Shown piece after piece: positions 1 through 64,000 of a stretch of 64,000 bases of DNA. The DNA comes from Leptolyngbya sp. BC1307 (GTDB lineage: Bacteria; Cyanobacteriota; Cyanobacteriia; Phormidesmidales; Phormidesmidaceae): contig NZ_NRTA01000004.1 in NCBI RefSeq assembly GCF_002286735.1, positions 124,001-188,000 on the forward strand, read 5' to 3'. Below the pieces are notes generated by a model. That model did no database searches and was not told where the DNA came from. It saw nothing but the letters and a program-made list of their open reading frames with translations. Each line of letters starts with the position of its first letter. Position 1 is the stretch's first letter. The position numbers and the translations under genes are program-made.

Positions 1-2880
1 TCTAACGGCGGTCTTAGCGACGCCCGTTTTTTTCAGGGCAAAGACAGCATTCTTTCAGGGCCAGCAGGCGGTATTGTCGGCGCGGTTAAGACCAGCCAGC
101 TTGCCGGGTTCGAGAAAATCATCAGCTTCGATATGGGGGGCACTTCTACAGATGTCGCTCACTATGCAGGCGATTACGAGCGTACCTTTGAGGCAGAAGT
201 AGCCGGGGTGCGGCTGCGCACGCCGATGATGGCCATTAACACCGTAGCGGCGGGCGGCGGCTCGATCGTGCAGTATGATGGCAGTCGCTACCGGGTCGGG
301 CCGGCTTCTGCCGGGGCTAATCCTGGCCCAGCTAGCTACGGGCGAGGTGGGCCGCTGACTGTGACCGATTGCAATGTGCAGGTCGGCAAACTTCAGCCCG
401 ATTTTTTTCCTCGGGTGTTTGGCCAAAACGCCGATGCCCCCTTAGATCGGCAGATCGTCGCTGAAAAATTTGAGCAGCTCACGGCTGAAATTGACGATGG
501 CCGCAGTAGTGCCGCCGTCGCCTCGGGCTTTCTCAGCATCGCAGTGGAAAAAATGGCCAGTGCGATTAAGCAAATCTCCTTGCAGCGCGGCTATGACGTG
601 TCTCAATACGCCCTCTGCTGCTTTGGAGGCGCGGGCGGCCAGCACGCCTGTCTGATCGCGACGGCGCTGGGCATGAAACAAATTTTGATCCATCCGTACG
701 CCGGGGTGCTCTCTGCTTACGGCATCGGGCTAGCTGAGCTGCGAGTGCTCAAAGAAGGCTCGGTAGAAGCCCCGCTGACCGCTGAACTAGACTTGTCGCC
801 GCGCTTCTCTGAGCTGATTGCCGATGCAGAGGCCGAACTCGCTCAGCAGTCAGTTCAGCCTACCGAGGTCAAAACCCAGCAGCGGGTACATCTCAAGTAC
901 GACGGCACCAACTCGGCACTGCTTGTCAACTTTGACACGGCTGATAAGATGCAACAACAGTTTGAAACACTACATCAGCAGCGCTATGGCTTTGTAGCTG
1001 CTGGCAAAGGGCTAATCGTAGAAGCCCTCTCAATCGAGGTGGTGGCCCAGACAGAGAAGATAAACGAACTCCGGGTAGAGCGGCAGTCGGCCATGGTCGA
1101 ACCGATTACTCAAGTAAAAATATATACCGCTGATGACTGGCACACAGCGCCGGTGTATCAACGGGCTGACTTACAGCCGGGAGATGAGATTTCTGGCCCA
1201 GCGCTAATTGTCGAAGCGACCGGAACCAACGTGCTTGAACCGGGCTGGCGGGCCAAAGTGAGCGATCGCAACTATCTCATCCTCACTGATCAGGCCCCAG
1301 ATGGCGCTATAGCCGATACCGACATCAGCGCCGGTCGTGTGATTCCGAGTGCCGACCCGGTCATGCTAGAAATCTTCAACAATCTCTTTCGCTCCATTGC
1401 CGAACAGATGGGAACCACGCTACAAAACACCAGTTACTCGGTAAATATCAAAGAGCGGCTCGACTTCTCCTGTGCCATTTTTGACCAGAACGGGCAGCTC
1501 GTCGCCAACGCGCCCCATATTCCAGTGCATTTAGGTTCAATGAGCGAGAGTGTGCGATCGCTGATGGACAGCCACGGTAAGTCTCTTCAGCCGGGAGACG
1601 TTTATATATTGAACAATCCTTATCACGGCGGCACGCACCTACCCGATATCACAGCCATTACGCCTGTATTTGAAGAGGGGCAAGACAACGTAATCTTCTA
1701 TCTCGCCTCACGAGGACACCATGCCGATATTGGCGGAATCACACCCGGATCGATGCCGTCTGACAGTACCTCAGTAGAGCAAGAGGGCGTACTGCTAGAT
1801 AACTTTAAGCTAGTCGAATCGGGACAATTTCGAGAGGCCGCGCTACGCGATGTGCTGACCTCAGGGCAGTATCCGGCGCGCAACCCAACCCAAAATATTG
1901 CCGATTTGCAGGCGCAGATCGCCGCCAATGAGAGAGGCATACAGGAGCTGCGGCGGCTGTTAGAACAGTATGGACTCGATACCGTTCAAGCCTATATGGG
2001 CTATGTACAAGACAATGCAGAAACGGCTGTGCGGCAGGCGATCAACCGGCTCAGAGACTGTGACTTTACCTATGAGATGGATAGCGGCGATCGCATTCAA
2101 GTCGCCATTCGCATTCACGCAGAAGACCGCAGCGCCACCATCGACTTTTCGGGCACTTCACCCCAGCTCAAAAACAACTTCAACGCCCCTGCTGCCATCT
2201 GCAAAGCTGCTGTTCTCTACGTATTTAGAACGCTAGTAGAAGACGACATTCCGCTCAATGCAGGCTGTCTCAAACCGCTAGAGATCATCATCCCCGAAGG
2301 CTGTCTGCTCAACCCTACATACCCAGCCGCTGTGGTCGCTGGCAACGTAGAAACCTCTCAAACCATTGTCGATACGCTATACGGCGCGCTAGGAGTGCTA
2401 GCCGCTTCGCAGGGCACCATGAACAACTTCACCTTTGGCAATCAGCGCTACCAATACTACGAAACCATCTGCGGCGGTTCTGGAGCTGGCCCCACTTTCG
2501 ACGGCACAGACGCCGTGCAAACGCACATGACCAATTCTCACCTCACCGACCCGGAAGTACTCGAATGGCGGTTTCCCGTTCACTTAGAAAGCTTCTCCAT
2601 CCGCCCAAACAGCGGCGGGCAGGGGCATCACCGGGGCGGTCACGGCGTCATTCGGCGGCTGCGCTTTGAAGAACCCATGACAGCCGCCATTCTCTCGGGC
2701 CATCGGCGCGTCCCGCCTTTTGGTCAGGCCGGTGGCGCAGCCGGAAAGGTAGGCCATAGCTGGATTCAGCGTCGTGACGGCAGCCGCGAAGATCTCGGCA
2801 GCACGGCTACCGTCGAAATGGCAGCAGGCGATACTTTCGTCATCGAAACCCCAGGTGGCGGCGGCTTCGGCAATCCATAA
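1..2880 (+). CDS. Hydantoinase/5-oxoprolinase family protein, HyuA-HyuB fusion (5' end cut by window)
   Basis: ATP-dependent opening of a cyclic amide such as 5-oxoproline or a hydantoin is the expected reaction; the real substrate cannot be told. The frame is open from base 1, and the residues before the first ATG at 133 (SGPAGGIVGAV, then SFDMGGTSTDV) are the conserved ATP-binding core of HyuA, so the gene starts outside the window. About 959 residues are present. The HyuA-like half runs to about window residue 430. A HyuB-like half follows (IPVHLGSM, NNPYHGGTHLPDI, RGHHADIGG, NSGGQGHHRGG) and ends in the usual glycine-rich tail GGGGFGNP. Full-length fused homologues have about 1,200 residues, so some 250 are missing upstream. 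Its stop lies 34 bp from the end of a convergent gene for an allophanate-hydrolase-like domain. Confidence 0.93.
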   Translation, partial: SNGGLSDARFFQGKDSILSGPAGGIVGAVKTSQLAGFEKIISFDMGGTSTDVAHYAGDYERTFEAEVAGVRLRTPMMAINTVAAGGGSIVQYDGSRYRVGPASAGANPGPASYGRGGPLTVTDCNVQVGKLQPDFFPRVFGQNADAPLDRQIVAEKFEQLTAEIDDGRSSAAVASGFLSIAVEKMASAIKQISLQRGYDVSQYALCCFGGAGGQHACLIATALGMKQILIHPYAGVLSAYGIGLAELRVLKEGSVEAPLTAELDLSPRFSELIADAEAELAQQSVQPTEVKTQQRVHLKYDGTNSALLVNFDTADKMQQQFETLHQQRYGFVAAGKGLIVEALSIEVVAQTEKINELRVERQSAMVEPITQVKIYTADDWHTAPVYQRADLQPGDEISGPALIVEATGTNVLEPGWRAKVSDRNYLILTDQAPDGAIADTDISAGRVIPSADPVMLEIFNNLFRSIAEQMGTTLQNTSYSVNIKERLDFSCAIFDQNGQLVANAPHIPVHLGSMSESVRSLMDSHGKSLQPGDVYILNNPYHGGTHLPDITAITPVFEEGQDNVIFYLASRGHHADIGGITPGSMPSDSTSVEQEGVLLDNFKLVESGQFREAALRDVLTSGQYPARNPTQNIADLQAQIAANERGIQELRRLLEQYGLDTVQAYMGYVQDNAETAVRQAINRLRDCDFTYEMDSGDRIQVAIRIHAEDRSATIDFSGTSPQLKNNFNAPAAICKAAVLYVFRTLVEDDIPLNAGCLKPLEIIIPEGCLLNPTYPAAVVAGNVETSQTIVDTLYGALGVLAASQGTMNNFTFGNQRYQYYETICGGSGAGPTFDGTDAVQTHMTNSHLTDPEVLEWRFPVHLESFSIRPNSGGQGHHRGGHGVIRRLRFEEPMTAAILSGHRRVPPFGQAGGAAGKVGHSWIQRRDGSREDLGSTATVEMAAGDTFVIETPGGGGFGNP

Positions 2881-2914
2881 AGTCAATTTATCCCTTTTAT
2901 TCCACCCGGGTCTT

Positions 2915-3298
2915 TTACAGCTCGGCTTGGTAAGCTCGCCAGCCGCCGAATTGAGTGATCTCTCTTTTCCCCTCTACCGTCAGCGGTTCGCCAATTACAC
3001 CCAAGACTTCTTCTCCATCTTCTAGCATCACTTTACCAATGGCGAGCCCAGGTGGTTCTTGCGAGAGCACAATGCCCAACCCGGCCAGCGGCACCTGCCA
3101 CACTTCTAGGGCAACAGCGATGCCGCCTGCTTTCACTTTGATCATGGCTGGATAGCGATCGTCAACAGACCAGATTCGGTAAGCTGCTTCGGTTTTAGCC
3201 TCTCGTTCAAATGTGGCACCAACATTCAGCAGATTAGGATTGAGTGCCAAGTCTCTCATCAGGGTGCCGTTCACCGCCAGCTTCAGGGTAGCTATCAT
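2915..3298 (-). CDS. Stand-alone allophanate hydrolase C-terminal domain protein
   Basis: The 127-residue protein matches the C-terminal domain of AtzF-type allophanate hydrolases: VNGTLMRDL near the start, ATFEREAKTEAAYRIWSVDD, then LEVWQVPL, EPPGLAIGKV and a terminal FGGWRAY. The amidase domain that hydrolyses allophanate is absent, and nothing in the flanks encodes it. The domain has a gamma-glutamylcyclotransferase-like fold and in AtzF helps the second decarboxylating step. As an orphan it may act on another small amide, or associate with an amidase encoded elsewhere. The neighbouring oxoprolinase-type gene converges on it, which fits a small cyclic-amide or urea-derivative theme but does not prove it. 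The ATG start at 3298 gives the family's typical N-terminus. Confidence 0.8.
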   Translation of the reverse strand: MIATLKLAVNGTLMRDLALNPNLLNVGATFEREAKTEAAYRIWSVDDRYPAMIKVKAGGIAVALEVWQVPLAGLGIVLSQEPPGLAIGKVMLEDGEEVLGVIGEPLTVEGKREITQFGGWRAYQAEL

Positions 3299-3624
3299 GT
3301 GTCATTCATCCTTTCTTCTTACCCTTTAGAATTGAGAAAAGCCACACTTCGTTTTGTATTGTAGATATCATTTTTGGTGCAGATCCCCGTTCCGGGCGGA
3401 AATCTCTACTGCTTGGCGCTGTCGCAGGACTCTGGCAATGTGCACACACATAAGTATTGAAACCAGTCGCAATTGTTTACGCCATCACACGATCTTCTCC
3501 TCCGCTCAGATGCCTCCGCTCGGGTGACTCATGCAACGGAATCTTCCATTTCTGCTCAATATGCTGCCATTCACAGTCCTAATCACGCCCTACGCAGCAA
3601 AACGCATAAAGCGGAACGTTCGAC
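3299..3624. other. Intergenic spacer, no feature recognised
   Basis: About 326 bp between two genes that both read leftward. No open frame with a recognisable product, no tRNA and no strong hairpin followed by a T-run was seen. It must carry the promoter of the allophanate-hydrolase-like gene's upstream neighbourhood, but no clear -10 element could be assigned. Confidence 0.4.
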
Positions 3625-4581
3625 CTATTCATGATCAGTGATCGAGATAACATTCTTTCCAATCGTGTGCTCAGTCTCGCCGTGAGTGTGCGCTTTAGCA
3701 ATCTGCTCTAGTGAGTAGGTTTGATCAATAACAGATTCAATTTTTCCAGATTCAATCTGTTGTGTGAGATAGTCTAGATCTTCGCGCTTAGACTTGAGCA
3801 AAATCACTCTATACTTTTGCCCTGGCAACAAAGCACTGAGAAAGCTTTTGAGATAGTTGCCGGGGTAGGGCTGCGTCGTGACGTAGATGCCCTGCGGCTG
3901 TAATACCGATTTGCAGTCAGACAGGGAGCGATCGCCCACCACATCAAAAACAATATCGTACCGAGTATCACCCTTCGTAAAGTCCGCTTGCGTATAGTCA
4001 ATCACCCGGTCCGCGCCCAGTCGCCTGACCAGTTCACTATTTTTACCGCTGCAAACGCCCGTCACCTCAGCCGCTCCCAGCACCTTGGCAATCTGCACCG
4101 CGTAGGTACCCACCCCACCCGAGGCCCCATTGATCAGCACCTTCTGCCCGGCTTGGATCTGGCCTTCATCCCGCAGGGCTTGCAGCGCCGTCATGCCTGC
4201 TAGTGGCACTGCTGCTGCTTGCTCATGAGTCATGTTCGTCGGCTTTAGCGCTGCTACTTTTTCCGAGACAGCCGCATACTGCGCGTAGGCTCCGCCCGTC
4301 AGCTGATCCATCCGGGCATAAACCCGATCACCTGACTTAAACCGAGTTACCTGATTGCCCGTCGCCATGACTTCACCCGACACATCGAATCCCAAAATCA
4401 TCGGAAAATCGCTGCCTGTCAATAGCTTGAGCATTCCCTTGCGCATTTTCCACTCAATCGGATTGACGCTGCTAGCAAACACTTTGACCAGCAGCTGATC
4501 GGGCTTAATCTCAGGCGCTGCTACCTCCGCCACCTGCAAAACATCAGGCGTACCGTAGCTATAGATGACCGCAGCTCTCAT
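3625..4581 (-). CDS. Zinc-free NADP-dependent oxidoreductase, quinone oxidoreductase-like (MDR family)
   Basis: 318 residues. It begins MRAAVIYSYGTPDVLQ, the usual opening of quinone oxidoreductase-type medium-chain dehydrogenases. The GroES-like part covers residues 1 to about 125 (PIEWKMRKG, LGFDVSGEV). A Rossmann fold follows with INGASGGVGTYAVQIAK near residue 150 and a FDVVGD segment near 212. The Cys/His ligands of catalytic and structural zinc in classical alcohol dehydrogenases are not visible, which points to the zinc-independent, NADPH-using branch that reduces quinones or enones. Substrate is unknown. It reads leftward, with 142 bp between its start and the divergently transcribed adenylate cyclase gene. 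Confidence 0.88.
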   Translation of the reverse strand: MRAAVIYSYGTPDVLQVAEVAAPEIKPDQLLVKVFASSVNPIEWKMRKGMLKLLTGSDFPMILGFDVSGEVMATGNQVTRFKSGDRVYARMDQLTGGAYAQYAAVSEKVAALKPTNMTHEQAAAVPLAGMTALQALRDEGQIQAGQKVLINGASGGVGTYAVQIAKVLGAAEVTGVCSGKNSELVRRLGADRVIDYTQADFTKGDTRYDIVFDVVGDRSLSDCKSVLQPQGIYVTTQPYPGNYLKSFLSALLPGQKYRVILLKSKREDLDYLTQQIESGKIESVIDQTYSLEQIAKAHTHGETEHTIGKNVISITDHE

Positions 4582-4723
4582 ATCATGTCCAAAGCTTGTA
4601 TTGTTTTACAGGCTGCTTGAATTCTGCTGAAAGATCATCAACCTGCAGGGTGAAGCATAGCAGCGTTAGCGAACGGGAAACCTATCGGGTGTAAGGTGCC
4701 TACTCTTAAAAAATCTAGCAATC

Positions 4724-7282
4724 ATGACTCAGTCAACTAGCAGTGTTTTTTTGGCGCTCTCCCAGCACAGTCATGGCCGATTATCCGAGCGGGTGCAAGA
4801 TCTCTCCATTCCTGACTTTATTGCCTTTTTAGATCGCACTACTCGCGACTTCAAGCAGTTTCTCAAGGTAATTGATCTCATTAACAATCAGTCTCTAGAG
4901 CCTATGCTCGACGAACTGCTTGAGACCTTCACGCTGAAAATTGGCCAGATTTTACAGGCAGAGCGCACGACCATCTTTATCGTCGATGAAGACCGGCAAG
5001 AGCTGTGGTCTAAGATCGCCCAGGGTATGGAACAGGGCAGTAGCTGCCTGGAAATTCGACTGCCTCTAGATCATGGGATCGCTGGCTATGTCGCCACTAC
5101 CGGGCAAACGCTGAATATTCCAGAGGCATACGCCGATCCCCGATTTAGCGACGCGACCGATCAGCAGACGGGCTATCGCACCCGCAATATCTTATGTATG
5201 CCAGTGGTCAGCAGCAGCCATAAAGTGGTGGCGATCGCCCAGCTACTCAACAAAATCGGCACACAGCCCTTTTCCGCAGCAGACGAAGCCCGGTTTGCTC
5301 GCTTTGCCCCCTCCATTGGCATCTTGCTAGAGAGCTGTCAGTCGTTCTACCTGGCCGCCCGCAATCAAAAAGGCGTCGCCGCACTGCTCAAAGCAATCTC
5401 CTCAATGGAGCAAAGCCTGAACTTAGAAGTGACGCTGCAATCGGTCATGGCCGCCGCCCGTAACCTGATGCAGGCCGACCGCAGTACGCTGTGGCTGCTA
5501 GATGAAGCCCACAATGAACTCTGGTCACAAGTGCAAAGTGCCGATGGAGAAACGCTCATTGACCTGCGCTTACCCGCCGATAAAGGTATTGTCGGCCACG
5601 TCGCCGCCACGGGTGAAACGCTAAACATCATGGACGCCTACCGCGATGCCCGCTTTGATGTCTCGTCAGATCTCAAAACCGGCTACCGCACCCACAATAT
5701 TTTGTGCATGCCCGTCTTTAACTCTAGCGGCAAGCTCATTGGCGTCAGCCAGCTGATCAACAAACTCCAGGGGCAGTTCACCCAGCTCGATGAATCTTTC
5801 ATGCGCGCCTTTAATACCCAAGCAGGCATCGCTCTAGATAATGCGCAGCTATTCCGCCAAATCTCGCTAGAGAAGCAATATCAAAAAGATATTTTAGAGA
5901 GCCTGTCAGACGCCGTCATCTCCACCGATATGGCCGGGCGGATTGTCACGATTAACGGGGCAGCGCTGAAGCTGCTCGGCTGCCCGACTGGCGAGCTGAG
6001 CGAAGTTTTGCCTGGCGGTCTCAATGCCAATAGTGAAAACCGGGTGAATGCAGCGATCGCCCGGCAGTGGCAACAGTCACTACGCGGCCAGTGCTTGTGG
6101 GATGTCGTGCCCATAGAGCGACTCCAGCAGCGGCTAGAAGACAGCTTGCAAACGGGGGCGAGGCACTATGTACCCGAGCAGTCGCTGACGGTATCGGTGG
6201 CTTACGATCTTTCTGGCAGCTGCGCGTTGGTTGTGCCCGACGGCGAATCTCATCGCCTGTGGGGATCAGCTGACCGGCTGATGAAATCAGAGCAAATTAT
6301 GGGTTGGAACCGCAGCATCAACTTGACCGTAAGCCCGCTGAGTGAGCCGAATGGCGGCGTGCGCGGCGGGCTGGTCGTGCTCGAAGATATCAGCCAGGAA
6401 AAGCGAATGAAAACAACACTTTACCGCTATATGACCCCGAGTGTGGCAGAGCGAGTGATGGCGCTAGGCGAAGACGTGCTGATGGTCGGAGAGCGCAAAG
6501 ACGTAACGGTGCTGTTTTCCGATATTCGCGGCTACACCACTCTTACTGAGGCGCTAGAAGCAGCAGCCGTTGTCTCCATGCTCAATGAGTACTTTGAAAC
6601 CATGGTCGAAGCGGTGTTTCACTGCGAGGGCACGCTCGATAAATTTATTGGCGATGCGCTGATGGCGGTTTTTGGGGCCCCCCTCCCGCTACAAAACCAT
6701 GCCTGGGCCGCCGTGCAGTCAGCTTTGGATATGCGGCGACGGCTGGTGGTGTTCAACCGCGATCGCCTGGCCCAGGGTCAGCCAGAACTGCGCATTGGCA
6801 TCGGTCTCAGCTCTGGAGAAGTGGTCTCCGGCAACATCGGCTCACAGCGCAAAATGGAATACACCGTTATCGGCGACGGGGTCAACCTCAGCGCCCGCCT
6901 GGAGAGCATTACCAAACAGTACGGCTGCGACATCGTCCTCAGCGAACACACCTACGATCTCTGTAAGGACAAAATTTGGGTGCGAGAGCTCGATCTCATT
7001 CGGGTCAAAGGCAAGCTAGAGCCGGTGAAGATCTATGAGCTGATTGGCGATCGCACTCAGCCGCTCCCCCCCGAGACTAAAACTTTTTTAGAACTCTACA
7101 CCCAAGGGCAAGAAGCCTACAAAGCCATGGCCTTTGAGTCTGCCGTACTGCTATTTACCTCCGCCCAAGCCCTCCGCCCCGACGACCAGGCCGTGACCCT
7201 GCACTTAGACCGCGCCCAAAACTACTTGCATACGCCTCCACCCACCGACTGGAATGGGGTCCACGTCATGAAGACAAAATAG
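4724..7282 (+). CDS. cyaB: Adenylate cyclase, GAF-GAF-PAS-class III catalytic domain (CyaB1/CyaB2 type)
   Basis: 852 residues, close to Anabaena CyaB1 in length and domain order. GAF-A spans about residues 55-205 and GAF-B 230-380. Each keeps the NKFDE residues of cyclic-nucleotide-binding GAF domains (N176-E188 and N346-E358), so cAMP feedback is likely by analogy. A PAS domain lies at about 386-560, and the class III catalytic domain at about 590-780. The metal-binding Asp600 (LFSDIRGYT) and Asp644 (FIGDALMAVF) are present, with Lys640 and Thr714 at the purine-selecting positions (the Lys-Thr pair of class IIIb, hence ATP) and Asn721/Arg725 for transition-state contact. The protein has no membrane segments. 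Bicarbonate stimulation is known for some class IIIb enzymes, but that is only inference here. The C-terminal 70 residues look TPR-like. Confidence 0.93.
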   Translation: MTQSTSSVFLALSQHSHGRLSERVQDLSIPDFIAFLDRTTRDFKQFLKVIDLINNQSLEPMLDELLETFTLKIGQILQAERTTIFIVDEDRQELWSKIAQGMEQGSSCLEIRLPLDHGIAGYVATTGQTLNIPEAYADPRFSDATDQQTGYRTRNILCMPVVSSSHKVVAIAQLLNKIGTQPFSAADEARFARFAPSIGILLESCQSFYLAARNQKGVAALLKAISSMEQSLNLEVTLQSVMAAARNLMQADRSTLWLLDEAHNELWSQVQSADGETLIDLRLPADKGIVGHVAATGETLNIMDAYRDARFDVSSDLKTGYRTHNILCMPVFNSSGKLIGVSQLINKLQGQFTQLDESFMRAFNTQAGIALDNAQLFRQISLEKQYQKDILESLSDAVISTDMAGRIVTINGAALKLLGCPTGELSEVLPGGLNANSENRVNAAIARQWQQSLRGQCLWDVVPIERLQQRLEDSLQTGARHYVPEQSLTVSVAYDLSGSCALVVPDGESHRLWGSADRLMKSEQIMGWNRSINLTVSPLSEPNGGVRGGLVVLEDISQEKRMKTTLYRYMTPSVAERVMALGEDVLMVGERKDVTVLFSDIRGYTTLTEALEAAAVVSMLNEYFETMVEAVFHCEGTLDKFIGDALMAVFGAPLPLQNHAWAAVQSALDMRRRLVVFNRDRLAQGQPELRIGIGLSSGEVVSGNIGSQRKMEYTVIGDGVNLSARLESITKQYGCDIVLSEHTYDLCKDKIWVRELDLIRVKGKLEPVKIYELIGDRTQPLPPETKTFLELYTQGQEAYKAMAFESAVLLFTSAQALRPDDQAVTLHLDRAQNYLHTPPPTDWNGVHVMKTK

Positions 7283-7323
7283 CGAGATAATGGGCAGGTT
7301 GCTTTCATTCTCTAGCAGATCCC

Positions 7324-8088
7324 ATGGCCAATTCTCCAGCTCCCTCCGCCGACCACCTGGGCCAAAAGCTCTACGAGGGCAAAGCCAAAATCATCTATGC
7401 CACCGATAACCCAGAAGTCTTAATCACCTACTTCAAAGACGACGCCACCGCCTTCAACGCCCAAAAGCGAGGGCAAATTCTCAACAAAGGCGTCATCAAC
7501 TGCAAAATTACCGCCTACCTATACGCCCTATTAGAAAAGCAAGGCATCGCCACTCATCTGTTAGAAACCACCAGCGAGCGTGAGCAACGCATTAAGCGGG
7601 TCCAGATCGTGCCGCTAGAAGTCGTCGTCCGCAATTTGGCCGCTGGCAGCCTCTGCAAGCAGACCGGCATCGCTTTAGGCACAAAGCTGGAGCCGTCTTT
7701 AGTCGAGTTCTACTACAAAAACGACGATCTCGGTGACCCGCTGCTAACCCGCGATCGCATTTTTGCCATGGGCCTTACCTCCCCCGAAAGGCTCACAGAA
7801 CTCACTCAAAAAGCCGAAGCTATCAACCACATACTGAGCCAATTTTTTACCCGCTGCGGCATCACCCTCGTAGACTTCAAACTAGAATTTGGCACCGACT
7901 CAGCCGGCACCCTCCTGCTCGCCGACGAAATCAGCCCAGACACCTGTCGCCTGTGGGACACTAGCCAACCCGACGAACGCCAGCGCGTGATGGACAAAGA
8001 CCGCTTCCGGCAAGACCTCGGCAACGTCGCCGCCGGTTACCAGGCAGTCCTCGAACGCATCGCCGCCCAGCTAGAAAACCCTGCCTGA
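7324..8088 (+). CDS. purC: Phosphoribosylaminoimidazole-succinocarboxamide synthase
   Basis: PurC joins CAIR and L-aspartate with ATP to give SAICAR in purine synthesis, in the cytoplasm. The 254 residues show the family hallmarks in order: LYEGKAKIIY near residue 18, YFKDDATAFN, the ILNKGVINCKI segment, EVVVRNLAAGSLCK, and LADEISPDTCRLWD near residue 200. Length is normal for bacterial PurC. The gene starts 42 bp after the cyclase gene, followed by about 300 bp and then omp85, so it may share a transcript with either side. The ATG at 7324 is the only reasonable start. Confidence 0.97.
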   Translation: MANSPAPSADHLGQKLYEGKAKIIYATDNPEVLITYFKDDATAFNAQKRGQILNKGVINCKITAYLYALLEKQGIATHLLETTSEREQRIKRVQIVPLEVVVRNLAAGSLCKQTGIALGTKLEPSLVEFYYKNDDLGDPLLTRDRIFAMGLTSPERLTELTQKAEAINHILSQFFTRCGITLVDFKLEFGTDSAGTLLLADEISPDTCRLWDTSQPDERQRVMDKDRFRQDLGNVAAGYQAVLERIAAQLENPA

Positions 8089-8389
8089 GTCTCATCCCCC
8101 TTACCCCTTACCCCCTCAACGTGCAGCCTGCAATTCTGTCACAGTGAATTTTCGTATCCAGCTTGACAGTAGGGTAAGATCTTTCCGAATTGATTTATTC
8201 CAGTCAAGTCCCGGTCTGCCGTACATTTGTTCGCAGCCTTACCCCCAGTCTGGATGATTCAAGCCTTACTGACCTGATGTGCCCTTTCAGTCTGAATTTA
8301 TACCGCAGGCCATGAAAGACTGAGGCAACAGCCGGTAAGCGCGCTGTGAGGAGTGACTCTAATACAAGGAATACAAGGATTAAGTGGTT
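8089..8389. other. Spacer upstream of omp85
   Basis: About 300 bp with no gene seen. It probably holds the promoter of the omp85-lpx block. A weak Shine-Dalgarno AAGGA at 8375-8379 lies 10 bases before the ATG at 8390 and 4 bases before an in-frame GTG at 8384. Confidence 0.4.
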
Positions 8390-10663
8390 ATGCGTGTTTC
8401 CCCGGCTCTTGTGGCCTGCTTCAGTTTGGTTGCGATCGCCGGTTTCCCCAGTCAGGCGTCAGCTGAGACGACTCGTGTCAATGCGATTGAGGAAAACCTT
8501 CAGACTGCCCCTTCATTAATCACTGAAGCTGCTGGCCAGCGTTTAGCGCCTGCCGTCGAGCAGCCCCTAGCGCCCAAAATGTCCTTAGCGCAGCTACAGA
8601 GCGGCGCAACCAAGCAGATAGAAGACCCAGCGCCCATTCCTGAACCGTCTTTCCCATCGCCCGACGATGACGAAAACGCTCAGCCCCTCTTAGAAATTCC
8701 CGTACCCACCGACGATGCTGAGATCGAAGTTCTCCCCGAAGTAGATTCCTCAGCCGAGCCAACGCCTGCAGTTCCTGACCAGGTAATGCCAGAAACACCG
8801 GCTGAAGCACCGGCTGATGAGACAGAAACCGACGAAGCCAGCCCTGCTGAGGTCAGCCCAGACCCCGCCGCTGCCGAGCCCGAAGAGACCCGAGTACTGG
8901 TTTCAGAAGTAGATGTCGTCTCTACTAACGATCAGCCGCTGCCGCCCGAACTAGTTGACGCCGTTTATCGTGCCATCAGCACAACGCCTGGTCGCACCGC
9001 CACCCGCAGCCAGCTACAAGAAGACATCAACCGCGTCTTCAGCACAGGCTTCTTCTCTAACGTGCAGGCTACCCCCGAAGACACCCCGTTAGGAGTGAAA
9101 GTCACCTTTTTTGTCGAGCCCAACCCCGTCTTAACCAATGTAGAAATTCGCAACCGTCAGGTACTGCCCGACGAAACAATTGACGAAATCTTCGGCGACC
9201 AGTACAGCCAAATCTTAAACTTGCAAAATTTTCAAGAAGCGGTGCTAGATCTCAATGACTGGTATCAGGAAAATGGTTACGTGCTGGCTCAAGTCACCGC
9301 CGCGCCCCAAATCTCTGATGACGGCACAGTCACCCTCATCGTAGCCGAGGGCGAAATCGAATCCATCGAGGTACGCTACATCACCGCCGATGGCGAAGCC
9401 ACCGATGAAAACGGCAACCCCATCGGCGGTAAAACCCGCGACTTCATCGTCACTCGTGAGTTTCAGACTCAGCCAGGCGACGTTTTCCAACAAAACGCTA
9501 TTCAGCAAGACTTAGGCCGCGCTTTTGGCCTGGGAATTTTTGAAGACATTCGCCTATCGCTCGATCCCGGTGACGAAGATCCGCGCAAAGTAAAGGTGAT
9601 TGTCAATATTGCCGAGCGTGATACGGGATCTATCGGCGCTTCTCTGGGTTTCAACCTACGCGGCGATCTGTTTGGCCAGCTCAGCTATAACGAAGATAAC
9701 TTTGGCGGCAACAATCAAAAGCTGAGAACAGAAGGCCGGGTGACCACGCGCGGCGACTTCCTCTTTGACCTCAGCTTTACCGATCCCTGGATTGCCGGTG
9801 ACCCCTACCGCACCTCCTACACGACCAGCTTGTTCAATCGCCGGGCGACCTCGCTGATCTTTGATAACGGCCCCATTGACGTGAATCTGCCCAATGGCGA
9901 TACCCCCCGACTGAACCGCCTAGGCACTGGCTTGAGCTTTAGCCGTCCTTTAGACAATGGCCTCTCCCTTTCCCTGGGCGCTCAATACGAGCGGGTAGCG
10001 CTGCTAGATGCTGACTCTAGCGTCTCCCCTGTCGATGAGCTTGGCAACCAGCTTACGGCCAGCAGCTCCGGACGCGACGATCGGTTCACTGTGCAGTTTG
10101 GTGCAGTGCGAGATCGGCGTAATAGCGCCATCCAGCCTACCAGCGGTAGCCTGCTGCGCTTGGGCACCGAGCAGTCAGTCCCCATCGGCAACGGCAGCAT
10201 TTTCTCCAATAAGCTCAGAGCTAGCTACAGCCAGTACGTCCCTGTCAACTTCTTTAACTCAGATCGCGGCGGTGAAACCTTTGCTTTCAACTTGCAAGGG
10301 GGCACGGTGCTAGGTGATTTGCCGCCTTACGAGGCATTCCCATTGGGCGGCGGTAACTCTGTGCGCGGCTACGAAGAAGGAGCCGTTGGCTCGGGTCGCT
10401 CGTTCTTGCTAGGCACAGCAGAGTATCGCTTTCCGCTGTTCAGTGAATTTTTGAGCGGGGCGCTGTTTGCTGACTACGGTACCGATCTCGGATCAGGTGA
10501 CTCGGTGCCGGGCAATCCGGCTGGCGTCCGGGGTAAGCCCGGCAACGGCTTTGGCTATGGGGCCGGGGTCAGGGTGCAAACACCGTTGGGTGCGCTGCGG
10601 CTAGATTACGGCCTGAGCGATGAGGGCAGCCGTTTCCACTTTGGCTTTGGAGAGCGCTTCTAA
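8390..10663 (+). CDS. Outer-membrane assembly protein of the Omp85/BamA family
   Basis: It folds and inserts beta-barrel proteins into the outer membrane. In the 757-residue protein a signal peptide (VACFSLVAIAGFPSQASA) is followed by about 130 residues rich in Pro, Glu, Asp and Ala, probably an unfolded periplasmic or peptidoglycan-spanning linker. Three POTRA domains follow at about 170-245, 246-323 and 324-410, the usual cyanobacterial number. A 16-strand barrel makes up the rest. The conserved lid-lock loop motif is seen as NSVRGYEEGAVG, and the chain ends FGFGERF with the terminal Phe expected of a BAM substrate. ATG 8390 was chosen over GTG 8384 for better ribosome-site spacing. The lpxC start codon follows the stop directly, implying co-translation. 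Confidence 0.93.
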   Translation: MRVSPALVACFSLVAIAGFPSQASAETTRVNAIEENLQTAPSLITEAAGQRLAPAVEQPLAPKMSLAQLQSGATKQIEDPAPIPEPSFPSPDDDENAQPLLEIPVPTDDAEIEVLPEVDSSAEPTPAVPDQVMPETPAEAPADETETDEASPAEVSPDPAAAEPEETRVLVSEVDVVSTNDQPLPPELVDAVYRAISTTPGRTATRSQLQEDINRVFSTGFFSNVQATPEDTPLGVKVTFFVEPNPVLTNVEIRNRQVLPDETIDEIFGDQYSQILNLQNFQEAVLDLNDWYQENGYVLAQVTAAPQISDDGTVTLIVAEGEIESIEVRYITADGEATDENGNPIGGKTRDFIVTREFQTQPGDVFQQNAIQQDLGRAFGLGIFEDIRLSLDPGDEDPRKVKVIVNIAERDTGSIGASLGFNLRGDLFGQLSYNEDNFGGNNQKLRTEGRVTTRGDFLFDLSFTDPWIAGDPYRTSYTTSLFNRRATSLIFDNGPIDVNLPNGDTPRLNRLGTGLSFSRPLDNGLSLSLGAQYERVALLDADSSVSPVDELGNQLTASSSGRDDRFTVQFGAVRDRRNSAIQPTSGSLLRLGTEQSVPIGNGSIFSNKLRASYSQYVPVNFFNSDRGGETFAFNLQGGTVLGDLPPYEAFPLGGGNSVRGYEEGAVGSGRSFLLGTAEYRFPLFSEFLSGALFADYGTDLGSGDSVPGNPAGVRGKPGNGFGYGAGVRVQTPLGALRLDYGLSDEGSRFHFGFGERF

Positions 10664-11584
10664 ATGGTAGGTTTATCAGCCGGGGCGCTGACAGCAGACA
10701 GTCAGGCAGCGGAGTCTCTACCGGCTCAGCGAACTTTGGCGGCTCCGGCCAGCGCTAGCGGCGTTGGGCTGCATCTCGGGCAGCAAACAACTGTCCGTCT
10801 GCTGCCAGCAGAAGCCAATCAGGGCCGCTACTTTGTCCGCACCGACCTGCCGGGAACCCCGCGCATTAAGGCTGAAGTTGCCAATGTGATCCAGACTCAG
10901 CTCTCGACTGAGCTAGGGATAGGTGCGCCACCTCAGCAGGCGACTGTCCGCACAGTGGAGCATTTGCTAGCAGCGATCGCTGCCCTAGAAATAGACAATG
11001 TCCGGATTGAGATTGACGCCCCTGAGCTGCCGCTACTTGACGGGTCGGCAAAAGCCTGGATAGCAGCGATCGCCTCCGCGGGATCGACCTCTCAATCGGC
11101 GGCCAAAAAACATCGCTCAGCGGTCAGTCAGCCCGTCCAGGTTCAGGCTGGCGACGCCTTTGTGACAGCTTTTCCCAGCAGTGAGCTGCGCTTTAGCTAT
11201 GGCATAGACTTTGACTTAGCAGCGATCGGCAACCAGTGGCACAGCTGGTCGCCGGGGGCCGGTGATTTCGCAGTAGACATTGCCCCAGCTCGCACCTTCG
11301 CGCTGGCTCACCAAATTGATTACCTGCGCGGCCAGGGGCTCATCAAAGGCGGCAGCTTAGACAATGCGCTGGTGTGCGGTCAAGACGGCTGGCTCAACCC
11401 ACCGCTGCGGTTTGATAACGAACCGGCCCGTCATAAGCTGCTCGATCTCATCGGTGACTTGAGTCTGCTCGGCGACATTCCCCAAGCTCACTACGTCGCC
11501 TATAAAGCTAGCCACACGCTGCATGTACAGCTCGCCCGACAGCTAGAGGCCGCTCTGCCTCTTTCAGGCGCAGTATCTGCCTAG
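10664..11584 (+). CDS. lpxC: UDP-3-O-acyl-N-acetylglucosamine deacetylase
   Basis: LpxC is the zinc-dependent, committed step of lipid A synthesis. The 306-residue protein carries the zinc ligands His100 (TVEHLLA) and His257/Asp261 ([13 protein letters not shown]), plus the LDGSA and [10 protein letters not shown] segments of the active site. There is a 20-30 residue N-terminal extension before the usual start of the fold at [14 protein letters not shown], which contains the conserved VGLH. The ATG abuts the omp85 stop with no gap, so translational coupling is likely. fabZ, lpxA and lpxB follow, so the protein works in a local lipid A block; lpxD and the later sugar genes are not in this window. 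Confidence 0.95.
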
Positions 11585-11630
11585 TCTTTCGAGATCCTAA
11601 TCTTTCGAGATCCTAATCTTTCAAGATCTG
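11585..11630. repeat. 16-bp tandem repeat after lpxC (about 2.9 copies)
   Basis: The unit TCTTTCGAGATCCTAA occurs twice exactly (11585-11600, 11601-11616) and a third time, shortened and changed (TCTTTCAAGATCTG, to 11630). It begins immediately after the lpxC stop codon. No function is evident. Confidence 0.85.
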
Positions 11631-11853
11631 CGCGGTGCCTTTTTTAGCTTCCTCGTAGCGTCAGGCACCGTCTAATGGCAGAATCGTGAGGAGCTTTATG
11701 CAAGCTCTGCTGAGTTTTGACCTCAGACCTATTGCCTACCGTCTGAGCGCCGTCTGAGTGTAGATCCGCGCTCAAGCGATCGCAAAGGTGCCAGGAAGTG
11801 TCAGCGCCTATGCCGATAGGCCGCTGGCTCGATTGCCGTTTCAACTAATTTTC

Positions 11854-12360
11854 ATGTCTATGTCAACGAGTGTTCCCGCCTCCGCTGAGGCCACCGCTGC
11901 TCACAACGGCTCAACTGATGAAGCAGCACCTAGTAGCTATACGCTCGAAGAGCTGCAGCAGCTATTACCCCACCGCTACCCCTTTGCCCTGATCGACCGG
12001 ATTACTGAGTATGTGCCCGGAGAGCGCGCCGTCGGGCTCAAAAATGTCACTTTTAATGAGCCTCACTTCCAGGGGCACTTTCCGGGGCGACCGATTATGC
12101 CAGGGGTGCTCATTGTCGAGGCGATGGCTCAAGTCGGCGGCGTTGTCCTTAGCCAGGTGCCGGGAGTAAACGGACTCTGCGTATTTGCTGGCATCGATAA
12201 AGTCAAGTTTCGGCGACCTGTCATTCCGGGCGATCAGCTCATTATCACCACAGAACTGATAACCATCAAACGGCTGCGATTTGGCAAGATGAAATCGCGG
12301 GCCGAAGTGGATGGCCAGGTAGCTTGCGAAGGGGTTTTGATGTTTTCAATTGTCGATTAG
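11854..12360 (+). CDS. fabZ: 3-hydroxyacyl-[acyl-carrier-protein] dehydratase
   Basis: FabZ dehydrates 3-hydroxyacyl-ACP in fatty-acid elongation and competes with LpxA for the same hydroxyacyl-ACP, which explains its place in the lpx block. Motifs are seen in order: [32 protein letters not shown] with the catalytic His, then VEAMAQVGG with the catalytic Glu, and [14 protein letters not shown]. The frame is open from 11788, but the extra 22 residues are not family-like; ATG 11854 (or 11860) gives a protein of about 168 residues with a short variable Ser/Ala-rich leader before the fold. The 270-bp spacer after lpxC includes a tandem repeat. Confidence 0.94.
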
Positions 12361-12721
12361 TTAGCTGGGGTTAAATTAGACAAAAAGAGCCGGGGAGACA
12401 GATTTGGCCGGTTTGCCAAGGCCCATATCGGCCTGTATCTCACTGGCAGTAGTCGCCGTGTCGCCAGTAAGCAACTAGTGAGCGGCCAATGGACCGACCG
12501 ACAAATTGGCCAACCGATCAGACTAGCGAACACACCTGAGTCATTACACTGTTGAGAAAGCCACCTTTTGGACAGTTGCTTGGCAAAATTGATAGCAGGA
12601 TTGACGCAGGTTTGACCTGAGGGGTGGATTAACCTCTATAGTCATCTCGAACCTACAGTCATTTCCAACCGTTCACGGATTTTTTTATGTGCCCTACTCA
12701 TTCGGCGGCTTTGCTGGAGGC
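12361..12721. other. Spacer between fabZ and lpxA, no feature recognised
   Basis: About 360 bp without a supported gene. Some short inverted matches around GGCC-rich stretches (12400-12520) exist, but none forms a convincing terminator or known RNA. Confidence 0.35.
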
Positions 12722-13540
12722 ATGGCTTTGACTACTCTGATTCACCCCACTGCTGTTCTCCATCCTGGTGCCCAAATCCATCCGAGCGCTAGCATTGGCC
12801 CCTATGCTGTCATTGGCGAAAAAGTCACGATTGGTGCAGATACCACTATTGGGGCGCATGCAGTTATTGATGGCTACACCAAAATTGGCGATCGCAATCG
12901 CATCTTTCCGCACACGGCCATTGGCCTGGAGCCCCAAGATCTAAAATATGACGGCTCTATGAGCCTAGTTGAGATTGGCAATGACAACGCTATCCGCGAG
13001 TGCGTCACCATCAATCGCCCCACCCGACTCGGCGAAGTTACCCGGCTCGGCAATCACAACTTGATCATGGCCTATGCCCACGTTGCCCATAACTGCGACA
13101 TTGCCGACCGGGTGATTATTGCCAACTCAGTTGCCCTTGCCGGCCACGTACAGATTGAAGCGTACGCCCGGCTGAGTGGTCTAGTCGGCGTCCATCAGTT
13201 TGTGCATATTGGCCGCTACGCCATGGTCGGTGGCATGAGCCGGATTGAACGAGATGTGCCGCCCTACACCATGGTAGAAGGCAACCCATCGCGCGTCCGA
13301 GGGCTTAATCAAGTGTTACTGAGCCGGTCGGGTATCGCCAAAGAAGCCGATGGCCAGGTATACAAAGGCCTTAAAGAAGCGTTTCGCATTCTCTATCGCT
13401 CGGGGCTGACGCTAGAAGAAGCCATTGCCAAACTGGAGGCCATGTCCGACAATCACCACGTCCGACACCTCTACGAATTTTTGCGCGCTTCTGCCGACGA
13501 AAAAGGTCGCAGGGGCCCGATTCCTGGACGCAAAAAATAG
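12722..13540 (+). CDS. lpxA: UDP-N-acetylglucosamine O-acyltransferase
   Basis: LpxA transfers a 3-hydroxyacyl chain from ACP to UDP-GlcNAc, the first step of lipid A synthesis. The first 190 residues are hexapeptide repeats of a left-handed beta helix (for example IHPSASIGPYAVIG). The catalytic His lies in MAYAHVAHNCDI. The C-terminal helical domain starts near GLKEAFRILYRSGL. The frame is open from a GTG at 12689, but the family normally begins at (A)LTTLIHPTAV, so ATG 12722 is preferred, giving 272 residues. GGAGG at 12716-12720 sits too close to that ATG to be an ideal ribosome site, so the start is not certain. Confidence 0.94.
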   Translation: MALTTLIHPTAVLHPGAQIHPSASIGPYAVIGEKVTIGADTTIGAHAVIDGYTKIGDRNRIFPHTAIGLEPQDLKYDGSMSLVEIGNDNAIRECVTINRPTRLGEVTRLGNHNLIMAYAHVAHNCDIADRVIIANSVALAGHVQIEAYARLSGLVGVHQFVHIGRYAMVGGMSRIERDVPPYTMVEGNPSRVRGLNQVLLSRSGIAKEADGQVYKGLKEAFRILYRSGLTLEEAIAKLEAMSDNHHVRHLYEFLRASADEKGRRGPIPGRKK

Positions 13541-13599
13541 CTGATTGCCGCATTTATAAGACATTTCTAAAACCTTCTCTCCAGCAGCGAAAACCAGTT

Positions 13600-14778
13600 G
13601 TGAAAAGCGCTCAAATATTTATTCATACCGGTGAAGTATCCGGCGACCTACAGGGCGGGTTGCTGGTCAGTGCGCTGCATCGGCAGGCGGCTAAACGCAA
13701 CATAGATCTGACGGTCGTTGGCATCGGTGGCCAGCAGATGGAAGCTGCCGGCACTAAAGTCTTAGTCAATACTGTTCGGCTAAGCTCCATCGGCCTGATT
13801 GAGGCAATTCCTTACTTACTAGAGGGCCGACAGGCACAGCAGCAGATCAACCAATATCTGCTCGATTACCCGCCCGACTTGATGGTGCTGCTGGACTACA
13901 TTACGCCCAACGTTGCTGTAGGTAAGTTTATTCGCAAACACCTGCCTCAGGTACCGCTGGTGTACTACATCGCGCCGCAGCAGTGGGTGTTTTCGACTAA
14001 AAGAGATACGCAAAACGTGCTGGATGTCAGCGATAAGCTGCTGGCGATTTTTCCGGAGGAGGCCACCTACTACCAGCAGGCCGGGGCGAATGTGCGCTGG
14101 GTGGGTCATCCGCTGGTCGATATTTTGGCAGAGCCGATGCCAAAGCATGAGGCACGAGCCGCCTTAAACATTGCGCCAGAAGCTCAGATTGTCACACTTC
14201 TACCAGCTTCGCGCAAGCAAGAGCTGAAATACATCATGCCGAGAATGTTTGCCGCCGCGCAGCAGATACAGGCGCAGCAGCCTGGCGTGAAGTTTTTGGT
14301 GCCTGCCTCGCTGCCCGATTTTGAAGCGGTAATCGCCCAGGCCGTCCGTGACTATGGCTTAAACGCGCAGCTCGTCAGTAAAGCAGACGGTCAGCGGGCG
14401 ATCGCCGCCGCCGATCTGGTCATCAACAAGTCAGGCACCGCCAATTTAGAAGTCGCCCTGCTGAACGTGCCCCAGGTCGTCACCTACCGGCTCAGTCATC
14501 TGACCGGCTTCATCGCCAAATACATCGTGCGGTTTACCGGCAAGTATGTTTCGCCCGTTAACCTGATGGAAAATCAGCCGATTGTCCCCGAACTGCTCCA
14601 GTGGGACGCTACCCCCGAAAAAATTAGCCGCGCCGCCTTAGAGCTGCTGACTGACGAGGGCAAGCGACAGCAGATGCTAGCGGGTTACCGGCAAATGCGA
14701 AAGGCGATGGGAGAACCCGGCGTGTGCGATCGCGCGGCTAATGAAATCTTAGACATGCTGCCGGTTACCCGGATTTAA
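13600..14778 (+). CDS. lpxB: Lipid-A-disaccharide synthase
   Basis: LpxB condenses UDP-2,3-diacylglucosamine with lipid X to form the lipid A disaccharide at the inner face of the plasma membrane. The 392-residue GT19 protein starts at GTG 13600 with IFIHTGEVSGDLQGG, the conserved opening of the family. Further hallmarks are VVGIGGQQMEAAG, YYIAPQQWVF near residue 127, FPEEATYYQQ, VGHPLVD, LPASRKQE and the donor-site region INKSGTANLE near residue 287. It lies 59 bp after lpxA. In cyanobacteria the lipid A is simpler than in enterobacteria, but the Lpx pathway is retained. Confidence 0.95.
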   Translation: MKSAQIFIHTGEVSGDLQGGLLVSALHRQAAKRNIDLTVVGIGGQQMEAAGTKVLVNTVRLSSIGLIEAIPYLLEGRQAQQQINQYLLDYPPDLMVLLDYITPNVAVGKFIRKHLPQVPLVYYIAPQQWVFSTKRDTQNVLDVSDKLLAIFPEEATYYQQAGANVRWVGHPLVDILAEPMPKHEARAALNIAPEAQIVTLLPASRKQELKYIMPRMFAAAQQIQAQQPGVKFLVPASLPDFEAVIAQAVRDYGLNAQLVSKADGQRAIAAADLVINKSGTANLEVALLNVPQVVTYRLSHLTGFIAKYIVRFTGKYVSPVNLMENQPIVPELLQWDATPEKISRAALELLTDEGKRQQMLAGYRQMRKAMGEPGVCDRAANEILDMLPVTRI

Positions 14779-15022
14779 GACATCCTAGACACCTGCCAAA
14801 CGCCTCCTAAACACCTAAAATAGTGGCGCTCAATCCGCTGCCTGCACCCAAATCAAAAAGTGTACATAAAATGGGTGAGGGCTAGCCGCTATGCACTACA
14901 CTAGGTCAGAAAATAGCAGTGCTCTGTATGCATAAGGCCCAACTGACAGGCGGGCAACGAAGCGCAAATACCCCAAGCGTATCAGCAGTCATCAGAGCGC
15001 TTCGCTGGTTAGGAGGCGAGGA

Positions 15023-15754
15023 GTGAATATCTCAGAACTGTTCAGACAGGGCGGCATCGCGATGTGGCCGCTGCTCTTTTTATCGATTTTGGCGCTGAGC
15101 ACCATCATCGAGCGGATCTGGTTTTGGTCCAAGATTTTGACCCGTGAGCGCGAGGTCTCAGGGCGAGTGCTAGAAGCGGCCCGGCGCGAATGGTCAGCCG
15201 CCACCAGCCTTTCCCAGCGGGCCAACCAGCTACCGATGGGCCGATTCCTGTTCTCAGCGCTCAAGCTCAAAGATCCAGCTCCCGAAGTCTTCCGCCTAGC
15301 CCTAGAAACCTCTGCCAGTGAAGAACTCGCCACCATGCGCCGGGGCGAAAAAGTCTTAGAGGCCGTGATTGCCCTATCGCCGCTGCTGGGCCTGCTCGGT
15401 ACCGTCGTCGGCCTGATCAACTCTCTCGGCTCCATCGACCTCAACGACTTGGGCGTTGGCGATGCGACAGCAGGCACCGCCTTAGGCATCGGCGAAGCGC
15501 TCATTAGTACAGCGACCGGATTGGTGATTGCTATCATCAGCCTGGCCTTTTACCGGCTGTTTCAGGGATTTGTCTTTGGGCAAGCGAAGGTATTTCAGCT
15601 GTCGGGCAATGAGCTAGAGCTGCTGTATCGCCAGGCTTGGGCCTATACAGACGGCAAGCCCAGCTTGCTGAGCGAAAACTTGGCTAATTCACCGCCTTCG
15701 CCGCTAGTTGATGTGCCCCCACCCTCCCCAGATAAGCCACCCGCAGCTTTTTAA
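15023..15754 (+). CDS. MotA/TolQ/ExbB proton channel family protein
   Basis: This is the inner-membrane proton-channel subunit that, with an ExbD/TolR partner, powers a TonB- or Tol-type outer-membrane process. Three membrane segments are visible in 243 residues: near residues 12-32 (ALSTIIERIWFW after it), 115-140 (LLGLLGTVVGLINSL) and 150-180 (TATGLVIAIISLAFY). The segment SPLLGLLGTVVGL is the family signature. The GTG start at 15023 has an excellent Shine-Dalgarno, AGGAGG at 15011-15016. The exbD-like gene follows after 39 bp, so the two form an operon. No tonB-like gene is seen nearby; whether it energises siderophore uptake or envelope integrity cannot be decided. Confidence 0.92.
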   Translation: MNISELFRQGGIAMWPLLFLSILALSTIIERIWFWSKILTREREVSGRVLEAARREWSAATSLSQRANQLPMGRFLFSALKLKDPAPEVFRLALETSASEELATMRRGEKVLEAVIALSPLLGLLGTVVGLINSLGSIDLNDLGVGDATAGTALGIGEALISTATGLVIAIISLAFYRLFQGFVFGQAKVFQLSGNELELLYRQAWAYTDGKPSLLSENLANSPPSPLVDVPPPSPDKPPAAF

Positions 15755-15793
15755 AGCAGCCTCTATTCGCCGAACCCCCTTGCCTAAAGCCCT

Positions 15794-16444
15794 ATGAAAG
15801 TTGACCTAGACAGTCGCCCGTCAGATGTGCAGATTGAGATTCTGCCGATGATCGATGTGATTTTTTGCATTTTGACGTTCTTTATCTTAGCGGCGGTCGG
15901 GTTGACCCGGCAGCAGGCCATCGAGCTAGATCTGCCAGCGGTAAACAGCAGCTCACCGATAGAGGGCAACAGCAGCGATCGCCTTTACGTCAGCGTCGAT
16001 AGTTCCGGTCAGGTCTATGTCGATAAAAGTGCCGTGCCGCTCGGTCTGCTGTACGACGTGCTGGTTCAGCATCAGCAGATTGCCCCCAATGGGACGATAG
16101 TGCTATACGCTTCCCGCAGCGCCCGCTATGAAGACGTGATTCAGGTGTTGGACCTGCTGCGCTCGGTTGGGGGCAATCGCGTTGCGTTAGCCACCCTGCC
16201 CAGCGATACCTCTTTAGACCCCACCCAGGGAAGCACCTCCACCCTAGAAGATGTGCTGCGTGACCAGGGAACCCTCTCGCCGCAGGACATTCCCCCCGGC
16301 AGCAACGGGTTAGATCCCACCCTCCCCACCGACGGTCAGCCCGCCTTTCCTAATGGCTTACCCCCGATTTCTCCCTCTGCCCCTACCGATCCTTTCGCAC
16401 CGCCAGCGCCAGATCCTAACTCGCCTCAGCCGGTTGTGCCCTAG
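15794..16444 (+). CDS. ExbD/TolR family biopolymer transport protein with proline-rich tail
   Basis: Partner of the upstream ExbB-like protein. It has a short cytoplasmic head, one membrane segment (residues about 19-39) whose start holds the conserved proton-carrying Asp in EILPMIDVIFCILTFF, and a periplasmic domain to about residue 135 (YEDVIQVLDLLRSVGGNRVAL). An unusual feature is the last 60-70 residues, very rich in Pro, Ser, Thr and Asp; such a tail is not needed for channel function and may reach towards peptidoglycan. Total length is 216 residues, longer than most ExbD proteins (about 140). Confidence 0.92.
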   Translation: MKVDLDSRPSDVQIEILPMIDVIFCILTFFILAAVGLTRQQAIELDLPAVNSSSPIEGNSSDRLYVSVDSSGQVYVDKSAVPLGLLYDVLVQHQQIAPNGTIVLYASRSARYEDVIQVLDLLRSVGGNRVALATLPSDTSLDPTQGSTSTLEDVLRDQGTLSPQDIPPGSNGLDPTLPTDGQPAFPNGLPPISPSAPTDPFAPPAPDPNSPQPVVP

Positions 16445-16550
16445 CCGGCTGTCTCTGTCCGATTCTTAGTAGCACAGGTCACTAATCGGGCTAAGATAGC
16501 GAAGTTAAAGTAACAGGCTGTGGTAGCGGGCGATCGCCCGCTTGATTGTC

Positions 16551-17069
16551 ATGAAGCATACGCTCTCTGTATTGGTTGAAGACGAAGCGGGCGTTTTGAC
16601 CCGAATTGCGGGCCTGTTTGCCCGTCGGGGCTTCAATATTGAAAGCCTAGCCGTCGGCCCCGCTGAGCAGGCTGGCATCTCTCGCATCACAATGGTCGTA
16701 CCGGGCGATGATCAGGTGATTGAGCAGCTCGCCAAGCAGCTATATAAGCTGATCAACGTGCTAAAAGTGCAAGATATCACCGAAACCCCCAGCGTTGAAC
16801 GCGAGCTGATGCTGCTAAAAGTCAACGCGGATGGGGCTAACCGCTCTGAGGTTGTCGGCCTCGCCCAAATCTTTAGAGCCCGCGTTGTCGATGTCTCTGA
16901 AGAGTCACTCACCTTAGAAGTCGTCGGTGACCCCGGCAAAATGGTCGCCATCGAGCAGGTGCTCAACCGCTTTGGCATTACAGAAATCGCTCGCACCGGC
17001 AAGATTGCCCTCACCCGCGAGTCTGGCGTCAATACAGAATATCTCAAGTCTTTAGAGAGCAGAGTCTAG
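16551..17069 (+). CDS. ilvN: Acetolactate synthase small (regulatory) subunit
   Basis: Regulatory subunit of acetohydroxyacid synthase, which confers feedback control by valine in branched-chain amino acid synthesis. The ACT domain covers residues 1-75, opening [21 protein letters not shown] and continuing [15 protein letters not shown]. The C-terminal domain contains RELMLLKV and the [14 protein letters not shown] segment. The frame opens at TTG 16542, but ATG 16551 gives the family's standard N-terminus and a normal 172 residues. The large subunit is not in the window, which is common in cyanobacteria. It starts about 107 bp after the exbD-like gene. Confidence 0.95.
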
Positions 17070-17090
17070 CAGGCCAGGGCTGATAGAGCC

Positions 17091-17966
17091 CTAAGCCGTT
17101 TTTGAATGAGTCGTGCTAGCTGTGGGCGCTTCAGCCAACTGACTCGGCGGCTCAGCATGGCGCATCTCCCATACCTTCAGCAGAATGAGATATTCATAAA
17201 AAGCCTGAAGAACGCACCAGGTAAATCCAGCGCGGCCATCGAGAACGCCGCCTAGAAAAAAGTACATATAAAAAAAGCGCACCAGCGGCCGACCGGGAAT
17301 GCGCAAAGATAGATCCTTTAGCGCCCGGCGGCGTTCTACCTCAGATTTGCCGACAAAGATTGATTTCCAGCGGACTTTACCTTCAGAAAGCTGCCTGACC
17401 GTCTCGCGAGCCTCGTCGGTAGAGTAGCGGTTGTGCTTTTCTATCCAGCGGCTAAAGCCTTTGCCACAGGTGTAGTGTGGATAGGTTTCTTGGAGAAAGC
17501 CAGACGATCCAGCCAATACTTCGCGCTCGGTGTGACCATAGTCATCAAACCAAACCTGCTGTTTGTCGAGCAGTCTGAGTTGGTAGCGAGGGTATTGGGT
17601 GCTGCGCTTAATCCACTTATCCATAAACATGACGCGCTCGGCCACGTAGTAACCTACATGCTCACCTGAAGTCGCCGCCGCCTCGCATTCGGCAAACAGC
17701 GCTGGCGTCATCCGCTCATCGGCCTCTAAGATATATGCCCAGTTGTGCTTAGTCGGCATCTGGCGCAGCATCCAGGTGCGCTGCTTGCCGTGGCTTTCAA
17801 AGGCGTGCTGTACGGTGCGTACGTGAGCGTAGCTCTGAGCGATTTCAAGCGTGCGATCGCTGCTAAAAGAATCCACTACAATCACATCGTCTGACAGGGA
17901 AGCTGACTCGATACAGGCGGAAATGTCCAACTCTTCGTTGTGAGTCAGGATAAAGATTGAGAACAT
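17091..17966 (-). CDS. Glycosyltransferase family 2 (WaaE/KdtX-like)
   Basis: A 291-residue GT-A fold enzyme, likely adding a sugar to lipopolysaccharide or another envelope glycan. The N-terminus FSIFILTHNEELDISACIES, then VIVVDSFSSDRTLEIA and the acidic metal site ILEADERMTP near residue 82, are the standard GT2 motifs. The middle (HGKQRTWMLRQMP, DDYGHTEREVL, then EKHNRYSTDEA) resembles the lipopolysaccharide-core beta-1,4-glucosyltransferase group. One hydrophobic stretch near residue 230 (PLVRFFYMYFFLGGV) may attach it to the membrane. It converges with ilvN, 21 bp apart. Sugar and acceptor are unknown. Confidence 0.88.
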   Translation of the reverse strand: MFSIFILTHNEELDISACIESASLSDDVIVVDSFSSDRTLEIAQSYAHVRTVQHAFESHGKQRTWMLRQMPTKHNWAYILEADERMTPALFAECEAAATSGEHVGYYVAERVMFMDKWIKRSTQYPRYQLRLLDKQQVWFDDYGHTEREVLAGSSGFLQETYPHYTCGKGFSRWIEKHNRYSTDEARETVRQLSEGKVRWKSIFVGKSEVERRRALKDLSLRIPGRPLVRFFYMYFFLGGVLDGRAGFTWCVLQAFYEYLILLKVWEMRHAEPPSQLAEAPTASTTHSKTA

Positions 17967-18293
17967 GTAAGATTATTTTTGACCCTAAAGGGAGGGAATA
18001 GATAGCCGTATCCGTACTTACTAGCAGCTCCCTCAACATCCCGACAGTATCAGATGCTAGCCTCAGGCATCAGTACGTAGCTCAGTCATCGTCAAAACTA
18101 CATATGTAAAAACTACAGATAAAATCTAGCGGTAAAGCAGTATTCCTAATCGCAGACACTAACCCGCTGCCCCATTCTTAATTTTAGATAAACTTTCACC
18201 TCAGATTATGAAAGCACCATCAGGCTGCTAGCCAGGTCAGCCCTACAGAAGGGACAGAGAGCAACCACTTCGCCCAACCGACTCGAACCCCAC
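17967..18293. other. Spacer, no feature recognised
   Basis: About 327 bp upstream of the glycosyltransferase gene. It is more AT-rich than the surroundings and probably holds that gene's promoter; no operator, tRNA or terminator could be named. Confidence 0.35.
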
Positions 18294-18641
18294 CTACCGA
18301 TAAGAGACAGGCTCCGAGGACGGTAGAGAAGCCGGGTAAGGATAGCTACCGTCCGGTTCAAAATCTTGACAGCCAATCGCTTGCTCCGAAAATGCCTCAA
18401 CTGGCCGCACTGAGCATTTTAGGCGGTAGTCACGAGTCGCATAGCAACAGCGGGCGCAGGGAATTTGATGCATTTGGCGAACATTGTCTAGGGCACTGCG
18501 AACAGCGGCAACTAAAGTCCAAGCCGCTAATGCCAGCGTTCCCCAAGCCAGCACCATGCACACAGCAGGCACCAGCGGGCGAATTAAAACAACCAGCCTG
18601 GCGAGCAGCACAAATATAAGTTGAAGAGCGTAATCTATCAA
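18294..18641 (-). CDS. Conserved cyanobacterial small protein: membrane anchor plus Cys-rich motif
   Basis: 115 residues. Residues 1-50 form one or two hydrophobic helices (ALQLIFVLLARLVVL, VCMVLAWGTLALAAW). Then comes a compact Cys segment, IPCARCCYATRDYRLKCSV, followed by EQAIGCQDFEP. The pattern (I)PC.RC......YRLKC...P......A..C.D(F/Y) is one I recognise from small cyanobacterial hypothetical proteins; four or five Cys residues could bind a metal. The start is weak (TTG 18641), and an internal ATG is possible. It overlaps several short frames on the other strand that look like shadows. Function unknown. Confidence 0.62.
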   Translation of the reverse strand: MIDYALQLIFVLLARLVVLIRPLVPAVCMVLAWGTLALAAWTLVAAVRSALDNVRQMHQIPCARCCYATRDYRLKCSVRPVEAFSEQAIGCQDFEPDGSYPYPASLPSSEPVSYR

Positions 18642-18781
18642 AGGCCAAATCTCCTGAGGCAGTCACCAGTTCCTCATCGATCCTAAGGTTCTTATCTCAG
18701 GGAGGGAACGGGTCTTCGCAGAAATTCAATGAATTTCATGAATACTATAGATTTGTTCAAGAAAGTGAACGGCGCTGCCTT

Positions 18782-19216
18782 TTATCTGCCCGCTGGGGGA
18801 GACTGACTTCTCAGTTTTTGAGCGATATCGGCGTGCATCAGCGCGATGTTAGGATCCCGCTGAATGGCCTGAAAGTAATGCTCACCGAGCGGGGTAGAAG
18901 AATGCTCGTTGGGTTTGAGCATGAGGCGAGCTTTTTCTAGCAAGATAGCAGCGCTCTCAGGCTCAACAGCGTCTTTTTTACGCAAGTCAAGCAGCTCGTC
19001 TATCTGAACGATGAATTTAGAAATCGGGCGCAGCCAGTCAAAAGCTGGGTCTTCGATCACCAAGCGAAAAAACTCGCCGCTATTGGCAATGGGGCCGTGG
19101 CTTTGCTCGTAGACAATGCGCTCCGAATCTAGCAGAGCTTTGTGCAGCCGCAGTAACTCGGGGCGAATCTCTTGCAGGCGAGTGATGGCCGGGTCGGTAG
19201 AGGGGTTGACACTCAT
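18782..19216 (-). CDS. Conserved hypothetical helical protein
   Basis: A 144-residue, mainly helical protein without signal peptide or membrane segment. It contains LLRLHKALLDSERIVYEQSHGPI, FRLVIEDPAFDWLRPISKFIVQIDELL and a C-terminal HYFQAIQRDPNIALMHADI. I recognise this as a small conserved bacterial family with no assigned function; the regular spacing of DPAFDWLRP and IDELL is its recognisable core. ATG 19216 is followed by a short variable leader. It is divergent from the alpha/beta hydrolase-like gene, with about 100 bp between the two starts. Confidence 0.75.
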   Translation of the reverse strand: MSVNPSTDPAITRLQEIRPELLRLHKALLDSERIVYEQSHGPIANSGEFFRLVIEDPAFDWLRPISKFIVQIDELLDLRKKDAVEPESAAILLEKARLMLKPNEHSSTPLGEHYFQAIQRDPNIALMHADIAQKLRSQSPPAGR

Positions 19217-19318
19217 GGGATACGGAGAAGTCGGCTTATCTACCCTAGCATTTTCACAGCATCCTAATGATTTGCTCTAGGGATTGACAGAGCGGTAAGC
19301 TCATACGACAGCAGCAGG

Positions 19319-20197
19319 GTGGGTAAAACGATGAAAGTTGGCGCGGTAGAAATTATGGACCGGGCCTGCGAGGCGGGCGGATTGCGGTGGGCCTACCGGG
19401 AAGCCGTGCCAATGAATAAAACTGACAGGCCGCCGGTTGTCCTGCTGCACGGCCTGGTTTCTCAGAGCTATAGCTGGCGCGGGGTGATGGCGCAGCTAGC
19501 GGCGGCTGGGATGAGATCTGTCGCCCCCGACTGGATTGGTCACGGCGCTTCAGCCAAACCAGAGAAGAGCGAGTTTGCCTATACCCCGGCGGCATTTGTC
19601 TCAGCCTTAGAAAGCTGGCTGCAGGCACTAGAGATTGAGCACTTTTATTTGGTTGTGCAGGGCTTCTTAGGCTCAGCCGGTCTGCTCTATGCAGCGCAGC
19701 ATCCTGAGCAAATTGAGCGACTGGTGATTTTAAACACGCCCCTGACAGCAGCGGCTAAGCTACCTTTTAAGCTAGCTCAAATGGGCATACCCCTGGTGGG
19801 CGACATGCTCACGCAAGATCCGTTGCTGGTAGACCGCACCCTGGAGGGCGCTGGCCCTTACGAAATTGCTGATCTGGACCTCGACATCTACCGGCGACCG
19901 TTTTTAAAGAGTTCAGAGGCGGGGCGATCGCTACTGGCCACCATCAAGCAACTGCAGCTCAAACAGACCCTGGCTGATATTGATCAGGGCTTTGAAAATT
20001 GGCCGGTGCCCACCCTGATTGCCTGGGGCATGGCCGATAAGTGGCTACCCGTGACCCTGGCTGAAACCTTTGCCCAAAACTCAGGCAGCAACGTAGAAAT
20101 CGCCAGACTTGAAGAGACTGGTCACTATGCTCAAGAAGACTGGGCCGAAAAAGTCAGCGAAACAATGGTGCCTTTTTTGCGTCGGATACAGCTATAG
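19319..20197 (+). CDS. Alpha/beta hydrolase-fold protein lacking the catalytic nucleophile
   Basis: 292 residues counted from GTG 19319; ATG 19331 is an alternative start. The oxyanion-hole strand VVLLHGLVSQSYSW (near residue 40), APDWIGHGASAKP and FAYTPAAFVSALESWL are typical of haloalkane-dehalogenase- or epoxide-hydrolase-like proteins. At the nucleophile elbow, where relatives have LVVQDWGG or GHSMGG, this protein reads LVVQGFLGSAG, so the nucleophile position is Gly115. The general-base region keeps its His (RLEETGHYAQED, His269). It is therefore either a non-catalytic member or uses an unusual mechanism. I believe the QGFLG variant occurs in other cyanobacterial members, which would mean it is not a local mutation. 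Confidence 0.85.
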   Translation: MGKTMKVGAVEIMDRACEAGGLRWAYREAVPMNKTDRPPVVLLHGLVSQSYSWRGVMAQLAAAGMRSVAPDWIGHGASAKPEKSEFAYTPAAFVSALESWLQALEIEHFYLVVQGFLGSAGLLYAAQHPEQIERLVILNTPLTAAAKLPFKLAQMGIPLVGDMLTQDPLLVDRTLEGAGPYEIADLDLDIYRRPFLKSSEAGRSLLATIKQLQLKQTLADIDQGFENWPVPTLIAWGMADKWLPVTLAETFAQNSGSNVEIARLEETGHYAQEDWAEKVSETMVPFLRRIQL

Positions 20198-20382
20198 CAA
20201 TTGTCAGCTATAGCGAGTGCCATCTCTACCCACCGTCTCTACCCATAGAAAGTAGTCGCAGACTCAAAATGCTCATACGCTGGTCGCAGCCTAGTGTGAT
20301 GCTGAATACTCGCTAGCCAGTATAGGTACGCTATCTTAAGCTACTTAAAATAGTCTGCTCAAGCCATTTGCCCGTGGGCACT

Positions 20383-21408
20383 ATGGCTCTATGGGTTTTG
20401 CAAGCTGTACGCCCCTACGCTTCAACAACAATGCTGCTTTCTTCCAACCGTGTTTCTACCAGCTCCGCTTCTACTAACTCTGCTCACACCCATCAAGGTT
20501 CTGCGCAGGTTCCCAGTCGGCTAAATCAGCTCAGCTATAGAGCAACTCAATCGCTGGTGTATCCACTGGCTGACTGGCGACGGCAGTTGGCTCAGCGATC
20601 GCAACCCCAAGAGATTATCAATCAAAAAGAGCTGCGCGTCGTGGGGATGCGCCGCACGGGCAACCACGCCATCATCACCTGGATAGAGCGACAGCAGCCA
20701 GGCACCACCTACCATCTCAATAATGTCGCGGCGGGTACTAACCCGTATCGCTATAAATCTAACAACCTGCGCCGGTACCATCCTCAGCATGGCAAGATGG
20801 CCGCCGTCTATCAGCGACAGGCCGCAGGAGAATTGATCAAGCGTGACTGCTTGATTCTCAGCTACGAAGACTGGGGCCTAGAGCAGGTAACTCAGCCTCG
20901 CTTTGAGCGCAACCGCACGCTTTACTTGGGTAAAAGTGCCCAGCAGCTAGACGTTTTGATTCTGCGTGACCCGTTCAATCTCTTCGCTAGCCGCCTGAAG
21001 CAAAACTTTATAGAGACTAAGTCTAAAACGGCCTCTATGGTAGATATGTGGCTAGCGTACGCCAGAGAATTTGCGGGCGAGAGCGGCTACCTGCAGCCAG
21101 ACCGGGTCTGCATTAACTACAACCGGTGGTTTGCTGATGTCAACTACCGGCGCGAGCTAGCAGACCAGCTAGGGTTAGTATTTTCCGATGCTGGGCTGAG
21201 GCATGTCCCGTCTTTAGGCGGCGGCAGCTCTTTTAGCGGCACTCGTCACAGCGGTCAGGCCGGGTGCTTAGATGTGACCAATCGCTGGCGACACTTTGCC
21301 GATAACCCAGCCTTTCGTCAGCTCTTTCAAAACGAGGAGATCTGGCACTATTCGACGCAGATCTTTGGCGACCTTCCCGACACCGAAACTCTGCGGTCAG
21401 CTAGCTAA
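20383..21408 (+). CDS. Sulfotransferase-like P-loop protein
   Basis: A probable PAPS-dependent sulfotransferase. After about 85 unconserved residues the core starts with LRVVGMRRTGNHAIITWI, the 5'-phosphosulfate-binding loop form found in bacterial sulfotransferase-like proteins. VLILRDPFNLFASRLKQ near residue 193 corresponds to the 3'-phosphate-binding motif (Arg and the following Ser). The C-terminal part has the expected RWRHFADNPAF segment. The acceptor is unknown; sulfated polysaccharide is a common role in cyanobacteria. The frame opens at TTG 20368; ATG 20383 is the first ATG, and ATG 20431 is also possible. The N-terminal Ser/Thr-rich stretch suggests the true start may be downstream. 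Confidence 0.78.
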   Translation: MALWVLQAVRPYASTTMLLSSNRVSTSSASTNSAHTHQGSAQVPSRLNQLSYRATQSLVYPLADWRRQLAQRSQPQEIINQKELRVVGMRRTGNHAIITWIERQQPGTTYHLNNVAAGTNPYRYKSNNLRRYHPQHGKMAAVYQRQAAGELIKRDCLILSYEDWGLEQVTQPRFERNRTLYLGKSAQQLDVLILRDPFNLFASRLKQNFIETKSKTASMVDMWLAYAREFAGESGYLQPDRVCINYNRWFADVNYRRELADQLGLVFSDAGLRHVPSLGGGSSFSGTRHSGQAGCLDVTNRWRHFADNPAFRQLFQNEEIWHYSTQIFGDLPDTETLRSAS

Positions 21409-21432
21409 CCGGGATCACATAACTCACCATCA

Positions 21433-22563
21433 CTAGAAATCAACGCCGCGCTTGAGTTCGATGCCTCGCTCAGCATAGTGCTTATGGCAAAACACCTCTG
21501 AGTGGGCGCTCGCTAGCTGGAAGTAAGCCGGCTGATTTTTGCAGCGCCCCGTGATAATGACCTCGGTGTCTTTGGGCTTACGCAGCAGCGTCTGAATGAT
21601 CGGCTCTTCCGGGATTAGCTCTAAGTCTACGGTGGGGTTAAGTTCGTCTAGAATGATCGTCTTGTAGAGACCTGAGGCGATCGCCGTCCCCGCGAGTTCC
21701 CACCCCCGCTCGGCTTCAATATAGTCAATCGGCTGCTGCTGACCGCGCCAGACAATCGCATCGCGACCGCAGCGCTGGTGGTCTACCAGGTGCGGATAGC
21801 TTTTGCGCAGGGCAGCGATCGCTGCGTCTTCGGTATAGCCCTGACCGCCTTTTAGCCACTGAATAATCATCACCCGGTGAGACTTGTCTTGACCGATGCC
21901 TCGCCCGATTGCCTGCAAAGCTTTGCCCAGCGCACTCGTAGACTTGCCCTTACCGTCACCGGTATAGATTTCAATCCCTTCGATGCCCATATCAGCGGCG
22001 CTCTGATGGATTTGCGGCTTCATCTCTGAGTGCAAATCAGCAATCTCTATGAGCTGTGGGGGTGCGCCGCGACCAGTGGCAATAATCTCTAGATGCTCAG
22101 GCTTATTTTTCAGCGACTTGACCACATCGCTAATCGAGAGCAGGTCAAGGTCTAGCACCGGGTTAATCTCATCAAGGACGACCACCGAGTAAAGGCCAGA
22201 GGCGATCGCCCCTTTAGCTACATCCCAACCCCGCTGTGCCTCCTGCTTGTCAAAGGTCGTAATCGCCTCCGGCCCAAAAAACTCAGCCCGCCCGGTACGC
22301 ACCTGGTCGATTAAATGCGGAAAGCCTCGCTGCAGCGCTTCAATCGCGGCATCTTCGTCATAGGTACGCCCTGGCCCTTTGAGAAAACGCAGCAGCAGCA
22401 CCCGGCTCTGCATAAAGTGATGGATGCCCAGGCCAATAGAGCGCAGCACCACGCCCAGCGCTACCTGCGATTTGCCTTTCCCTTCACCGTCGTAAAGATG
22501 AATCTGACCGGTGAGGCGTTCGGAAGTCGTTTGGGCAGTGCGGATGCCAATAGCTTTAGGCAT
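21433..22563 (-). CDS. Double-domain CobO/BtuR-type corrinoid adenosyltransferase
   Basis: It transfers the adenosyl group of ATP to a cob(I)yrinic acid-type corrinoid. The 376-residue protein is a tandem duplication. Domain 1 covers about residues 1-190 with Walker A GEGKGKSQ; domain 2 about 195-376 with Walker A GDGKGKST. Each half repeats the same series: LLRFLKGPGRTYDEDAAIEAL versus IIQWLKGGQGYTEDAAIAAL, VVLDEINPVLDL versus IILDELNPTVDL, and ATGRG versus ITGRC. Single-domain CobO has about 200 residues, so this is a fusion of two copies; domain 1 has the more altered P-loop (Gln for Thr), so only domain 2 may be active. The frame extends to 22629, but the family N-terminus fits ATG 22563. 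Confidence 0.9.
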   Translation of the reverse strand: MPKAIGIRTAQTTSERLTGQIHLYDGEGKGKSQVALGVVLRSIGLGIHHFMQSRVLLLRFLKGPGRTYDEDAAIEALQRGFPHLIDQVRTGRAEFFGPEAITTFDKQEAQRGWDVAKGAIASGLYSVVVLDEINPVLDLDLLSISDVVKSLKNKPEHLEIIATGRGAPPQLIEIADLHSEMKPQIHQSAADMGIEGIEIYTGDGKGKSTSALGKALQAIGRGIGQDKSHRVMIIQWLKGGQGYTEDAAIAALRKSYPHLVDHQRCGRDAIVWRGQQQPIDYIEAERGWELAGTAIASGLYKTIILDELNPTVDLELIPEEPIIQTLLRKPKDTEVIITGRCKNQPAYFQLASAHSEVFCHKHYAERGIELKRGVDF

Positions 22564-22773
22564 AGTAATGCTCTGAGAAAGGCCGGAGCGGGCTGTATAT
22601 AGAAATAGAACTGCGAAATAGAACTGCACGGGTTCTTAGTTTAACAGCGCAGACTTCGCTGTTATTTCAACGGCCAGATAGTTTTTGTTGTCAAAAGCGG
22701 TTTGGGCCGCCGTTGTGAGCGCTGTCGATAGAAAGTCCTATGAAAAAAATCAGGTTCGGAGGATAATCCCTGA

Positions 22774-23340
22774 AATACGGTATATTTTCCTGCTGTTTTC
22801 TCTACCAGGCTTGCTTCAACTCTGATCGGGGTGACTTCGCGCCGAGTGCTAGATACCGGGTATGGCAAGCAACTTAGCTGGTCAAAGTATTCATGGCTAG
22901 ATATCTGGAGCGTATGGGACTCGTACTGGTATCTAGACATTGCTCAAAACGGCTACTCCACAGTCAGCAGCATTCCTGGCAATCCAGGTCAGACCAATTT
23001 CCCCTTTTTTCCGCTCTACCTTTTGCTGATGAAGCTCTTGGGCCAGCTGACCGGAGGTGAATACTTCTTCGCTGGAATCTCTATCTCTAATTGTTTGTCT
23101 GCTGGTCTCTGGCTATCTGCTGTACCAGCTGATCGAGCCAGACACTGACTGCAAAACGGCCCGGCTAGCGGTTAAATATCTTCTGCTATATCCAGTTTCC
23201 TTCATCCTCTCGGGCGTGTTTACCGAATCACTTTACCTCTGTCTGATGCTGCTTTGCTTTTACCTGGCAAAACGCCGCCGCCGGGTGCTCGCAGGGGCCG
23301 CCAGCATCCGGCCTGGGATGACGCGCTGACGCTTTTTCTG
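22774..23340 (+). pseudogene. Decayed PIG-V-like mannosyltransferase (frameshifted)
   Basis: Frame 1 from about 22774 reads a membrane-protein N-terminus and then WDSYWYLDIAQNGYS and NFPFFPLYLLLMKLLG, the hallmark segments of PIG-V/GPI-mannosyltransferase-2-like proteins (WDS..Y..IA..GY and FFPLYP). Around 23085-23100 the homologous reading jumps to frame 2 and continues as VCLLVSGYLLYQLIE, then YPVSFILSGVFTESLYL and LCFYLAKRRR, stopping at about 23331. The remaining 250 or so residues of a normal protein are missing; the next 200 bp hold only broken frames. No good start codon precedes the conserved region either. The frameshift is one base, so a sequencing error could account for it, but not for the lost C-terminus. 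Confidence 0.75.
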
Positions 23341-23548
23341 GGCTGTTTGCAGGGCGGGCTCATGGTGTACTGGTGTATGGGCCGATCACTGGTAGTTTAA
23401 TGGTTGACCAGTTTGATTGACCCGCTTTGATTGGCCTGGGCATAGGTACGCTAACACCCAGGCGTTTCCGCGCATCTACCTAGCCCAAACGACCCGCCAG
23501 GCTATACCCTATGGCAAGTATGTAAAAAAGTTGATGCGCGTCTCTGTC

Positions 23549-24121
23549 ATGGAATACGAACCGATATTGCCACTGAGAGCGATCGCCTTTCAAATCTTAT
23601 TTTTGATGGTGGCGATCGCCATAGAGGCGGGTATCTTTCGGCAGCGGCTGCGACTGGGCTTTCAGACCAGTGTGCAATACACCCTCTTAATCAACCTGGC
23701 AGCGGTTGTCGTTGGCTGGGCCGCCTTTTTGATCATCGAGCCGCTGTCGCCGCCGCCCCTCAAGGCTCAGATTATCAGCTATGTACTCTTCGACCGACTG
23801 CTACTCAACGGCTGGACAGCCCAAGCAGGCGGGACGATTTTTGCAGTGGGGCTGGTGGCTTTTTTTGTCACATTTTTTATCAAGGCCAAAGGACTGGAGC
23901 TGATCATGCGCTCAGACAGCACCTGGGGAGTGCCTAAAACGACTAAGCCCTTTTCTCAGCTGCCGCGAGACCAGCGCTACGCCCGCGCTCGCGAAGGTCG
24001 CAACGAAGCGCAACAGGCGGTTTCTGACTTTACCGATACGGTGATTTTGGCCAATGCCGCCAGCTTTAGTGCCATTTTGCTACTGCTGTTGCTACGAGCC
24101 TTTGCGGAGGACTGGGTCTAA
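23549..24121 (+). CDS. fraC: Filament integrity protein FraC
   Basis: In Anabaena, FraC, FraD and FraE are needed for filament integrity and septal-junction (cell-to-cell channel) function. The 190-residue protein begins MEYEPILPLRAIAFQILFLMVAIAIEAG and has three hydrophobic segments (about residues 10-30, 38-60 and 85-110), then a cytoplasmic charged stretch RDQRYARAREGRNEAQQAVSDF and a last membrane helix near the C-terminus. Length is close to the roughly 180 residues of Anabaena FraC. The frame is open from 23417 but ATG 23549 gives the conserved start. It overlaps fraD by one base (TAATG), and fraE follows, matching the fraCDE operon. Assignment rests on gene order plus remembered sequence pattern. 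Confidence 0.8.
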   Translation: MEYEPILPLRAIAFQILFLMVAIAIEAGIFRQRLRLGFQTSVQYTLLINLAAVVVGWAAFLIIEPLSPPPLKAQIISYVLFDRLLLNGWTAQAGGTIFAVGLVAFFVTFFIKAKGLELIMRSDSTWGVPKTTKPFSQLPRDQRYARAREGRNEAQQAVSDFTDTVILANAASFSAILLLLLLRAFAEDWV

Positions 24122-25122
24122 TGCAAGATATGCTGCGAGACATCGGCGAACAGATGAGAACGCTGTTCTGGCCAGATCGCTACTTCGCCTGGCAAACCCT
24201 GCTGCTGCTCAGCCTTTTCTCACTCCTGACAGCGACTGCGCTCGAAACCCTCAGCGCTGAGGAAGAGCCCTTTCAGGTTGAGTTGCTCAGCACATTGAGC
24301 TGGATCTTTCTAGTCTCAGCCATCTGGTGGGCCTTATCCGAAAATCCCGTCCGAGTCGGTGGCTTCTCGATCAGTCCCTGGATTACCGGCGCGGTGCTGT
24401 GTCTGTTTTTATTTGAGCCCTGGTCAACGGCTGATCGGCTGCGCTGGTCGATTTCTAGTTGGCCGCTGATTTCTACAACGATTAAGGCACTGCCCTATTT
24501 CGTTAATTGGGAGCTAGAGGCCAAGCTGCCCAAAAGCCATGACCGCTCAGCGCTGCTCATGACGCTGCTGATCAATCTCCTGCTGACCAGCTGGATTTTG
24601 TTTTGCTTCCGGGTGCAAGATTGGGTGTCTAATTACCCCAGTTTGTTGGTTAGTGACTTAGATAGAAGCGCTTTTGTCACTGACTTTAACGCTGATCGCA
24701 ACCAGCAGCCTCAGGGTGTCCCACTATTAGAGAGCACTGCCGATGCCATTGCCGAAGAGCTGAATGGCCAGCCCTGGTATCAGACTGAGCGCTGGCTCTA
24801 CACTCGCCAAGAGCGCCTCGAAGCCATCTCCCAGCGGACGGTCAACTCATTTTCTGCCCCCGCTGAAAAGTCGTTTTGGCGAATTGAAGTCCCCCCGATT
24901 AAGCGATCAGGCGACGGCTACCTGCTGAAATTACAGGCTCAATGGCTGGGGCCAGTTTCCCGCGACCGGCGTTTCTTTTTAGAAAAAGACTGCAAAATTG
25001 TGCCGCAAGATCGGCTTCGGCCAGTCCCCACAGAAGCCGACCAGCCGCCGCCAACTTCTCAAATTACCGCTGTAGACTGTGGCGAAGAGCCGCCCGTAGT
25101 GCAGTGGACGGGTGATCCTTAG
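24121..25122 (+). CDS. fraD: Septal junction protein FraD
   Basis: FraD forms the plug module of septal junctions in Anabaena. This 333-residue protein has a short cytoplasmic start, about five hydrophobic segments in residues 18-175 (WQTLLLLSLFSLLTATAL, LSWIFLVSAIWWAL, ISPWITGAVLCLFLF and others), then a soluble C-terminal domain from about residue 180 ending in a Cys-bearing tail (VDCGEEPPVV). Size and layout match Anabaena FraD (about 340 residues, five membrane helices, periplasmic C-domain). The start codon overlaps the fraC stop and fraE begins 62 bp downstream. Three Cys residues in the soluble part (one in the membrane region, two near KDCKIV and VDCG) could form a disulfide in the periplasm. 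Confidence 0.8.
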   Translation: MQDMLRDIGEQMRTLFWPDRYFAWQTLLLLSLFSLLTATALETLSAEEEPFQVELLSTLSWIFLVSAIWWALSENPVRVGGFSISPWITGAVLCLFLFEPWSTADRLRWSISSWPLISTTIKALPYFVNWELEAKLPKSHDRSALLMTLLINLLLTSWILFCFRVQDWVSNYPSLLVSDLDRSAFVTDFNADRNQQPQGVPLLESTADAIAEELNGQPWYQTERWLYTRQERLEAISQRTVNSFSAPAEKSFWRIEVPPIKRSGDGYLLKLQAQWLGPVSRDRRFFLEKDCKIVPQDRLRPVPTEADQPPPTSQITAVDCGEEPPVVQWTGDP

Positions 25123-25184
25123 CCCGTTAATCGAGAACACTGCTTTGGGCACTGTTAGCAAAAGAAATACTCAAAAGGTGAGTG

Positions 25185-25991
25185 ATGGAGTCTACTTTGA
25201 CATCGTTTTCTATGGTCTGGGCCAGAATTTGGACGGTTGCTCGCAACGTATTTTTAGAAGTGTTGCGCGATCGCATTCTCTATGTCGTTGGCGTATTTGG
25301 GCTGGTAATGGTGATGGCGATCGCCCTACTGCCCGAAGTTGCCGCTGGCACTGAAAACAAACTCATCCTCGATACCGGCCTAGCTGCCATCAATCTGCTG
25401 TCTCTCTTTGTCGTGGTCTTTATCGGCACCGGCCTGATCAACAAAGAGATTGAGAAAAAAACGGTGCTGGTACTAATTGCCAAGCCCGTCAGCCGCCTGG
25501 AATTTATCTTAGGTAAACATCTGGGCCTGAGTCTGGTAATGGCAGTGCTGATCGCCTCGCTCACAGCCGTCATGCTTGGCTTACTGACTTTTAGCGGCGT
25601 CCCCTTTCAGCTCGATCTGATGCTGCTGGCCGTCCTGTTCATGTTTTTAGAAATGGTGCTGCTGATTGCGGCGGCGATGATGTTTGGCGTCGTCACCAGC
25701 AACGTCCTCGCGACCCTGATGACGCTAGCTATTTTTGCCGTCGGCCACGAAACGCGCAACATTCTAGAGCTAGACAAAATCGCAGAAAGCGAGAACTTTC
25801 GCCGCATCGCCGAAGGACTATTCCTCATCCTGCCTGACTTAGAGCGGCTAAACCTCAAAAATGAAATCGCCAATGGCTTTGTCGCTCCCCCGAGCGGCAG
25901 CGGTCTGCTCGAAAATGCGGCCTACGGTCTCATTTACACGGCGCTGCTGCTGACCGTGACGGTAGCCGTGTTTGAACGACGGCAGTTCTAG
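25185..25991 (+). CDS. fraE: FraE-like ABC-2 type membrane permease
   Basis: Integral membrane subunit of an ABC exporter-like system, third gene of the fraCDE operon. The protein has about 268 residues and six hydrophobic segments. It begins with a cytoplasmic VARNVFLEVLRDRILYVVGVFG, followed by the ABC-2 signature area FVVVFIGTGLINKEIEKKTVLVLIAKPVSR written here in two parts: GTGLINKEIEKKTV and AKPVSRLEFILGKHLG. No ATPase gene lies nearby. In Anabaena loss of FraE gives filament fragmentation. ATG 25185 is preferred to GTG 25182, with an AAGGTGAG ribosome site directly upstream. Confidence 0.82.
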   Translation: MESTLTSFSMVWARIWTVARNVFLEVLRDRILYVVGVFGLVMVMAIALLPEVAAGTENKLILDTGLAAINLLSLFVVVFIGTGLINKEIEKKTVLVLIAKPVSRLEFILGKHLGLSLVMAVLIASLTAVMLGLLTFSGVPFQLDLMLLAVLFMFLEMVLLIAAAMMFGVVTSNVLATLMTLAIFAVGHETRNILELDKIAESENFRRIAEGLFLILPDLERLNLKNEIANGFVAPPSGSGLLENAAYGLIYTALLLTVTVAVFERRQF

Positions 25992-26006
25992 CGCTTCGTC
26001 ATCAGC

Positions 26007-27530
26007 TCAAAATCTCGATGTCACTCTCGGCGTATACACACCATCTACGCCACCCTGAGGCGGATAGCGGGTTTCGACATCCAGCCTTGCAGTCGGGGGC
26101 CGATCAGCCGCGCGGATCTCCAGTTTGCCGAACTGGGCTACAGGAGTAAATTCAGGAATGGGGGCTTGATCGCGATCGCATACCACATGGCTCACATACC
26201 GCGCCCATTCATCTGCCTGAAGGCTGTCTATGTGGGTGGGCAGATAGATCGGCACGTCTCGGTGCAGATAGTAGTATCCTCCCGTGTGATACCAATCGCT
26301 GCTCAGATTGAGCACTGACACCAGCTCAGGCTGATCATTGAGATAGAGATAGGCCTGTAGCTGGTCTGCCTGAGGATCTAAAAAGAAAGAAGTGACGAGC
26401 AGCACGCCGCTGGTATAAAAAGCCATCAGACCTAGAATAAACCTGCCCCAGTTGCGTCTGCCCTGAGACCGCTTTCGAGCCGCTGAGGTGGCAGGCTCCT
26501 TTGAGGTAGTCCATAGTGCATCAATCGCAAAGGCGCTCAGCAGCAGGCAAATAGGCACCGCTGCAAAAATAAACCGATACTCTTTGTGGGCGATCGCCGA
26601 GTGAGGCACCACAACGCTAGCTAGCAAGGCCAAAATCAGCCAGGGCCTCGGCTTGCGGCTAAACAAGCTAGTGGCGATCGCCACCCAAAACACCCCGCCC
26701 GAATACATCGCCAAATCAGCCAGGTAGCCCCAGGCCGGGCCTTCCCCCCACAGACTGCTGACCTTATACACCCTGTTGTACAGGTAATTGTTGCGGTAAG
26801 ACACAAAGTAGCTGCCCCAGGTGTAATCATCTAGCCAGCCAACCAACCCGATGACCGCCAAAAACCCGACTGCCGCAACCAGACACTGCCCGCGCGACCA
26901 TCGCCCCTGCCACGTATAGACCAGCGCCATCACAATCACGACCGCCACCGCCGGTGCATACTGCAAGCGCAGCGCGATCGCCCCGGCCCCACATAGCCCC
27001 AACAGCAGCGCCGACCGGTAGCCAGGCTTGATTACCAGGCAGGCGATCGCTCCTATCAGCAGATAAGCGCCGAAAATTTCGGGTGTAATGGCGTTAGCCC
27101 GGATCACCATCTCATACCAGCCTGCCGTCAGCACACTGGCCAGCCGACCCACCGATTCAGAGCAAACGGTGCGTCCAATCAGATAGGCGCAGTAAATAGC
27201 CGAGAGAGAAATCAGACAGGCTAAAGTCTGTACCACTGGAATATATAGCGCCGGGTCAGTTAGCCCCAGCAGCCGACAGCCTGAGAGCACGAGCGAAATT
27301 GCGCCAGGCAGCAGCCAGTTACGCAGGCCGTGTACATACTCCCAGGGAACATAGCCATAGCCGTAGGTGAGCCGGTGAGCCTGCTCTACATATTGAAAAA
27401 TTTCGTCGGAATGCAGCGATCGCTCTGTCAGCATGACCACCAGTAGCCGCAGCACCAGTCCACCGGCAATCACCCAGGGCAAGCCCCGCCAGATGCCGCG
27501 ACGAGCCAGGGAATTTGGGTTGATCATCAT
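26007..27530 (-). CDS. GT22-like mannosyltransferase, multi-spanning membrane protein
   Basis: A polytopic GT-C glycosyltransferase using a polyprenyl-phosphate sugar. The N-terminal loop SLHSDEIFQYVEQAHRL is the acidic donor-site motif of the family, and VPWEYVHGLRNWLLPG follows as in GT22 (Alg9/PIG-B-like) enzymes. A second hallmark, HKEYRFIFAAVP, lies near residue 320. About ten hydrophobic helices are spread through residues 15-400; a soluble C-terminal part ends VDGVYTPRV. ATG 27530 was taken instead of GTG 27539. The gene converges with fraE (15 bp apart), and a second, decayed mannosyltransferase lies on the other side of fraCDE. Sugar and acceptor are unknown. Confidence 0.85.
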   Translation of the reverse strand: MMINPNSLARRGIWRGLPWVIAGGLVLRLLVVMLTERSLHSDEIFQYVEQAHRLTYGYGYVPWEYVHGLRNWLLPGAISLVLSGCRLLGLTDPALYIPVVQTLACLISLSAIYCAYLIGRTVCSESVGRLASVLTAGWYEMVIRANAITPEIFGAYLLIGAIACLVIKPGYRSALLLGLCGAGAIALRLQYAPAVAVVIVMALVYTWQGRWSRGQCLVAAVGFLAVIGLVGWLDDYTWGSYFVSYRNNYLYNRVYKVSSLWGEGPAWGYLADLAMYSGGVFWVAIATSLFSRKPRPWLILALLASVVVPHSAIAHKEYRFIFAAVPICLLLSAFAIDALWTTSKEPATSAARKRSQGRRNWGRFILGLMAFYTSGVLLVTSFFLDPQADQLQAYLYLNDQPELVSVLNLSSDWYHTGGYYYLHRDVPIYLPTHIDSLQADEWARYVSHVVCDRDQAPIPEFTPVAQFGKLEIRAADRPPTARLDVETRYPPQGGVDGVYTPRVTSRF

Positions 27531-27609
27531 TCCACCCACAGGCGTTTAGAAGCGCTAGAGTTAAGCTTGAAGTACTGTACCGCTTTTCTGCTTTTTCCTC
27601 TTGTTTCCT

Positions 27610-28434
27610 ATGACTAGCAACGCATCGCACAAACTGGCTCAGCTCCAAGCTATCTTTCGTGAAATGGATCAGGCCCTGGTCGCGTATTCTGGGGGCATTG
27701 ACAGTACGCTGGTCGCCAAGGTCGCTCACGATGTGCTGGGCGCTAGCGCTTTAGCGGTCACTGCCAATTCTCCTTCGCTGATGCCGGAAGATTTTATCGA
27801 TGCGAAGTCTCAGGCGGCAGCAATGGGGATCGCTCACCAGGTGGTAGAAACCCACGAAATGGAAAACGAGCAGTACACCGCTAACCCGGTCAACCGCTGC
27901 TACTTTTGCAAGAGCGAGCTGCACGACACGCTCAGGCCGCTAGCCGATCAGTTGGGCTATCCCTATGTGGTAGATGGGCTCAACGCCGATGATTTGCAAG
28001 ACTACCGACCGGGCATTGCGGCGGCTAAGGAAAGAGGTGTGCGATCGCCCCTCGCCGAAGTCGGCATCACCAAGCTAGAAGTACGAGAACTCTCCAAGCA
28101 GCTCGGCCTGCCCTGGTGGGATAAGCCTTCTCAACCCTGTCTGAGTTCGCGCTTTCCTTATGGCGAACTGATCACGACCGCAAAGCTACACCGCGTGGGC
28201 CGAGCCGAGCGCTACCTGCGAGATTTGGGCTATCGCAACCTGCGGGTGCGCTCAGATGGAGAGACAGCGCGAATCGAGCTGATGCCCGAAGAGATTCAAG
28301 AGTTTGTCACCAAGATAAATCTGCCCGCCTTAGTAGAGGCGTTTCAGGACTTGGGGTTTACCTATGTGACGCTAGATCTAGAAGGCTACCGCAGCGGTAA
28401 GCTGAACCGGGTGTTGAGCGCAGTAGGTTCATAA
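27610..28434 (+). CDS. larE: ATP-dependent sacrificial sulfur transferase LarE
   Basis: LarE adenylates a carboxylated nicotinate dinucleotide and donates sulfur to it, making the nickel-pincer nucleotide cofactor of lactate racemase and related enzymes. The PP-loop AYSGGIDSTLVAK lies near residue 26. KPSQPCLSSRFPYG places Cys176 (counting from ATG 27610) at the position of the sacrificial Cys176 of Lactobacillus plantarum LarE. NRCYFCKSEL near residue 96 adds a CxxC pair, so three Cys residues are available, as in LarE proteins that carry an iron-sulfur cluster. LarB and LarC are not seen in the window. The TTG at 27601 is an alternative start. The stop overlaps the next start by one base (TAATG). 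Confidence 0.93.
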   Translation: MTSNASHKLAQLQAIFREMDQALVAYSGGIDSTLVAKVAHDVLGASALAVTANSPSLMPEDFIDAKSQAAAMGIAHQVVETHEMENEQYTANPVNRCYFCKSELHDTLRPLADQLGYPYVVDGLNADDLQDYRPGIAAAKERGVRSPLAEVGITKLEVRELSKQLGLPWWDKPSQPCLSSRFPYGELITTAKLHRVGRAERYLRDLGYRNLRVRSDGETARIELMPEEIQEFVTKINLPALVEAFQDLGFTYVTLDLEGYRSGKLNRVLSAVGS

Positions 28435-30479
28435 TGGCTAGCCGCGATCAGCTCAATGTCGTTGACTTTGGCCGTGCTATTTGCAGCAGTTTGCCCCAGG
28501 CCGAGCAGCGCGAATGGCTGATTGCCAATGGCATTGGCGGCTATGGCTGTGGCACCCTCGCGGGCACGCTCACCCGCTGCTATCATGGCCTGCTGGTGGC
28601 CGCGCTCAAGCCACCTTTGGGCCGTACGCTGTTGCTCACTAAGCTAGACGAAACCGTTAGCTATCAGCGTATGTCTTATCCGCTGAGCTGCGATCGCTGG
28701 GCAGGCGGCACCCTCACGGGTCACGGCTACTTGCAGCTAGAGCGCTTTCATCTAGAGGGCACCATCCCGGTTTGGCACTATGCGATCGCCGACGCCCTTC
28801 TAGAAAAAAGAATCTGGATGCAGCCCGGCGAAAACACCACCTACATTCAGTACCAGCTTTGCCGTGCTACTGGCCCGCTCACCCTCTCTATCAAAGCGCT
28901 GATCAACTACCGCGATCACCACAGCGTCACTCAGAGCAAAGATTGGGACGAGCAGCCCGTCCAAACCAAACCCCACCCTAAAGGTCTGCAAATCCAAGCC
29001 TTTGAGGAGGCCACTCCTTTCTACCTGCTTAGCGACAAAGGCCAGCTCCTACCCGCCAGCAAGTGGTATCAGCACTATCTGCTCACCGTAGACCACTATC
29101 GCGGCCTCGTCCATCTAGACGACAACCTTCACGCCGCCACCCTTCGCACCACCCTCCGCCCCGGCGAAACCCTCACCATAGTCGCCAGCACCCATCCCCA
29201 ACCCTCATTAGACGGCCAAACCGCTCTCTCCACCCGACAACAATACGAACAAAACCTTCTCACCCAAGCCCTTCCCGCCCCCTCTCTCCCACACTCCCCC
29301 GCGCCCCCGCCCTGGATTCAACAACTCACTCTCGCCGCCGACCAGTTCATTGTTGACCGCACCATCCCCGGTAATGACACCCCCGGCAATGACACCCCCG
29401 GTAAAACCATCATCGCGGGCTACCCCTGGTTTGGCGACTGGGGCCGAGATACGATGATTGCGCTACCGGGCCTTACCCTCGCGACCCAACGCCCCGAAAT
29501 CGCCCGGCCCATTCTGCGCACTTTCGCTCGCTATCTCAGCCAGGGAATGTTGCCTAACGCCTTTCCCGAAGCCAACGATACGCCGGGCTACAACACTGTC
29601 GATGCCATTCTCTGGTACTTTGAAGCGATCCGCGCTTACATTGCGGCAACTCAAGATGACGATCTCTTACAAGAACTCTTTCCGGCGCTAGCTGAAGTGA
29701 TTGACTGGCACGTTCGCGGCACGCGCTATCAGATTCATTTAGACAGTGACGGCTTAATCTACGCGGGTCAACCCGGCGAGCAGCTCACCTGGATGGACGC
29801 CAAGGTAGACGACTGGGTAGTTACCCCGCGCATCGGTAAGCCTGTAGAGATCAATGCCCTCTGGCACAATGCGCTGATGGCGATGGCCCAGTTCTGTCGG
29901 CGATTGAACAAGCCCGATAGCGAATATATGGCCCTGGCTCAGCGAGCCGCCACCAGCTTTGAGAAGTTTTGGCAGACCGACGCTGGCTACTGTTATGACG
30001 TGATTGATGGCCCTGAGGGAAATGACGCCGCGCTCAGACCCAATCAAGTGTTTGCCGTTTCACTGGCACTGGCCCCGCCTTTAACCGCTCAGCAGCAAAA
30101 GGCCATTGTTGACACTTCTGCTCAGCAATTGCTCACTTCTCATGGGATGCGATCGCTCAACCCCACTCATCCTGACTATATTGGTCGCTATGGGGGCGAT
30201 CGCTACAAACGCGACGGTGCCTATCACCAGGGTACAGTCTGGAGCTGGCTGATCGGCCCCTTTGTACAGGCCCACCTCAAGGTCTACCAAGACCCGGCTG
30301 CGGCCCGTTCTCTGCTGATGCCGCTAGCTCACCATCTGCGCACTGGCTGCGTCGGCACCCTCAGCGAAATCTTTGACGGCGACCCGCCTTATCTGCCCCG
30401 AGGAGCCTATGCCCAAGCCTGGTCGGTGGCCGAAGTTCTCCGACTGTGGCAGCTCATTGACCAGTGGCCCCCAACGTAG
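28434..30479 (+). CDS. Amylo-alpha-1,6-glucosidase-type glycogen debranching enzyme (GH133)
   Basis: Cleaves alpha-1,6 branches in glycogen or limit dextrin. The 681-residue protein has an N-terminal beta-rich domain opening WLIANGIGGYGCGTLAGTLTR with TRCYHGLLVA, and a C-terminal alpha/alpha barrel carrying FGDWGRDTMIALPGL near residue 337, ANDTPGYNTVDAILW, TWMDAKVDDWVVTPR, and LSEIFDGDPPYLPRGA near the end. These are the standard motifs of the bacterial debranching family. Between the domains, residues about 285-325 form a Pro/Thr-rich linker with an in-frame 15-bp repeat (NDTPG twice). It is translationally linked to larE. A second, unrelated debranching enzyme gene (glgX) lies near 56-58 kb. 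Confidence 0.93.
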   Translation: MASRDQLNVVDFGRAICSSLPQAEQREWLIANGIGGYGCGTLAGTLTRCYHGLLVAALKPPLGRTLLLTKLDETVSYQRMSYPLSCDRWAGGTLTGHGYLQLERFHLEGTIPVWHYAIADALLEKRIWMQPGENTTYIQYQLCRATGPLTLSIKALINYRDHHSVTQSKDWDEQPVQTKPHPKGLQIQAFEEATPFYLLSDKGQLLPASKWYQHYLLTVDHYRGLVHLDDNLHAATLRTTLRPGETLTIVASTHPQPSLDGQTALSTRQQYEQNLLTQALPAPSLPHSPAPPPWIQQLTLAADQFIVDRTIPGNDTPGNDTPGKTIIAGYPWFGDWGRDTMIALPGLTLATQRPEIARPILRTFARYLSQGMLPNAFPEANDTPGYNTVDAILWYFEAIRAYIAATQDDDLLQELFPALAEVIDWHVRGTRYQIHLDSDGLIYAGQPGEQLTWMDAKVDDWVVTPRIGKPVEINALWHNALMAMAQFCRRLNKPDSEYMALAQRAATSFEKFWQTDAGYCYDVIDGPEGNDAALRPNQVFAVSLALAPPLTAQQQKAIVDTSAQQLLTSHGMRSLNPTHPDYIGRYGGDRYKRDGAYHQGTVWSWLIGPFVQAHLKVYQDPAAARSLLMPLAHHLRTGCVGTLSEIFDGDPPYLPRGAYAQAWSVAEVLRLWQLIDQWPPT

Positions 30480-30486
30480 TTCTTTG

Positions 30487-31593
30487 TTATCTGACCCTGG
30501 CCTCTAACCGCGCTGCGGGCGTGCCTGTCTGCGGAAATAGCCGCACCCGATCACAGTTGATTTTTACCCTGACGCGATCGCCTATTGCCAATCGCTGACT
30601 GGCGGGCGATCGCACTTGCAAAACTTGCGTAGAGGGCAGCAGCAGCTTGTACTGATACTCCCGGCCTAAAAACTGACGGCCCTGTACCTCCAAAGCTCCG
30701 GTCGGATCAGCGACGATCTGCAAATCTTCCTGAGCAATCATCAGCTCGCCCCGGTCAACGCCAGCCGCACCCGGTACCGGGCCTACTGGGCCTAGCTCTG
30801 TCTCCCATCCATCGGCTCGCCGCGCGGCGGGCACAAAATTTGCCTGCGTCACAAATTCAGCAATAAACCGCGACGCCGGATTTTGGTAGATGCCCTCAGG
30901 GGTATCTAGCTGCACCAGCTGCCCGGCGTGCATGACAGCGACTTGATCGGCGATCGCCAGCGCCTCCTCTTGGTCGTGCGTGACAAAAATCCCTGAGGCC
31001 CCAATGCTCTTAAGAATATCGCGGACTTCCTGACGCAAATACAGCCGCACCTGCACATCCAAATTGCTAAACGGCTCATCTAGCAAAATCAGCGGTGGGC
31101 GAGGAGCCATGGCTCGGGCTAGGGCCACCCGCTGCTGCTGACCGCCTGATAGCTCATGCGGATAGCGCTGCGCCATCTCTGCTAGCCCCACCAGGCTAAT
31201 CGCCTCATGCGCCAGCGTCTGAATCTGCTTCTTGGGCAGATGCCCCCGCCGGCAGAGCTGCTTCAGACCAAAAGCAACATTCTCAATCACCCGCAGATGG
31301 GGAAACAGCGCGTAGTCCTGAAAAACAACGCCGACCTGCCGGTACTCTGGTGGCACCCAGCGCCCCGGGCTACACACCCGCTGCCCAGCCAGATCGATTT
31401 CGCCCGCTTCGGGCGTTTCAAAGCCAGCAACCAGACGAAGCAACGTCGTTTTGCCGCAGCCCGACGGCCCTAAAAGCCCTAGCAAATCGCCCCTATGCAG
31501 CGCAAAGCTGACCGCATCTACAGCCGGAGCAGCCGTCTTACCGTAGCGCTTAGTGATATTCCGGCAAGCCAGGACAGGAGAGAATGAGGACAT
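30487..31593 (-). CDS. futC: Iron(III) ABC transporter ATP-binding protein (FutC/FbpC-like)
   Basis: ATPase subunit of a ferric iron importer. The 368 residues show Walker A GPSGCGKTTLLRLV near residue 40, a Q-loop in VVFQDYALFPHL, the signature LSGGQQQRVALARAM, Walker B LILLDEPFSNLD and the switch His in FVTHDQEEALAIAD. A C-terminal TOBE-like region (about 290-360) follows. The closest family by sequence style is FbpC/FutC/PotA; the iron assignment rests on the neighbouring futA- and piuC-like genes on the same strand, transcribed in the order futA, piuC, futC. No membrane permease (FutB) lies in this cluster. Confidence 0.82.
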   Translation of the reverse strand: MSSFSPVLACRNITKRYGKTAAPAVDAVSFALHRGDLLGLLGPSGCGKTTLLRLVAGFETPEAGEIDLAGQRVCSPGRWVPPEYRQVGVVFQDYALFPHLRVIENVAFGLKQLCRRGHLPKKQIQTLAHEAISLVGLAEMAQRYPHELSGGQQQRVALARAMAPRPPLILLDEPFSNLDVQVRLYLRQEVRDILKSIGASGIFVTHDQEEALAIADQVAVMHAGQLVQLDTPEGIYQNPASRFIAEFVTQANFVPAARRADGWETELGPVGPVPGAAGVDRGELMIAQEDLQIVADPTGALEVQGRQFLGREYQYKLLLPSTQVLQVRSPASQRLAIGDRVRVKINCDRVRLFPQTGTPAARLEARVR

Positions 31594-31648
31594 AGAAGAT
31601 GACGAGCAGATAAGCCTAAAAAAACAGAGAACACGCTGCCGTTCCCCT

Positions 31649-31696
31649 CAACTAGCAGGAAGCTCAACCAGCGGGAAGCTCAACTAGCAGGAAGAC
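31649..31696. repeat. 16-bp tandem repeat between piuC and futC (three copies)
   Basis: Units CAACTAGCAGGAAGCT, CAACCAGCGGGAAGCT and CAACTAGCAGGAAGAC follow each other without gaps. They lie 56 bp upstream of the futC start, between it and piuC. No known function. Confidence 0.85.
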
Positions 31697-31818
31697 AAAA
31701 GTGCTCAGCCACTATTGCATACTAATTTCAATAGTGAGCTCTTTTACTATACGCCATTGCATATCAGATCTATTCTCATTAGGCTATCTGCCACACTCCC
31801 GCATCAGCAAAGAGCAGC

Positions 31819-32478
31819 TTACTCTACCCACTGCCTGACCAAGTTGTTCAAGCTTTTGGTAATCAGGTCAAACTCATTGGTCTTACCGTATTGGCTAAAG
31901 AGCGATCGCCGAGCCGTATCCAGCTCAAACAAAATCTCTCGCCGACCGGGATCGCGAATCTGACTTTGCACCCAGCCCACCGCCGCCCAGCGCACGCCGC
32001 TGACCACCGCATCTACCCGATGCAAACTCGCAGACGGATACACCAGCATAGATCCTGCTGGCAGCTTATAAGACTGTTCGCTATCCAACCCTTCAACGAC
32101 CAGCGCGCCCCCCTCATAGCGCTCGGGATCAGATAAAAACAGCGTAAAAGAGAGATCCGAGCGAAATCCATTCATCAGCGCATTGTCCGTATGGCGACCG
32201 TAAGCCATACCGTCGCTATAGCGGTTAAAGCGCACGGTATGAATGCGGTGAGGCCGCGCCGCCGCCTGAAAGAGCGGGTGCCTAAAAGTAGTCTGTCGGA
32301 CCTGCTCAACCAAAGTCTGAGCAGCTGGATGTTTAGCATCGAGCTGCTGGTTAGCCTTAACGGCCTTGGCGTGCCAGCCAGCCGTCGTTTTGCCATCTAC
32401 CCAATCAGCGGCTGCGAGTTGCTCGCGCATAGCCGCCACTGCCTGCGGAGAAAGCAGCTCAGGAATTGTAAAAATCAT
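31819..32478 (-). CDS. piuC: Fe(II)/2-oxoglutarate dioxygenase, PKHD-type (PiuC/YbiX family)
   Basis: A 219-residue dioxygenase of the PKHD hydroxylase family, often encoded next to iron or siderophore uptake genes. The iron ligands are His96 and Asp98 in YGRHTDNALM and His153 in SASLHRV; Arg163 (SGVRWAAVGW) would bind 2-oxoglutarate. The N-terminus MIFTIPELLSPQAVAAMRE and the TFRHPLFQ segment are also family-typical. Its natural substrate is unknown. The gene lies 21 bp after futA on the same strand, and futC follows after 225 bp, so it belongs to the iron operon; its role may be in handling iron-loaded compounds or adapting to low iron. Confidence 0.9.
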   Translation of the reverse strand: MIFTIPELLSPQAVAAMREQLAAADWVDGKTTAGWHAKAVKANQQLDAKHPAAQTLVEQVRQTTFRHPLFQAAARPHRIHTVRFNRYSDGMAYGRHTDNALMNGFRSDLSFTLFLSDPERYEGGALVVEGLDSEQSYKLPAGSMLVYPSASLHRVDAVVSGVRWAAVGWVQSQIRDPGRREILFELDTARRSLFSQYGKTNEFDLITKSLNNLVRQWVE

Positions 32479-32498
32479 CAGAAAACAGCCGCCTCAAC

Positions 32499-33569
32499 TT
32501 ACTGCCAACCGGCACGATCTATAATTTCATTCACCTTAGAATTATTACGACCATAAGAAGCCACATTCACTTCATCCACCTTAAATTCACCCAGCTCAGC
32601 CACCACCGGGTCTACATCTATACCTGTCACGACCGGATACTCATTATTGCCGTCTGCAAAGACCTTTTGCGCCTCGGGGCTCACCAAAAATTCCATAAAA
32701 GCAATGCCATTTTCAGGGTTAGGTGCAGTCTTTACTAGCCCCATTCCGCTGATATTGATATGAGTCCCCCGTCCCTCCTGGTTTGGGAAGAATAGCGCTG
32801 TTTTCGAGACTGCATCTTGATCGCCGGGATCATCAGACTTGGCTAGTCGCGCCCAGTAATAGTGGTTGACAATCGCCACATCGCACTGGCCTGCTGCGAC
32901 CGCTTTAATCTGATCTGTATCGCCCCCTTCTGGCTGCCGAGCAAAGTTCGCCACTAAGCCCCTAGCCCAATTTTCAGTCGCCTCAACGCCGTCCGATTCA
33001 ACCATCGAACCGACTAAAGACTGGTTGTACTCATTGCTAGAGCTGCGTACGCAGACCCGCCCTTCCCACTTAGGATCAGCGAGATCTTCGTAAGTAGAGA
33101 GTTCGCTTGGCTGCACATTTTCTGGGTTGTAGACCAGCAGCCGGGCTCGCGTCGTCAGCCCAAACCAGAGCCCGCTGGGCTCTCGCAGGTTCTCAGGCAC
33201 TTTACTATTCAAAACTTCCGAATCTACTGGCTGCAAGATATCTGCTTCCTGAGCGCGCCATAGGCGACCCGCATCTACCGCCACAAATACATCTGCTGGG
33301 CTCTGCGCCCCTTCGCTGTTAATCCGCTCAATCAGTTCATCTGGATTACCTTCCAGGATATTGACCTGAATGCCAGTTTCGGCCGTAAATTCTTCGTAGA
33401 GCTGCTCATCGATGTCGTAGTGACGAGCGGAGTACAGGTTTATCACCTGCTCAGAGGAGTCTGAACTTTGGTCTGCACCAGACTGAGATCCGGGCTGGCT
33501 TTGGCAAGCGGTGATTCCGACCGATAGAGAAAGGGCGATGCCCCACAGCTGCCGTCTGGTGATTTTCAT
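32499..33569 (-). CDS. futA: Iron(III) ABC transporter substrate-binding lipoprotein or Tat protein (FutA/IdiA family)
   Basis: Periplasmic ferric-ion binding protein. From ATG 33569 the N-terminus reads MKITRRQLWGIALSLSV with a twin-Arg-like pair, followed by the possible lipobox GITAC. The mature part begins with a Ser/Gln-rich stretch, then VINLYSARHYDIDEQLYEEF, the classic opening of FutA/FbpA proteins. Metal-binding Tyr residues are seen in NHYYWARLAK near the middle, and SARHYD supplies a further His/Tyr pair. The frame extends to ATG 33593, which would add eight residues. It is divergent from carB, and the spacer holds a partial Fur-type site. FutA proteins are normally induced by iron starvation. 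Confidence 0.9.
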   Translation of the reverse strand: MKITRRQLWGIALSLSVGITACQSQPGSQSGADQSSDSSEQVINLYSARHYDIDEQLYEEFTAETGIQVNILEGNPDELIERINSEGAQSPADVFVAVDAGRLWRAQEADILQPVDSEVLNSKVPENLREPSGLWFGLTTRARLLVYNPENVQPSELSTYEDLADPKWEGRVCVRSSSNEYNQSLVGSMVESDGVEATENWARGLVANFARQPEGGDTDQIKAVAAGQCDVAIVNHYYWARLAKSDDPGDQDAVSKTALFFPNQEGRGTHINISGMGLVKTAPNPENGIAFMEFLVSPEAQKVFADGNNEYPVVTGIDVDPVVAELGEFKVDEVNVASYGRNNSKVNEIIDRAGWQ

Positions 33570-33588
33570 GGTTGTTAATTGCGTTGTT

Positions 33589-33607
33589 GACAATGATTAC
33601 TAGAAAA
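33589..33607 (-). promoter_or_regulatory. Possible Fur-type site upstream of futA
   Basis: On the minus strand the 19 bases ending at 33589 contain AGTAATCATTGTC, which matches the right part of the classical Fur box (ATAATCATTATC) at about 10 of 12 positions; the left part is poor (about 12 of 19 overall). It lies 20 bp upstream of the preferred futA start. Placement fits iron control, but the match is incomplete. Confidence 0.35.
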
Positions 33608-33639
33608 TATTTCTTTAGTTTAGTACGCAAGCTCCCGTT

Positions 33640-33663
33640 AATCCTCATTTGAATCCTCATTTG
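33640..33663. repeat. 12-bp perfect tandem duplication in the futA-carB spacer
   Basis: AATCCTCATTTG occurs twice without a gap (33640-33651, 33652-33663), about 100 bp upstream of carB and 70 bp upstream of futA. Confidence 0.85.
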
Positions 33664-33765
33664 CCTATCAGGAATTTCTATCATCTCTGTCAAACGGCAA
33701 TCTCTGAGCCAAAAAAAATCCCAAAACCCTCTAGAATAGGTTGGATTTATTGCCCCTGGTGTCTT

Positions 33766-36700
33766 ATGCCTCGCCGAAATGACCTTAAAAAAATAATGCT
33801 CATCGGCTCTGGCCCAATTGTGATTGGCCAAGCCTGCGAGTTTGACTATTCTGGCACCCAGGCATGTAAGGCGCTGAGAGAAGAAGGATACGAAGTCGTA
33901 CTGGTGAACTCTAACCCGGCGACTATCATGACTGACCCGGAGATTGCCGATCGCACTTATATTGAGCCCCTCACGGTTGAACTGCTAGAGCAGGTGATTG
34001 CCAAGGAGCGGCCCGATGCGTTGCTGCCGACGATGGGCGGACAGACAGCACTCAATCTGGCGGTGGATCTGGCAAAAGGCGGTGTCTTAGAGAAGTACGG
34101 CGTAGACCTGATTGGGGCCAATCTGGAAGCGATTGAAAAGGCGGAAGACCGGAAGCTGTTTAAAGAGGCAATGATCAAGATCGGCGTGGGGGTGTGTCCC
34201 TCTGGTCTGGCACAAACGATGGAAGAATCCTGGAAAATTGGCGCAGAGATTGGCAGCTACCCGCTGATTATTCGCCCGGCTTTTACGATGGGCGGCAGCG
34301 GCGGTGGGATTGCCTACAACCAGGAAGAATTTGAAACGATCTGCCGCTCTGGGCTCGATGCTAGTCCGGTTTCGCAGATTTTGATTGAGCAGTCGCTGCT
34401 AGGCTGGAAAGAGTATGAGCTGGAGGTGATGCGCGACCTGGCTGATAACGTGGTGATCATCTGCTCGATTGAAAATATCGACCCGATGGGCGTGCATACA
34501 GGCGATTCGATCACGGTCGCCCCCGCCCAAACCTTGACTGATAAGGAGTATCAGCGGCTGCGAGATGCCTCAATTAAGATCATTCGTGAAATTGGCGTAG
34601 AAACGGGGGGATCAAACATTCAGTTTTCGGTGAATCCGGATACGGGCGAAGTTGTAGTGATTGAGATGAACCCGCGCGTTTCTCGCAGTTCGGCGCTGGC
34701 TTCTAAAGCGACCGGTTTTCCCATTGCAAAATTTGCCGCCAAGCTCGCTGTGGGCTACCGGCTTAACGAAATCTCTAACGACATTACTCAAAAAACCCCG
34801 GCCAGCTTTGAACCGACGATTGACTACGTGGTGACTAAAATTCCGCGCTTTGCCTTTGAGAAGTTTCCGGGGGCTTCTTCGACGCTGACGACGCAAATGA
34901 AGTCAGTGGGCGAAGCGATGGCGATTGGCCGCACGTTTAATGAGTCTTTTCAAAAGGCATTGCGATCGCTCGAAATCGGTAGAGCTGGCTGGGGTTGCGA
35001 TGGCCCCGAAAAGCTGCCCACCCTCTCTCAGGTGCGCTCCAATCTGCGCAGACCCCACCCGGAGCGCATTTTTGCGATTCGTCATGCCATGCAGCTCGGT
35101 CTTACCGTCGAAGAGATCTACGAGCTGACGGCCATTGACATCTGGTTTCTCGACAAGCTGAAGACCCTTCTCACCGTCGAAAAATTCATCAAGCGTACGC
35201 CGCTGGCCGATTTGACCGAGGTGCAGATGCTGGCGATTAAGCAGGAGGGCTTTAGCGACAAGCAGATTGCCTACGCTACCAAAACCAGCGAAGACGAGGT
35301 GCGTGCGTATCGCAAGTCGCTCGGTGTGATACCGGTATACAAAATGGTAGACACCTGCGCCGCCGAGTTTGAATCGTTTACGCCTTACTATTACTCAGCC
35401 TACGAAACAGAGAGCGAAGTGCTCCCGTCTGACCGGCGCAAAGTGATGATTTTGGGCGGTGGGCCTAACCGAATTGGTCAGGGAATTGAGTTTGACTATT
35501 GCTGTTGTCACGCTTCTTTTGCGCTGCAAGACGATGGCTATGAAACGATCATGGTCAACTCTAATCCTGAGACGGTTTCGACTGATTACGATACGAGCGA
35601 TCGCCTCTATTTTGAGCCGCTCACCAAAGAAGACGTACTCAACATTATTGAAGCCGAAAATCCTGATGGCGTCATCATCCAGTTTGGCGGACAAACCCCG
35701 CTAAAGCTAGCCGTGCCGCTGCAAGCCTATCTAGAGTCAGCAGCCACTGATAACGCTGGGAATCCGATTAAAACCAAGATTTGGGGCACCTCTCCCGACG
35801 CGATTGACGCCGCCGAAGACAGAGAGCGCTTTGAGCAGATTTTGCGAGAGCTAGACATTCGTCAGCCGCCGAACGGCTTGGCCCGCAGCTATGACGAGTC
35901 GCTGGCGATCGCGCGTAAGATTAGCTATCCGGTTGTGGTGCGGCCTAGCTATGTGCTGGGTGGTCGGGCGATGGAGATTGTTTATTCGGATAAAGATTTG
36001 GAGCGCTACATGACGACTGCTGTGCAGGTAGAGCCGGATCACCCGATCTTGATCGACAAGTTTTTGGAGAATGCCATTGAAGTGGATGTCGATGCCATTT
36101 GTGACCATACCGGCCAAACTGTGATCGGCGGCATTATGGAACATATTGAGCAGGCGGGCATTCACTCGGGTGATTCGGCCTGTTCTTTGCCAACGGTCAA
36201 CCTGTCAGAAGGGGCGCTCGCCACCATTCGCGATTGGACCTTTAAGCTCGCCAAACGCCTCAAAGTCATCGGCCTGATGAACATTCAGTACGCCATTCAA
36301 GGCGAACAAGTCTTTATTATTGAAGCGAATCCTCGGGCGTCGCGTACGGTGCCCTTTGTTTCTAAAACAACCGGCGCTCGTTTAGCGCAAATTGCTGTGC
36401 GGGTGATGTCGGGTAAAACGCTCGAAGAACTTGGGTTTACCGAAGAGATTATCCCCAATCACGTCGCCGTTAAAGAAGCCGTTCTCCCCTTTAATAAATT
36501 TCCGGGGACAGACACGCTGCTTGGCCCCGAGATGCGCTCTACGGGCGAAGTAATGGGCATTGACACCAGTTTTGGGCTGGCTTATGCCAAGGCCGAACTC
36601 GCCGCCTCCCAAATTCTCCCAACCAAAGGGACGGTGTTTGTCTCCGTCAACGACCGCGATAAGGCTGCTGTCATCCCGATCGCTCAGGGCTTCACCGATT

Positions 36701-37023
36701 TGGGGTTTGACATTGTTGCGACCAGCGGTACTTACAAAACGCTGGTTGATAAGGGCATTCCAGTCACGCTCGTGCTCAAGATTCACGAAGGTCGTCCGCA
36801 TATTGGCGATGCCCTTAAAAATAAAGACGTGCAGCTAGTTGTGAATTCTCCAGTGGGGGAGACCGCTAAAGAAGATGACCGCATCCTCCGCCGCACTGCT
36901 CTGGAATACAAAATCCCGACGGTCACGACCATTGCTGGGGCTGACGCAACGCTGGCGGCGATTCGTGCCCTTAGAGACAGTAAGCTCACTGTCAAGGCGA
37001 TTCAAGACTATCTCGCTGTTTAA
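33766..37023 (+). CDS. carB: Carbamoyl-phosphate synthase large subunit
   Basis: CarB makes carbamoyl phosphate from bicarbonate, ATP and ammonia supplied by CarA, feeding arginine and pyrimidine synthesis. From ATG 33766 the protein has 1,085 residues, normal for the family, and opens [19 protein letters not shown]. The duplicated halves are plain: [18 protein letters not shown] versus [21 protein letters not shown]-grasp segments include [12 protein letters not shown] and [11 protein letters not shown], with [18 protein letters not shown] and [18 protein letters not shown]. The last 130 residues form the allosteric MGS-like domain ([19 protein letters not shown]). The frame runs to 33649, but those 39 residues are not family-like. 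CarA is not in the window. Confidence 0.97.
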
Positions 37024-37066
37024 TTCTCGCTGTCTAGTACGGCGGGCACATTAAGAGCTACAAGGG

Positions 37067-37318
37067 CTAAGCGAGCGGGCCACTACACCCCACTACTCGC
37101 TTGGTCAAGATGGCCATCACCTCATTGGGGCGACCGGTAGACATCGGTTGGCTCCAGTCGTTGGGCTCGGCGTAGTGGCGTTTGTGCAGATCTTTGATGG
37201 TGGCTTGCACGGCGCTAAGGCTACCAAACAACATGTGGCGCACGGGTTCGGCCTGGCCAGACGGCTTGGCAGTGGGCACTGTGGACGCTGAAGCGCCCTG
37301 AGAGGAAGGAATAAACAT
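37067..37318 (-). CDS. Small conserved cyanobacterial protein of unknown function
   Basis: 83 residues: a variable, Ser/Pro-rich first 25, then the compact core HMLFGSLSAVQATIKDLHK, AEPNDWSQP and GRPNEVMAILTKRV. I recognise this core from short proteins found widely in cyanobacteria; no function is known to me. No signal peptide or membrane segment. It converges with carB (44 bp between stops). Immediately upstream, the first 180 bp of its probable 5' leader contain three strong hairpins (see separate entry), which suggests regulation at RNA level. Confidence 0.75.
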   Translation of the reverse strand: MFIPSSQGASASTVPTAKPSGQAEPVRHMLFGSLSAVQATIKDLHKRHYAEPNDWSQPMSTGRPNEVMAILTKRVVGCSGPLA

Positions 37319-37322
37319 AGGG

Positions 37323-37500
37323 GTTCTGGGTTCCGTCAGTGTGGGTTAAGGAAACCCAGAACTCGCGAATCCTCAGCCGCCCGCAGAGATGACGTGCAAA
37401 TCGGGGTGGCTAAAGAGTACATTTACTCTTAGCGTCCGAGATTGACTGGTAATCTTGGGGGTTAGCCGTCGGTTAGGTGCTGGTTACACCTGCCGATGGC
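37323..37500 (-). promoter_or_regulatory. Structured region upstream of the 83-residue protein: three inverted repeats
   Basis: Inverted repeat 1: GTTCTGGGTTCC (37323-37334) pairs with GGAAACCCAGAAC (37350-37362), only 4 bp from the start codon, so it would enclose the ribosome site. Inverted repeat 2: AAGAGTA (37413-37419) with TACTCTT (37424-37430), loop of 4. Inverted repeat 3: CGTCGGTTAGGTG (37467-37479) with CACCTGCCGATG (37487-37498). No named riboswitch or RNA family was recognised. It could be a regulated leader or a separate small RNA. Confidence 0.5.
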
Positions 37501-37616
37501 GCTAAGTCATGTTGAGTTCTGAGTAAGGCGGCGATGTGGCATCACAACCTTAGAACTGATAATAAGCGCATTTTCCTGTGGAGGCAAGCGGTAAATTTTG
37601 CCGGGGCGTTAGGACT

Positions 37617-37711
37617 GGTTCCCCTTGCCAAGGGGAACCGCAAGGGAGGGGTTCTCGATAATCCGTTACACACCGAGACCCCTCCGTTGGTTCCCCTTGG
37701 TAAGGGGGACC
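37617..37711. repeat. Dispersed ~95-bp repeat, copy 1
   Basis: An imperfect palindromic element. The left part holds GTTCCCCTTGCCAAGGGGAA, then CCGCAAGGGAGGGGTTCT; the right part ACCCCTCCGTTGG and GTTCCCCTTGGTAAGGGGGA. Left and right each contain a small CCCCTTG-CAAGGGG hairpin, and AGGGGTTCT pairs with the ACCCCT block. A second copy lies at 41281-41386. The structure resembles non-autonomous miniature repeats of cyanobacteria, but no family name can be given. Confidence 0.75.
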
Positions 37712-37791
37712 AGGATGCAAGACTGCTTGAATATGTCTGGGAATGTCTCGGATGGATAGGTCTGCTAGAGGGCTGTGTCTACTGGGCTTGC

Positions 37792-38157
37792 CTATGGGCT
37801 AGTGGTCACAGACGCAACTCGACGAGTGGGGCGCTTACGATCGCTCTTTTTTACGCCGCCTGCCATCTCATATTCGTTGCTGTCTTTGCCATAGCGGGCG
37901 GCGACGCCCAGCAGCATTTGCTCGGAGTGAATTGCCAGTAGCCGCTCGGCCTTATCGACTTCGTTTTGCAGCTCATCGACGTAAGAAAGCGTCTTGTTGT
38001 AAGCGTTGATCCGGTTGCGCAGATTGTCTATGCTTTGGCTGTAAAGCTCCATTGTCATGCCTGGCCCCAGGTCTAGCTTGTCATCAATTGACTGCATACC
38101 GGCTGAGCGCCGCTGTGCTTTGTCGAGAATGCGTGAGCTTCGTTTTGATCTGGCCAT
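37792..38157 (-). CDS. Conserved hypothetical protein, coiled-coil type
   Basis: From ATG 38157 the protein has 121 residues. It starts with a basic segment MARSKRSSRILDKAQRRSAG, followed by DDKLDLGPGMTMELYSQSID, then a long helix with a coiled-coil pattern (RNRINAYNKTLSYVDELQNEV, listed here only as a 21-residue region at about residues 46-66) and ERLLAIHSEQMLLGVAARYGKDSNEYEMAGG. The tail is basic (KKSDRKRP). The YGKDSNEYEMAGG end is the most family-like part. Function unknown. The frame continues upstream to 38316, but over sequence that looks non-coding. It lies between two dispersed repeats in the accessory segment. Confidence 0.7.
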   Translation of the reverse strand: MARSKRSSRILDKAQRRSAGMQSIDDKLDLGPGMTMELYSQSIDNLRNRINAYNKTLSYVDELQNEVDKAERLLAIHSEQMLLGVAARYGKDSNEYEMAGGVKKSDRKRPTRRVASVTTSP

Positions 38158-38319
38158 GATAGATCTCGCTTGTGAAAGATAAATAGCTGAAAGATAAACA
38201 ACTTTTGGCGTTGCTGCTTTGGCGTTATTGCCGGAGCTGAAAGATTGTATGAGAAGTGTCGGGCTTACTGCATTGGCCCCCTTTTGAAAGACCAAGATGC
38301 TACCCATCGGTATCAAAGT

Positions 38320-38417
38320 GGGTTCCCCAATGCTGGGGGCTCTGAGTTTGCGGGCTGTCTTAGTTTCAGACAGTTTAGCTGCGCTCTGGCTTCCCCCAGA
38401 ATTGGGGGACTGAGGGG
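38320..38417. repeat. Palindromic repeat with CCCC/GGGG hairpins, different type from copies at 37.6 and 41.3 kb
   Basis: Contains GGTTCCCCAATGCTGGGGGC at the left and TTCCCCCAGAATTGGGGGAC at the right, each a small hairpin with 4-5 bp of C/G, about 60 bp apart. It is similar in design to the 95-bp element but not in core sequence. It lies just before the 42-bp tandem repeat. Confidence 0.55.
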
Positions 38418-38586
38418 GCCATGCAGTGCCTATTGGCGCTTTTCATACAGCTTCGTTCCTAAGCAGCGATCGCCTTTTCACGGACTGGAACATCTTTAGA
38501 ATGGCCGTTTTGAGATGTAACTTTCTACGTGGGGTTAATGATTTTTAGCGGATATTGATCGAGCCGCTTCCGTACTCTTACTGGCT

Positions 38587-38838
38587 CAGCCCGCCGTTAT
38601 CAACGAACGCCGCGCCCAAACCCTCGACAAGCCCGCCGTTACTAACAAACGCCGCGCCCAAACCCTCGACAAGCCCGCCGTTACTAACAAACGCCGCGCC
38701 CGAACCCTCGACAAGCCTGCCATTACAAACGAACGTCGCGTCCAAACCCTCGACGAGCCCGCCGTTATCAACGAACGTCGCGCCCGAACTCTCGACAAGC
38801 CCGCCGTTATCAACGAACGTCGCGCCCGAACCCTTGAC
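38587..38838. repeat. 42-bp tandem repeat, six units
   Basis: Units start at 38587, 38629, 38671, 38713, 38755 and 38797 with no spacers; the core is CCCGCCGTTA...AACGCCGCGCCC...ACCCTCGAC. Units differ at about 11 positions. In frame with 38587 the unit reads 14 residues, K-PAVTNKRRAQTLD, and five of the changes (CCC/CCT, CGC/CGT, ACC/ACT, CTC/CTT) are silent in that frame only, hinting at past coding. That frame is open from 38542 to 38856 but has no ATG, GTG or TTG start. It is not a CRISPR array, as there are no spacers. Confidence 0.88.
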
Positions 38839-38955
38839 AGGCTCCTTTTTTGCTGAGTACAACCAAGGGAGGGTTGCTCTGATAGGCCGGAATCAGGGCG
38901 AAGAAAGTTGGTGTAGAGTAAAAGCACATTATTCAAAATTTTATAGGCTGGTTTT

Positions 38956-39333
38956 ATGGAACCGATTACGTTGGCCGCAGCATTTGCCGCCCTCACCGCA
39001 GTGGCAAGCGGCATTACCGCCGGGGCAACTGGCAAACTTGGCGAGGGGTTGGTTACTGCCGCGTTGCAATGGCTGGCACAATTGCAGCAGCATGTGCCTG
39101 AGACGGTGAAGCGCTTAGCAGCAGTGAGCGATCCTAATATGATAGATGTTGAAATTCTTGAAGAAGTGAAGCAGGTGGCCGCAGCCCAGCCGGACGTGCG
39201 GGCGGCGATGAATAAAACGGTGGCGGCAGTTGCCGATAGCGATAAGTTCCCAAATTTGACGAAGCTGGCTGACAAAATTGCAAACGTTAATTTTGGAACG
39301 ATTACGACTCAGAACAATACTTTTAACTTTTGA
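38956..39333 (+). CDS. Small helical protein with C-terminal amyloid-like motif (candidate NLR effector or N-domain)
   Basis: 125 residues. The N-terminus MEPITLAAAFAALTAVASG is hydrophobic and Ala-rich, followed by GLVTAALQWLAQLQQHVPE and further amphipathic helices to about residue 105. The last residues, NFGTITTQNNTFNF, are Asn/Thr/Phe-rich and lack charge, as in bacterial amyloid signalling motifs found at the end of small effector (Bell-type) proteins encoded beside NLR genes. The stop TGA (39331-39333) is followed in the same frame, without another stop, by the NB-ARC/TPR protein. It may thus be the N-terminal domain of one 755-residue protein interrupted by TGA, or a separate effector. 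Assignment of the motif is by resemblance only. Confidence 0.65.
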   Translation: MEPITLAAAFAALTAVASGITAGATGKLGEGLVTAALQWLAQLQQHVPETVKRLAAVSDPNMIDVEILEEVKQVAAAQPDVRAAMNKTVAAVADSDKFPNLTKLADKIANVNFGTITTQNNTFNF

Positions 39334-39381
39334 CTACAGTCGTCGGAAGGGATTCCGCCAAAGTTAAGCACCCCTAACAAT

Positions 39382-41226
39382 TTGCCAGTGAGTAACGTTA
39401 GCCTCTTTGTCGGTCGGGCTGATGACTTGCAGGCGGTGGAAGATTTGCTGACGCAAAACAGCCGTGTGAATATTGCGGCGGCGGTGGGCATGGGCGGCGT
39501 GGGCAAAACAGAGCTGGCATGGCAGTATGCGCGGCGGCGGGGCGATGCTTTTGCGGGTGGGGTGTGCTGGCTGCGAGGAGTAGAGCCGATTGCGCCGCAG
39601 ATTGTCAGCTTTGCACGAGATTATTTGAACTTAGAGGTGCCGGAGCAATCAGAAGATCCGGTGGCCTGGTGCGTTCAGCGGTGGCCGAAGGAAGGGGAGA
39701 GGAACGGGCCGGTGCTGATGGTAGTAGATGACGTGCAGGACTATGGCGCGTTGAAGCCTTTGCTGCCGAATGACGGGCGGTTTCGGGTGCTGCTGACGAC
39801 GCGGCAGGCAATTTTGACTGAGGGTCAGCGGCTGGCGCTGGCGGTGCTGGTGCCGGAGGCGGCGCTGGAACTGTTGACAGGTTTGGTAGGTACAGCGCGG
39901 ATTGAGGCGGCGCTGGCGGATGCGAAGGCGCTGTGTGAGTGGGTGGGGCGGTTGCCTTTGGGCGTTGAGCTGGTGGGCTGGTATTTGGCGCAGCGGCCTG
40001 ATCTGACGATTGCGACGTTGCTAGAGCGATTAGAAGGCAAGCGGCTGGACGCGAAGGCATTGGTGGATACGCATCCGGAGATGACGGCGACGCTGGGGGT
40101 GGCGGCGGCGTTTGAGGTGAGCTGGGAGCCGCTGACGGCAGAGGCGAAGATGCTGGCGGGGCTGTTGGGGCTGTTTGTGGCTGCGCCGGTAGATTGGGAT
40201 TGGGTGCGGCAGGCTTGCGGGCAGGATGTGTTAGATGAAGAAGCGCTAGAAGACGCGCAGGCGGAGCTATTACGAGTGAATTTGTTGCAGCGGCAGGCGG
40301 CGAAAAATGGGCCGCGCTATCAGGTGCATCCGCTGGTGCGAGAGTTCTTTGCGGTGAAGCTAGCGGAGTTGAGCAATGCTGAAGCTTTGCAGCGAGGCTT
40401 TGCGCAGGCGATGACGGAGATTGCTAAAGAAATACCGCAGCCAGCGACGCTAGCTGTGCAGAAGCGGGTGGGGGAAGCGGTGCCACATATGGAAGAGGTG
40501 ACGCTGCGGTGGGCAGAGCGTTTAGAAGGGATTGATAAGCTTTGGTGCAGTGGGGGCTTAGCGCGATTTTACGAAAGCTTGAACCAGTGGGGAGAGGCGG
40601 AGCGGTGCTGGAAGCGATCGCTCACCATCAGCAGAGAACAGTTAGGCGATCGCCATCCCCACACCGCCAGCAGTCTGAATAACTTGGCGGGGCTGTATCG
40701 TTCGCAGGGGCGCTATAGCGAAGCGGAACCGCTGTATGTCCAAGCGCTCGAAATTTGGCAAACGGAGCTGGGCGATCGCCATCCCGACACCGCCACCAGT
40801 CTGAATAACTTGGCGGGGCTGTATCGTTTGCAGGGGCGCTATAGCGAAGCGGAACCGCTGTATGTCCAAGCGCTCGAAATTTGGCAAACGGAGCTGGGCG
40901 ATCGCCATCCCGACACCGCCAGCAGTCTGAATAACTTGGCGGCGCTGTACAAGTCGCAGGGGCGCTATGGCGAGGCCGAACCGCTGTATGTGCAAGCGCT
41001 CGAAATTCGGCAAACGGAGCTGGGCGATCGCCATCCCGACACCGCCAGCAGTTTATTCAATCTTGCAGCGCTTTACTACCAAACCCAACGCCATCAGCAA
41101 GCTCTAGCCTATATTCAACAAGCCCTAGACATCTATGTTCCCGTGCTAGGCTCCGAGAACCCCACCACTCAAAACGCTCAAAGCTGGCTTGTAGGCATCC
41201 AGCAAGCAATCGATCAGTCCACTTAG
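39382..41226 (+). CDS. NB-ARC/TPR protein (NLR-like STAND ATPase)
   Basis: A STAND NTPase typical of bacterial immunity or signalling. It begins NNLPVSNVSLFVGRADDL; Walker A is GMGGVGKTELAW near residue 38, Walker B VLMVVDDVQDYG, sensor LLTTR, the GLPL-like RLPLGVELVGW, and VHPLVREFF at the MHD position. From about residue 400 come kinesin-light-chain-type TPRs of 42 residues (GDRHPDTASSLNNLA). No ATG start exists: TTG 39382 and GTG 39388 are the candidates, and neither has a Shine-Dalgarno. The frame is open back to the TGA at 39331 and the intervening 16 codons look coding (PPKLSTPNNLP), so the gene probably was, or functionally is, joined to the upstream small protein. G-rich codon use (GCG, CTG, GTG) differs from the neighbours. 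Confidence 0.85.
   Translation: MPVSNVSLFVGRADDLQAVEDLLTQNSRVNIAAAVGMGGVGKTELAWQYARRRGDAFAGGVCWLRGVEPIAPQIVSFARDYLNLEVPEQSEDPVAWCVQRWPKEGERNGPVLMVVDDVQDYGALKPLLPNDGRFRVLLTTRQAILTEGQRLALAVLVPEAALELLTGLVGTARIEAALADAKALCEWVGRLPLGVELVGWYLAQRPDLTIATLLERLEGKRLDAKALVDTHPEMTATLGVAAAFEVSWEPLTAEAKMLAGLLGLFVAAPVDWDWVRQACGQDVLDEEALEDAQAELLRVNLLQRQAAKNGPRYQVHPLVREFFAVKLAELSNAEALQRGFAQAMTEIAKEIPQPATLAVQKRVGEAVPHMEEVTLRWAERLEGIDKLWCSGGLARFYESLNQWGEAERCWKRSLTISREQLGDRHPHTASSLNNLAGLYRSQGRYSEAEPLYVQALEIWQTELGDRHPDTATSLNNLAGLYRLQGRYSEAEPLYVQALEIWQTELGDRHPDTASSLNNLAALYKSQGRYGEAEPLYVQALEIRQTELGDRHPDTASSLFNLAALYYQTQRHQQALAYIQQALDIYVPVLGSENPTTQNAQSWLVGIQQAIDQST
40645..41070 (+). repeat. 126-bp near-identical DNA repeats encoding TPRs
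   Basis: GGCGATCGCCATCCC recurs at 40645, 40771, 40897 and 41023, exactly 126 bp apart; the units are almost identical at the DNA level. Each codes for one 42-residue TPR. Such identity suggests recent unit expansion or gene conversion, a route to new recognition surfaces. Confidence 0.92.
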
Positions 41227-41280
41227 CCCAAGTTCAGGATAAGCTGTCTCACGGCCAACCGCTCATACCAAAGCCAATCC

Positions 41281-41386
41281 GGGTTCCCCTTGCCAAGAGG
41301 AACCGTAAAGGAGGGGTTCTGACGACATACTCTATGCCCAGCCGAAACCCCTCTGCCTACGGCATCTCCCCTTGCCAAAGGGAGAA
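41281..41386. repeat. Dispersed ~100-bp repeat, copy 2
   Basis: Shares with copy 1 the left block GGTTCCCCTTGCCAAG and AGGAGGGGTTCT and the right block ACCCCTCTG with CCCCTTGCCAAAGGG. It lies 55 bp after the NB-ARC/TPR stop, so the two copies bracket the 42-bp repeat and the NLR-like unit. The following spacer, 41387-41599, shows no gene. Confidence 0.75.
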
Positions 41387-41599
41387 AAAATCCCCAACAG
41401 CAAACTCTAGTTATTCTTATCCCGAACTGACGTTACATAGCCAACAGGCAAACAGGTCGGACACTGGTCAAAGCGATTCCAGACCATCTCACCGGCTAAC
41501 GCCCTTCCTCCAAAATCCGCCCACTCAAAAACCGACCTCCCAACCCCCATTATCAGGAGTCAAGAGATCGGCCAGTATCTACCGATTAACTTGATGCGG

Positions 41600-42514
41600 C
41601 TATTGCAGCCTGGCCTTAGTCGGCGGCATCACCACCTTAGTCGCCAAGCCCACCTGCTTCAGCCCTTTAATCAGCCACCAGGTCATATCAATCTCTCCAG
41701 GAGCCAGGCCCGCTTGCGCCATCTTAGGAAAAGCGTGGTGATTGTTGTGCCAGCCTTCGCCATAGGTCAAGATCGCAACCCACCAGAGATTGCGGGAGTT
41801 GTCATCAGTGTCGAAATGGCGACTTCCCCAGATATGATTAGCCGAATTGATCAACCAGGTACAGTGCCACAGCAGCACCGCCCGCACAAAGATACCGTAG
41901 ATTACAAACGACCAGCCGCCAGCCGCATAGAGCAACAATGCCAACGGAACTTGCAAAAACAAAAAGTAACGGTCTAAAAAGGTGTAGTAAGGGTCATTCA
42001 CCAGGTCAGGTGCGTATTTGGCGTATATCTTCCGGTCAAACACCTCAGGCTTTAGGTGAAACAACCATTCCATATGGCTCCACCAGAACCCTTTATCAGC
42101 AGAATAGGGATCTTTCTCAGTGTGCTCGGTAAAAGCATGGTGCTGCCGGTGCCCAGCCACCCAGAAAGTTGGCCCGCCCTGCAAAGCCAATGCGCCCATC
42201 GTAGCGATCGTATACTCTAGCCACTTCGGAACGCGAAAGCTGCGGTGCGTTAGCATCCGGTGATAGCCCATACAAATGCCGACGCTGCCAGATAGCCAGT
42301 GTAAAAAGATGGCTACACCCAAAGCCGACCAAGAGAAAAACCAGGGCGCAAGCAGAGCCAGACCGTGAATTACCGTAAAGAAACCGATAGAGACCCAGCT
42401 GATCTTATAAGGAGTCTGCGAATTGTCATCTGAGGAGCTTTCTACAGGCATTACTGCGGGGAGAGCTGCCGGAGAAACCGGTTCACCCAAGGGGCGAGAG
42501 GTCGTGTAGGGCAT
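41600..42514 (-). CDS. desC: Acyl-lipid/acyl-CoA delta-9 fatty acid desaturase (DesC-type)
   Basis: Puts the first double bond into stearoyl chains of membrane lipids. The 304-residue membrane protein has the three His boxes: HRMLTHR (His85, His90), HRQHHAF (His122, His125, His126) and WHNNHHAF near residue 262. Hydrophobic pairs lie at about 45-80 and 175-205. The first 35 residues are unconserved. The gene is divergent from a TetR-type regulator gene, and two related 17-bp palindromes lie between the starts, so it is probably controlled by that regulator, for instance in response to acyl chain state or temperature; this is inference. Confidence 0.93.
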   Translation of the reverse strand: MPYTTSRPLGEPVSPAALPAVMPVESSSDDNSQTPYKISWVSIGFFTVIHGLALLAPWFFSWSALGVAIFLHWLSGSVGICMGYHRMLTHRSFRVPKWLEYTIATMGALALQGGPTFWVAGHRQHHAFTEHTEKDPYSADKGFWWSHMEWLFHLKPEVFDRKIYAKYAPDLVNDPYYTFLDRYFLFLQVPLALLLYAAGGWSFVIYGIFVRAVLLWHCTWLINSANHIWGSRHFDTDDNSRNLWWVAILTYGEGWHNNHHAFPKMAQAGLAPGEIDMTWWLIKGLKQVGLATKVVMPPTKARLQ

Positions 42515-42577
42515 GGAACGTAAAAACCTTTTGCTAGATAGAGGAGTATTCGTCGGTGCTTGAATACGTTAGGGTAT

Positions 42578-42594
42578 TGCAAGTATCGCTTACA
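42578..42594. promoter_or_regulatory. 17-bp palindromic operator candidate 1 (desC/tetR spacer)
   Basis: TGCAAGTATCGCTTACA, an inverted repeat with one mismatch (TGCAAGTA versus CTTACA). It differs from the site 48 bp away at only three positions. It lies 64 bp upstream of the desC start. Palindromes of this length in a divergent spacer are typical TetR operators. Confidence 0.65.
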
Positions 42595-42625
42595 TTTTAA
42601 AGCTTAACCTGAGCTACCGTAAAAA

Positions 42626-42642
42626 TGCAAGTAGTGCTTGCA
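42626..42642. promoter_or_regulatory. 17-bp palindromic operator candidate 2 (desC/tetR spacer)
   Basis: TGCAAGTAGTGCTTGCA: perfect arms TGCAAG and CTTGCA around a 5-base centre. It lies 82 bp before the regulator's start. Together with candidate 1 it gives the consensus TGCAAGTANNGCTTRCA. Confidence 0.7.
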
Positions 42643-42723
42643 AATTTATGCCCAATGATTGCTTGCCGCCAAAGCAAATCGTTTTCGTTTGACTTTTGCA
42701 GGTGAATTTGTTTCCTAAGAGAG

Positions 42724-43929
42724 ATGGCCCCGGAGATGGCTGAGAGAAAACTATCAAGTCGAAAAAGGATTGTGCGCGCTGCCCTGACGTTGTTTTCACT
42801 GCAAGGCATTACCGCGACCACAACCAAGCAAATTGCTGAGCGAGCCAGAGTAAATGAGGTGACGCTATTTCGGCAGTTTGGCAGCAAACAAGGCTTGCTT
42901 TTGGCCGTGCTACAAGAAGCGCCCTTTCTAGAGGAAATGCGAGCAGCACTGACTGAAATTGCTGGCGCTAATCAGCCGCTATTAGCCTATGGGGCTTCGG
43001 GGCTAGAGCTGCTAGGCAATGTGCCAGAGCTAGTGCGATCGCTCATTGGTGAAGCCGGTCAGCTGCCGACCGAAACCCGGCAAGCCTTAGGGCAAGCTCT
43101 CTATCAGGCCAATCAGCAAACCGTGGGCTACCTGCGCGGGGCAAAAATGAGCTGGCCCGGTTTGTCAGTAGAGGCAGCAGCCAGCCTGTTGAACACGCTG
43201 ATTGTAGGCCATGCCGTGATGACGTTTAGCAGCGACCAGCAGGGATTGTGGCAAAGTCAGGCAGATTTTTTGGCGGCAGTTGATATATTGCTTGCGACTG
43301 GTCGGACCGCAGTAGACAGTAGGGCCGTAGACAGTAGTTCGGAGGTAGCGCCCGTGGCAGACCTGCCTGCGGAAACGGTGCGATCGCTTTTTCAAAAGGC
43401 TAAAAAACAGGACGCTCAGACCTATGCACTGGTATACGTCCTATTTGGCGCAGGGCTGCGGGTAGAAGAAGTGGCGGGTTTATGGCGATCGCATTCCCTC
43501 AGCGGCAAAACCCAGCATCTGCTCACCCTGGTTGGCGACAAGCCGCGACAGGTTCCCCTCAACCGCTGGATTATGGGCCAACGCTATGGCACCTACCTGC
43601 GCAACCCGCTCACCCAATGGCTCAAAACCCGCCAAGATGACCAGCCCGAAGTTTTCATCGGCAAAGACGGTCAGCCTCTGAGCGCCGCCGAAATCACTGC
43701 GCTATGGGCAGAAATCGCCGTAGACAGTACTATCCTCACCGGCGCACCCGTTGATCCCTTTCAGGCGCGACAAACCTGGTGCATAGAGCTACTGATGAAA
43801 GGCATCAGCCTAGAGAGCCTGAGCCTATTGGCGGGCTCAAGTCTGGAGGCGCTAGCGGTCTATGACCATCGGGCTAAAGAGAAAGCTGCGCTAGAGCAGG
43901 CGCTAGCCATCGATCAAAAAAACAATTAA
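42724..43929 (+). CDS. TetR-family regulator fused to a degenerate tyrosine-recombinase domain
   Basis: 401 residues. The TetR helix-turn-helix spans residues 10-60 (RIVRAALTLFSLQGITATTT, VTLFRQFGSKQGLL) and the TetR ligand/dimer region about 70-195. After a Ser/Val linker, residues 214-385 look like a phage-integrase catalytic domain: FGAGLRVEEVAGL carries the box I Arg (Arg246), GDKPRQVPL the strand Lys (Lys273), PFQARQTWC the box II Arg (Arg349), and LAVYDH the Tyr (Tyr380). Both catalytic-site His positions are changed (Phe346 and Gly371), so recombination activity is doubtful and the domain may serve DNA binding or assembly. It is divergent from desC. SnoaL-like and membrane-protein genes follow. 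Confidence 0.85.
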   Translation: MAPEMAERKLSSRKRIVRAALTLFSLQGITATTTKQIAERARVNEVTLFRQFGSKQGLLLAVLQEAPFLEEMRAALTEIAGANQPLLAYGASGLELLGNVPELVRSLIGEAGQLPTETRQALGQALYQANQQTVGYLRGAKMSWPGLSVEAAASLLNTLIVGHAVMTFSSDQQGLWQSQADFLAAVDILLATGRTAVDSRAVDSSSEVAPVADLPAETVRSLFQKAKKQDAQTYALVYVLFGAGLRVEEVAGLWRSHSLSGKTQHLLTLVGDKPRQVPLNRWIMGQRYGTYLRNPLTQWLKTRQDDQPEVFIGKDGQPLSAAEITALWAEIAVDSTILTGAPVDPFQARQTWCIELLMKGISLESLSLLAGSSLEALAVYDHRAKEKAALEQALAIDQKNN

Positions 43930-43972
43930 CCTAAAAATCTATGACTCCTTTGGGTAGCAGGGTGGCAAATCT

Positions 43973-44416
43973 GTGACAGCAGCAAGTGAGACAGTGCGGG
44001 CCATGTACGCCGCCATCAATCAGCGCGATCTAGACCAGGCCATGACCTATGTAGACGAAGACTGCGTCTACCAAGATCTCAACTTTCCTCGGGCGTTTGA
44101 GGGAAAGCAAGGGGTGCGATCGCTCTTTGAAGACTCGATCAACAACGTGCCAGACGACTTCAAATTTGTAATTGACGACATCACAACCGGCGATGACCAT
44201 GCCGTCGGCATTACCTGGCACGTTGAGCTAGACGGTGTGCCGTTCCCTAACACGCGGGGGGCCAGCTTTTATCGGGTATCTCCTAGCTCTGGCCTGCTGA
44301 TATTTGGGCGAGATGTGGTTGAGTCGCCCGTAAAGCTCGGCAAGGTAGCCTTCACCATCATTCGAGCAGTCACCCCCCTGGCCCGGCGATTTCTTAAAGT
44401 CAGCGCAGACTCTTAA
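43973..44416 (+). CDS. SnoaL-like/NTF2-fold protein
   Basis: 147 residues with the cone-shaped NTF2 fold of polyketide cyclases and ketosteroid isomerases. Recognisable segments are VRAMYAAINQRDLDQAMTYVDEDC, FEGKQGVRSLFEDSI, and HAVGITWHVELDG, with GASFYRV after it. The 45-residue C-terminal extension (VKLGKVAFTIIRAVTPLARRF) is amphipathic and could touch a membrane. The start is GTG 43973, 44 bp after the regulator gene, so they may be cotranscribed. Substrate unknown; many cyanobacterial members act as stress-related small-molecule binders. Confidence 0.8.
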   Translation: MTAASETVRAMYAAINQRDLDQAMTYVDEDCVYQDLNFPRAFEGKQGVRSLFEDSINNVPDDFKFVIDDITTGDDHAVGITWHVELDGVPFPNTRGASFYRVSPSSGLLIFGRDVVESPVKLGKVAFTIIRAVTPLARRFLKVSADS

Positions 44417-44438
44417 GTAAAGCCACAAGTAAAGCCAC
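44415..44438. repeat. 12-bp perfect tandem duplication
   Basis: AAGTAAAGCCAC occurs twice (44415-44426, 44427-44438), starting on the stop codon of the SnoaL-like gene and ending 10 bp before the next ATG. Confidence 0.8.
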
Positions 44439-44448
44439 CATCAGCAAC

Positions 44449-45213
44449 ATGTCTGAGATTATTCAAGAGATAGAAAAAACAGCCCAGCAACAGGACTCTG
44501 CCACAGCCAAACGCAATCGGCGGCTCTCCCAGCTTTTGTGGGGTCTGGTGGTGCTGTATGTAGCGGTGCTTCTACTGTCGCCACCCGATCAGCTACTGCC
44601 AGGAGAACCGATTTGGGCAATCAAACCAGACACCCTGACAGAAGTGCTGTCGGAGTCTCTCAATTTTTTCTTTGTACTGCCTATCTTAGGCAAGCTATTA
44701 AACACCTCCGCGCCTGTTGTTCATCCAGCCGCCGAAGCCTTTTTTAACTTTTCAGAAGCGTGGATCTTTATGTTTTTACCGCTAATGTTGTTAGATCGGC
44801 GCGGACAAAACCTGCCTCGGGGGGCGCTTTGGGGTGCAGCCATGTTTCTCACCAATGTGTTTTTAATGCCGTACATGGCGCAGCGGTTGAGGCAGCCTGC
44901 GGTAACTGATCAACCAATGCCTGAGAAGGGCTGGTTAGCTCGCAGTTTTGGGCTGGTTGGAGGGATAGTTGGGCTAGGGGCGATCGCCTGGCTGTGCCTG
45001 GCTCGTCCCGAATTTGGCTCATTAGCCGACCGAGGGCTCTATTTTTGGCAAAAGCTGGCGACCGACCGGGTGACGATTGCCTTCTGCGTAGACCTGCTGC
45101 TGTTTTGGATATTTCAGATCTGGCTGATGGGAGAAATAATCCCTAAAGACAGCAAAGAACACTCTCTTCGATGGGTTCCTTTTTGGGGTCTGGCAGTCTG
45201 GCTGCTAATTTGA
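44449..45213 (+). CDS. Integral membrane protein of unknown function
   Basis: 254 residues with about six hydrophobic helices: LLWGLVVLYVAVLLLSP (residues 25-43), FFFVLPILGKLL (about 72-84), WIFMFLPLMLLD (about 102-113), LWGAAMFLTNVFLMPYM (about 123-140), LVGGIVGLGAIAWLCL (about 166-182), FCVDLLLFWIFQIWLM (about 205-220), and a last segment at the C-terminus. The N-terminal 25 residues are charged and cytoplasmic. The recognisable part resembles uncharacterised cyanobacterial membrane proteins; no catalytic motif is visible. It is third in a row after the TetR-recombinase and SnoaL-like genes, so the three may act together. Confidence 0.78.
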   Translation: MSEIIQEIEKTAQQQDSATAKRNRRLSQLLWGLVVLYVAVLLLSPPDQLLPGEPIWAIKPDTLTEVLSESLNFFFVLPILGKLLNTSAPVVHPAAEAFFNFSEAWIFMFLPLMLLDRRGQNLPRGALWGAAMFLTNVFLMPYMAQRLRQPAVTDQPMPEKGWLARSFGLVGGIVGLGAIAWLCLARPEFGSLADRGLYFWQKLATDRVTIAFCVDLLLFWIFQIWLMGEIIPKDSKEHSLRWVPFWGLAVWLLI

Positions 45214-45309
45214 GCTTCTGGCAATTTTGAGACAGCTGTCACCTGAGACCATCGCTATTTTGGCTGCAATAGGCACTCAAGCTGGGCGAGCTGCTGCTGT
45301 AATAAATAT

Positions 45310-45693
45310 GGCTCTTCAGGAGTTGCCGTGAAGCGCCACTAAATTTAGTGTCGAGTTGAGTTGAAGGATTATGGGAGAATTAGAGGCGACGTATTGCGGC
45401 AGAGTTCAATGAAAAACTCAATAGAGATCCCGCTAGATTTACCAGATGTGCGAGTATTAGCGGTCGATAAAATGGATCAAGGTGATTAGCTGATCCGCTT
45501 AGAGAGCACTTTAGAAGGGACGGCCTGTCGTCAATGTGGCCGTCAGATCACTCAATTTCATGGATTTGACAGTGCGCTCCGTCTGCGGCACTTGCCGCTG
45601 TTTGAAGTGCCCGTGTTCGTTGAATTTCGACCTAAGCGCTACCGCTGTGGAGACTGTGAGGGTCATCCTATGACGACTCAGCAACTCAGCTGG
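45310..45693 (+). mobile_element. Remnant of an ISL3-family insertion sequence (5' end only)
   Basis: GGCTCTTCA at 45310 matches the typical terminal sequence of ISL3 elements. From ATG 45409 a frame reads the transposase N-terminus (IPLDLPDVRVLAVDK), interrupted by TAG at 45487-45489, then continues with the ISL3 zinc-binding domain: CRQCGRQITQFHGFDSALRL, FEVPVFVEFRPKRYRCGDCE. Homology stops after TTQQLSW near 45693, where unrelated sequence and a terminator hairpin begin. About three-quarters of the transposase and the right end are lost. Confidence 0.82.
45337..45350. promoter_or_regulatory. 14-bp perfect palindrome inside the ISL3 remnant
   Basis: CACTAAATTTAGTG, about 60 bp before the transposase ATG. 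It may be a leftover regulatory site of the element. Confidence 0.5.
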
Positions 45694-45717
45694 GCGGGGT
45701 TCAAATGGGTTAAAAAC

Positions 45718-45762
45718 GGGGTAACACTTTAGGCTTTAAGAATCGGCCTAAAGTGTTACCCG
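45718..45762. terminator. Strong hairpin between ISL3 remnant and katG
   Basis: GGGTAACACTTTAGGC (45719-45734) pairs perfectly with GCCTAAAGTGTTACCC (45746-45761), 16 bp with an 11-base loop. It lies 31 bp beyond the katG stop (minus strand) and downstream of the IS remnant. The T-run is weak on both sides, so rho-independent action is likely but not certain. Confidence 0.7.
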
Positions 45763-45792
45763 CTTTTGAACTATCTCTCTTTAACTGGTCCG

Positions 45793-48096
45793 TTAAGCGC
45801 GAACGTCGAAGCGATCCAGCATCATCACCTTGTTCCAGGCCGCGACGAAGTCTTTGACCATCCGCTCGTGACCGTCATCAGCGCCGTAGACTTCAGCCAC
45901 CTGACGAAGCTCCGCGTTCGAACCGAAGATGAGATCGCATCGGGTCGCGGTGAACTTTGTTTCGCCCGTTTGGCGATCGCAGATGTTAAAGAGCATCTCG
46001 CGATTGTCAACCGGCTTCCACTCGTAGTCCATACTGGTCAGAACACGGAAAAAGTCGTTGGTCAAAACGCCGGGCCGATCAGTGAAGATACCGTGCTTTG
46101 AATGGTCATAGTTCTGGTCGAGGGCGCGAAGTCCGCCGACAAGAACCGTCCATTCGGGCGCGGTTAGCGTGAGGAGTTGCGCCCGATCAAGGAAGATGCG
46201 CTCCGCCTTCACCTTGTAGCCAACCGCCTCGTTGTGATAATTGCGGAAACCGTCCGAGACCGGCTTTAGCCATTCAAAGCTTTCAACATCTGTCAACTCC
46301 TGAGTCGTATCCATCCGTCCCGGCGTGAAGGGGACGGCAACGGAAAGCCCAGCATCTTGCGCAGCCTTCTCGACCGCAGCGCAGCCGCCGAGGACGATGA
46401 GATCCGCCATCGAGATTTTTTTGCCCGACTGAGCGCCGTTAAAGTCCGCTTGAATTCGCTCCAGAATCGATAGAACCTCACCCAGTTCCTGCGGGCGGTT
46501 CATCTCCCAGTCTTTCTGGGGATCCAGGCGAACCCGCGCCCCATTTGCGCCGCCGCGCTTGTCGGAATTGCGGTAGTTCGACGCCGATGCCCAAGCGGCT
46601 GATACCAGCGCCGAAACAGAAAGCCCACCGGCCAAAATATTGGCCAAAATATTGGCCTTCAGAGACTTGATATCGGCGTCGTCAACAACGTCATGGTCAA
46701 GCGCCGGAATCGGATCTTGCCAGGGCAGATCTTCCTCTGCAACCTCCGGGCCAAGATAGCGCGTTTTCGGACCCATATCCCGATGGGTCAGCTTATACCA
46801 GGCACGCGCGAACGCATCGCCGAAGTAATCGAAGTCATTTAGAAAGCGCTGACAGACCTCGTGATAGGCCGGATCGACCTTCAATGCAATATCCGAAGTC
46901 ATCATCATTAGCGCTTGCTCAACGCCAGGCTGGTGAGCGTCTGGCGTCTTCGGCGCGTCAGGATTGCTCGGCGTCCACTGAATGGCACCGGCTGGGCTCT
47001 TGGTCTGCTCCCAGTCGTACTTAAAAAGATTTATCAGGTAGCTGTTGTCCCACTGGGTCGGGTTTGGCGTCCAGGACCCTTCAATTCCGTTCGTCATCGT
47101 ATATTCGGCAAACCCGGTGCCTTCAGGGTTTTGCCACCCCATGCCCATAGCCTGAATCGGTGCACCCTCTGGCGCTGGACCGATCTGATCTGGCGCGACC
47201 ATGCCGTGACTTTTACCAAAGGCATGACCGCCTGCGATCAGCGCAACAGTTTCCTCATCATTCATAGCCATCCGCGCAAAAGTCTCGCGAATGTCTCGCG
47301 CCGAGCCATGGGGGTCGCCTTCTCCGTTTGGCCCCTCCGGGTTAACGTAAATCAGCGCTTGGTGCGAAGCCGCTAGCGGATTTTCGAGGTCGTAATAGTC
47401 CTCGTCCGGCTTCCCGACCCAGCGAATATCGCGAGTGACCATCTCATCAGGATGACCGGACAGTTCCTTGTGGTGTTCCTTAACATCGTCAGCCGGATCG
47501 CCGTTCCAGAACTCGGATCCCCAATAGGTAGCGCGATCCGCCTCCCAAGCATCAATGCGACCGCCGCCAAAGCCGAAGGTCTTGAAGCCCATGATCTCAA
47601 GCGCGCAGTTGCCAGTGAGTACCATCAGGTCGGCCCAGCTCAGTGCCGCGCCGTATTTCTGCTTGATTGGCCAGAGTAGCCGGCGTGATTTATCGGTATT
47701 CCCGTTATCCCACCACGAATTGATTGGGGCGAAACGTTGCATGCCCTGACCTGCTCCGCCACGACCGTCCGCAATCCGGTAGGTGCCGGCGGCGTGCCAC
47801 GCCATGCGAACCATCTGAGGCCCATAGTTGCCATAGTCGGCTGGCCACCAGTCCTTTGAATCCGTCAGCAGCGCTTTGATGTCGCGCTTCAACTGCTCGA
47901 AGTCAATCTTCCCGAAGGCTTCCTGGCTATCGAAATCTCGCAGCGGGTTGGCCTGGGGCGAATTTTGGTGAAGCAGCTCGACCTGAAGCCGGTTCGGCCA
48001 CCAATCATCAGTTTGCGGCTTGGAGCCGAGCGCGCCGCCAACGCGGGTTCCCCGAAAGGGACATTGCGCAGAAGAGGTGGAAGGGGTGTTATTCAT
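45793..48096 (-). CDS. katG: Catalase-peroxidase
   Basis: Bifunctional heme enzyme that removes hydrogen peroxide. The 767-residue protein has two peroxidase-like halves. The active N-half shows the distal triad in [12 protein letters not shown], whose Trp joins the Met-Tyr-Trp adduct with the Tyr of [15 protein letters not shown], and the proximal His in [10 protein letters not shown]. The C-half (from about residue 450) is the usual heme-free copy. An in-frame 12-bp duplication at 46631-46654 gives the repeat ANILANIL in the C-half linker region, absent from typical KatG. It is flanked by decayed ISL3 and IS630 elements, suggesting mobile acquisition or an insertion-prone site. A terminator-like hairpin follows the gene. 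Confidence 0.97.
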
Positions 48097-48132
48097 TCAG
48101 TCCAATCTTTTTTGATAGTTTTTGTTCGTCAA

Positions 48133-48186
48133 GCTGTTTGCCGAGCTGTAGCTGTTTGCCGAGCTGTAGCTGTTTGCCGAGCTGTA
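48133..48186. repeat. 18-bp perfect tandem repeat upstream of katG (three copies)
   Basis: GCTGTTTGCCGAGCTGTA at 48133, 48151 and 48169, starting 37 bp before the katG start codon, thus in its promoter or leader. Copy number could affect expression. Confidence 0.9.
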
Positions 48187-48441
48187 TGGAGCGTCGCCAT
48201 TCGCAGCGGTCTGAACGGCGAGTGCCTTTATAGCTAGAGTCTCTAGCAAGCGCTAAATGAGCTGCCGTTTGCTGAGGGCATTCTTTAAGGCATGTCTATC
48301 GTTTGCGGTTCGTCATGAGAATGTCTTCTGGGAGTGATTCAAACTGGAAGCGACTTATATCTCCACAGCGCATTATAGGGCGTGGCTCAGGTGAGGGTGT
48401 ATACTTTCGGTTCAATAAAGTCGTCTACCAGCAGGGCGATA

Positions 48442-48505
48442 AGTTGAGCGTTTCCCAGTTCGTCAAAGTGTTCAGTTGAGCGTTTCCCAGTTCGTCAAAG
48501 TGTTC
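48442..48505. repeat. 32-bp perfect tandem duplication in the IS630 remnant
   Basis: The 32 bases at 48442-48473 (starting AGTTGAGCGTTTCCCAG) are repeated exactly at 48474-48505. Confidence 0.88.
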
Positions 48506-48553
48506 AATCGTCTTGTCCAGGTAATGCTTCAATCATGATCAGGACTCCTCTAT

Positions 48554-48583
48554 CTTGTTCAAGTTAGGCTTGTTCAAGTTAGG
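48554..48583. repeat. 15-bp perfect tandem duplication in the IS630 remnant
   Basis: CTTGTTCAAGTTAGG occurs at 48554-48568 and again at 48569-48583. Confidence 0.88.
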
Positions 48584-48982
48584 AAAGTAAGGGCGCAGGA
48601 ATAGGAGTTCGCACTCTGCTTGCTCAATTCAGTTCTCAAATCCGAGCAGACTTGTGAAAGCTAGCGTTGTCCATCACAACTATTTATTCTGGCTTCAGAG
48701 CAGAGACGAGTATCTGTTTTACCCGAGCTTCGGTGAGCAGCGTGTTGCCATCGCCCTTGAACGTCATCAGTGCGACAATCTCTTCGGCCCAATTTGGCTG
48801 CCCAGAGCTGACAAATTCACCTAGACAGCGCCGCAAGTCTCCTACAAGCGGTCTAAGTGCTCACCCATGGATTTTCGCGACTGTGATAACGAACGTAGCC
48901 AAAGATACCACCTCTTCCCGTAAAAAGCATTACAAAATTACGATGAGCAAAGCAAAATCTGCGTGTAGAGACCGATAAAGTC

Positions 48983-50263
48983 ATGACACTATTTAGCAAG
49001 CCGCCCGCCATCGAAAAATCTGCGAGTGAAGATTATCCGCTCAGCGCTGTTCCTCTATCTGATCGCAAGCCGTTTTGGTCGCTCTCTCTACTGCTAATGG
49101 GCTTTGCCCTCACCTCGACGACGCTGTTTGCTGGGGGAGCTATCGGCCCATCTTTTAGCTTTCCGCAGATTATCGCCATCATCCTCATAGGCAACCTGAT
49201 CTTAGGCGGGTATTGCGCTGCGCTAGGCTATATCGCCGCTAAAAGCGGACTGTCAACGGTGCTGATGGCTCGCTTCAGCTTTGGCAATGTCGGCTCCCGC
49301 TGGGTGGACTTTATCTTAGGGTTTACGCAAATTGGCTGGTATGCCTTTACTACAGCAGTTATTGTGCAGGTGCTGCTAGAGCTGATGGGCGTACCTAGCA
49401 CGGGGCTGCCTTACATACTGCTGGTATTTTTCTTTAACTATGCCTTTTGCGCAACGGCCTATATTGGCTACCGGGCGATTGACTGGCTCAGTCGTTTGGC
49501 AGTACCGGCGATGCTAATTTTAGTAGCGGTGAGTTTGGCGCTGGCCTTTAGAGACTATGGCGGAGCGACGATTCCCCAGCCGACAGGAGAGCTAAGTATG
49601 AGCGCTGCGCTGGCGGTGGTGATCGGCACCTTTATTTCGGGGGGCACTCAGGCGACTAACTGGAGTCGGTTTGCCGATACGGGTAAGAATGCGGTTGTAT
49701 CTACGCTAAGCGCATTTATGTTGGTAAACGGCATTCTGGTCTTTGCGGGCGCGTTTTGTACGCTGGTCTACGGCTCGGAAGATCTGATTAAGGCGATGGC
49801 CACTCAGGGAATTTTGGCGGGCGGCGTGATTTTGCTCGTGCTCAACGTGTGGACAACGCAGGATAATACCATCTACGCCTTTTCGGTCGCAGGGGCCAAC
49901 ATGTTTCGTACCCATAAGCGCCATGCCTTTGTGCTGGGCGGGGCAACCCTGGCGCTGATTCTCACGCTGTCGGGTATTTACGATCTGCTGCCGACCTATC
50001 TGATCTTTTTGGGCACAGTCATTCCTCCGGTCGGCGGCATTATTATGGTTGACTTTTGGCTGCGTCATCTGGGGCGCTTCCCTCGTCTGTCAGCCCGCAT
50101 CCCAGCGTTTAACTGGGCCGGTGTGATTGCTTACGTGATTAGCTCTGTGATTGCTTACACGACGGGCAATGCGGGTATCGGCATTGGGCCAGTGAATGGG
50201 ATTGTCACGGCAGCTATTCTCTATGCCATTCTCTATCGTGTGATTCCCCAGCCTATTCGCTAA
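48983..50263 (+). CDS. codB: NCS1-family nucleobase permease (CodB-like cytosine permease)
   Basis: Proton- or sodium-coupled uptake of cytosine or a related base. The 426-residue protein has twelve hydrophobic helices. The N-terminal region VPLSDRKPFWSLSLLLMGFA, then FAGGAIGPSFSF and GYIAAKSGLSTVLMARFSFG, are typical of CodB; SGGTQATNWSRFADTGK and WTTQDNTIYAFSVAGANM are its later conserved loops. No cytosine deaminase (codA) lies next to it, so the substrate is not fixed. The ATG at 48983 follows the IS630 remnant, and its promoter must lie in or near that remnant. Confidence 0.88.
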   Translation: MTLFSKPPAIEKSASEDYPLSAVPLSDRKPFWSLSLLLMGFALTSTTLFAGGAIGPSFSFPQIIAIILIGNLILGGYCAALGYIAAKSGLSTVLMARFSFGNVGSRWVDFILGFTQIGWYAFTTAVIVQVLLELMGVPSTGLPYILLVFFFNYAFCATAYIGYRAIDWLSRLAVPAMLILVAVSLALAFRDYGGATIPQPTGELSMSAALAVVIGTFISGGTQATNWSRFADTGKNAVVSTLSAFMLVNGILVFAGAFCTLVYGSEDLIKAMATQGILAGGVILLVLNVWTTQDNTIYAFSVAGANMFRTHKRHAFVLGGATLALILTLSGIYDLLPTYLIFLGTVIPPVGGIIMVDFWLRHLGRFPRLSARIPAFNWAGVIAYVISSVIAYTTGNAGIGIGPVNGIVTAAILYAILYRVIPQPIR

Positions 50264-50278
50264 CCTGTTTGCTAAAAA

Positions 50279-50297
50279 CACGGTGTTTAGCACCGTA
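50279..50297 (-). terminator. Rho-independent terminator candidate for the DUF2993 gene
   Basis: On the minus strand ACGGTG-CTAAA-CACCGT forms a 6-bp stem and is followed by GTTTTTAG. It lies 15 bp beyond the DUF2993 stop. The hairpin appears to have arisen by a rough duplication of the gene's last 25 bp, since TGTTTAGCACCGTATAGAAAA repeats TGTTTAGCGCCGCATAGAAAA in slightly changed form (each shown as a 21-base region at about 50284-50304 and 50309-50329). Confidence 0.6.
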
Positions 50298-50311
50298 TAG
50301 AAAAAACATGT

Positions 50312-51046
50312 TTAGCGCCGCATAGAAAAGCTGCTAGGGTCACCTACCACTTCTAAACCGATGGTTTCGCCTGTCACCATCACAGAAGTAATTTCTACTT
50401 GAATCGGCAAGTTTTTCAGATCGGCTAGCGGATTGATGGTATCGGACAGGCGACGGGCGGCGATCGCACTCACATCTATCCCGGCTGCACTCACATTTGT
50501 AACATTAAAAATTAGCTGAGTGCCCTGCCCGGCTAGCTGCCCAGTGACCGCGACGGTTATCCCTGGCGGAACGACAAAATCACCGAGCTGAGGCCGCACC
50601 CGGATCGTTGCTTGATCGGGCGATTGCAGAATAATCTCGGCTTCGTTAACGTTGCGATTGGCCTCCAAAAAATCAGCGAGGTCTTCAGTTCTAATCACAG
50701 CTGTCAGCCGCGCCCCGCCGACTTCAGAGAGCCGCTCTGCTTTGCGGTCATACACCACTTCGCTGAGGTCTAGCGCCAGTCGTTCGATCACAGGCGCACC
50801 CTCAGGCCGAACGCGATTGCCAACTGCCACCACGCTTTCAGCGCTACCTGCCCCAACTCGTAGCCCTTCAATTTTGACATCGTAGCTGTCGGCTGGCCCC
50901 ACATATTTAGGCAGCTCTCGCTCAATGCCCTGCTCTACCAAATTCGTTGGGCTACAGCTAGCCAACAGCAGACCGGTCATCCCGGCCCCAACCAAAGCAG
51001 ACTGGCCTAGCTTTTGCCACCATTTTGCCTGAAGTGCGATCGCCAC
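50312..51046 (-). CDS. DUF2993 (LmeA-type phospholipid-binding) lipoprotein
   Basis: 244 residues from GTG 51046. A signal peptide with lipobox LLASC (VGAGMTGLLLASCSPTN) makes it a probable lipoprotein. The mature protein begins LVEQGIERELPKYVGPADS and continues with long beta strands typical of DUF2993: YDVKIEGLRVG, RLALDLSEVVYD, LTAVIRTEDLADFLEAN, TVAVTGQLAGQGTQLIFNV. Family members fold like lipid-transfer tubes; cyanobacteria carry several copies. A role in moving lipids between membranes is inference. It converges with the CodB-like gene. Confidence 0.85.
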   Translation of the reverse strand: MAIALQAKWWQKLGQSALVGAGMTGLLLASCSPTNLVEQGIERELPKYVGPADSYDVKIEGLRVGAGSAESVVAVGNRVRPEGAPVIERLALDLSEVVYDRKAERLSEVGGARLTAVIRTEDLADFLEANRNVNEAEIILQSPDQATIRVRPQLGDFVVPPGITVAVTGQLAGQGTQLIFNVTNVSAAGIDVSAIAARRLSDTINPLADLKNLPIQVEITSVMVTGETIGLEVVGDPSSFSMRR

Positions 51047-51255
51047 GATATTCCTCCGAATACAGACTGTTCTCTGCTGATGTGTAGCCGGCAGGCTAAC
51101 TGGCTATAAGCTACCCTCAAATCAACTACTTTCAATCTATTAGTCACTAAACTATTAGCGACAGGCCGCTCACGGCTGTCAAACCGTTACAAAAGTATAG
51201 AGCGTCTTAAGCTAAGCCCATCCATTGGCTGCGCTCTGTCTCGCTCGCGTTCTGG

Positions 51256-52188
51256 ATGCTGTCACCGGTTGTTGCTATGCCGCTTAACCAAAAGTCATCA
51301 AGCCTCAAGCAACTGACAACCGTTTCTCTCAATCCTATGTGGGCAGAAGAACTGCGGGCGATCTTGCGGGGGACAGCGGGCAGTTTCTTATTTGGCATTC
51401 CCCTGCTGTATACCGTTGAGGTGTGGGCGATTGGGTCTGCTACCGACTCGCTGCGGCTGTTGGGGGTGCAGGCTGTGACATTTGTCGTTGTGCTGCTGCT
51501 GACGCAGATTGAAGGCTTCCGGCGATCGCTCACTATTCAGCCAATCGAAACCGTGTTAGAAAGCATCGAGGCATTGGGAATTGGCATTGTTTGTGCAGCG
51601 ATCGCTCTGATTCTGCTGCGCCGGATCACCCTCGAAACCCCACTTTCAGAAGCACTCGGCAAACTCATTTTTGAAGGAGTCCCTTTTTCCCTCGGCGTGA
51701 CCCTGGCCCGCTCCACGCTTGAGCGTCGTCCGCGATCGCGCCGCACACTAGCCGAACCGTTTGCCACAGAGACCACCAGCTTTCGCAGTATTCTACGCGA
51801 TACTCTGATCGACATCGACGCCACGCTGATCGGCGCGATTGTAATTGCCTTCAGCATCGCCCCGACTGAAGAGATTGCCATCATTGCTTCAGCGCTGCCT
51901 GACCTGTGGCTGCTGCTGGTGATGGCCGCCTCTTTGCTAGTGTCTTACATTATTGTGTTTGCCTCTGGCTTTACTGACCGCAGTGAGCGCGCCGAACGCG
52001 GACTGCTGCTCACCCCCCTGACCGAAACCCTGGTAGCCTATGTCGTAGTGCTGATCGCTTCGGCCCTGATGCTAATCTTTTTTCAGCAGCTCAGCGGCGA
52101 TGATCCCTGGCAAGAATGGCTAGGCAATATAATCGTCTTAGGGTTGCCTGCGTCAGTCGGTGGAGCCGCCGGAAGAATTTTAGTGTAG
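51256..52188 (+). CDS. TIGR02587-family integral membrane protein
   Basis: 310 residues with about seven hydrophobic helices. The conserved part starts near residue 29, MWAEELRAILRGTAGSFLFG, and goes on IPLLYTVEVWAIG, LLLTQIEGFRR, LGKLIFEGVPFSLGVTLAR, and FSIAPTEEIAIIASAL. This is the pattern of the uncharacterised family TIGR02587, always found beside a TIGR02588 gene, which is also the case here (15 bp downstream). The first 28 residues, from ATG 51256, are polar and not conserved; ATG 51337 (MWAEEL) is a possible true start. Function unknown. Confidence 0.85.
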   Translation: MLSPVVAMPLNQKSSSLKQLTTVSLNPMWAEELRAILRGTAGSFLFGIPLLYTVEVWAIGSATDSLRLLGVQAVTFVVVLLLTQIEGFRRSLTIQPIETVLESIEALGIGIVCAAIALILLRRITLETPLSEALGKLIFEGVPFSLGVTLARSTLERRPRSRRTLAEPFATETTSFRSILRDTLIDIDATLIGAIVIAFSIAPTEEIAIIASALPDLWLLLVMAASLLVSYIIVFASGFTDRSERAERGLLLTPLTETLVAYVVVLIASALMLIFFQQLSGDDPWQEWLGNIIVLGLPASVGGAAGRILV

Positions 52189-52203
52189 GGACCTGGTTTT
52201 ACA

Positions 52204-52656
52204 TTGGCTGCAGATAAAAGCGATCCGACCGCGTCAGAGACGGCAGAGCAGGGCACAACAGACAGTAAGGCAGCGCGCAGCGCAAGGTCGCTCGCCGAAT
52301 GGGTCACACTCTCTCTCTCCGCCTTAGTTCTGACAGCCATTATCAGCCTGGTGCTCTACGACTGGCAAATTAGCAGAAGCCTCCCCCCCGCCTTCCAAGT
52401 CGAAATGGCCAAGACCACTCGCCTGACTGAAGGTCACTACTATGTGCCCTTTACCCTTCACAATACCGGTGGCCGCATTGCTAGAACCGTCCAGGTAGTT
52501 GCCAAACTCCACCTGCCTGACAACAGCGATGAGACTGGTGAACAACAGTTCGATTTCCTCTCTGGCAACGAACGTAAGAGAGGTGAATTTGTGTTTGAGC
52601 ACAATCCTCAGGCCGGAGAGCTAGTTATCAGAGTCGCTAGCTTTGGCTTGCCGTAG
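52204..52656 (+). CDS. TIGR02588-family protein, partner of the preceding membrane protein
   Basis: 150 residues. One membrane helix at about residues 35-55 (WVTLSLSALVLTAIISLVLY), a short loop, then a soluble beta domain: EGHYYVPFTLHNTGGRIAR, TVQVVAKLHLP, GEQQFDFLSGNERKRGEFVF. This is the C-terminal extracytoplasmic layout expected for TIGR02588, known only as a two-gene pair with TIGR02587. The only start in frame near the family N-terminus is TTG 52204, 15 bp after the previous stop, so translation is probably coupled. Function unknown. Confidence 0.82.
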   Translation: MAADKSDPTASETAEQGTTDSKAARSARSLAEWVTLSLSALVLTAIISLVLYDWQISRSLPPAFQVEMAKTTRLTEGHYYVPFTLHNTGGRIARTVQVVAKLHLPDNSDETGEQQFDFLSGNERKRGEFVFEHNPQAGELVIRVASFGLP

Positions 52657-52678
52657 GCCAGGGTTGAAACAGCCTCAG

Positions 52679-53803
52679 TTACTCATGAATGCGTCCGTTG
52701 GGCATGATGGTACCGGTCAGGCGAGCGCCCAGCAGCTTGACCATAATCTTGTCGCCATAGCCCACTTTGGCCCCGCTCAGGTCAGCCCCGCTCAGGTCAG
52801 CCCCGCTCAAATCTGCGCCAATCAGGTCAGCCCCACTCAAATCGGCATGGCTCAAGTCGGCCTGTAGCAAATTTGCTCGAAACAAACGCGCTTTACGCAG
52901 ATTCGCCCGATTGAGATTGACCCGGTGCATAAAGGTGTCGCTCAGGTCTGCGCCTGCTAGATCTGCGCCACTGAGATTGCGGCCTGAGAAGTCTTTTTCT
53001 TTGAGGTTGGCTCCCCGCAGATCTGCGCCGCTTAAGTCAGGGTCACGTTTAGAGCGGGCTGGCTGAGTGTAGTAGGGAAAACCACTGTTAGTTTGTGGGG
53101 CTGGTTGTGAGGAGGCTGGTTGCGATGAGGCTGACTTAGAAGGAGTTGAAGCGCTATCTCGACTGCGAAAGTAGCCGTTAGTTTGGCCGTTAGCTTGGCT
53201 GCTGGTCTGTCCGGTAGTTTGGTCAGGTGTCTTTGACTCTACCTTTTGGCTGTCGGCTGGGGTGTCTGTCTTCGAGCTAGGCGTCTTCCCATTAGACTGT
53301 CCGCTGCCTGCTGAGGCCTGGTCACTGGCAGACTGACGGGGCCACTGGCTGCTCGCATAGGGCCGGTAGCCATCGCCATAGGCACTGCTCGAATAGCTAG
53401 CAGCGCGGCGGTAGGCTTCATAGGGCGGACGATAGCCACCTGCCCGGCTATTGCTAGCGCTAGCCGACTGGTAGGAGGCGCGGCTGCGGCTGTAGGGCCG
53501 GTAGGTAGAATCATCGCCCGGGCGATAGGTTGAAGATCGAGATTGCGTTTTGCTCGCCGAGTCTGCCTTGACGGTGCTGCTAGCCGGGATTTTGCCATCG
53601 CGACACTGCGATCGCAAAAAAGAACGAGCCTCATTCAGCGCTTTGAGCTTTGCCTCAGCCTTGTCTCTGAGGCGTTCGCGATCAGCCGGAATCCGATCAG
53701 GATGCCAGATAAACACCAGATCCTTATACGACTGATTTACCTCCGTCATGGAAGTGCCCAGCTCTAGATCTAAAACTCTGTAGGCTTGTTCAATCTGATC
53801 CAT
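52679..53803 (-). CDS. J-domain protein with C-terminal pentapeptide repeats
   Basis: 374 residues in three parts. A J domain (residues about 3-68; EQAYRVLDLELGTSMTEV) has the HPD motif in FIWHPDRIPADRER and would stimulate an Hsp70 ATPase. Residues 75-250 are a low-complexity linker rich in Ser, Gln, Tyr, Arg and Pro. From about 258 to 365 come pentapeptide repeats (LSGADLRGANLKEKDFSG, then ADLSGADLIGADLSGADL), a right-handed beta-helix. J-domain proteins with pentapeptide repeats occur in cyanobacteria; the repeat part may choose the client or place. At DNA level the end shows recent 15-bp unit expansion (GCTCAGGTCAGCCCC). Confidence 0.9.
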   Translation of the reverse strand: MDQIEQAYRVLDLELGTSMTEVNQSYKDLVFIWHPDRIPADRERLRDKAEAKLKALNEARSFLRSQCRDGKIPASSTVKADSASKTQSRSSTYRPGDDSTYRPYSRSRASYQSASASNSRAGGYRPPYEAYRRAASYSSSAYGDGYRPYASSQWPRQSASDQASAGSGQSNGKTPSSKTDTPADSQKVESKTPDQTTGQTSSQANGQTNGYFRSRDSASTPSKSASSQPASSQPAPQTNSGFPYYTQPARSKRDPDLSGADLRGANLKEKDFSGRNLSGADLAGADLSDTFMHRVNLNRANLRKARLFRANLLQADLSHADLSGADLIGADLSGADLSGADLSGAKVGYGDKIMVKLLGARLTGTIMPNGRIHE

Positions 53804-54079
53804 ACGCGCCGGTCAGCGTGGTTTTTATAAAAACGGGTATCACTCTTACTTGGCACCTGAAGAACTTATGGCGAACATAGTCCGGTCTACAGTCCGACCG
53901 TAGCGCCTGCGCCGATTTGTCCCCCTTCAGAGTATAAAGGCCTAGCTCTGATTATGGCGGATAGCGCCCTGACCCTACGGCAATCGCAGCAAACTTTAAA
54001 AAGCCGCTTAACCTTCTGTAAGATTCACCCGGTAAACAGGAGGGCTGATGAGGGCGATCGCCCAATCCAGTTCTCTAAT

Positions 54080-55888
54080 CTAGTTCTCTGTCAGACTCAG
54101 CTCATTCAGGTTCCACAGTACGCCCCCCAACGCAGTATATTTCACATTCTCAACCTTGTTACGCACCGCACTCATTGAGTACTGCCCCACCAGATGAATG
54201 AAGGGCAGATTTTCTTGTACTAGCTCCTGAGTTTCTACATAGAGCGCTTTGCGTTTATCCTCGTCTAGCTCCTGAGCCGCCTTCACATACAGGTCGCTAA
54301 TCGATTGCTCCCAGTCATAGACCTCCCGGCCCGGCATTGGCCCAGCCCCTGCCGGCTGCTGATTAAATAAATGCAGCCCGCCATTGGCCAGCCATAAATT
54401 AGCGCTACTGTTGGGCTCTACACCAGCACCAAAGCCCAGCACTATCGCCTCCCAGTCCATGGACGTATCCATTTTGCCAACCAGCGCATTGAAGTCAATA
54501 GGCTGAAAATTTACCGTGATGCCGATTTTCTCTAGATTTTGCTTAATTTGCGCTCCGGCAGATTCTCTGATTTTATTGCCTACGTTGGTTTGCAGGGTAA
54601 AGCGCACCCGGTTGCCATCTGCGTCAAAGAGCTGATTGCCCCGGTACTCAAAACCCGCCGACTCTAGCAGCGTTCTGGCTTTTTCGAGGTTGTAGTCATA
54701 AACGGGGAGCCCCGACTCTGCGTAGTAAGGGCTTTGCGGCGCAATTTGAGAATTTTGCAGCTCTCCTAGCCCCTTAAAAATATTGTTAAGCATGGTGTCA
54801 CGGTCAATCGCATAGGCCACAGCCTGGCGAAATTCCAGCGCATTGAACCAGGCTGACTTAACGGGGTTTACGACTGGCTTGCCGTTGAGAGAACCTTTGT
54901 TGAGATTAAAAGTCAGAAACAGACGACTGGTGGTTGGCCCGCCGTTATACACGGTGTAGTTACCTTGTGCCTCATATTGCTTCATCAGCCCATAGTTATC
55001 TGGGGTGATGGTCATCAGGTCGGCATCGCCCGAGCGAAAGCGCACAAACTCGGCATCTTGCGAACTCACAACCGGCCACACTATTTCCTCAATGTAGGGC
55101 TGCTGCTCGCCATTAGGGCCTGTCTGCCAGTAATAGGGATTGCGCTGAAAAACAATGCGCTCGCCTGGAACGAACCGTTCGATTACGTAAAGACCATTAC
55201 AGACAATTGTAGAAGGGTCAGTCCCGGTCCCCCACTTAGACAGAAATAGCGGTTGCCCTTCGCTGTTTTTGGTCTTTACCGATTCTTCGAGCGCGTGCTT
55301 AGGCATAATGGCGATGCCGGTCACCCGCAAAAAAGGCGCAAATGGCTCTGGAATTCTGAACTCGACTCGCCGCCCGTCTAGCTTCCGGACAGTCGGCAGC
55401 TTGCCCTCTGCGCCAATCCGCAGAATATCGCGAGTATCAGTAGGAATTTCTTCGTTGAGGATTAGATCGTTATAGGTAAAGACGACATCGTCTACGGTCA
55501 GGGGCTCACCGTCTGACCACTGCAGGTCTTCTCTTAAGGTGTAGGTAATTGTCTGGCCATCTTCAGAAGTTTCCCAGGATTCTGCTAGCGCCGGAATAAT
55601 CTCGCTGGTGGTTTGGTCAATACCAATCAGGCCCTCATACATCAGAGCAAGTACCTGAGTGCTGGTACTTTCCTGGGTGAGCAGGTAGTTAAAGGTTTTA
55701 GGTTCGCCCAGTACGGTGCTGATTAGCCGAGGTACATCGGTGGCCTGCGTTCTGAAGTTTTCTAGCCGCAGTCGGTCTAAGCTACAGCTCGGCAAGGCTA
55801 CCGCCAACACCAGCATTGTCAGCCCTAGCAGCAGCAACCGCCACAGGCGTACGCCTCGCAACCGACTTTCCCACGTTTGCCAACTCAT
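54080..55888 (-). CDS. ABC transporter substrate-binding lipoprotein, family 5 (oligopeptide/dipeptide type)
   Basis: 602 residues. The N-terminus has a hydrophobic signal (LWRLLLLGLTMLVLAVALPSC) with lipobox ALPSC, so it is a probable lipoprotein. The mature part shows the family 5 hallmarks in order: LISTVLGEPKTFNYLLTQES, MYEGLIGIDQTTSEIIPALAESWE, YTLREDLQWSDGEPLTVDDVVF, and later LEFRQAVAYAIDRDTML and ARTLLESAGFEY. Ligands of this family are peptides, nickel chelates or sugars; no specific ligand can be named. Its permease and ATPase genes are not in the window. Confidence 0.92.
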   Translation of the reverse strand: MSWQTWESRLRGVRLWRLLLLGLTMLVLAVALPSCSLDRLRLENFRTQATDVPRLISTVLGEPKTFNYLLTQESTSTQVLALMYEGLIGIDQTTSEIIPALAESWETSEDGQTITYTLREDLQWSDGEPLTVDDVVFTYNDLILNEEIPTDTRDILRIGAEGKLPTVRKLDGRRVEFRIPEPFAPFLRVTGIAIMPKHALEESVKTKNSEGQPLFLSKWGTGTDPSTIVCNGLYVIERFVPGERIVFQRNPYYWQTGPNGEQQPYIEEIVWPVVSSQDAEFVRFRSGDADLMTITPDNYGLMKQYEAQGNYTVYNGGPTTSRLFLTFNLNKGSLNGKPVVNPVKSAWFNALEFRQAVAYAIDRDTMLNNIFKGLGELQNSQIAPQSPYYAESGLPVYDYNLEKARTLLESAGFEYRGNQLFDADGNRVRFTLQTNVGNKIRESAGAQIKQNLEKIGITVNFQPIDFNALVGKMDTSMDWEAIVLGFGAGVEPNSSANLWLANGGLHLFNQQPAGAGPMPGREVYDWEQSISDLYVKAAQELDEDKRKALYVETQELVQENLPFIHLVGQYSMSAVRNKVENVKYTALGGVLWNLNELSLTEN

Positions 55889-55932
55889 ACACTTACCAAA
55901 ATCTGCCTGAGTTTTTCATGATAGATAAAAAC

Positions 55933-58062
55933 TTAGCCGATTGGCGGGCTTTGCAGCACGACCAGGCTGCGGGCGGCAACGGTAATTTTGTCGTCTTCTC
56001 GGTAGGTCTTGGCGCGTTTGACAAAGCCTTCTGCTTTGGTGTCGATCAGTAAGCGCCAGGGGCGATCGCTCAATCCCTCAGGCAGCGCAAATTCTAGCAG
56101 CTCATAGTGAGCATTAAACATTAGCAAAAAGCTATCGTCTATCACCTGCTCGCCCCGGTGGTTGGGCGTGGCAATCTCTTCGCCATTGAGAAACACCGTC
56201 AGCGTTTTGACAAAGCCTGCCGTCCACTCGTCGTGCATTTCTGCACCTTCTACGTTAAACCAGCCAATATCGCTAATGCCCGAGCCGTGGATTTCGCGCC
56301 CGTAAAACCAGTGGCGACGACGAAATACCGGATGGTCGTGAACCAGGTCAATCAGTCGTTGGGTGTAGCGCAGCAGCGCCTTATTTTCGTCAGGTAGCTG
56401 CCAGTCGATCCACGACAGCTCATTGTCATGGCAGTAGGTATTGTTATTGCCAAGCTGCGATCGCCCCATCTCATCGCCTGCTATCAGCATCGGGACGCCC
56501 TGAGAGAGCAGCAGCGTCGCCAAAAAATTGCGCTGCTGCCGCGCCCTCAGTGCCAAGATCTCGGACTTATTAGTCTTGCCCTCTACGCCACAGTTCCAGG
56601 CGCGGTTGTGGTCTTCGCCATCGCGGTTATCTTCGCCGTTGGCTTCATTGTGCTTGCCGTTATAGCTGACCAAATCGCGCAGAGTAAACCCGTCATGGGC
56701 GGTGATGAAGTTAATGCTGGCGTGGGGTCTGCGCCCTGTGTGCTCATACAGATCGGAGCTACCGGTAAATCGCAGCGCAAATTCGCCCAGGGTGCTGTCT
56801 TCGCCCCGCCAGAAGTCTCGCGCCGTATCGCGATACTGACCATTCCACTCCGACCACAGCAGCGGAAATTTGCCCACCTGATAGCCGCCGTCTCCCACGT
56901 CCCAGGGTTCAGCAATCAGCTTTACTTTAGAAAGCACCGGGTCTTGGTGAATAATGTCAAAAAACGTCGCCAGCGTCCCCACTTCAAACATCTCACGCGC
57001 CAGCGCCGAAGCCAGGTCAAATCGAAAGCCGTCTACATGCATCTCTTGCACCCAGTAGCGCAGGCTGTCCATAATCAGCTTTAGCACCTGCGGGTGGCTC
57101 ATCTTCAGCGAGTTGCCGCAGCCAGTGTAGTCCATGTAGTAGCGTTCGTTGCCCTCGACCAGCCGGTAGTAGGCCGCGTTGTCAATACCGCGAAAGCTCA
57201 GGGTTGGCCCCATGTGGTTGCCCTCACCTGTGTGGTTGTACACCACGTCTAAGATCACCTCAATGCCCTCTACGTGCAGCGCCTTGACCATCGACTTAAA
57301 TTCTTTGACCTGCTCGCCAGTGCTGCCTGCCGCGCTATAGCCAGAGTAGGGCGCAAAGTAATTGAGTGAGTCGTAGCCCCAGTAGTTAGTCAGCCCTTTG
57401 TCTACCAGGTAGCCGGGCTTAGCATGAAAGTGGTGAATCGGCATCAGCTCCACGGCGCTAATGCCCAGGGATTTGAGGTGCTTAATCGCTGCCGGGTGAG
57501 CCAGGCCCGCATAGGTGCCCTGAAGCCGTTTGGGCACTTTGGGGTGTAGCTGTGTAAAGCCCTTGGTGTGCAGCTCGTAGATAATCGTCTCATTCCAGGG
57601 TATGGCCAAGGGGCGATCGCCTTCCCAGTTAAAGTCAGTATCGACGACGATGCACTTAGGCATAGATTTAGCGCTATCGGCATCGTTATAGCTCAGGTCT
57701 TCAGCCTCATTGAGCCAGTCGTAGCCAAAAGTTTCTTGCCCCGGGTCTACATCGCCAGCGATCGCCAGCGCATAAGGATCAATCAATAGCTTATTCGGAT
57801 TAAACCGATGGCCGTTCTCAGGGTCAAATGGCCCATGCACCCGGTAGCCATAGCGCTGACCCGGCTCAATCTCTGGGAAATAGCCGTGCCAAACGAAGTT
57901 ATAGACCTCCCGGAGCGGATAACGGGTCTCCTTGCCGCGCCTGCTAAACAGGCACAGCTCCACCTGGGTCGCGTTCTCAGAAAAGATAGCAAAGTTCGTT
58001 CCTCCACCATCCCAGGTTGCCCCTAACTGATTAGCTGTACCTGGCAGTTGTTGAATACTCAT
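55933..58062 (-). CDS. glgX: Glycogen debranching enzyme GlgX (isoamylase-type, GH13)
   Basis: Hydrolyses alpha-1,6 branches in glycogen. The 709 residues comprise an N-terminal CBM48-like domain (GATWDGGGTNFAIFSENATQ), and a GH13 barrel with region I DVVYNHTGEG, region II GFRFDLASAL holding the Asp nucleophile, region III LIAEPWDVG holding the Glu acid/base, and region IV FITAHDGFTL holding the third Asp. A C-terminal beta domain ends ARSLVVLQSPP. Length is normal for GlgX. Glycogen use in the dark is the likely role. It lies between the solute-binding lipoprotein and the trypsin-like gene, with no common operon visible. Confidence 0.96.
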   Translation of the reverse strand: MSIQQLPGTANQLGATWDGGGTNFAIFSENATQVELCLFSRRGKETRYPLREVYNFVWHGYFPEIEPGQRYGYRVHGPFDPENGHRFNPNKLLIDPYALAIAGDVDPGQETFGYDWLNEAEDLSYNDADSAKSMPKCIVVDTDFNWEGDRPLAIPWNETIIYELHTKGFTQLHPKVPKRLQGTYAGLAHPAAIKHLKSLGISAVELMPIHHFHAKPGYLVDKGLTNYWGYDSLNYFAPYSGYSAAGSTGEQVKEFKSMVKALHVEGIEVILDVVYNHTGEGNHMGPTLSFRGIDNAAYYRLVEGNERYYMDYTGCGNSLKMSHPQVLKLIMDSLRYWVQEMHVDGFRFDLASALAREMFEVGTLATFFDIIHQDPVLSKVKLIAEPWDVGDGGYQVGKFPLLWSEWNGQYRDTARDFWRGEDSTLGEFALRFTGSSDLYEHTGRRPHASINFITAHDGFTLRDLVSYNGKHNEANGEDNRDGEDHNRAWNCGVEGKTNKSEILALRARQQRNFLATLLLSQGVPMLIAGDEMGRSQLGNNNTYCHDNELSWIDWQLPDENKALLRYTQRLIDLVHDHPVFRRRHWFYGREIHGSGISDIGWFNVEGAEMHDEWTAGFVKTLTVFLNGEEIATPNHRGEQVIDDSFLLMFNAHYELLEFALPEGLSDRPWRLLIDTKAEGFVKRAKTYREDDKITVAARSLVVLQSPPIG

Positions 58063-58170
58063 AGAAGAAGCAGGCTTGGGAATATGGGCGATCGCGACAT
58101 CAAATCTGTAAAGATGTTCTCAATAGCATACCGCGCCTTTCTCAGAGGGAGTAACGTTTGGCTCTCGGCT

Positions 58171-58214
58171 GCCCGTCAAAAGCCCGTCAAAAGCCCGTCA
58201 AAAGCCCGTCAAAA
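58171..58214. repeat. 11-bp perfect tandem repeat (four copies)
   Basis: GCCCGTCAAAA at 58171, 58182, 58193 and 58204, ending 16 bp before the preferred start of the trypsin-like gene, thus in its leader. A length of 11 bp is not a multiple of three, so it argues against translation starting upstream. Confidence 0.9.
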
Positions 58215-58230
58215 GACCATCGAAAGCTTT

Positions 58231-59022
58231 ATGATCATCCGTCACGATATTGAACCCGCTCTTCATCTATCGAGCCCGGCCCAGTTTCCGGCAGTCGTGC
58301 CGGTAGATACCCGTCAACAAGAAGTGCTGGTCGTCTACGACGATATTGACCAGCTGCTCAAACCCAGTCTGCTCCCTGCTGTTCAGTCAGTCCCCGACGT
58401 TTATGCTCGCTGCGATGGCATGGGTACGCTGATTCAGCCCCTTTGGATTCTAAGCGCAGCACATGTCGCTGTAGAACTTGCTATCAGTCACAAAATCGAA
58501 TTCGCTAACACCCCCTACGCCATTCAGCAGATAATAATTCATCCTGATTTTTATACCTATAGTAGCCATAGAGAAATCTCTGAAGTGCAGAACGATATTG
58601 CGCTAATTCAGCTACAGCATCCAGTTCAAGGCATCGCGCCGCTACCGCTTTACCGGCAAACAGACGAACTCCGACAAACAGCAACCTTCGTTGGGCAAGG
58701 AGACTTCGGCACCGGACTGATCGGCCCAGACCAAGTAGATGGAAAAATGCGAATAGCCACCAATCGCATCGAAAAAGTAGACGATCAGTGGCTAATTTTT
58801 AAGTTCGATGCGCCCCCCGAGGCAACAGAGCTAGAAGGCATCTCCGGGCCAGGCGACGGCGGCTCCCCCGCTTTGCTAAAAACAGCTCAGGGCTGGGCCG
58901 TAGCCGGAGTCAGAGCCGGTCAAGACTCAGCCAGGCTGGGCGAAGGTTACTACGGCGTCTGGGAATATTACACCCGCATCTCACATCACCTGGACTGGAT
59001 TGACTCAATCATGCAGCCATAA
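58231..59022 (+). CDS. Trypsin-like (S1-fold) protein with altered serine motif
   Basis: 263 residues from ATG 58231. The frame is open to 58048, but the upstream part crosses an 11-bp repeat. The His of the triad is His78 in ILSAAHVA, and the Asp is Asp122 in NDIALIQL, both typical. At the serine site, where S1 proteases have GDSGGP, this protein reads GPGDGGSPALL: the Ser195 position is Gly210, with a Ser two residues later (Ser212). It may be inactive, or may use a shifted serine. No signal peptide is visible, so it may be cytoplasmic. HPDFYTYSSHREI resembles the usual loop before the Asp. The gene is divergent from glgX and converges with ctaE. Confidence 0.83.
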   Translation: MIIRHDIEPALHLSSPAQFPAVVPVDTRQQEVLVVYDDIDQLLKPSLLPAVQSVPDVYARCDGMGTLIQPLWILSAAHVAVELAISHKIEFANTPYAIQQIIIHPDFYTYSSHREISEVQNDIALIQLQHPVQGIAPLPLYRQTDELRQTATFVGQGDFGTGLIGPDQVDGKMRIATNRIEKVDDQWLIFKFDAPPEATELEGISGPGDGGSPALLKTAQGWAVAGVRAGQDSARLGEGYYGVWEYYTRISHHLDWIDSIMQP

Positions 59023-59029
59023 AGTCTGC

Positions 59030-59650
59030 TCACCACAGATACAGCAAGATAAACAAAATAATCCAAATCACATCGACAAAGTGCCAATACAGCTCTACCG
59101 CTTCAATGCCGAAGTGATTTTCGCTGGAGTAATGGCCAGGCTGACGCGATCGCAGCAAAACAGCCACCATCAGCAGCAGACCCACCAGCACATGCAGGCC
59201 GTGGAAACCCGTCAGCACATAAAAAGTACTGGCAAACAGATTATCTCGCAGCCCAAACTCTAAGTTGCTGTACTCATAGAGCTGACCTAGCAAGAAAACG
59301 GTTCCCATGATGATGGTGACGCTAAACCAGGTTCTGACGCCATCTACATTGTTGTTTTTGACGGCGGTATCTGCTTTGTGAATGACAAAACTGCTAGAGA
59401 TTAAGATCAGTGAGTTAATCCCAGGCAGCAGAACCTCTAGCTCCGGCGTCCCCGTTGGCGGCCACTCTACGGCTACCAGCCGAAAGGTGACATAGGCAAT
59501 AAATAAGCCCATGAACAGCATACTCTCAGCACACAGAAACACCAGCACGCCAAACAAGCGATGGTCAGGATGCTCCTCATGGTGACTAGCTGCGCCCTCT
59601 TGAGCGATATTGATCACGCCCTCAGCCGTATTAACAGAAGAACCTTGCAT
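59030..59650 (-). CDS. ctaE: Cytochrome c oxidase subunit III
   Basis: Non-catalytic core subunit of the aa3-type respiratory oxidase. The 206-residue protein has five hydrophobic helices: residues about 30-52 (FGVLVFLCAESMLFMGLFIAY), 72-92, 110-132, 150-172 (GFHGLHVLVGLLLMVAVLL), and 185-205 (WHFVDVIWIILFILLYLW). The GFHGLHVLVG and YWHFVDVIWI segments are typical. Its short form (five helices) is common in cyanobacteria. It is the third gene of ctaC-ctaD-ctaE, 104 bp after ctaD. Confidence 0.95.
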   Translation of the reverse strand: MQGSSVNTAEGVINIAQEGAASHHEEHPDHRLFGVLVFLCAESMLFMGLFIAYVTFRLVAVEWPPTGTPELEVLLPGINSLILISSSFVIHKADTAVKNNNVDGVRTWFSVTIIMGTVFLLGQLYEYSNLEFGLRDNLFASTFYVLTGFHGLHVLVGLLLMVAVLLRSRQPGHYSSENHFGIEAVELYWHFVDVIWIILFILLYLW

Positions 59651-59754
59651 AGGTAAGTATCAGTGGTGTTTGCAATCGTTGAGTATTCAACTGAAAAGAA
59701 AAAGGTTAGCTCACACCCCGCCGCTGATCTAACGAGAGTATGTGAGCTACTTTT

Positions 59755-61437
59755 CTAGGTAGCCGGTACGGGCACACCGTGCTCATAGAGTTCCGGCGGA
59801 TCTTCTTCAGCAATGTAGCCCAGACCGTAGTCATAGGGACCCGTTTTCAGCACGGGCAGCTCTTCAAAGTTCTCAATGGCCGGTGGCGAAAGGGTCTGCC
59901 ACTCCAGCGTGAGGGCGCGCCAGGGGTTGGCTGGGGCTTTAGGCCCATAGCGCCAGCTCCACGCCGCATTGATCAAGAAGGGAATGGTCGAGACCGCCAT
60001 GATATAGGAGCCAATCGTCGCCAGCACGTTGAGATCGGTGAACTGCGGATCGTATAGAGCAATCCGGCGGTTCATGCCCATCAGCCCGAGTTCATGCATG
60101 GGCATGAAGGTGAGGTTCATGCCGACAAAGGTCAGGGCAAAGTGAACCTTGCCCCAAAACTCATTCATCATATGCCCGGTCATCTTAGGGAACCAGTGGT
60201 AGACCGCCATGAAGACGCCGAAGACCGAAGCCCCAAACAGCACATAGTGAAAGTGAGCCACCACAAAGTAAGTGTCGTGAACGTGAATGTCGAAGGGCAC
60301 CGCCGCGAGCATCACGCCGCTGATACCGCCGATCAAAAAGAGCGCAATAAAACCCATGGCAAACAGCATGGCACTGGTAAAAGCGATTTTGCCGCGCCAG
60401 AGCGTAGCCACCCAGCCAAACACCTTGATCCCGGTCGGTACCGCAATCACCATGGTGGTGATCATAAAGAACATCCGCAGCCAGGGCGGGGTGCCGCTAG
60501 TAAACATATGGTGCGCCCAGACAATCAGGCCCAAGAAGCTGATGACGATAGAGGAGTAGGCGATCGCCCGGTAGCCAAAAATCGGCTTACGCGCATGGAC
60601 TGACACCACCTCACTAATCGCCCCAAACAGCGGCAGCACAAAGATATACACCGCCGGGTGAGAGTAAAACCAAAACATATGCTGGTAAACCACCGGGTTA
60701 CCGCCGCCCGTGGGGTTAAAAAAGGCAGTCCCGGCGAACAGATCAAACGAGAGCAAAATGAGCGCCCCGGCCAGCACTGGCGTACTGATGAGGATCAGCA
60801 GAGAGGTCGCGATCATCGCCCAGCAAAACAGGGGCATATCGGTCAGCGTCATGCTAGGTACGCGCATCTTTAAGATGGTGACCAAAAAGTTGATCCCACC
60901 CAAAATAGAGGCCGTTCCTCCTACCAGGAGGCTCATAATCCAGATGCCTTCACCCAGCATGCCGGTCGTCAGGCTAAGCGGTGGGTAAGAGGTCCAGCCT
61001 GCCTGCGGCGGCTCGAAGAAAAAGCTGCTGATTAGCAACAGGCCAGAAGGCGGAATCAGCCAAAATGCTATGGCATTCAGCCTCGGGAAAGCCATATCCC
61101 GTGCCCCAATCATCAAAGGTATCAGGTAATTCGCTAGTCCTGCGCCCGCTGGCACAATCCACAAAAACAGCATCACCGTGCCATGCAGCGTTAGCAGACC
61201 GTTATACACATCGGGCGTAACAATATCGGGGGCCGGCGTTGCCAGCTCTGTGCGCATCACCGTCGCTAGCGAGCCGCCAACCAGATAAAAGAAAAAGGCC
61301 GTCACCAGATATTGAATCCCAATAACCTTGTGATCGGTACTAAAGGTGAAATAGTCAGTCCACTTGCGTTCGTTGCCCAAGAGCATAGGAATCTCTGATG
61401 GGGCGGCGGGCGCTTTTGCCTCTGGAGTTACTGTCAT
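59755..61437 (-). CDS. ctaD: Cytochrome c oxidase subunit I (A2-type haem-copper oxidase)
   Basis: Catalytic subunit reducing oxygen at a heme a3-CuB site and pumping protons. The 560-residue protein has twelve hydrophobic helices. The CuB ligand and cross-linked Tyr region is seen as FWFYSHPAVYIFVLP: Tyr-Ser replaces the Glu of HPEVY, the marker of A2-type oxidases. The further CuB His pair is in VWAHHMFTSG, and heme ligands in VAHFHYVLFG. The N-terminal 25 residues are Ala/Pro-rich. Upstream of ctaD lies ctaC with 120 bp between, and ctaE follows, so all three share strand and order. Confidence 0.97.
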   Translation of the reverse strand: MTVTPEAKAPAAPSEIPMLLGNERKWTDYFTFSTDHKVIGIQYLVTAFFFYLVGGSLATVMRTELATPAPDIVTPDVYNGLLTLHGTVMLFLWIVPAGAGLANYLIPLMIGARDMAFPRLNAIAFWLIPPSGLLLISSFFFEPPQAGWTSYPPLSLTTGMLGEGIWIMSLLVGGTASILGGINFLVTILKMRVPSMTLTDMPLFCWAMIATSLLILISTPVLAGALILLSFDLFAGTAFFNPTGGGNPVVYQHMFWFYSHPAVYIFVLPLFGAISEVVSVHARKPIFGYRAIAYSSIVISFLGLIVWAHHMFTSGTPPWLRMFFMITTMVIAVPTGIKVFGWVATLWRGKIAFTSAMLFAMGFIALFLIGGISGVMLAAVPFDIHVHDTYFVVAHFHYVLFGASVFGVFMAVYHWFPKMTGHMMNEFWGKVHFALTFVGMNLTFMPMHELGLMGMNRRIALYDPQFTDLNVLATIGSYIMAVSTIPFLINAAWSWRYGPKAPANPWRALTLEWQTLSPPAIENFEELPVLKTGPYDYGLGYIAEEDPPELYEHGVPVPAT

Positions 61438-61557
61438 AAACGCTTTCAGTCGTTACGGCTAAAGTGTCAGGTAAATACTAAAGTCAGGAAAATATGGGGC
61501 GCTCGTCTCTCGTACTCATTTCTCGTACTTATTTCTAAGCGCCAGAGCAGAGTTTGT

Positions 61558-62568
61558 CTAGCCAGGGTGGTGCAGATGCTGGCCATGTGTCGCCACGCTA
61601 TGCAGAGAGGCTAGGCTTTCGGGCGCGACTGCCAGCTGCATCGGCGCTACAAAGTTGCCCAGATATTCAGCGTCAGTGCGCTCGGCTGGCGGCGCAGGGA
61701 GATTAGCGATCGCCGTGTCGCCCCCGACCATCGCAGTCAGCCGGCTATCGACCCAGGCCGCATAGTCATCGGCAGAGTGAACGATAATCTGAGTGCGCAT
61801 GCCGCCGTGGTAGGGGCCGCACAGCTCAGCGCAGACAACCGGATAGCTCCCTTCGCGAATAGCGTTAAACGCCAGCTTGGTCTCCTGCCCGGGAATCATG
61901 TCCTGCTTAATCCGAAACTCAGGTAGCCAAAAGGCGTGGAGCACATCTTCAGCGTTGAGATTCAGCGTGACTGGCATGTGAGAAGGAACATGCAGTTCGC
62001 CGTCTACGATGCCGTTAGGGTAGGTAAAGATGAAGGCATACTGCAAGCCTTTAACGTCTACTGCCAGGGTCGGTTCACTTGCCATTCCGGGCATGACGCC
62101 CATACCGGCCTTACTCAGCAGCGAATCGCCCGAGAGCGAATCAGGCGCGTAGGCCACCTGCACGGCTTTCGCGCTTGCGGGTGACATATCGTGATTCATC
62201 AGCTCCAAGCCACCCATGCGGCTGTAAATATCGAAGCTGTAAATAGAGATACCGAGTACGACGACCGCCGGGATCGCTGTCCACAAAATCTCTAAAGGAA
62301 TATTGCCTTCTAGATGCTCCCCGTCGCCCATGTCACCTTCGCGGCGACGAAAGCGAACAGCGGCTACCACCAGCGCTCCCTCGACCAGCAAAAACAGGCC
62401 AAAGCCAATAGTCATCATCGTGTTGAACAGCCCGTCTACCAGCTCAGCTTCGCTGGAAGCCGCCACTGGCATCAGGCCGTGGTTTTGGCCGTACCATAGG
62501 CTGGCCAAGGTAACGAATATACCTACTAAAAGAGTCACAATCGAGCTGGGAATATTCACAGGATTCAT
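61558..62568 (-). CDS. ctaC: Cytochrome c oxidase subunit II
   Basis: It binds the CuA centre and receives electrons from cytochrome c6 or plastocyanin. The 336-residue protein has a hydrophobic N-terminus, a second helix at about residues 47-70 (MTIGFGLFLLVEGALVVAAV) and a third at about 95-112 (TAIPAVVVLGISIYSF). The CuA ligands are in AEDVLHAFWLPEF (His) and PVVCAELCGPYHGGM (two Cys, His, Met, plus the backbone Glu site). The C-terminal 50 residues, after QIIVHSADDYAAWVDS, are a variable His-bearing tail. First gene of ctaCDE; its start is divergent from ctaA with 596 bp between. Confidence 0.96.
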   Translation of the reverse strand: MNPVNIPSSIVTLLVGIFVTLASLWYGQNHGLMPVAASSEAELVDGLFNTMMTIGFGLFLLVEGALVVAAVRFRRREGDMGDGEHLEGNIPLEILWTAIPAVVVLGISIYSFDIYSRMGGLELMNHDMSPASAKAVQVAYAPDSLSGDSLLSKAGMGVMPGMASEPTLAVDVKGLQYAFIFTYPNGIVDGELHVPSHMPVTLNLNAEDVLHAFWLPEFRIKQDMIPGQETKLAFNAIREGSYPVVCAELCGPYHGGMRTQIIVHSADDYAAWVDSRLTAMVGGDTAIANLPAPPAERTDAEYLGNFVAPMQLAVAPESLASLHSVATHGQHLHHPG

Positions 62569-63164
62569 TACAGATCGTGAATAGATCTGTTGCTTTCAAC
62601 GTATGAGCGAGGTGTACCGATAGGCGAGGGTTCAGAATGCCTCATCGCCTATCTCAAGGTAGCGTTCTTTTGAAAGATATGAGCGCTTTTCCTAGCCACC
62701 TCTGTTCCCTTAATATTTTCTCTAGAATTTATTCGGCAGATAACGCTGACAAATCTTCATTAAACAAGCTTAAAGTTAGCTGAGGCCTCATTTCTACGGT
62801 CTCAATCTCTACTGTGTAAAAAAGCGTCTGGCCTCATCCCTGCTGTATAGCGGACTACGTCAGCTTCATTGCGTGCGTCTACTCTCTGGCTCACTGCTTG
62901 AGAGACTGCTGCCTGACCTCAGGGCTATTAAGGGTTAACCTCCACCCCAAAGAAATAAAAGAAGCAGAGCTAATTGTTAAGCAACATTAAACGCAGCCGT
63001 CACTATCAAAAGAAAATGTCTACAACAAGAGAATATCCGGCTGCTCGCGTTATATTTTCATCGAGAGGAAATTTGACCGGGACAAGTCACAAACTTTGAA
63101 AAGTTTGGTAGCCAATTCTCTATTTTCGCCCGGTCGTTACGCCCTAACCCCCGCTTTGATCCCT
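62569..63164. other. Divergent ctaC-ctaA promoter region
   Basis: 596 bp without a supported gene. It is AT-richer than the flanks, as expected for two promoters and long leaders. A 16-bp inverted repeat at 63091-63106 (see separate entry) lies on the ctaA side. No tRNA or known RNA was recognised. Confidence 0.5.
63091..63106. promoter_or_regulatory. Palindrome upstream of ctaA
   Basis: AAACTTTGAAAAGTTT: arms AAACTTT and AAAGTTT around GA, 58 bp before the ctaA start. It could be an operator or part of a leader hairpin. Confidence 0.45.
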
Positions 63165-64000
63165 ATGGCAAATCCCAGTTTTTCGAGCCCGTCCCTTTCT
63201 CCATCGGCTGCTCCCAACTTGGCTGCAAAAGATTCGTCAGCTCAAACGCTGATTCGAAGATGGATATGGAAGATGGCGATCGCCACGCTCGCCCTGATGG
63301 CCGTCGGCAGCGCTACCCGCGTCATGAATGCGGGTTTGGCCTGCCCCGACTGGCCGCTGTGCTACGGTCAGCTCGTGCCGACCGCTCAGATGAATTTGCG
63401 GGTGTTTTTAGAGTGGTTTCACCGGCTAGATGCTTCTTTAATTGGACTGATGGCGATTGGCTTAGTGGGACTGAGCGGCTGGTATCGGCGATCGCTGCCT
63501 GCCTGGTTACCCTGGTCTGCGGTCGGCGCTCTGTTTTTGATTGTGGTGCAGGGCCTGCTGGGGGGTCTGACCGTGATTGAGCTACTGCGATTTGACATTG
63601 TCACCGCGCACCTGGGCACGGCGCTGCTATTTTTCAGCACACTGCTGATTATCGGCACGGCGCTAATGCCCTACAAGCCCGCTGGCAACGTCGGCAAACT
63701 ACCCTGGCTCGGGCTAGCGGCGGCGCTGCTGGTATACGCTCAGAGCATTATTGGCGGGTTGGTAGGCTCTCGCTGGGCCGCACATCAGTGCTTCGGCCTG
63801 GCAGACCTGTGCAATGTGATGAATACTCACATGGCTGGGGTCGTGCCACCGACGCTGACAGTTTTAGCTCTGGTTGTGGCCGTATGGCGAACGCCTGCTC
63901 TTGACCAGTGGCTACGCGGCTTGGCCAATGCTGCAGGGCTGTTGTTGCTGCTGCAGATTGCGCTGGGTGTGGCCACCTTTAAGCTGCGGCTACAGGTAGA
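63165..64000 (+). CDS. ctaA: Heme A synthase CtaA (3' end cut by window)
   Basis: Hydroxylates the methyl group of heme O to form heme A for the ctaCDE oxidase. From ATG 63165 the frame stays open to the window edge (278 residues). After a Ser/Pro-rich leader it reads IATLALMAVGSATRVMNAGLACPDWPLCYGQ (about residues 39-69; key parts GSATRVMNAGLACPDWP), then EWFHRLDASLIGL with the heme-binding His, FDIVTAHLGTALLFF, LVYAQSIIGGLVGS, and NTHMAGVVPP. The AGLxCPDWPxC and HR motifs are the family signature. It is divergent from ctaC, the common cyanobacterial arrangement; ctaB may follow outside the window. Confidence 0.95.
   Translation, partial: MANPSFSSPSLSPSAAPNLAAKDSSAQTLIRRWIWKMAIATLALMAVGSATRVMNAGLACPDWPLCYGQLVPTAQMNLRVFLEWFHRLDASLIGLMAIGLVGLSGWYRRSLPAWLPWSAVGALFLIVVQGLLGGLTVIELLRFDIVTAHLGTALLFFSTLLIIGTALMPYKPAGNVGKLPWLGLAAALLVYAQSIIGGLVGSRWAAHQCFGLADLCNVMNTHMAGVVPPTLTVLALVVAVWRTPALDQWLRGLANAAGLLLLLQIALGVATFKLRLQV

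Follow-up and report, generated by a model that had tools for sequence, protein, structure and literature searches.

A conserved cyanobacterial TetR regulator fused to a catalytically dead tyrosine-recombinase domain: candidate repressor of the adjacent desaturase gene desC

The window analyzed here, a 64,000-nucleotide stretch of the Leptolyngbya sp. BC1307 genome, carries on its plus strand a gene (tetR-int; 42724..43929; 401 aa) whose product joins a TetR repressor to a catalytically dead tyrosine-recombinase domain, as judged from the open reading frame, Pfam, AlphaFold2, fold comparison and the family alignment. The frame is stop-free over its 401 codons. An alternative start at Met5 (base 42736) would give a protein of 397 aa; the alignment of the other members, whose starts were picked by script to lie close to the query start, begins there, and Met5 rather than residue 1 may be the genuine start. 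The helix-turn-helix (HTH) of the TetR part (42769..42909, plus strand; residues 16-62) was assigned by family conservation and by the TetR_N profile (PF00440), which scored 54.2 bits against a curated Pfam cut-off of 24. It is followed by an all-helical ligand and dimerization domain (42910..43311, plus strand; residues 63-196; AlphaFold2, VIA/Foldseek) and by the pseudo-recombinase domain (43342..43926, plus strand; residues 207-401). The latter was delimited by a stand-alone model, fold comparison, residue mapping and the Phage_integrase profile (PF00589), which scored 44.6 bits at residues 214-386 (curated cut-off, 27.1). The original prediction, made from the letters of the sequence, had described an N-terminal TetR HTH at residues 10-60 and a frame running without a stop into a phage-integrase domain at residues 214-385, and the profile matches and the open frame agree with it on each of these points.

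Modelled alone with AlphaFold2, residues 207-401 reached a pLDDT of 94.6 and a pTM of 0.90. The model of the whole protein, computed from an input of 48 aligned family members, had a mean pLDDT of 90.8 but a pTM of 0.56, so that each domain is predicted with confidence while the placement of the two domains relative to each other is not; the linker between them (residues 201-206) was modelled with low confidence. In the TetR half, helices were predicted over residues 55-201, and residues ~9-196 aligned with many TetR structures at Z scores of 15-16. FadR with stearoyl-CoA (3whc) was among the nearest folds, tied with many other TetR folds. For the domain at 207-401, structure comparison gave a Z score of 20.8 to XerA (177 residues aligned), 17.7 to XerH and about 15-16 to Tn1549 Int, integron IntI, Cre and lambda Int; the phage repressors MrpR/YopR and SroF were also among the matches, at about 12-13, and the closest sequence-profile match was the XerA-like 4a8e. 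The integrase fold that structure prediction and fold comparison were expected to reveal was found, with XerA at 20.8 and lambda Int at about 15. The N-terminal core-binding domain of tyrosine recombinases is absent from tetR-int, residues 9-196 having a TetR fold in both the AlphaFold2 model and the fold comparison. By the sequence and model features tested, tetR-int is a TetR-family member.

Catalytic positions were placed by profile alignment to XerA, and family counts were taken from 75 unbroken full-length members. The window protein has Arg246, Arg349 and Tyr380 at the positions that had been named as catalytic, and the alignment places them identically; position His-II is Phe346, position His/Trp-III is Ser372, and the catalytic Lys is absent. 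The earlier claim that both His residues were lost holds for Phe346, but the second position is residue 372 and not Gly371, and Lys273, formerly taken as catalytic, aligns instead with the second Lys of the Xer hairpin, a position at which 1 of the 75 members has a Lys. Across the family, Arg-I (246) is an Arg in 7/75 and mostly Ser, Arg-II (349) is an Arg in 17/75 and mostly Gln, and His-II (346) is a His in none (1/75, L023, if the alignment is anchored on the TW motif). Residue 372 is Trp in 21 members and His in 1, and residue 380 is Tyr in 69/75 (5 have Phe and 1 has Leu). All 75 members have Arg275, and 74/75 have Arg383. Of the 75 members, 71 lack Arg-I, Arg-II, Tyr or more than one of these. 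All three are kept only in the window protein, L006, L014 and L036, none of which has His-II or the catalytic Lys, and the full set Arg-Lys-His-Arg-His/Trp-Tyr was present in 0/75 members. As a control, five genuine integrases encoded in the same genome, chosen from six other loci in part by motif, were aligned likewise (position III was misaligned in two); both Arg residues were found in 5/5 and His-II in 3/5. Because the catalytic residue set is incomplete, tetR-int is not a tyrosine recombinase by function, and its recombinase part is, as far as residues predict, a pseudo-enzyme without a cutting role.

The domain has nevertheless been conserved along with the loss of its active site. Mean column identity in 48 members was highest in the HTH, at 0.81, where the recognition helix is highly conserved, with 0.67 for the recombinase domain and 0.64 for the ligand domain; 20 of 188 columns of the recombinase domain were invariant in the 48 sequences, which is more than in the ligand domain. 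This conservation suggests that the recombinase domain is under selection. Its net charge is -1 in the window protein and averages +2.3 in the 48 members, compared to +1 to +9 in the five integrases of the same genome. At residues of about 282-296, opposite a gap in the XerA alignment, lies a family-specific stretch (W-I-x-G-x-R-Y-G-x-x-x-x-N-P-L) in which Tyr288, Gly289, Asn294 and Pro295 are invariant in 48 members; this stretch could be a docking surface. That a degenerate recombinase domain has been recruited into a regulator, as originally proposed, is thus backed by the profile matches, the predicted structure and the family-wide loss of the active site.

The fusion constitutes a conserved family found in many cyanobacteria. 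Each of the 35 genomes searched from the window's own taxonomic family yielded a match with an E value no higher than 1.5e-52, a few of these matches being split or partial. Of 292 genomes sampled evenly from the phylum, 36 had a match at E 1e-12, and reading of the match rows assigned both halves to 30 of these, the TetR part only to 2 (G038 and G057) and just a distant TetR paralogue to 4. Chance read-through or an annotation accident was considered as an origin of the frame and was ruled out by the conservation of the fusion across relatives. The 75-member set consists of unbroken full-length members, and many further full-length matches without an assigned locus were left out of it. Before counting, we dropped duplicates of the same locus (L001, L003, L005, L065, L092 and L093), one unrelated locus (L004) and broken or contig-cut copies (L002/L062, L071, L135, L137, L138 and L140); L136, which runs off the contig edge without a stop, was not counted as TetR-only. 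A scan of a large genome collection, which reached close relatives only, yielded three members of the Phormidesmis type besides one unrelated integrase, and viral contigs scanned with the family profile contained no relative. The plasmid search gave three records with one true member, a 414-aa protein (44% identical) on plasmid pP742403 of Gloeothece citriformis PCC 7424, publicly annotated only as "TetR/AcrR family transcriptional regulator." On this mobilizable plasmid (L145, 1046-5224), the desC/tetR-int pair and both operators have as neighbors a gene for an orange-carotenoid-protein N-terminal domain and one for an ssl1498-type light-harvesting-like protein. The presence of the pair on a mobilizable plasmid indicates that the unit is able to travel.

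On the opposite strand lies desC (41600..42514, minus strand; 304 aa), a DesC-type acyl-lipid desaturase gene assigned by PF00487 (fatty-acid desaturase, 87.3 bits) and by its His boxes (HRMLTHR, GHRQHH, HCTWLINSANH and GEGWHNNHH), and the proposed target of the regulator. Its third box, HCTWLINSANH, resembles the HFTWFVNSATH of DesC1/DesC2 and not DesC3, as far as these are given in the available part of PMC4390868. Of eight desaturase loci examined from its genome, no other fitted the complete set of four box patterns, which were coarse. Whether desC is always adjacent had been put forward as a check, and a desC-type gene adjoins tetR-int in 75/75 full-length members, divergently in 74 and on the same strand and downstream in one. 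In this exception (L144, 700-2230; genome G046), the regulator gene is inverted so that both genes point in the same direction, and an operator pair with a spacing of 48 bp lies between the regulator gene and desC, ahead of desC. The locus resembles a natural promoter swap in which the regulator was reversed and the operators stayed with desC. The sites therefore follow desC, and this is the best single argument for desC as the target. No conserved partner gene other than desC was found beside the pair in the 48 flanks tested, and no Rfam RNA family was found in 38000-48500. Further genes in the surroundings are a SnoaL-like gene directly 3′ of the regulator (43973-44416), which recurs in just one further flank among the 48, a TTG-started frame of 614 aa with an NB-ARC domain and TPR repeats (39382-41226), and a 767-aa frame (45793-48096, minus strand) that is catalase-peroxidase (KatG)-like by eye from its sequence.

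The intergenic region between tetR-int and desC contains two 17-bp palindromes of the form TGCAAGTNNNACTTGCA, which we regard as predicted operators. Operator 1 (42578..42594, plus strand; TGCAAGTATCGCTTACA) covers the inferred desC transcription start, and operator 2 (42626..42642, plus strand; TGCAAGTAGTGCTTGCA) contains the inferred desC -35 hexamer. Consensus comparison places the candidate -35 box (TTGCAT) at 42625..42630 and the candidate -10 box (TAAGCT) at 42601..42606, 18 bp from it, both on the minus strand. Operators were called between the two genes with at least 11 of the 14 fixed bases of TGCAAGTNNNACTTGCA. By this rule, exactly two copies are present in 71/75 full-length members, compared to 0.01 sites per region in a shuffled-region control. 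L016 and L144 also have an operator pair, which in L144 lies on the other side of the regulator gene; L143 has three candidate operators, and the full-length L055 has one strong and one weak site. The start-to-start spacing was 46-48 bp in 59/72 and 44-60 bp in 70; two full-length members had a spacing of 84-85 bp. In the plasmid copy, the two operators are both present, with a spacing of 47 bp. Read on the desC strand, operator 2 contributes with its downstream half a TTGCA(N) -35 hexamer, after which a TANNNT -10 element occurs at 16-18 bp in 71/72 regions versus 8.6 expected after shuffling; the -35 match is partly built in, because the hexamer lies within the operator. A TACAGT-like -10 element for the regulator gene was found just upstream of operator 1 in 31/72 (2.7 after shuffling), which makes autoregulation of tetR-int plausible. 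Around the locus, strongly conserved bases were found in operator 1, operator 2 and the -10 region of desC and nowhere else.

The exact pattern TGCAAGTNNNRCTTRCA occurs at two sites in the 4.9-Mb genome of the window, both at the tetR-int/desC locus. Allowing up to two mismatches gave 67 places versus 46 for a reversed-pattern control, so weaker operator sites elsewhere are possible. Across 32 genomes there were 45 distinct exact sites, of which 41 were at the tetR-int/desC locus and 4 elsewhere (reversed-pattern control, 2); the six genomes of this set that lack the family contained none. G007 and G009 carry the family and have 0 exact sites, because their operators deviate. Two of the four off-locus sites were inspected; one lies inside a methyltransferase-like frame, and the other lies just outside the nearest long reading frame. 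A wide regulon was considered as well and was rejected, given the two exact sites in the genome of the window and the four off-locus exact sites in relatives.

We propose that tetR-int is probably a repressor dedicated to transcription of the neighboring desC, acting through two TetR dimers, one at each operator; that it represses and does not activate is deduced from where the operators lie. With a dimer on each palindrome, RNA polymerase would be blocked at the desC promoter. A lipid-derived ligand, such as an acyl chain on CoA or ACP, would alter binding via the TetR cavity, by analogy to DesT, MadR and FadR, and desC would then be made when more double bonds are needed. In this scheme, the recombinase domain would not cut DNA; the docking of its C-terminal helix into a neighbor would be reused to couple the dimers across the promoter. 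Xer and Cre tetramers are held together by a cyclic exchange of C-terminal helices, as described in the available part of PMC5241119, and two dimers would gather four recombinase domains. For these reasons, protein-protein coupling of the two dimers is our preferred role for the domain, a preference held tentatively and at slightly less than even chances. In a more elaborate version, which we consider unlikely, the four dead domains would form a Cre/Xer-like cyclic ring, that is, a chemistry-free synapse serving as a repression clamp on the desC promoter and opened by a lipid signal.

Relatives that lack the recombinase domain bear on this coupling. Eight members are TetR-only. Six of them, from one genus and representing a single lineage, have one operator each, and two (L053 and L070) have two operators, spaced by 47 bp and 49 bp, respectively. 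L053 has lost the domain within a clade of full-length members (support, 0.984). The frame-broken L071, from the same order as L070 and the six, likewise has two operators 49 bp apart. Since some TetR-only relatives carry both operators, the operator pair does not strictly need the recombinase domain, and the coupling role is weakened; the bridging or tetramer function suggested in the original prediction fits the paired operators and is weakened on the same ground. The DNA helix has 10.5 bp per turn, and the common spacing of 46-48 bp corresponds to about 4.5 helical turns, which would place the two dimers on opposite faces of the DNA; the promoter alone may set this spacing. L054, L064 and L066 to L070, all from one cyanobacterial order and mostly with a single operator, are TetR-only relatives beside desC and offer a natural comparison for the contribution of the domain.

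Other roles of the recombinase domain have to be weighed against coupling. It might serve to dock a different protein or a signal (e.g., a partner linked to the membrane or to redox state) instead of the second dimer. The family-specific stretch at 282-296 opposite the XerA gap would suit such docking, as would the intact TetR/desC/operator unit of L053 and of the g18 lineage, both of which have lost the domain, but desC is the sole conserved neighbor, and even the SnoaL-like gene recurs in only one other flank; we regard this role as rather doubtful. The domain could also be a second DNA-binding module that touches the promoter between or beside the operators or makes nonspecific DNA contacts. 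Dead recombinase folds that bind DNA exist in MrpR (PMC10516654) and TnsF (PMC10293859), according to the available parts of these sources, MrpR/YopR and SroF are among the fold matches of the domain, and Arg275 and Arg383 are invariant or nearly so. Strong base conservation is limited to the operator pair and the -10 region of desC, however, and the core-binding domain that recombinases use together with the catalytic domain is absent. We rate this module as unlikely, and the second sequence-specific DNA site that had been suggested at the outset finds no support in the conserved bases.

Two further readings concern the fate of the enzyme itself. The largely lost active site and the dropping of the domain at least in L053, which is nested among full-length members, would be expected of an evolutionary passenger, a harmless fusion accident in slow decay; the unbroken frames of 75 members, the column identity of 0.67 and the 20 invariant columns make this reading very improbable. 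That four proteins, among them the one from the window, retain Arg-I together with Arg-II and Tyr might point to an active or partly active recombinase or topoisomerase that the TetR part directs to specific sites. These four proteins lack both His-II and the catalytic Lys, the other 71 lack at least one of the three residues, and MrpR, which likewise kept its Tyr, showed no recombination in the available part of PMC10516654, so that an active enzyme is hardly conceivable.

TetR-int is a candidate for the control of the first membrane-lipid double bond in many cyanobacteria, with one regulator, one promoter and two exactly placed operators, and it is a widespread bacterial case of a recombinase domain emptied of its chemistry and retained in a metabolic regulator. 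A search of largely open-access literature returned neither a fusion of TetR with a recombinase nor a TetR-type regulator for desC in cyanobacteria. The earlier statement that this layout is undescribed agrees with that search, but a repressor consisting of a dead recombinase only, MrpR, is already known.

The closest systems in function are DesT of Pseudomonas aeruginosa and MadR of mycobacteria, TetR-family desaturase regulators that respond to acyl-CoA; DesT tells saturated from unsaturated acyl-CoA (available part of PMC8872791). As with these proteins, a TetR regulator appears to be paired with a desaturase gene, and operators at the desaturase promoter are present in silico, at the inferred -35 box and start site of a desC that is adjacent in 75/75 members. 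Unlike tetR-int, DesT and MadR are not mentioned as having a recombinase domain in the available part of that source, and tetR-int lies next to a single desaturase gene, to which it seems to be dedicated. XerA, XerC, XerD and XerH share the catalytic-domain fold of tetR-int, which differs from them by the loss of catalytic residues, the missing core-binding domain and the fusion to TetR. Inactivated recombinase domains in new uses, DNA related or regulatory, are found in TnsF, the target selector of Tn6022 (PMC10293859), and in Crypton-derived DUF3504 proteins (ZMYM; fungal Ndc10/Gcr1) (PMC3212892), both as described in the available parts of these papers; these proteins serve transposon targeting or are eukaryotic, and their fusion partners are unrelated to that of tetR-int. 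For the use of a dead recombinase, the closest system is MrpR/YopR, the master repressor of the Bacillus prophage SPbeta, together with SroF of phi3T. According to the available part of PMC10516654, MrpR has lost the corresponding Arg and His residues and kept Tyr, and replacement of the Tyr rendered it temperature sensitive, which is a precedent for the Tyr kept in the tetR-int family. Both are dead tyrosine-recombinase folds in a repressor with the Tyr retained; MrpR, however, has its own core-binding domain and binds DNA by the recombinase fold itself, whereas in tetR-int the TetR domain replaces the core-binding domain and is predicted to supply operator recognition. MrpR acts in phage lysogeny and tetR-int would act in chromosomal lipid metabolism, which would extend an idea known from the phage repressor MrpR to the everyday regulation of chromosomal genes.
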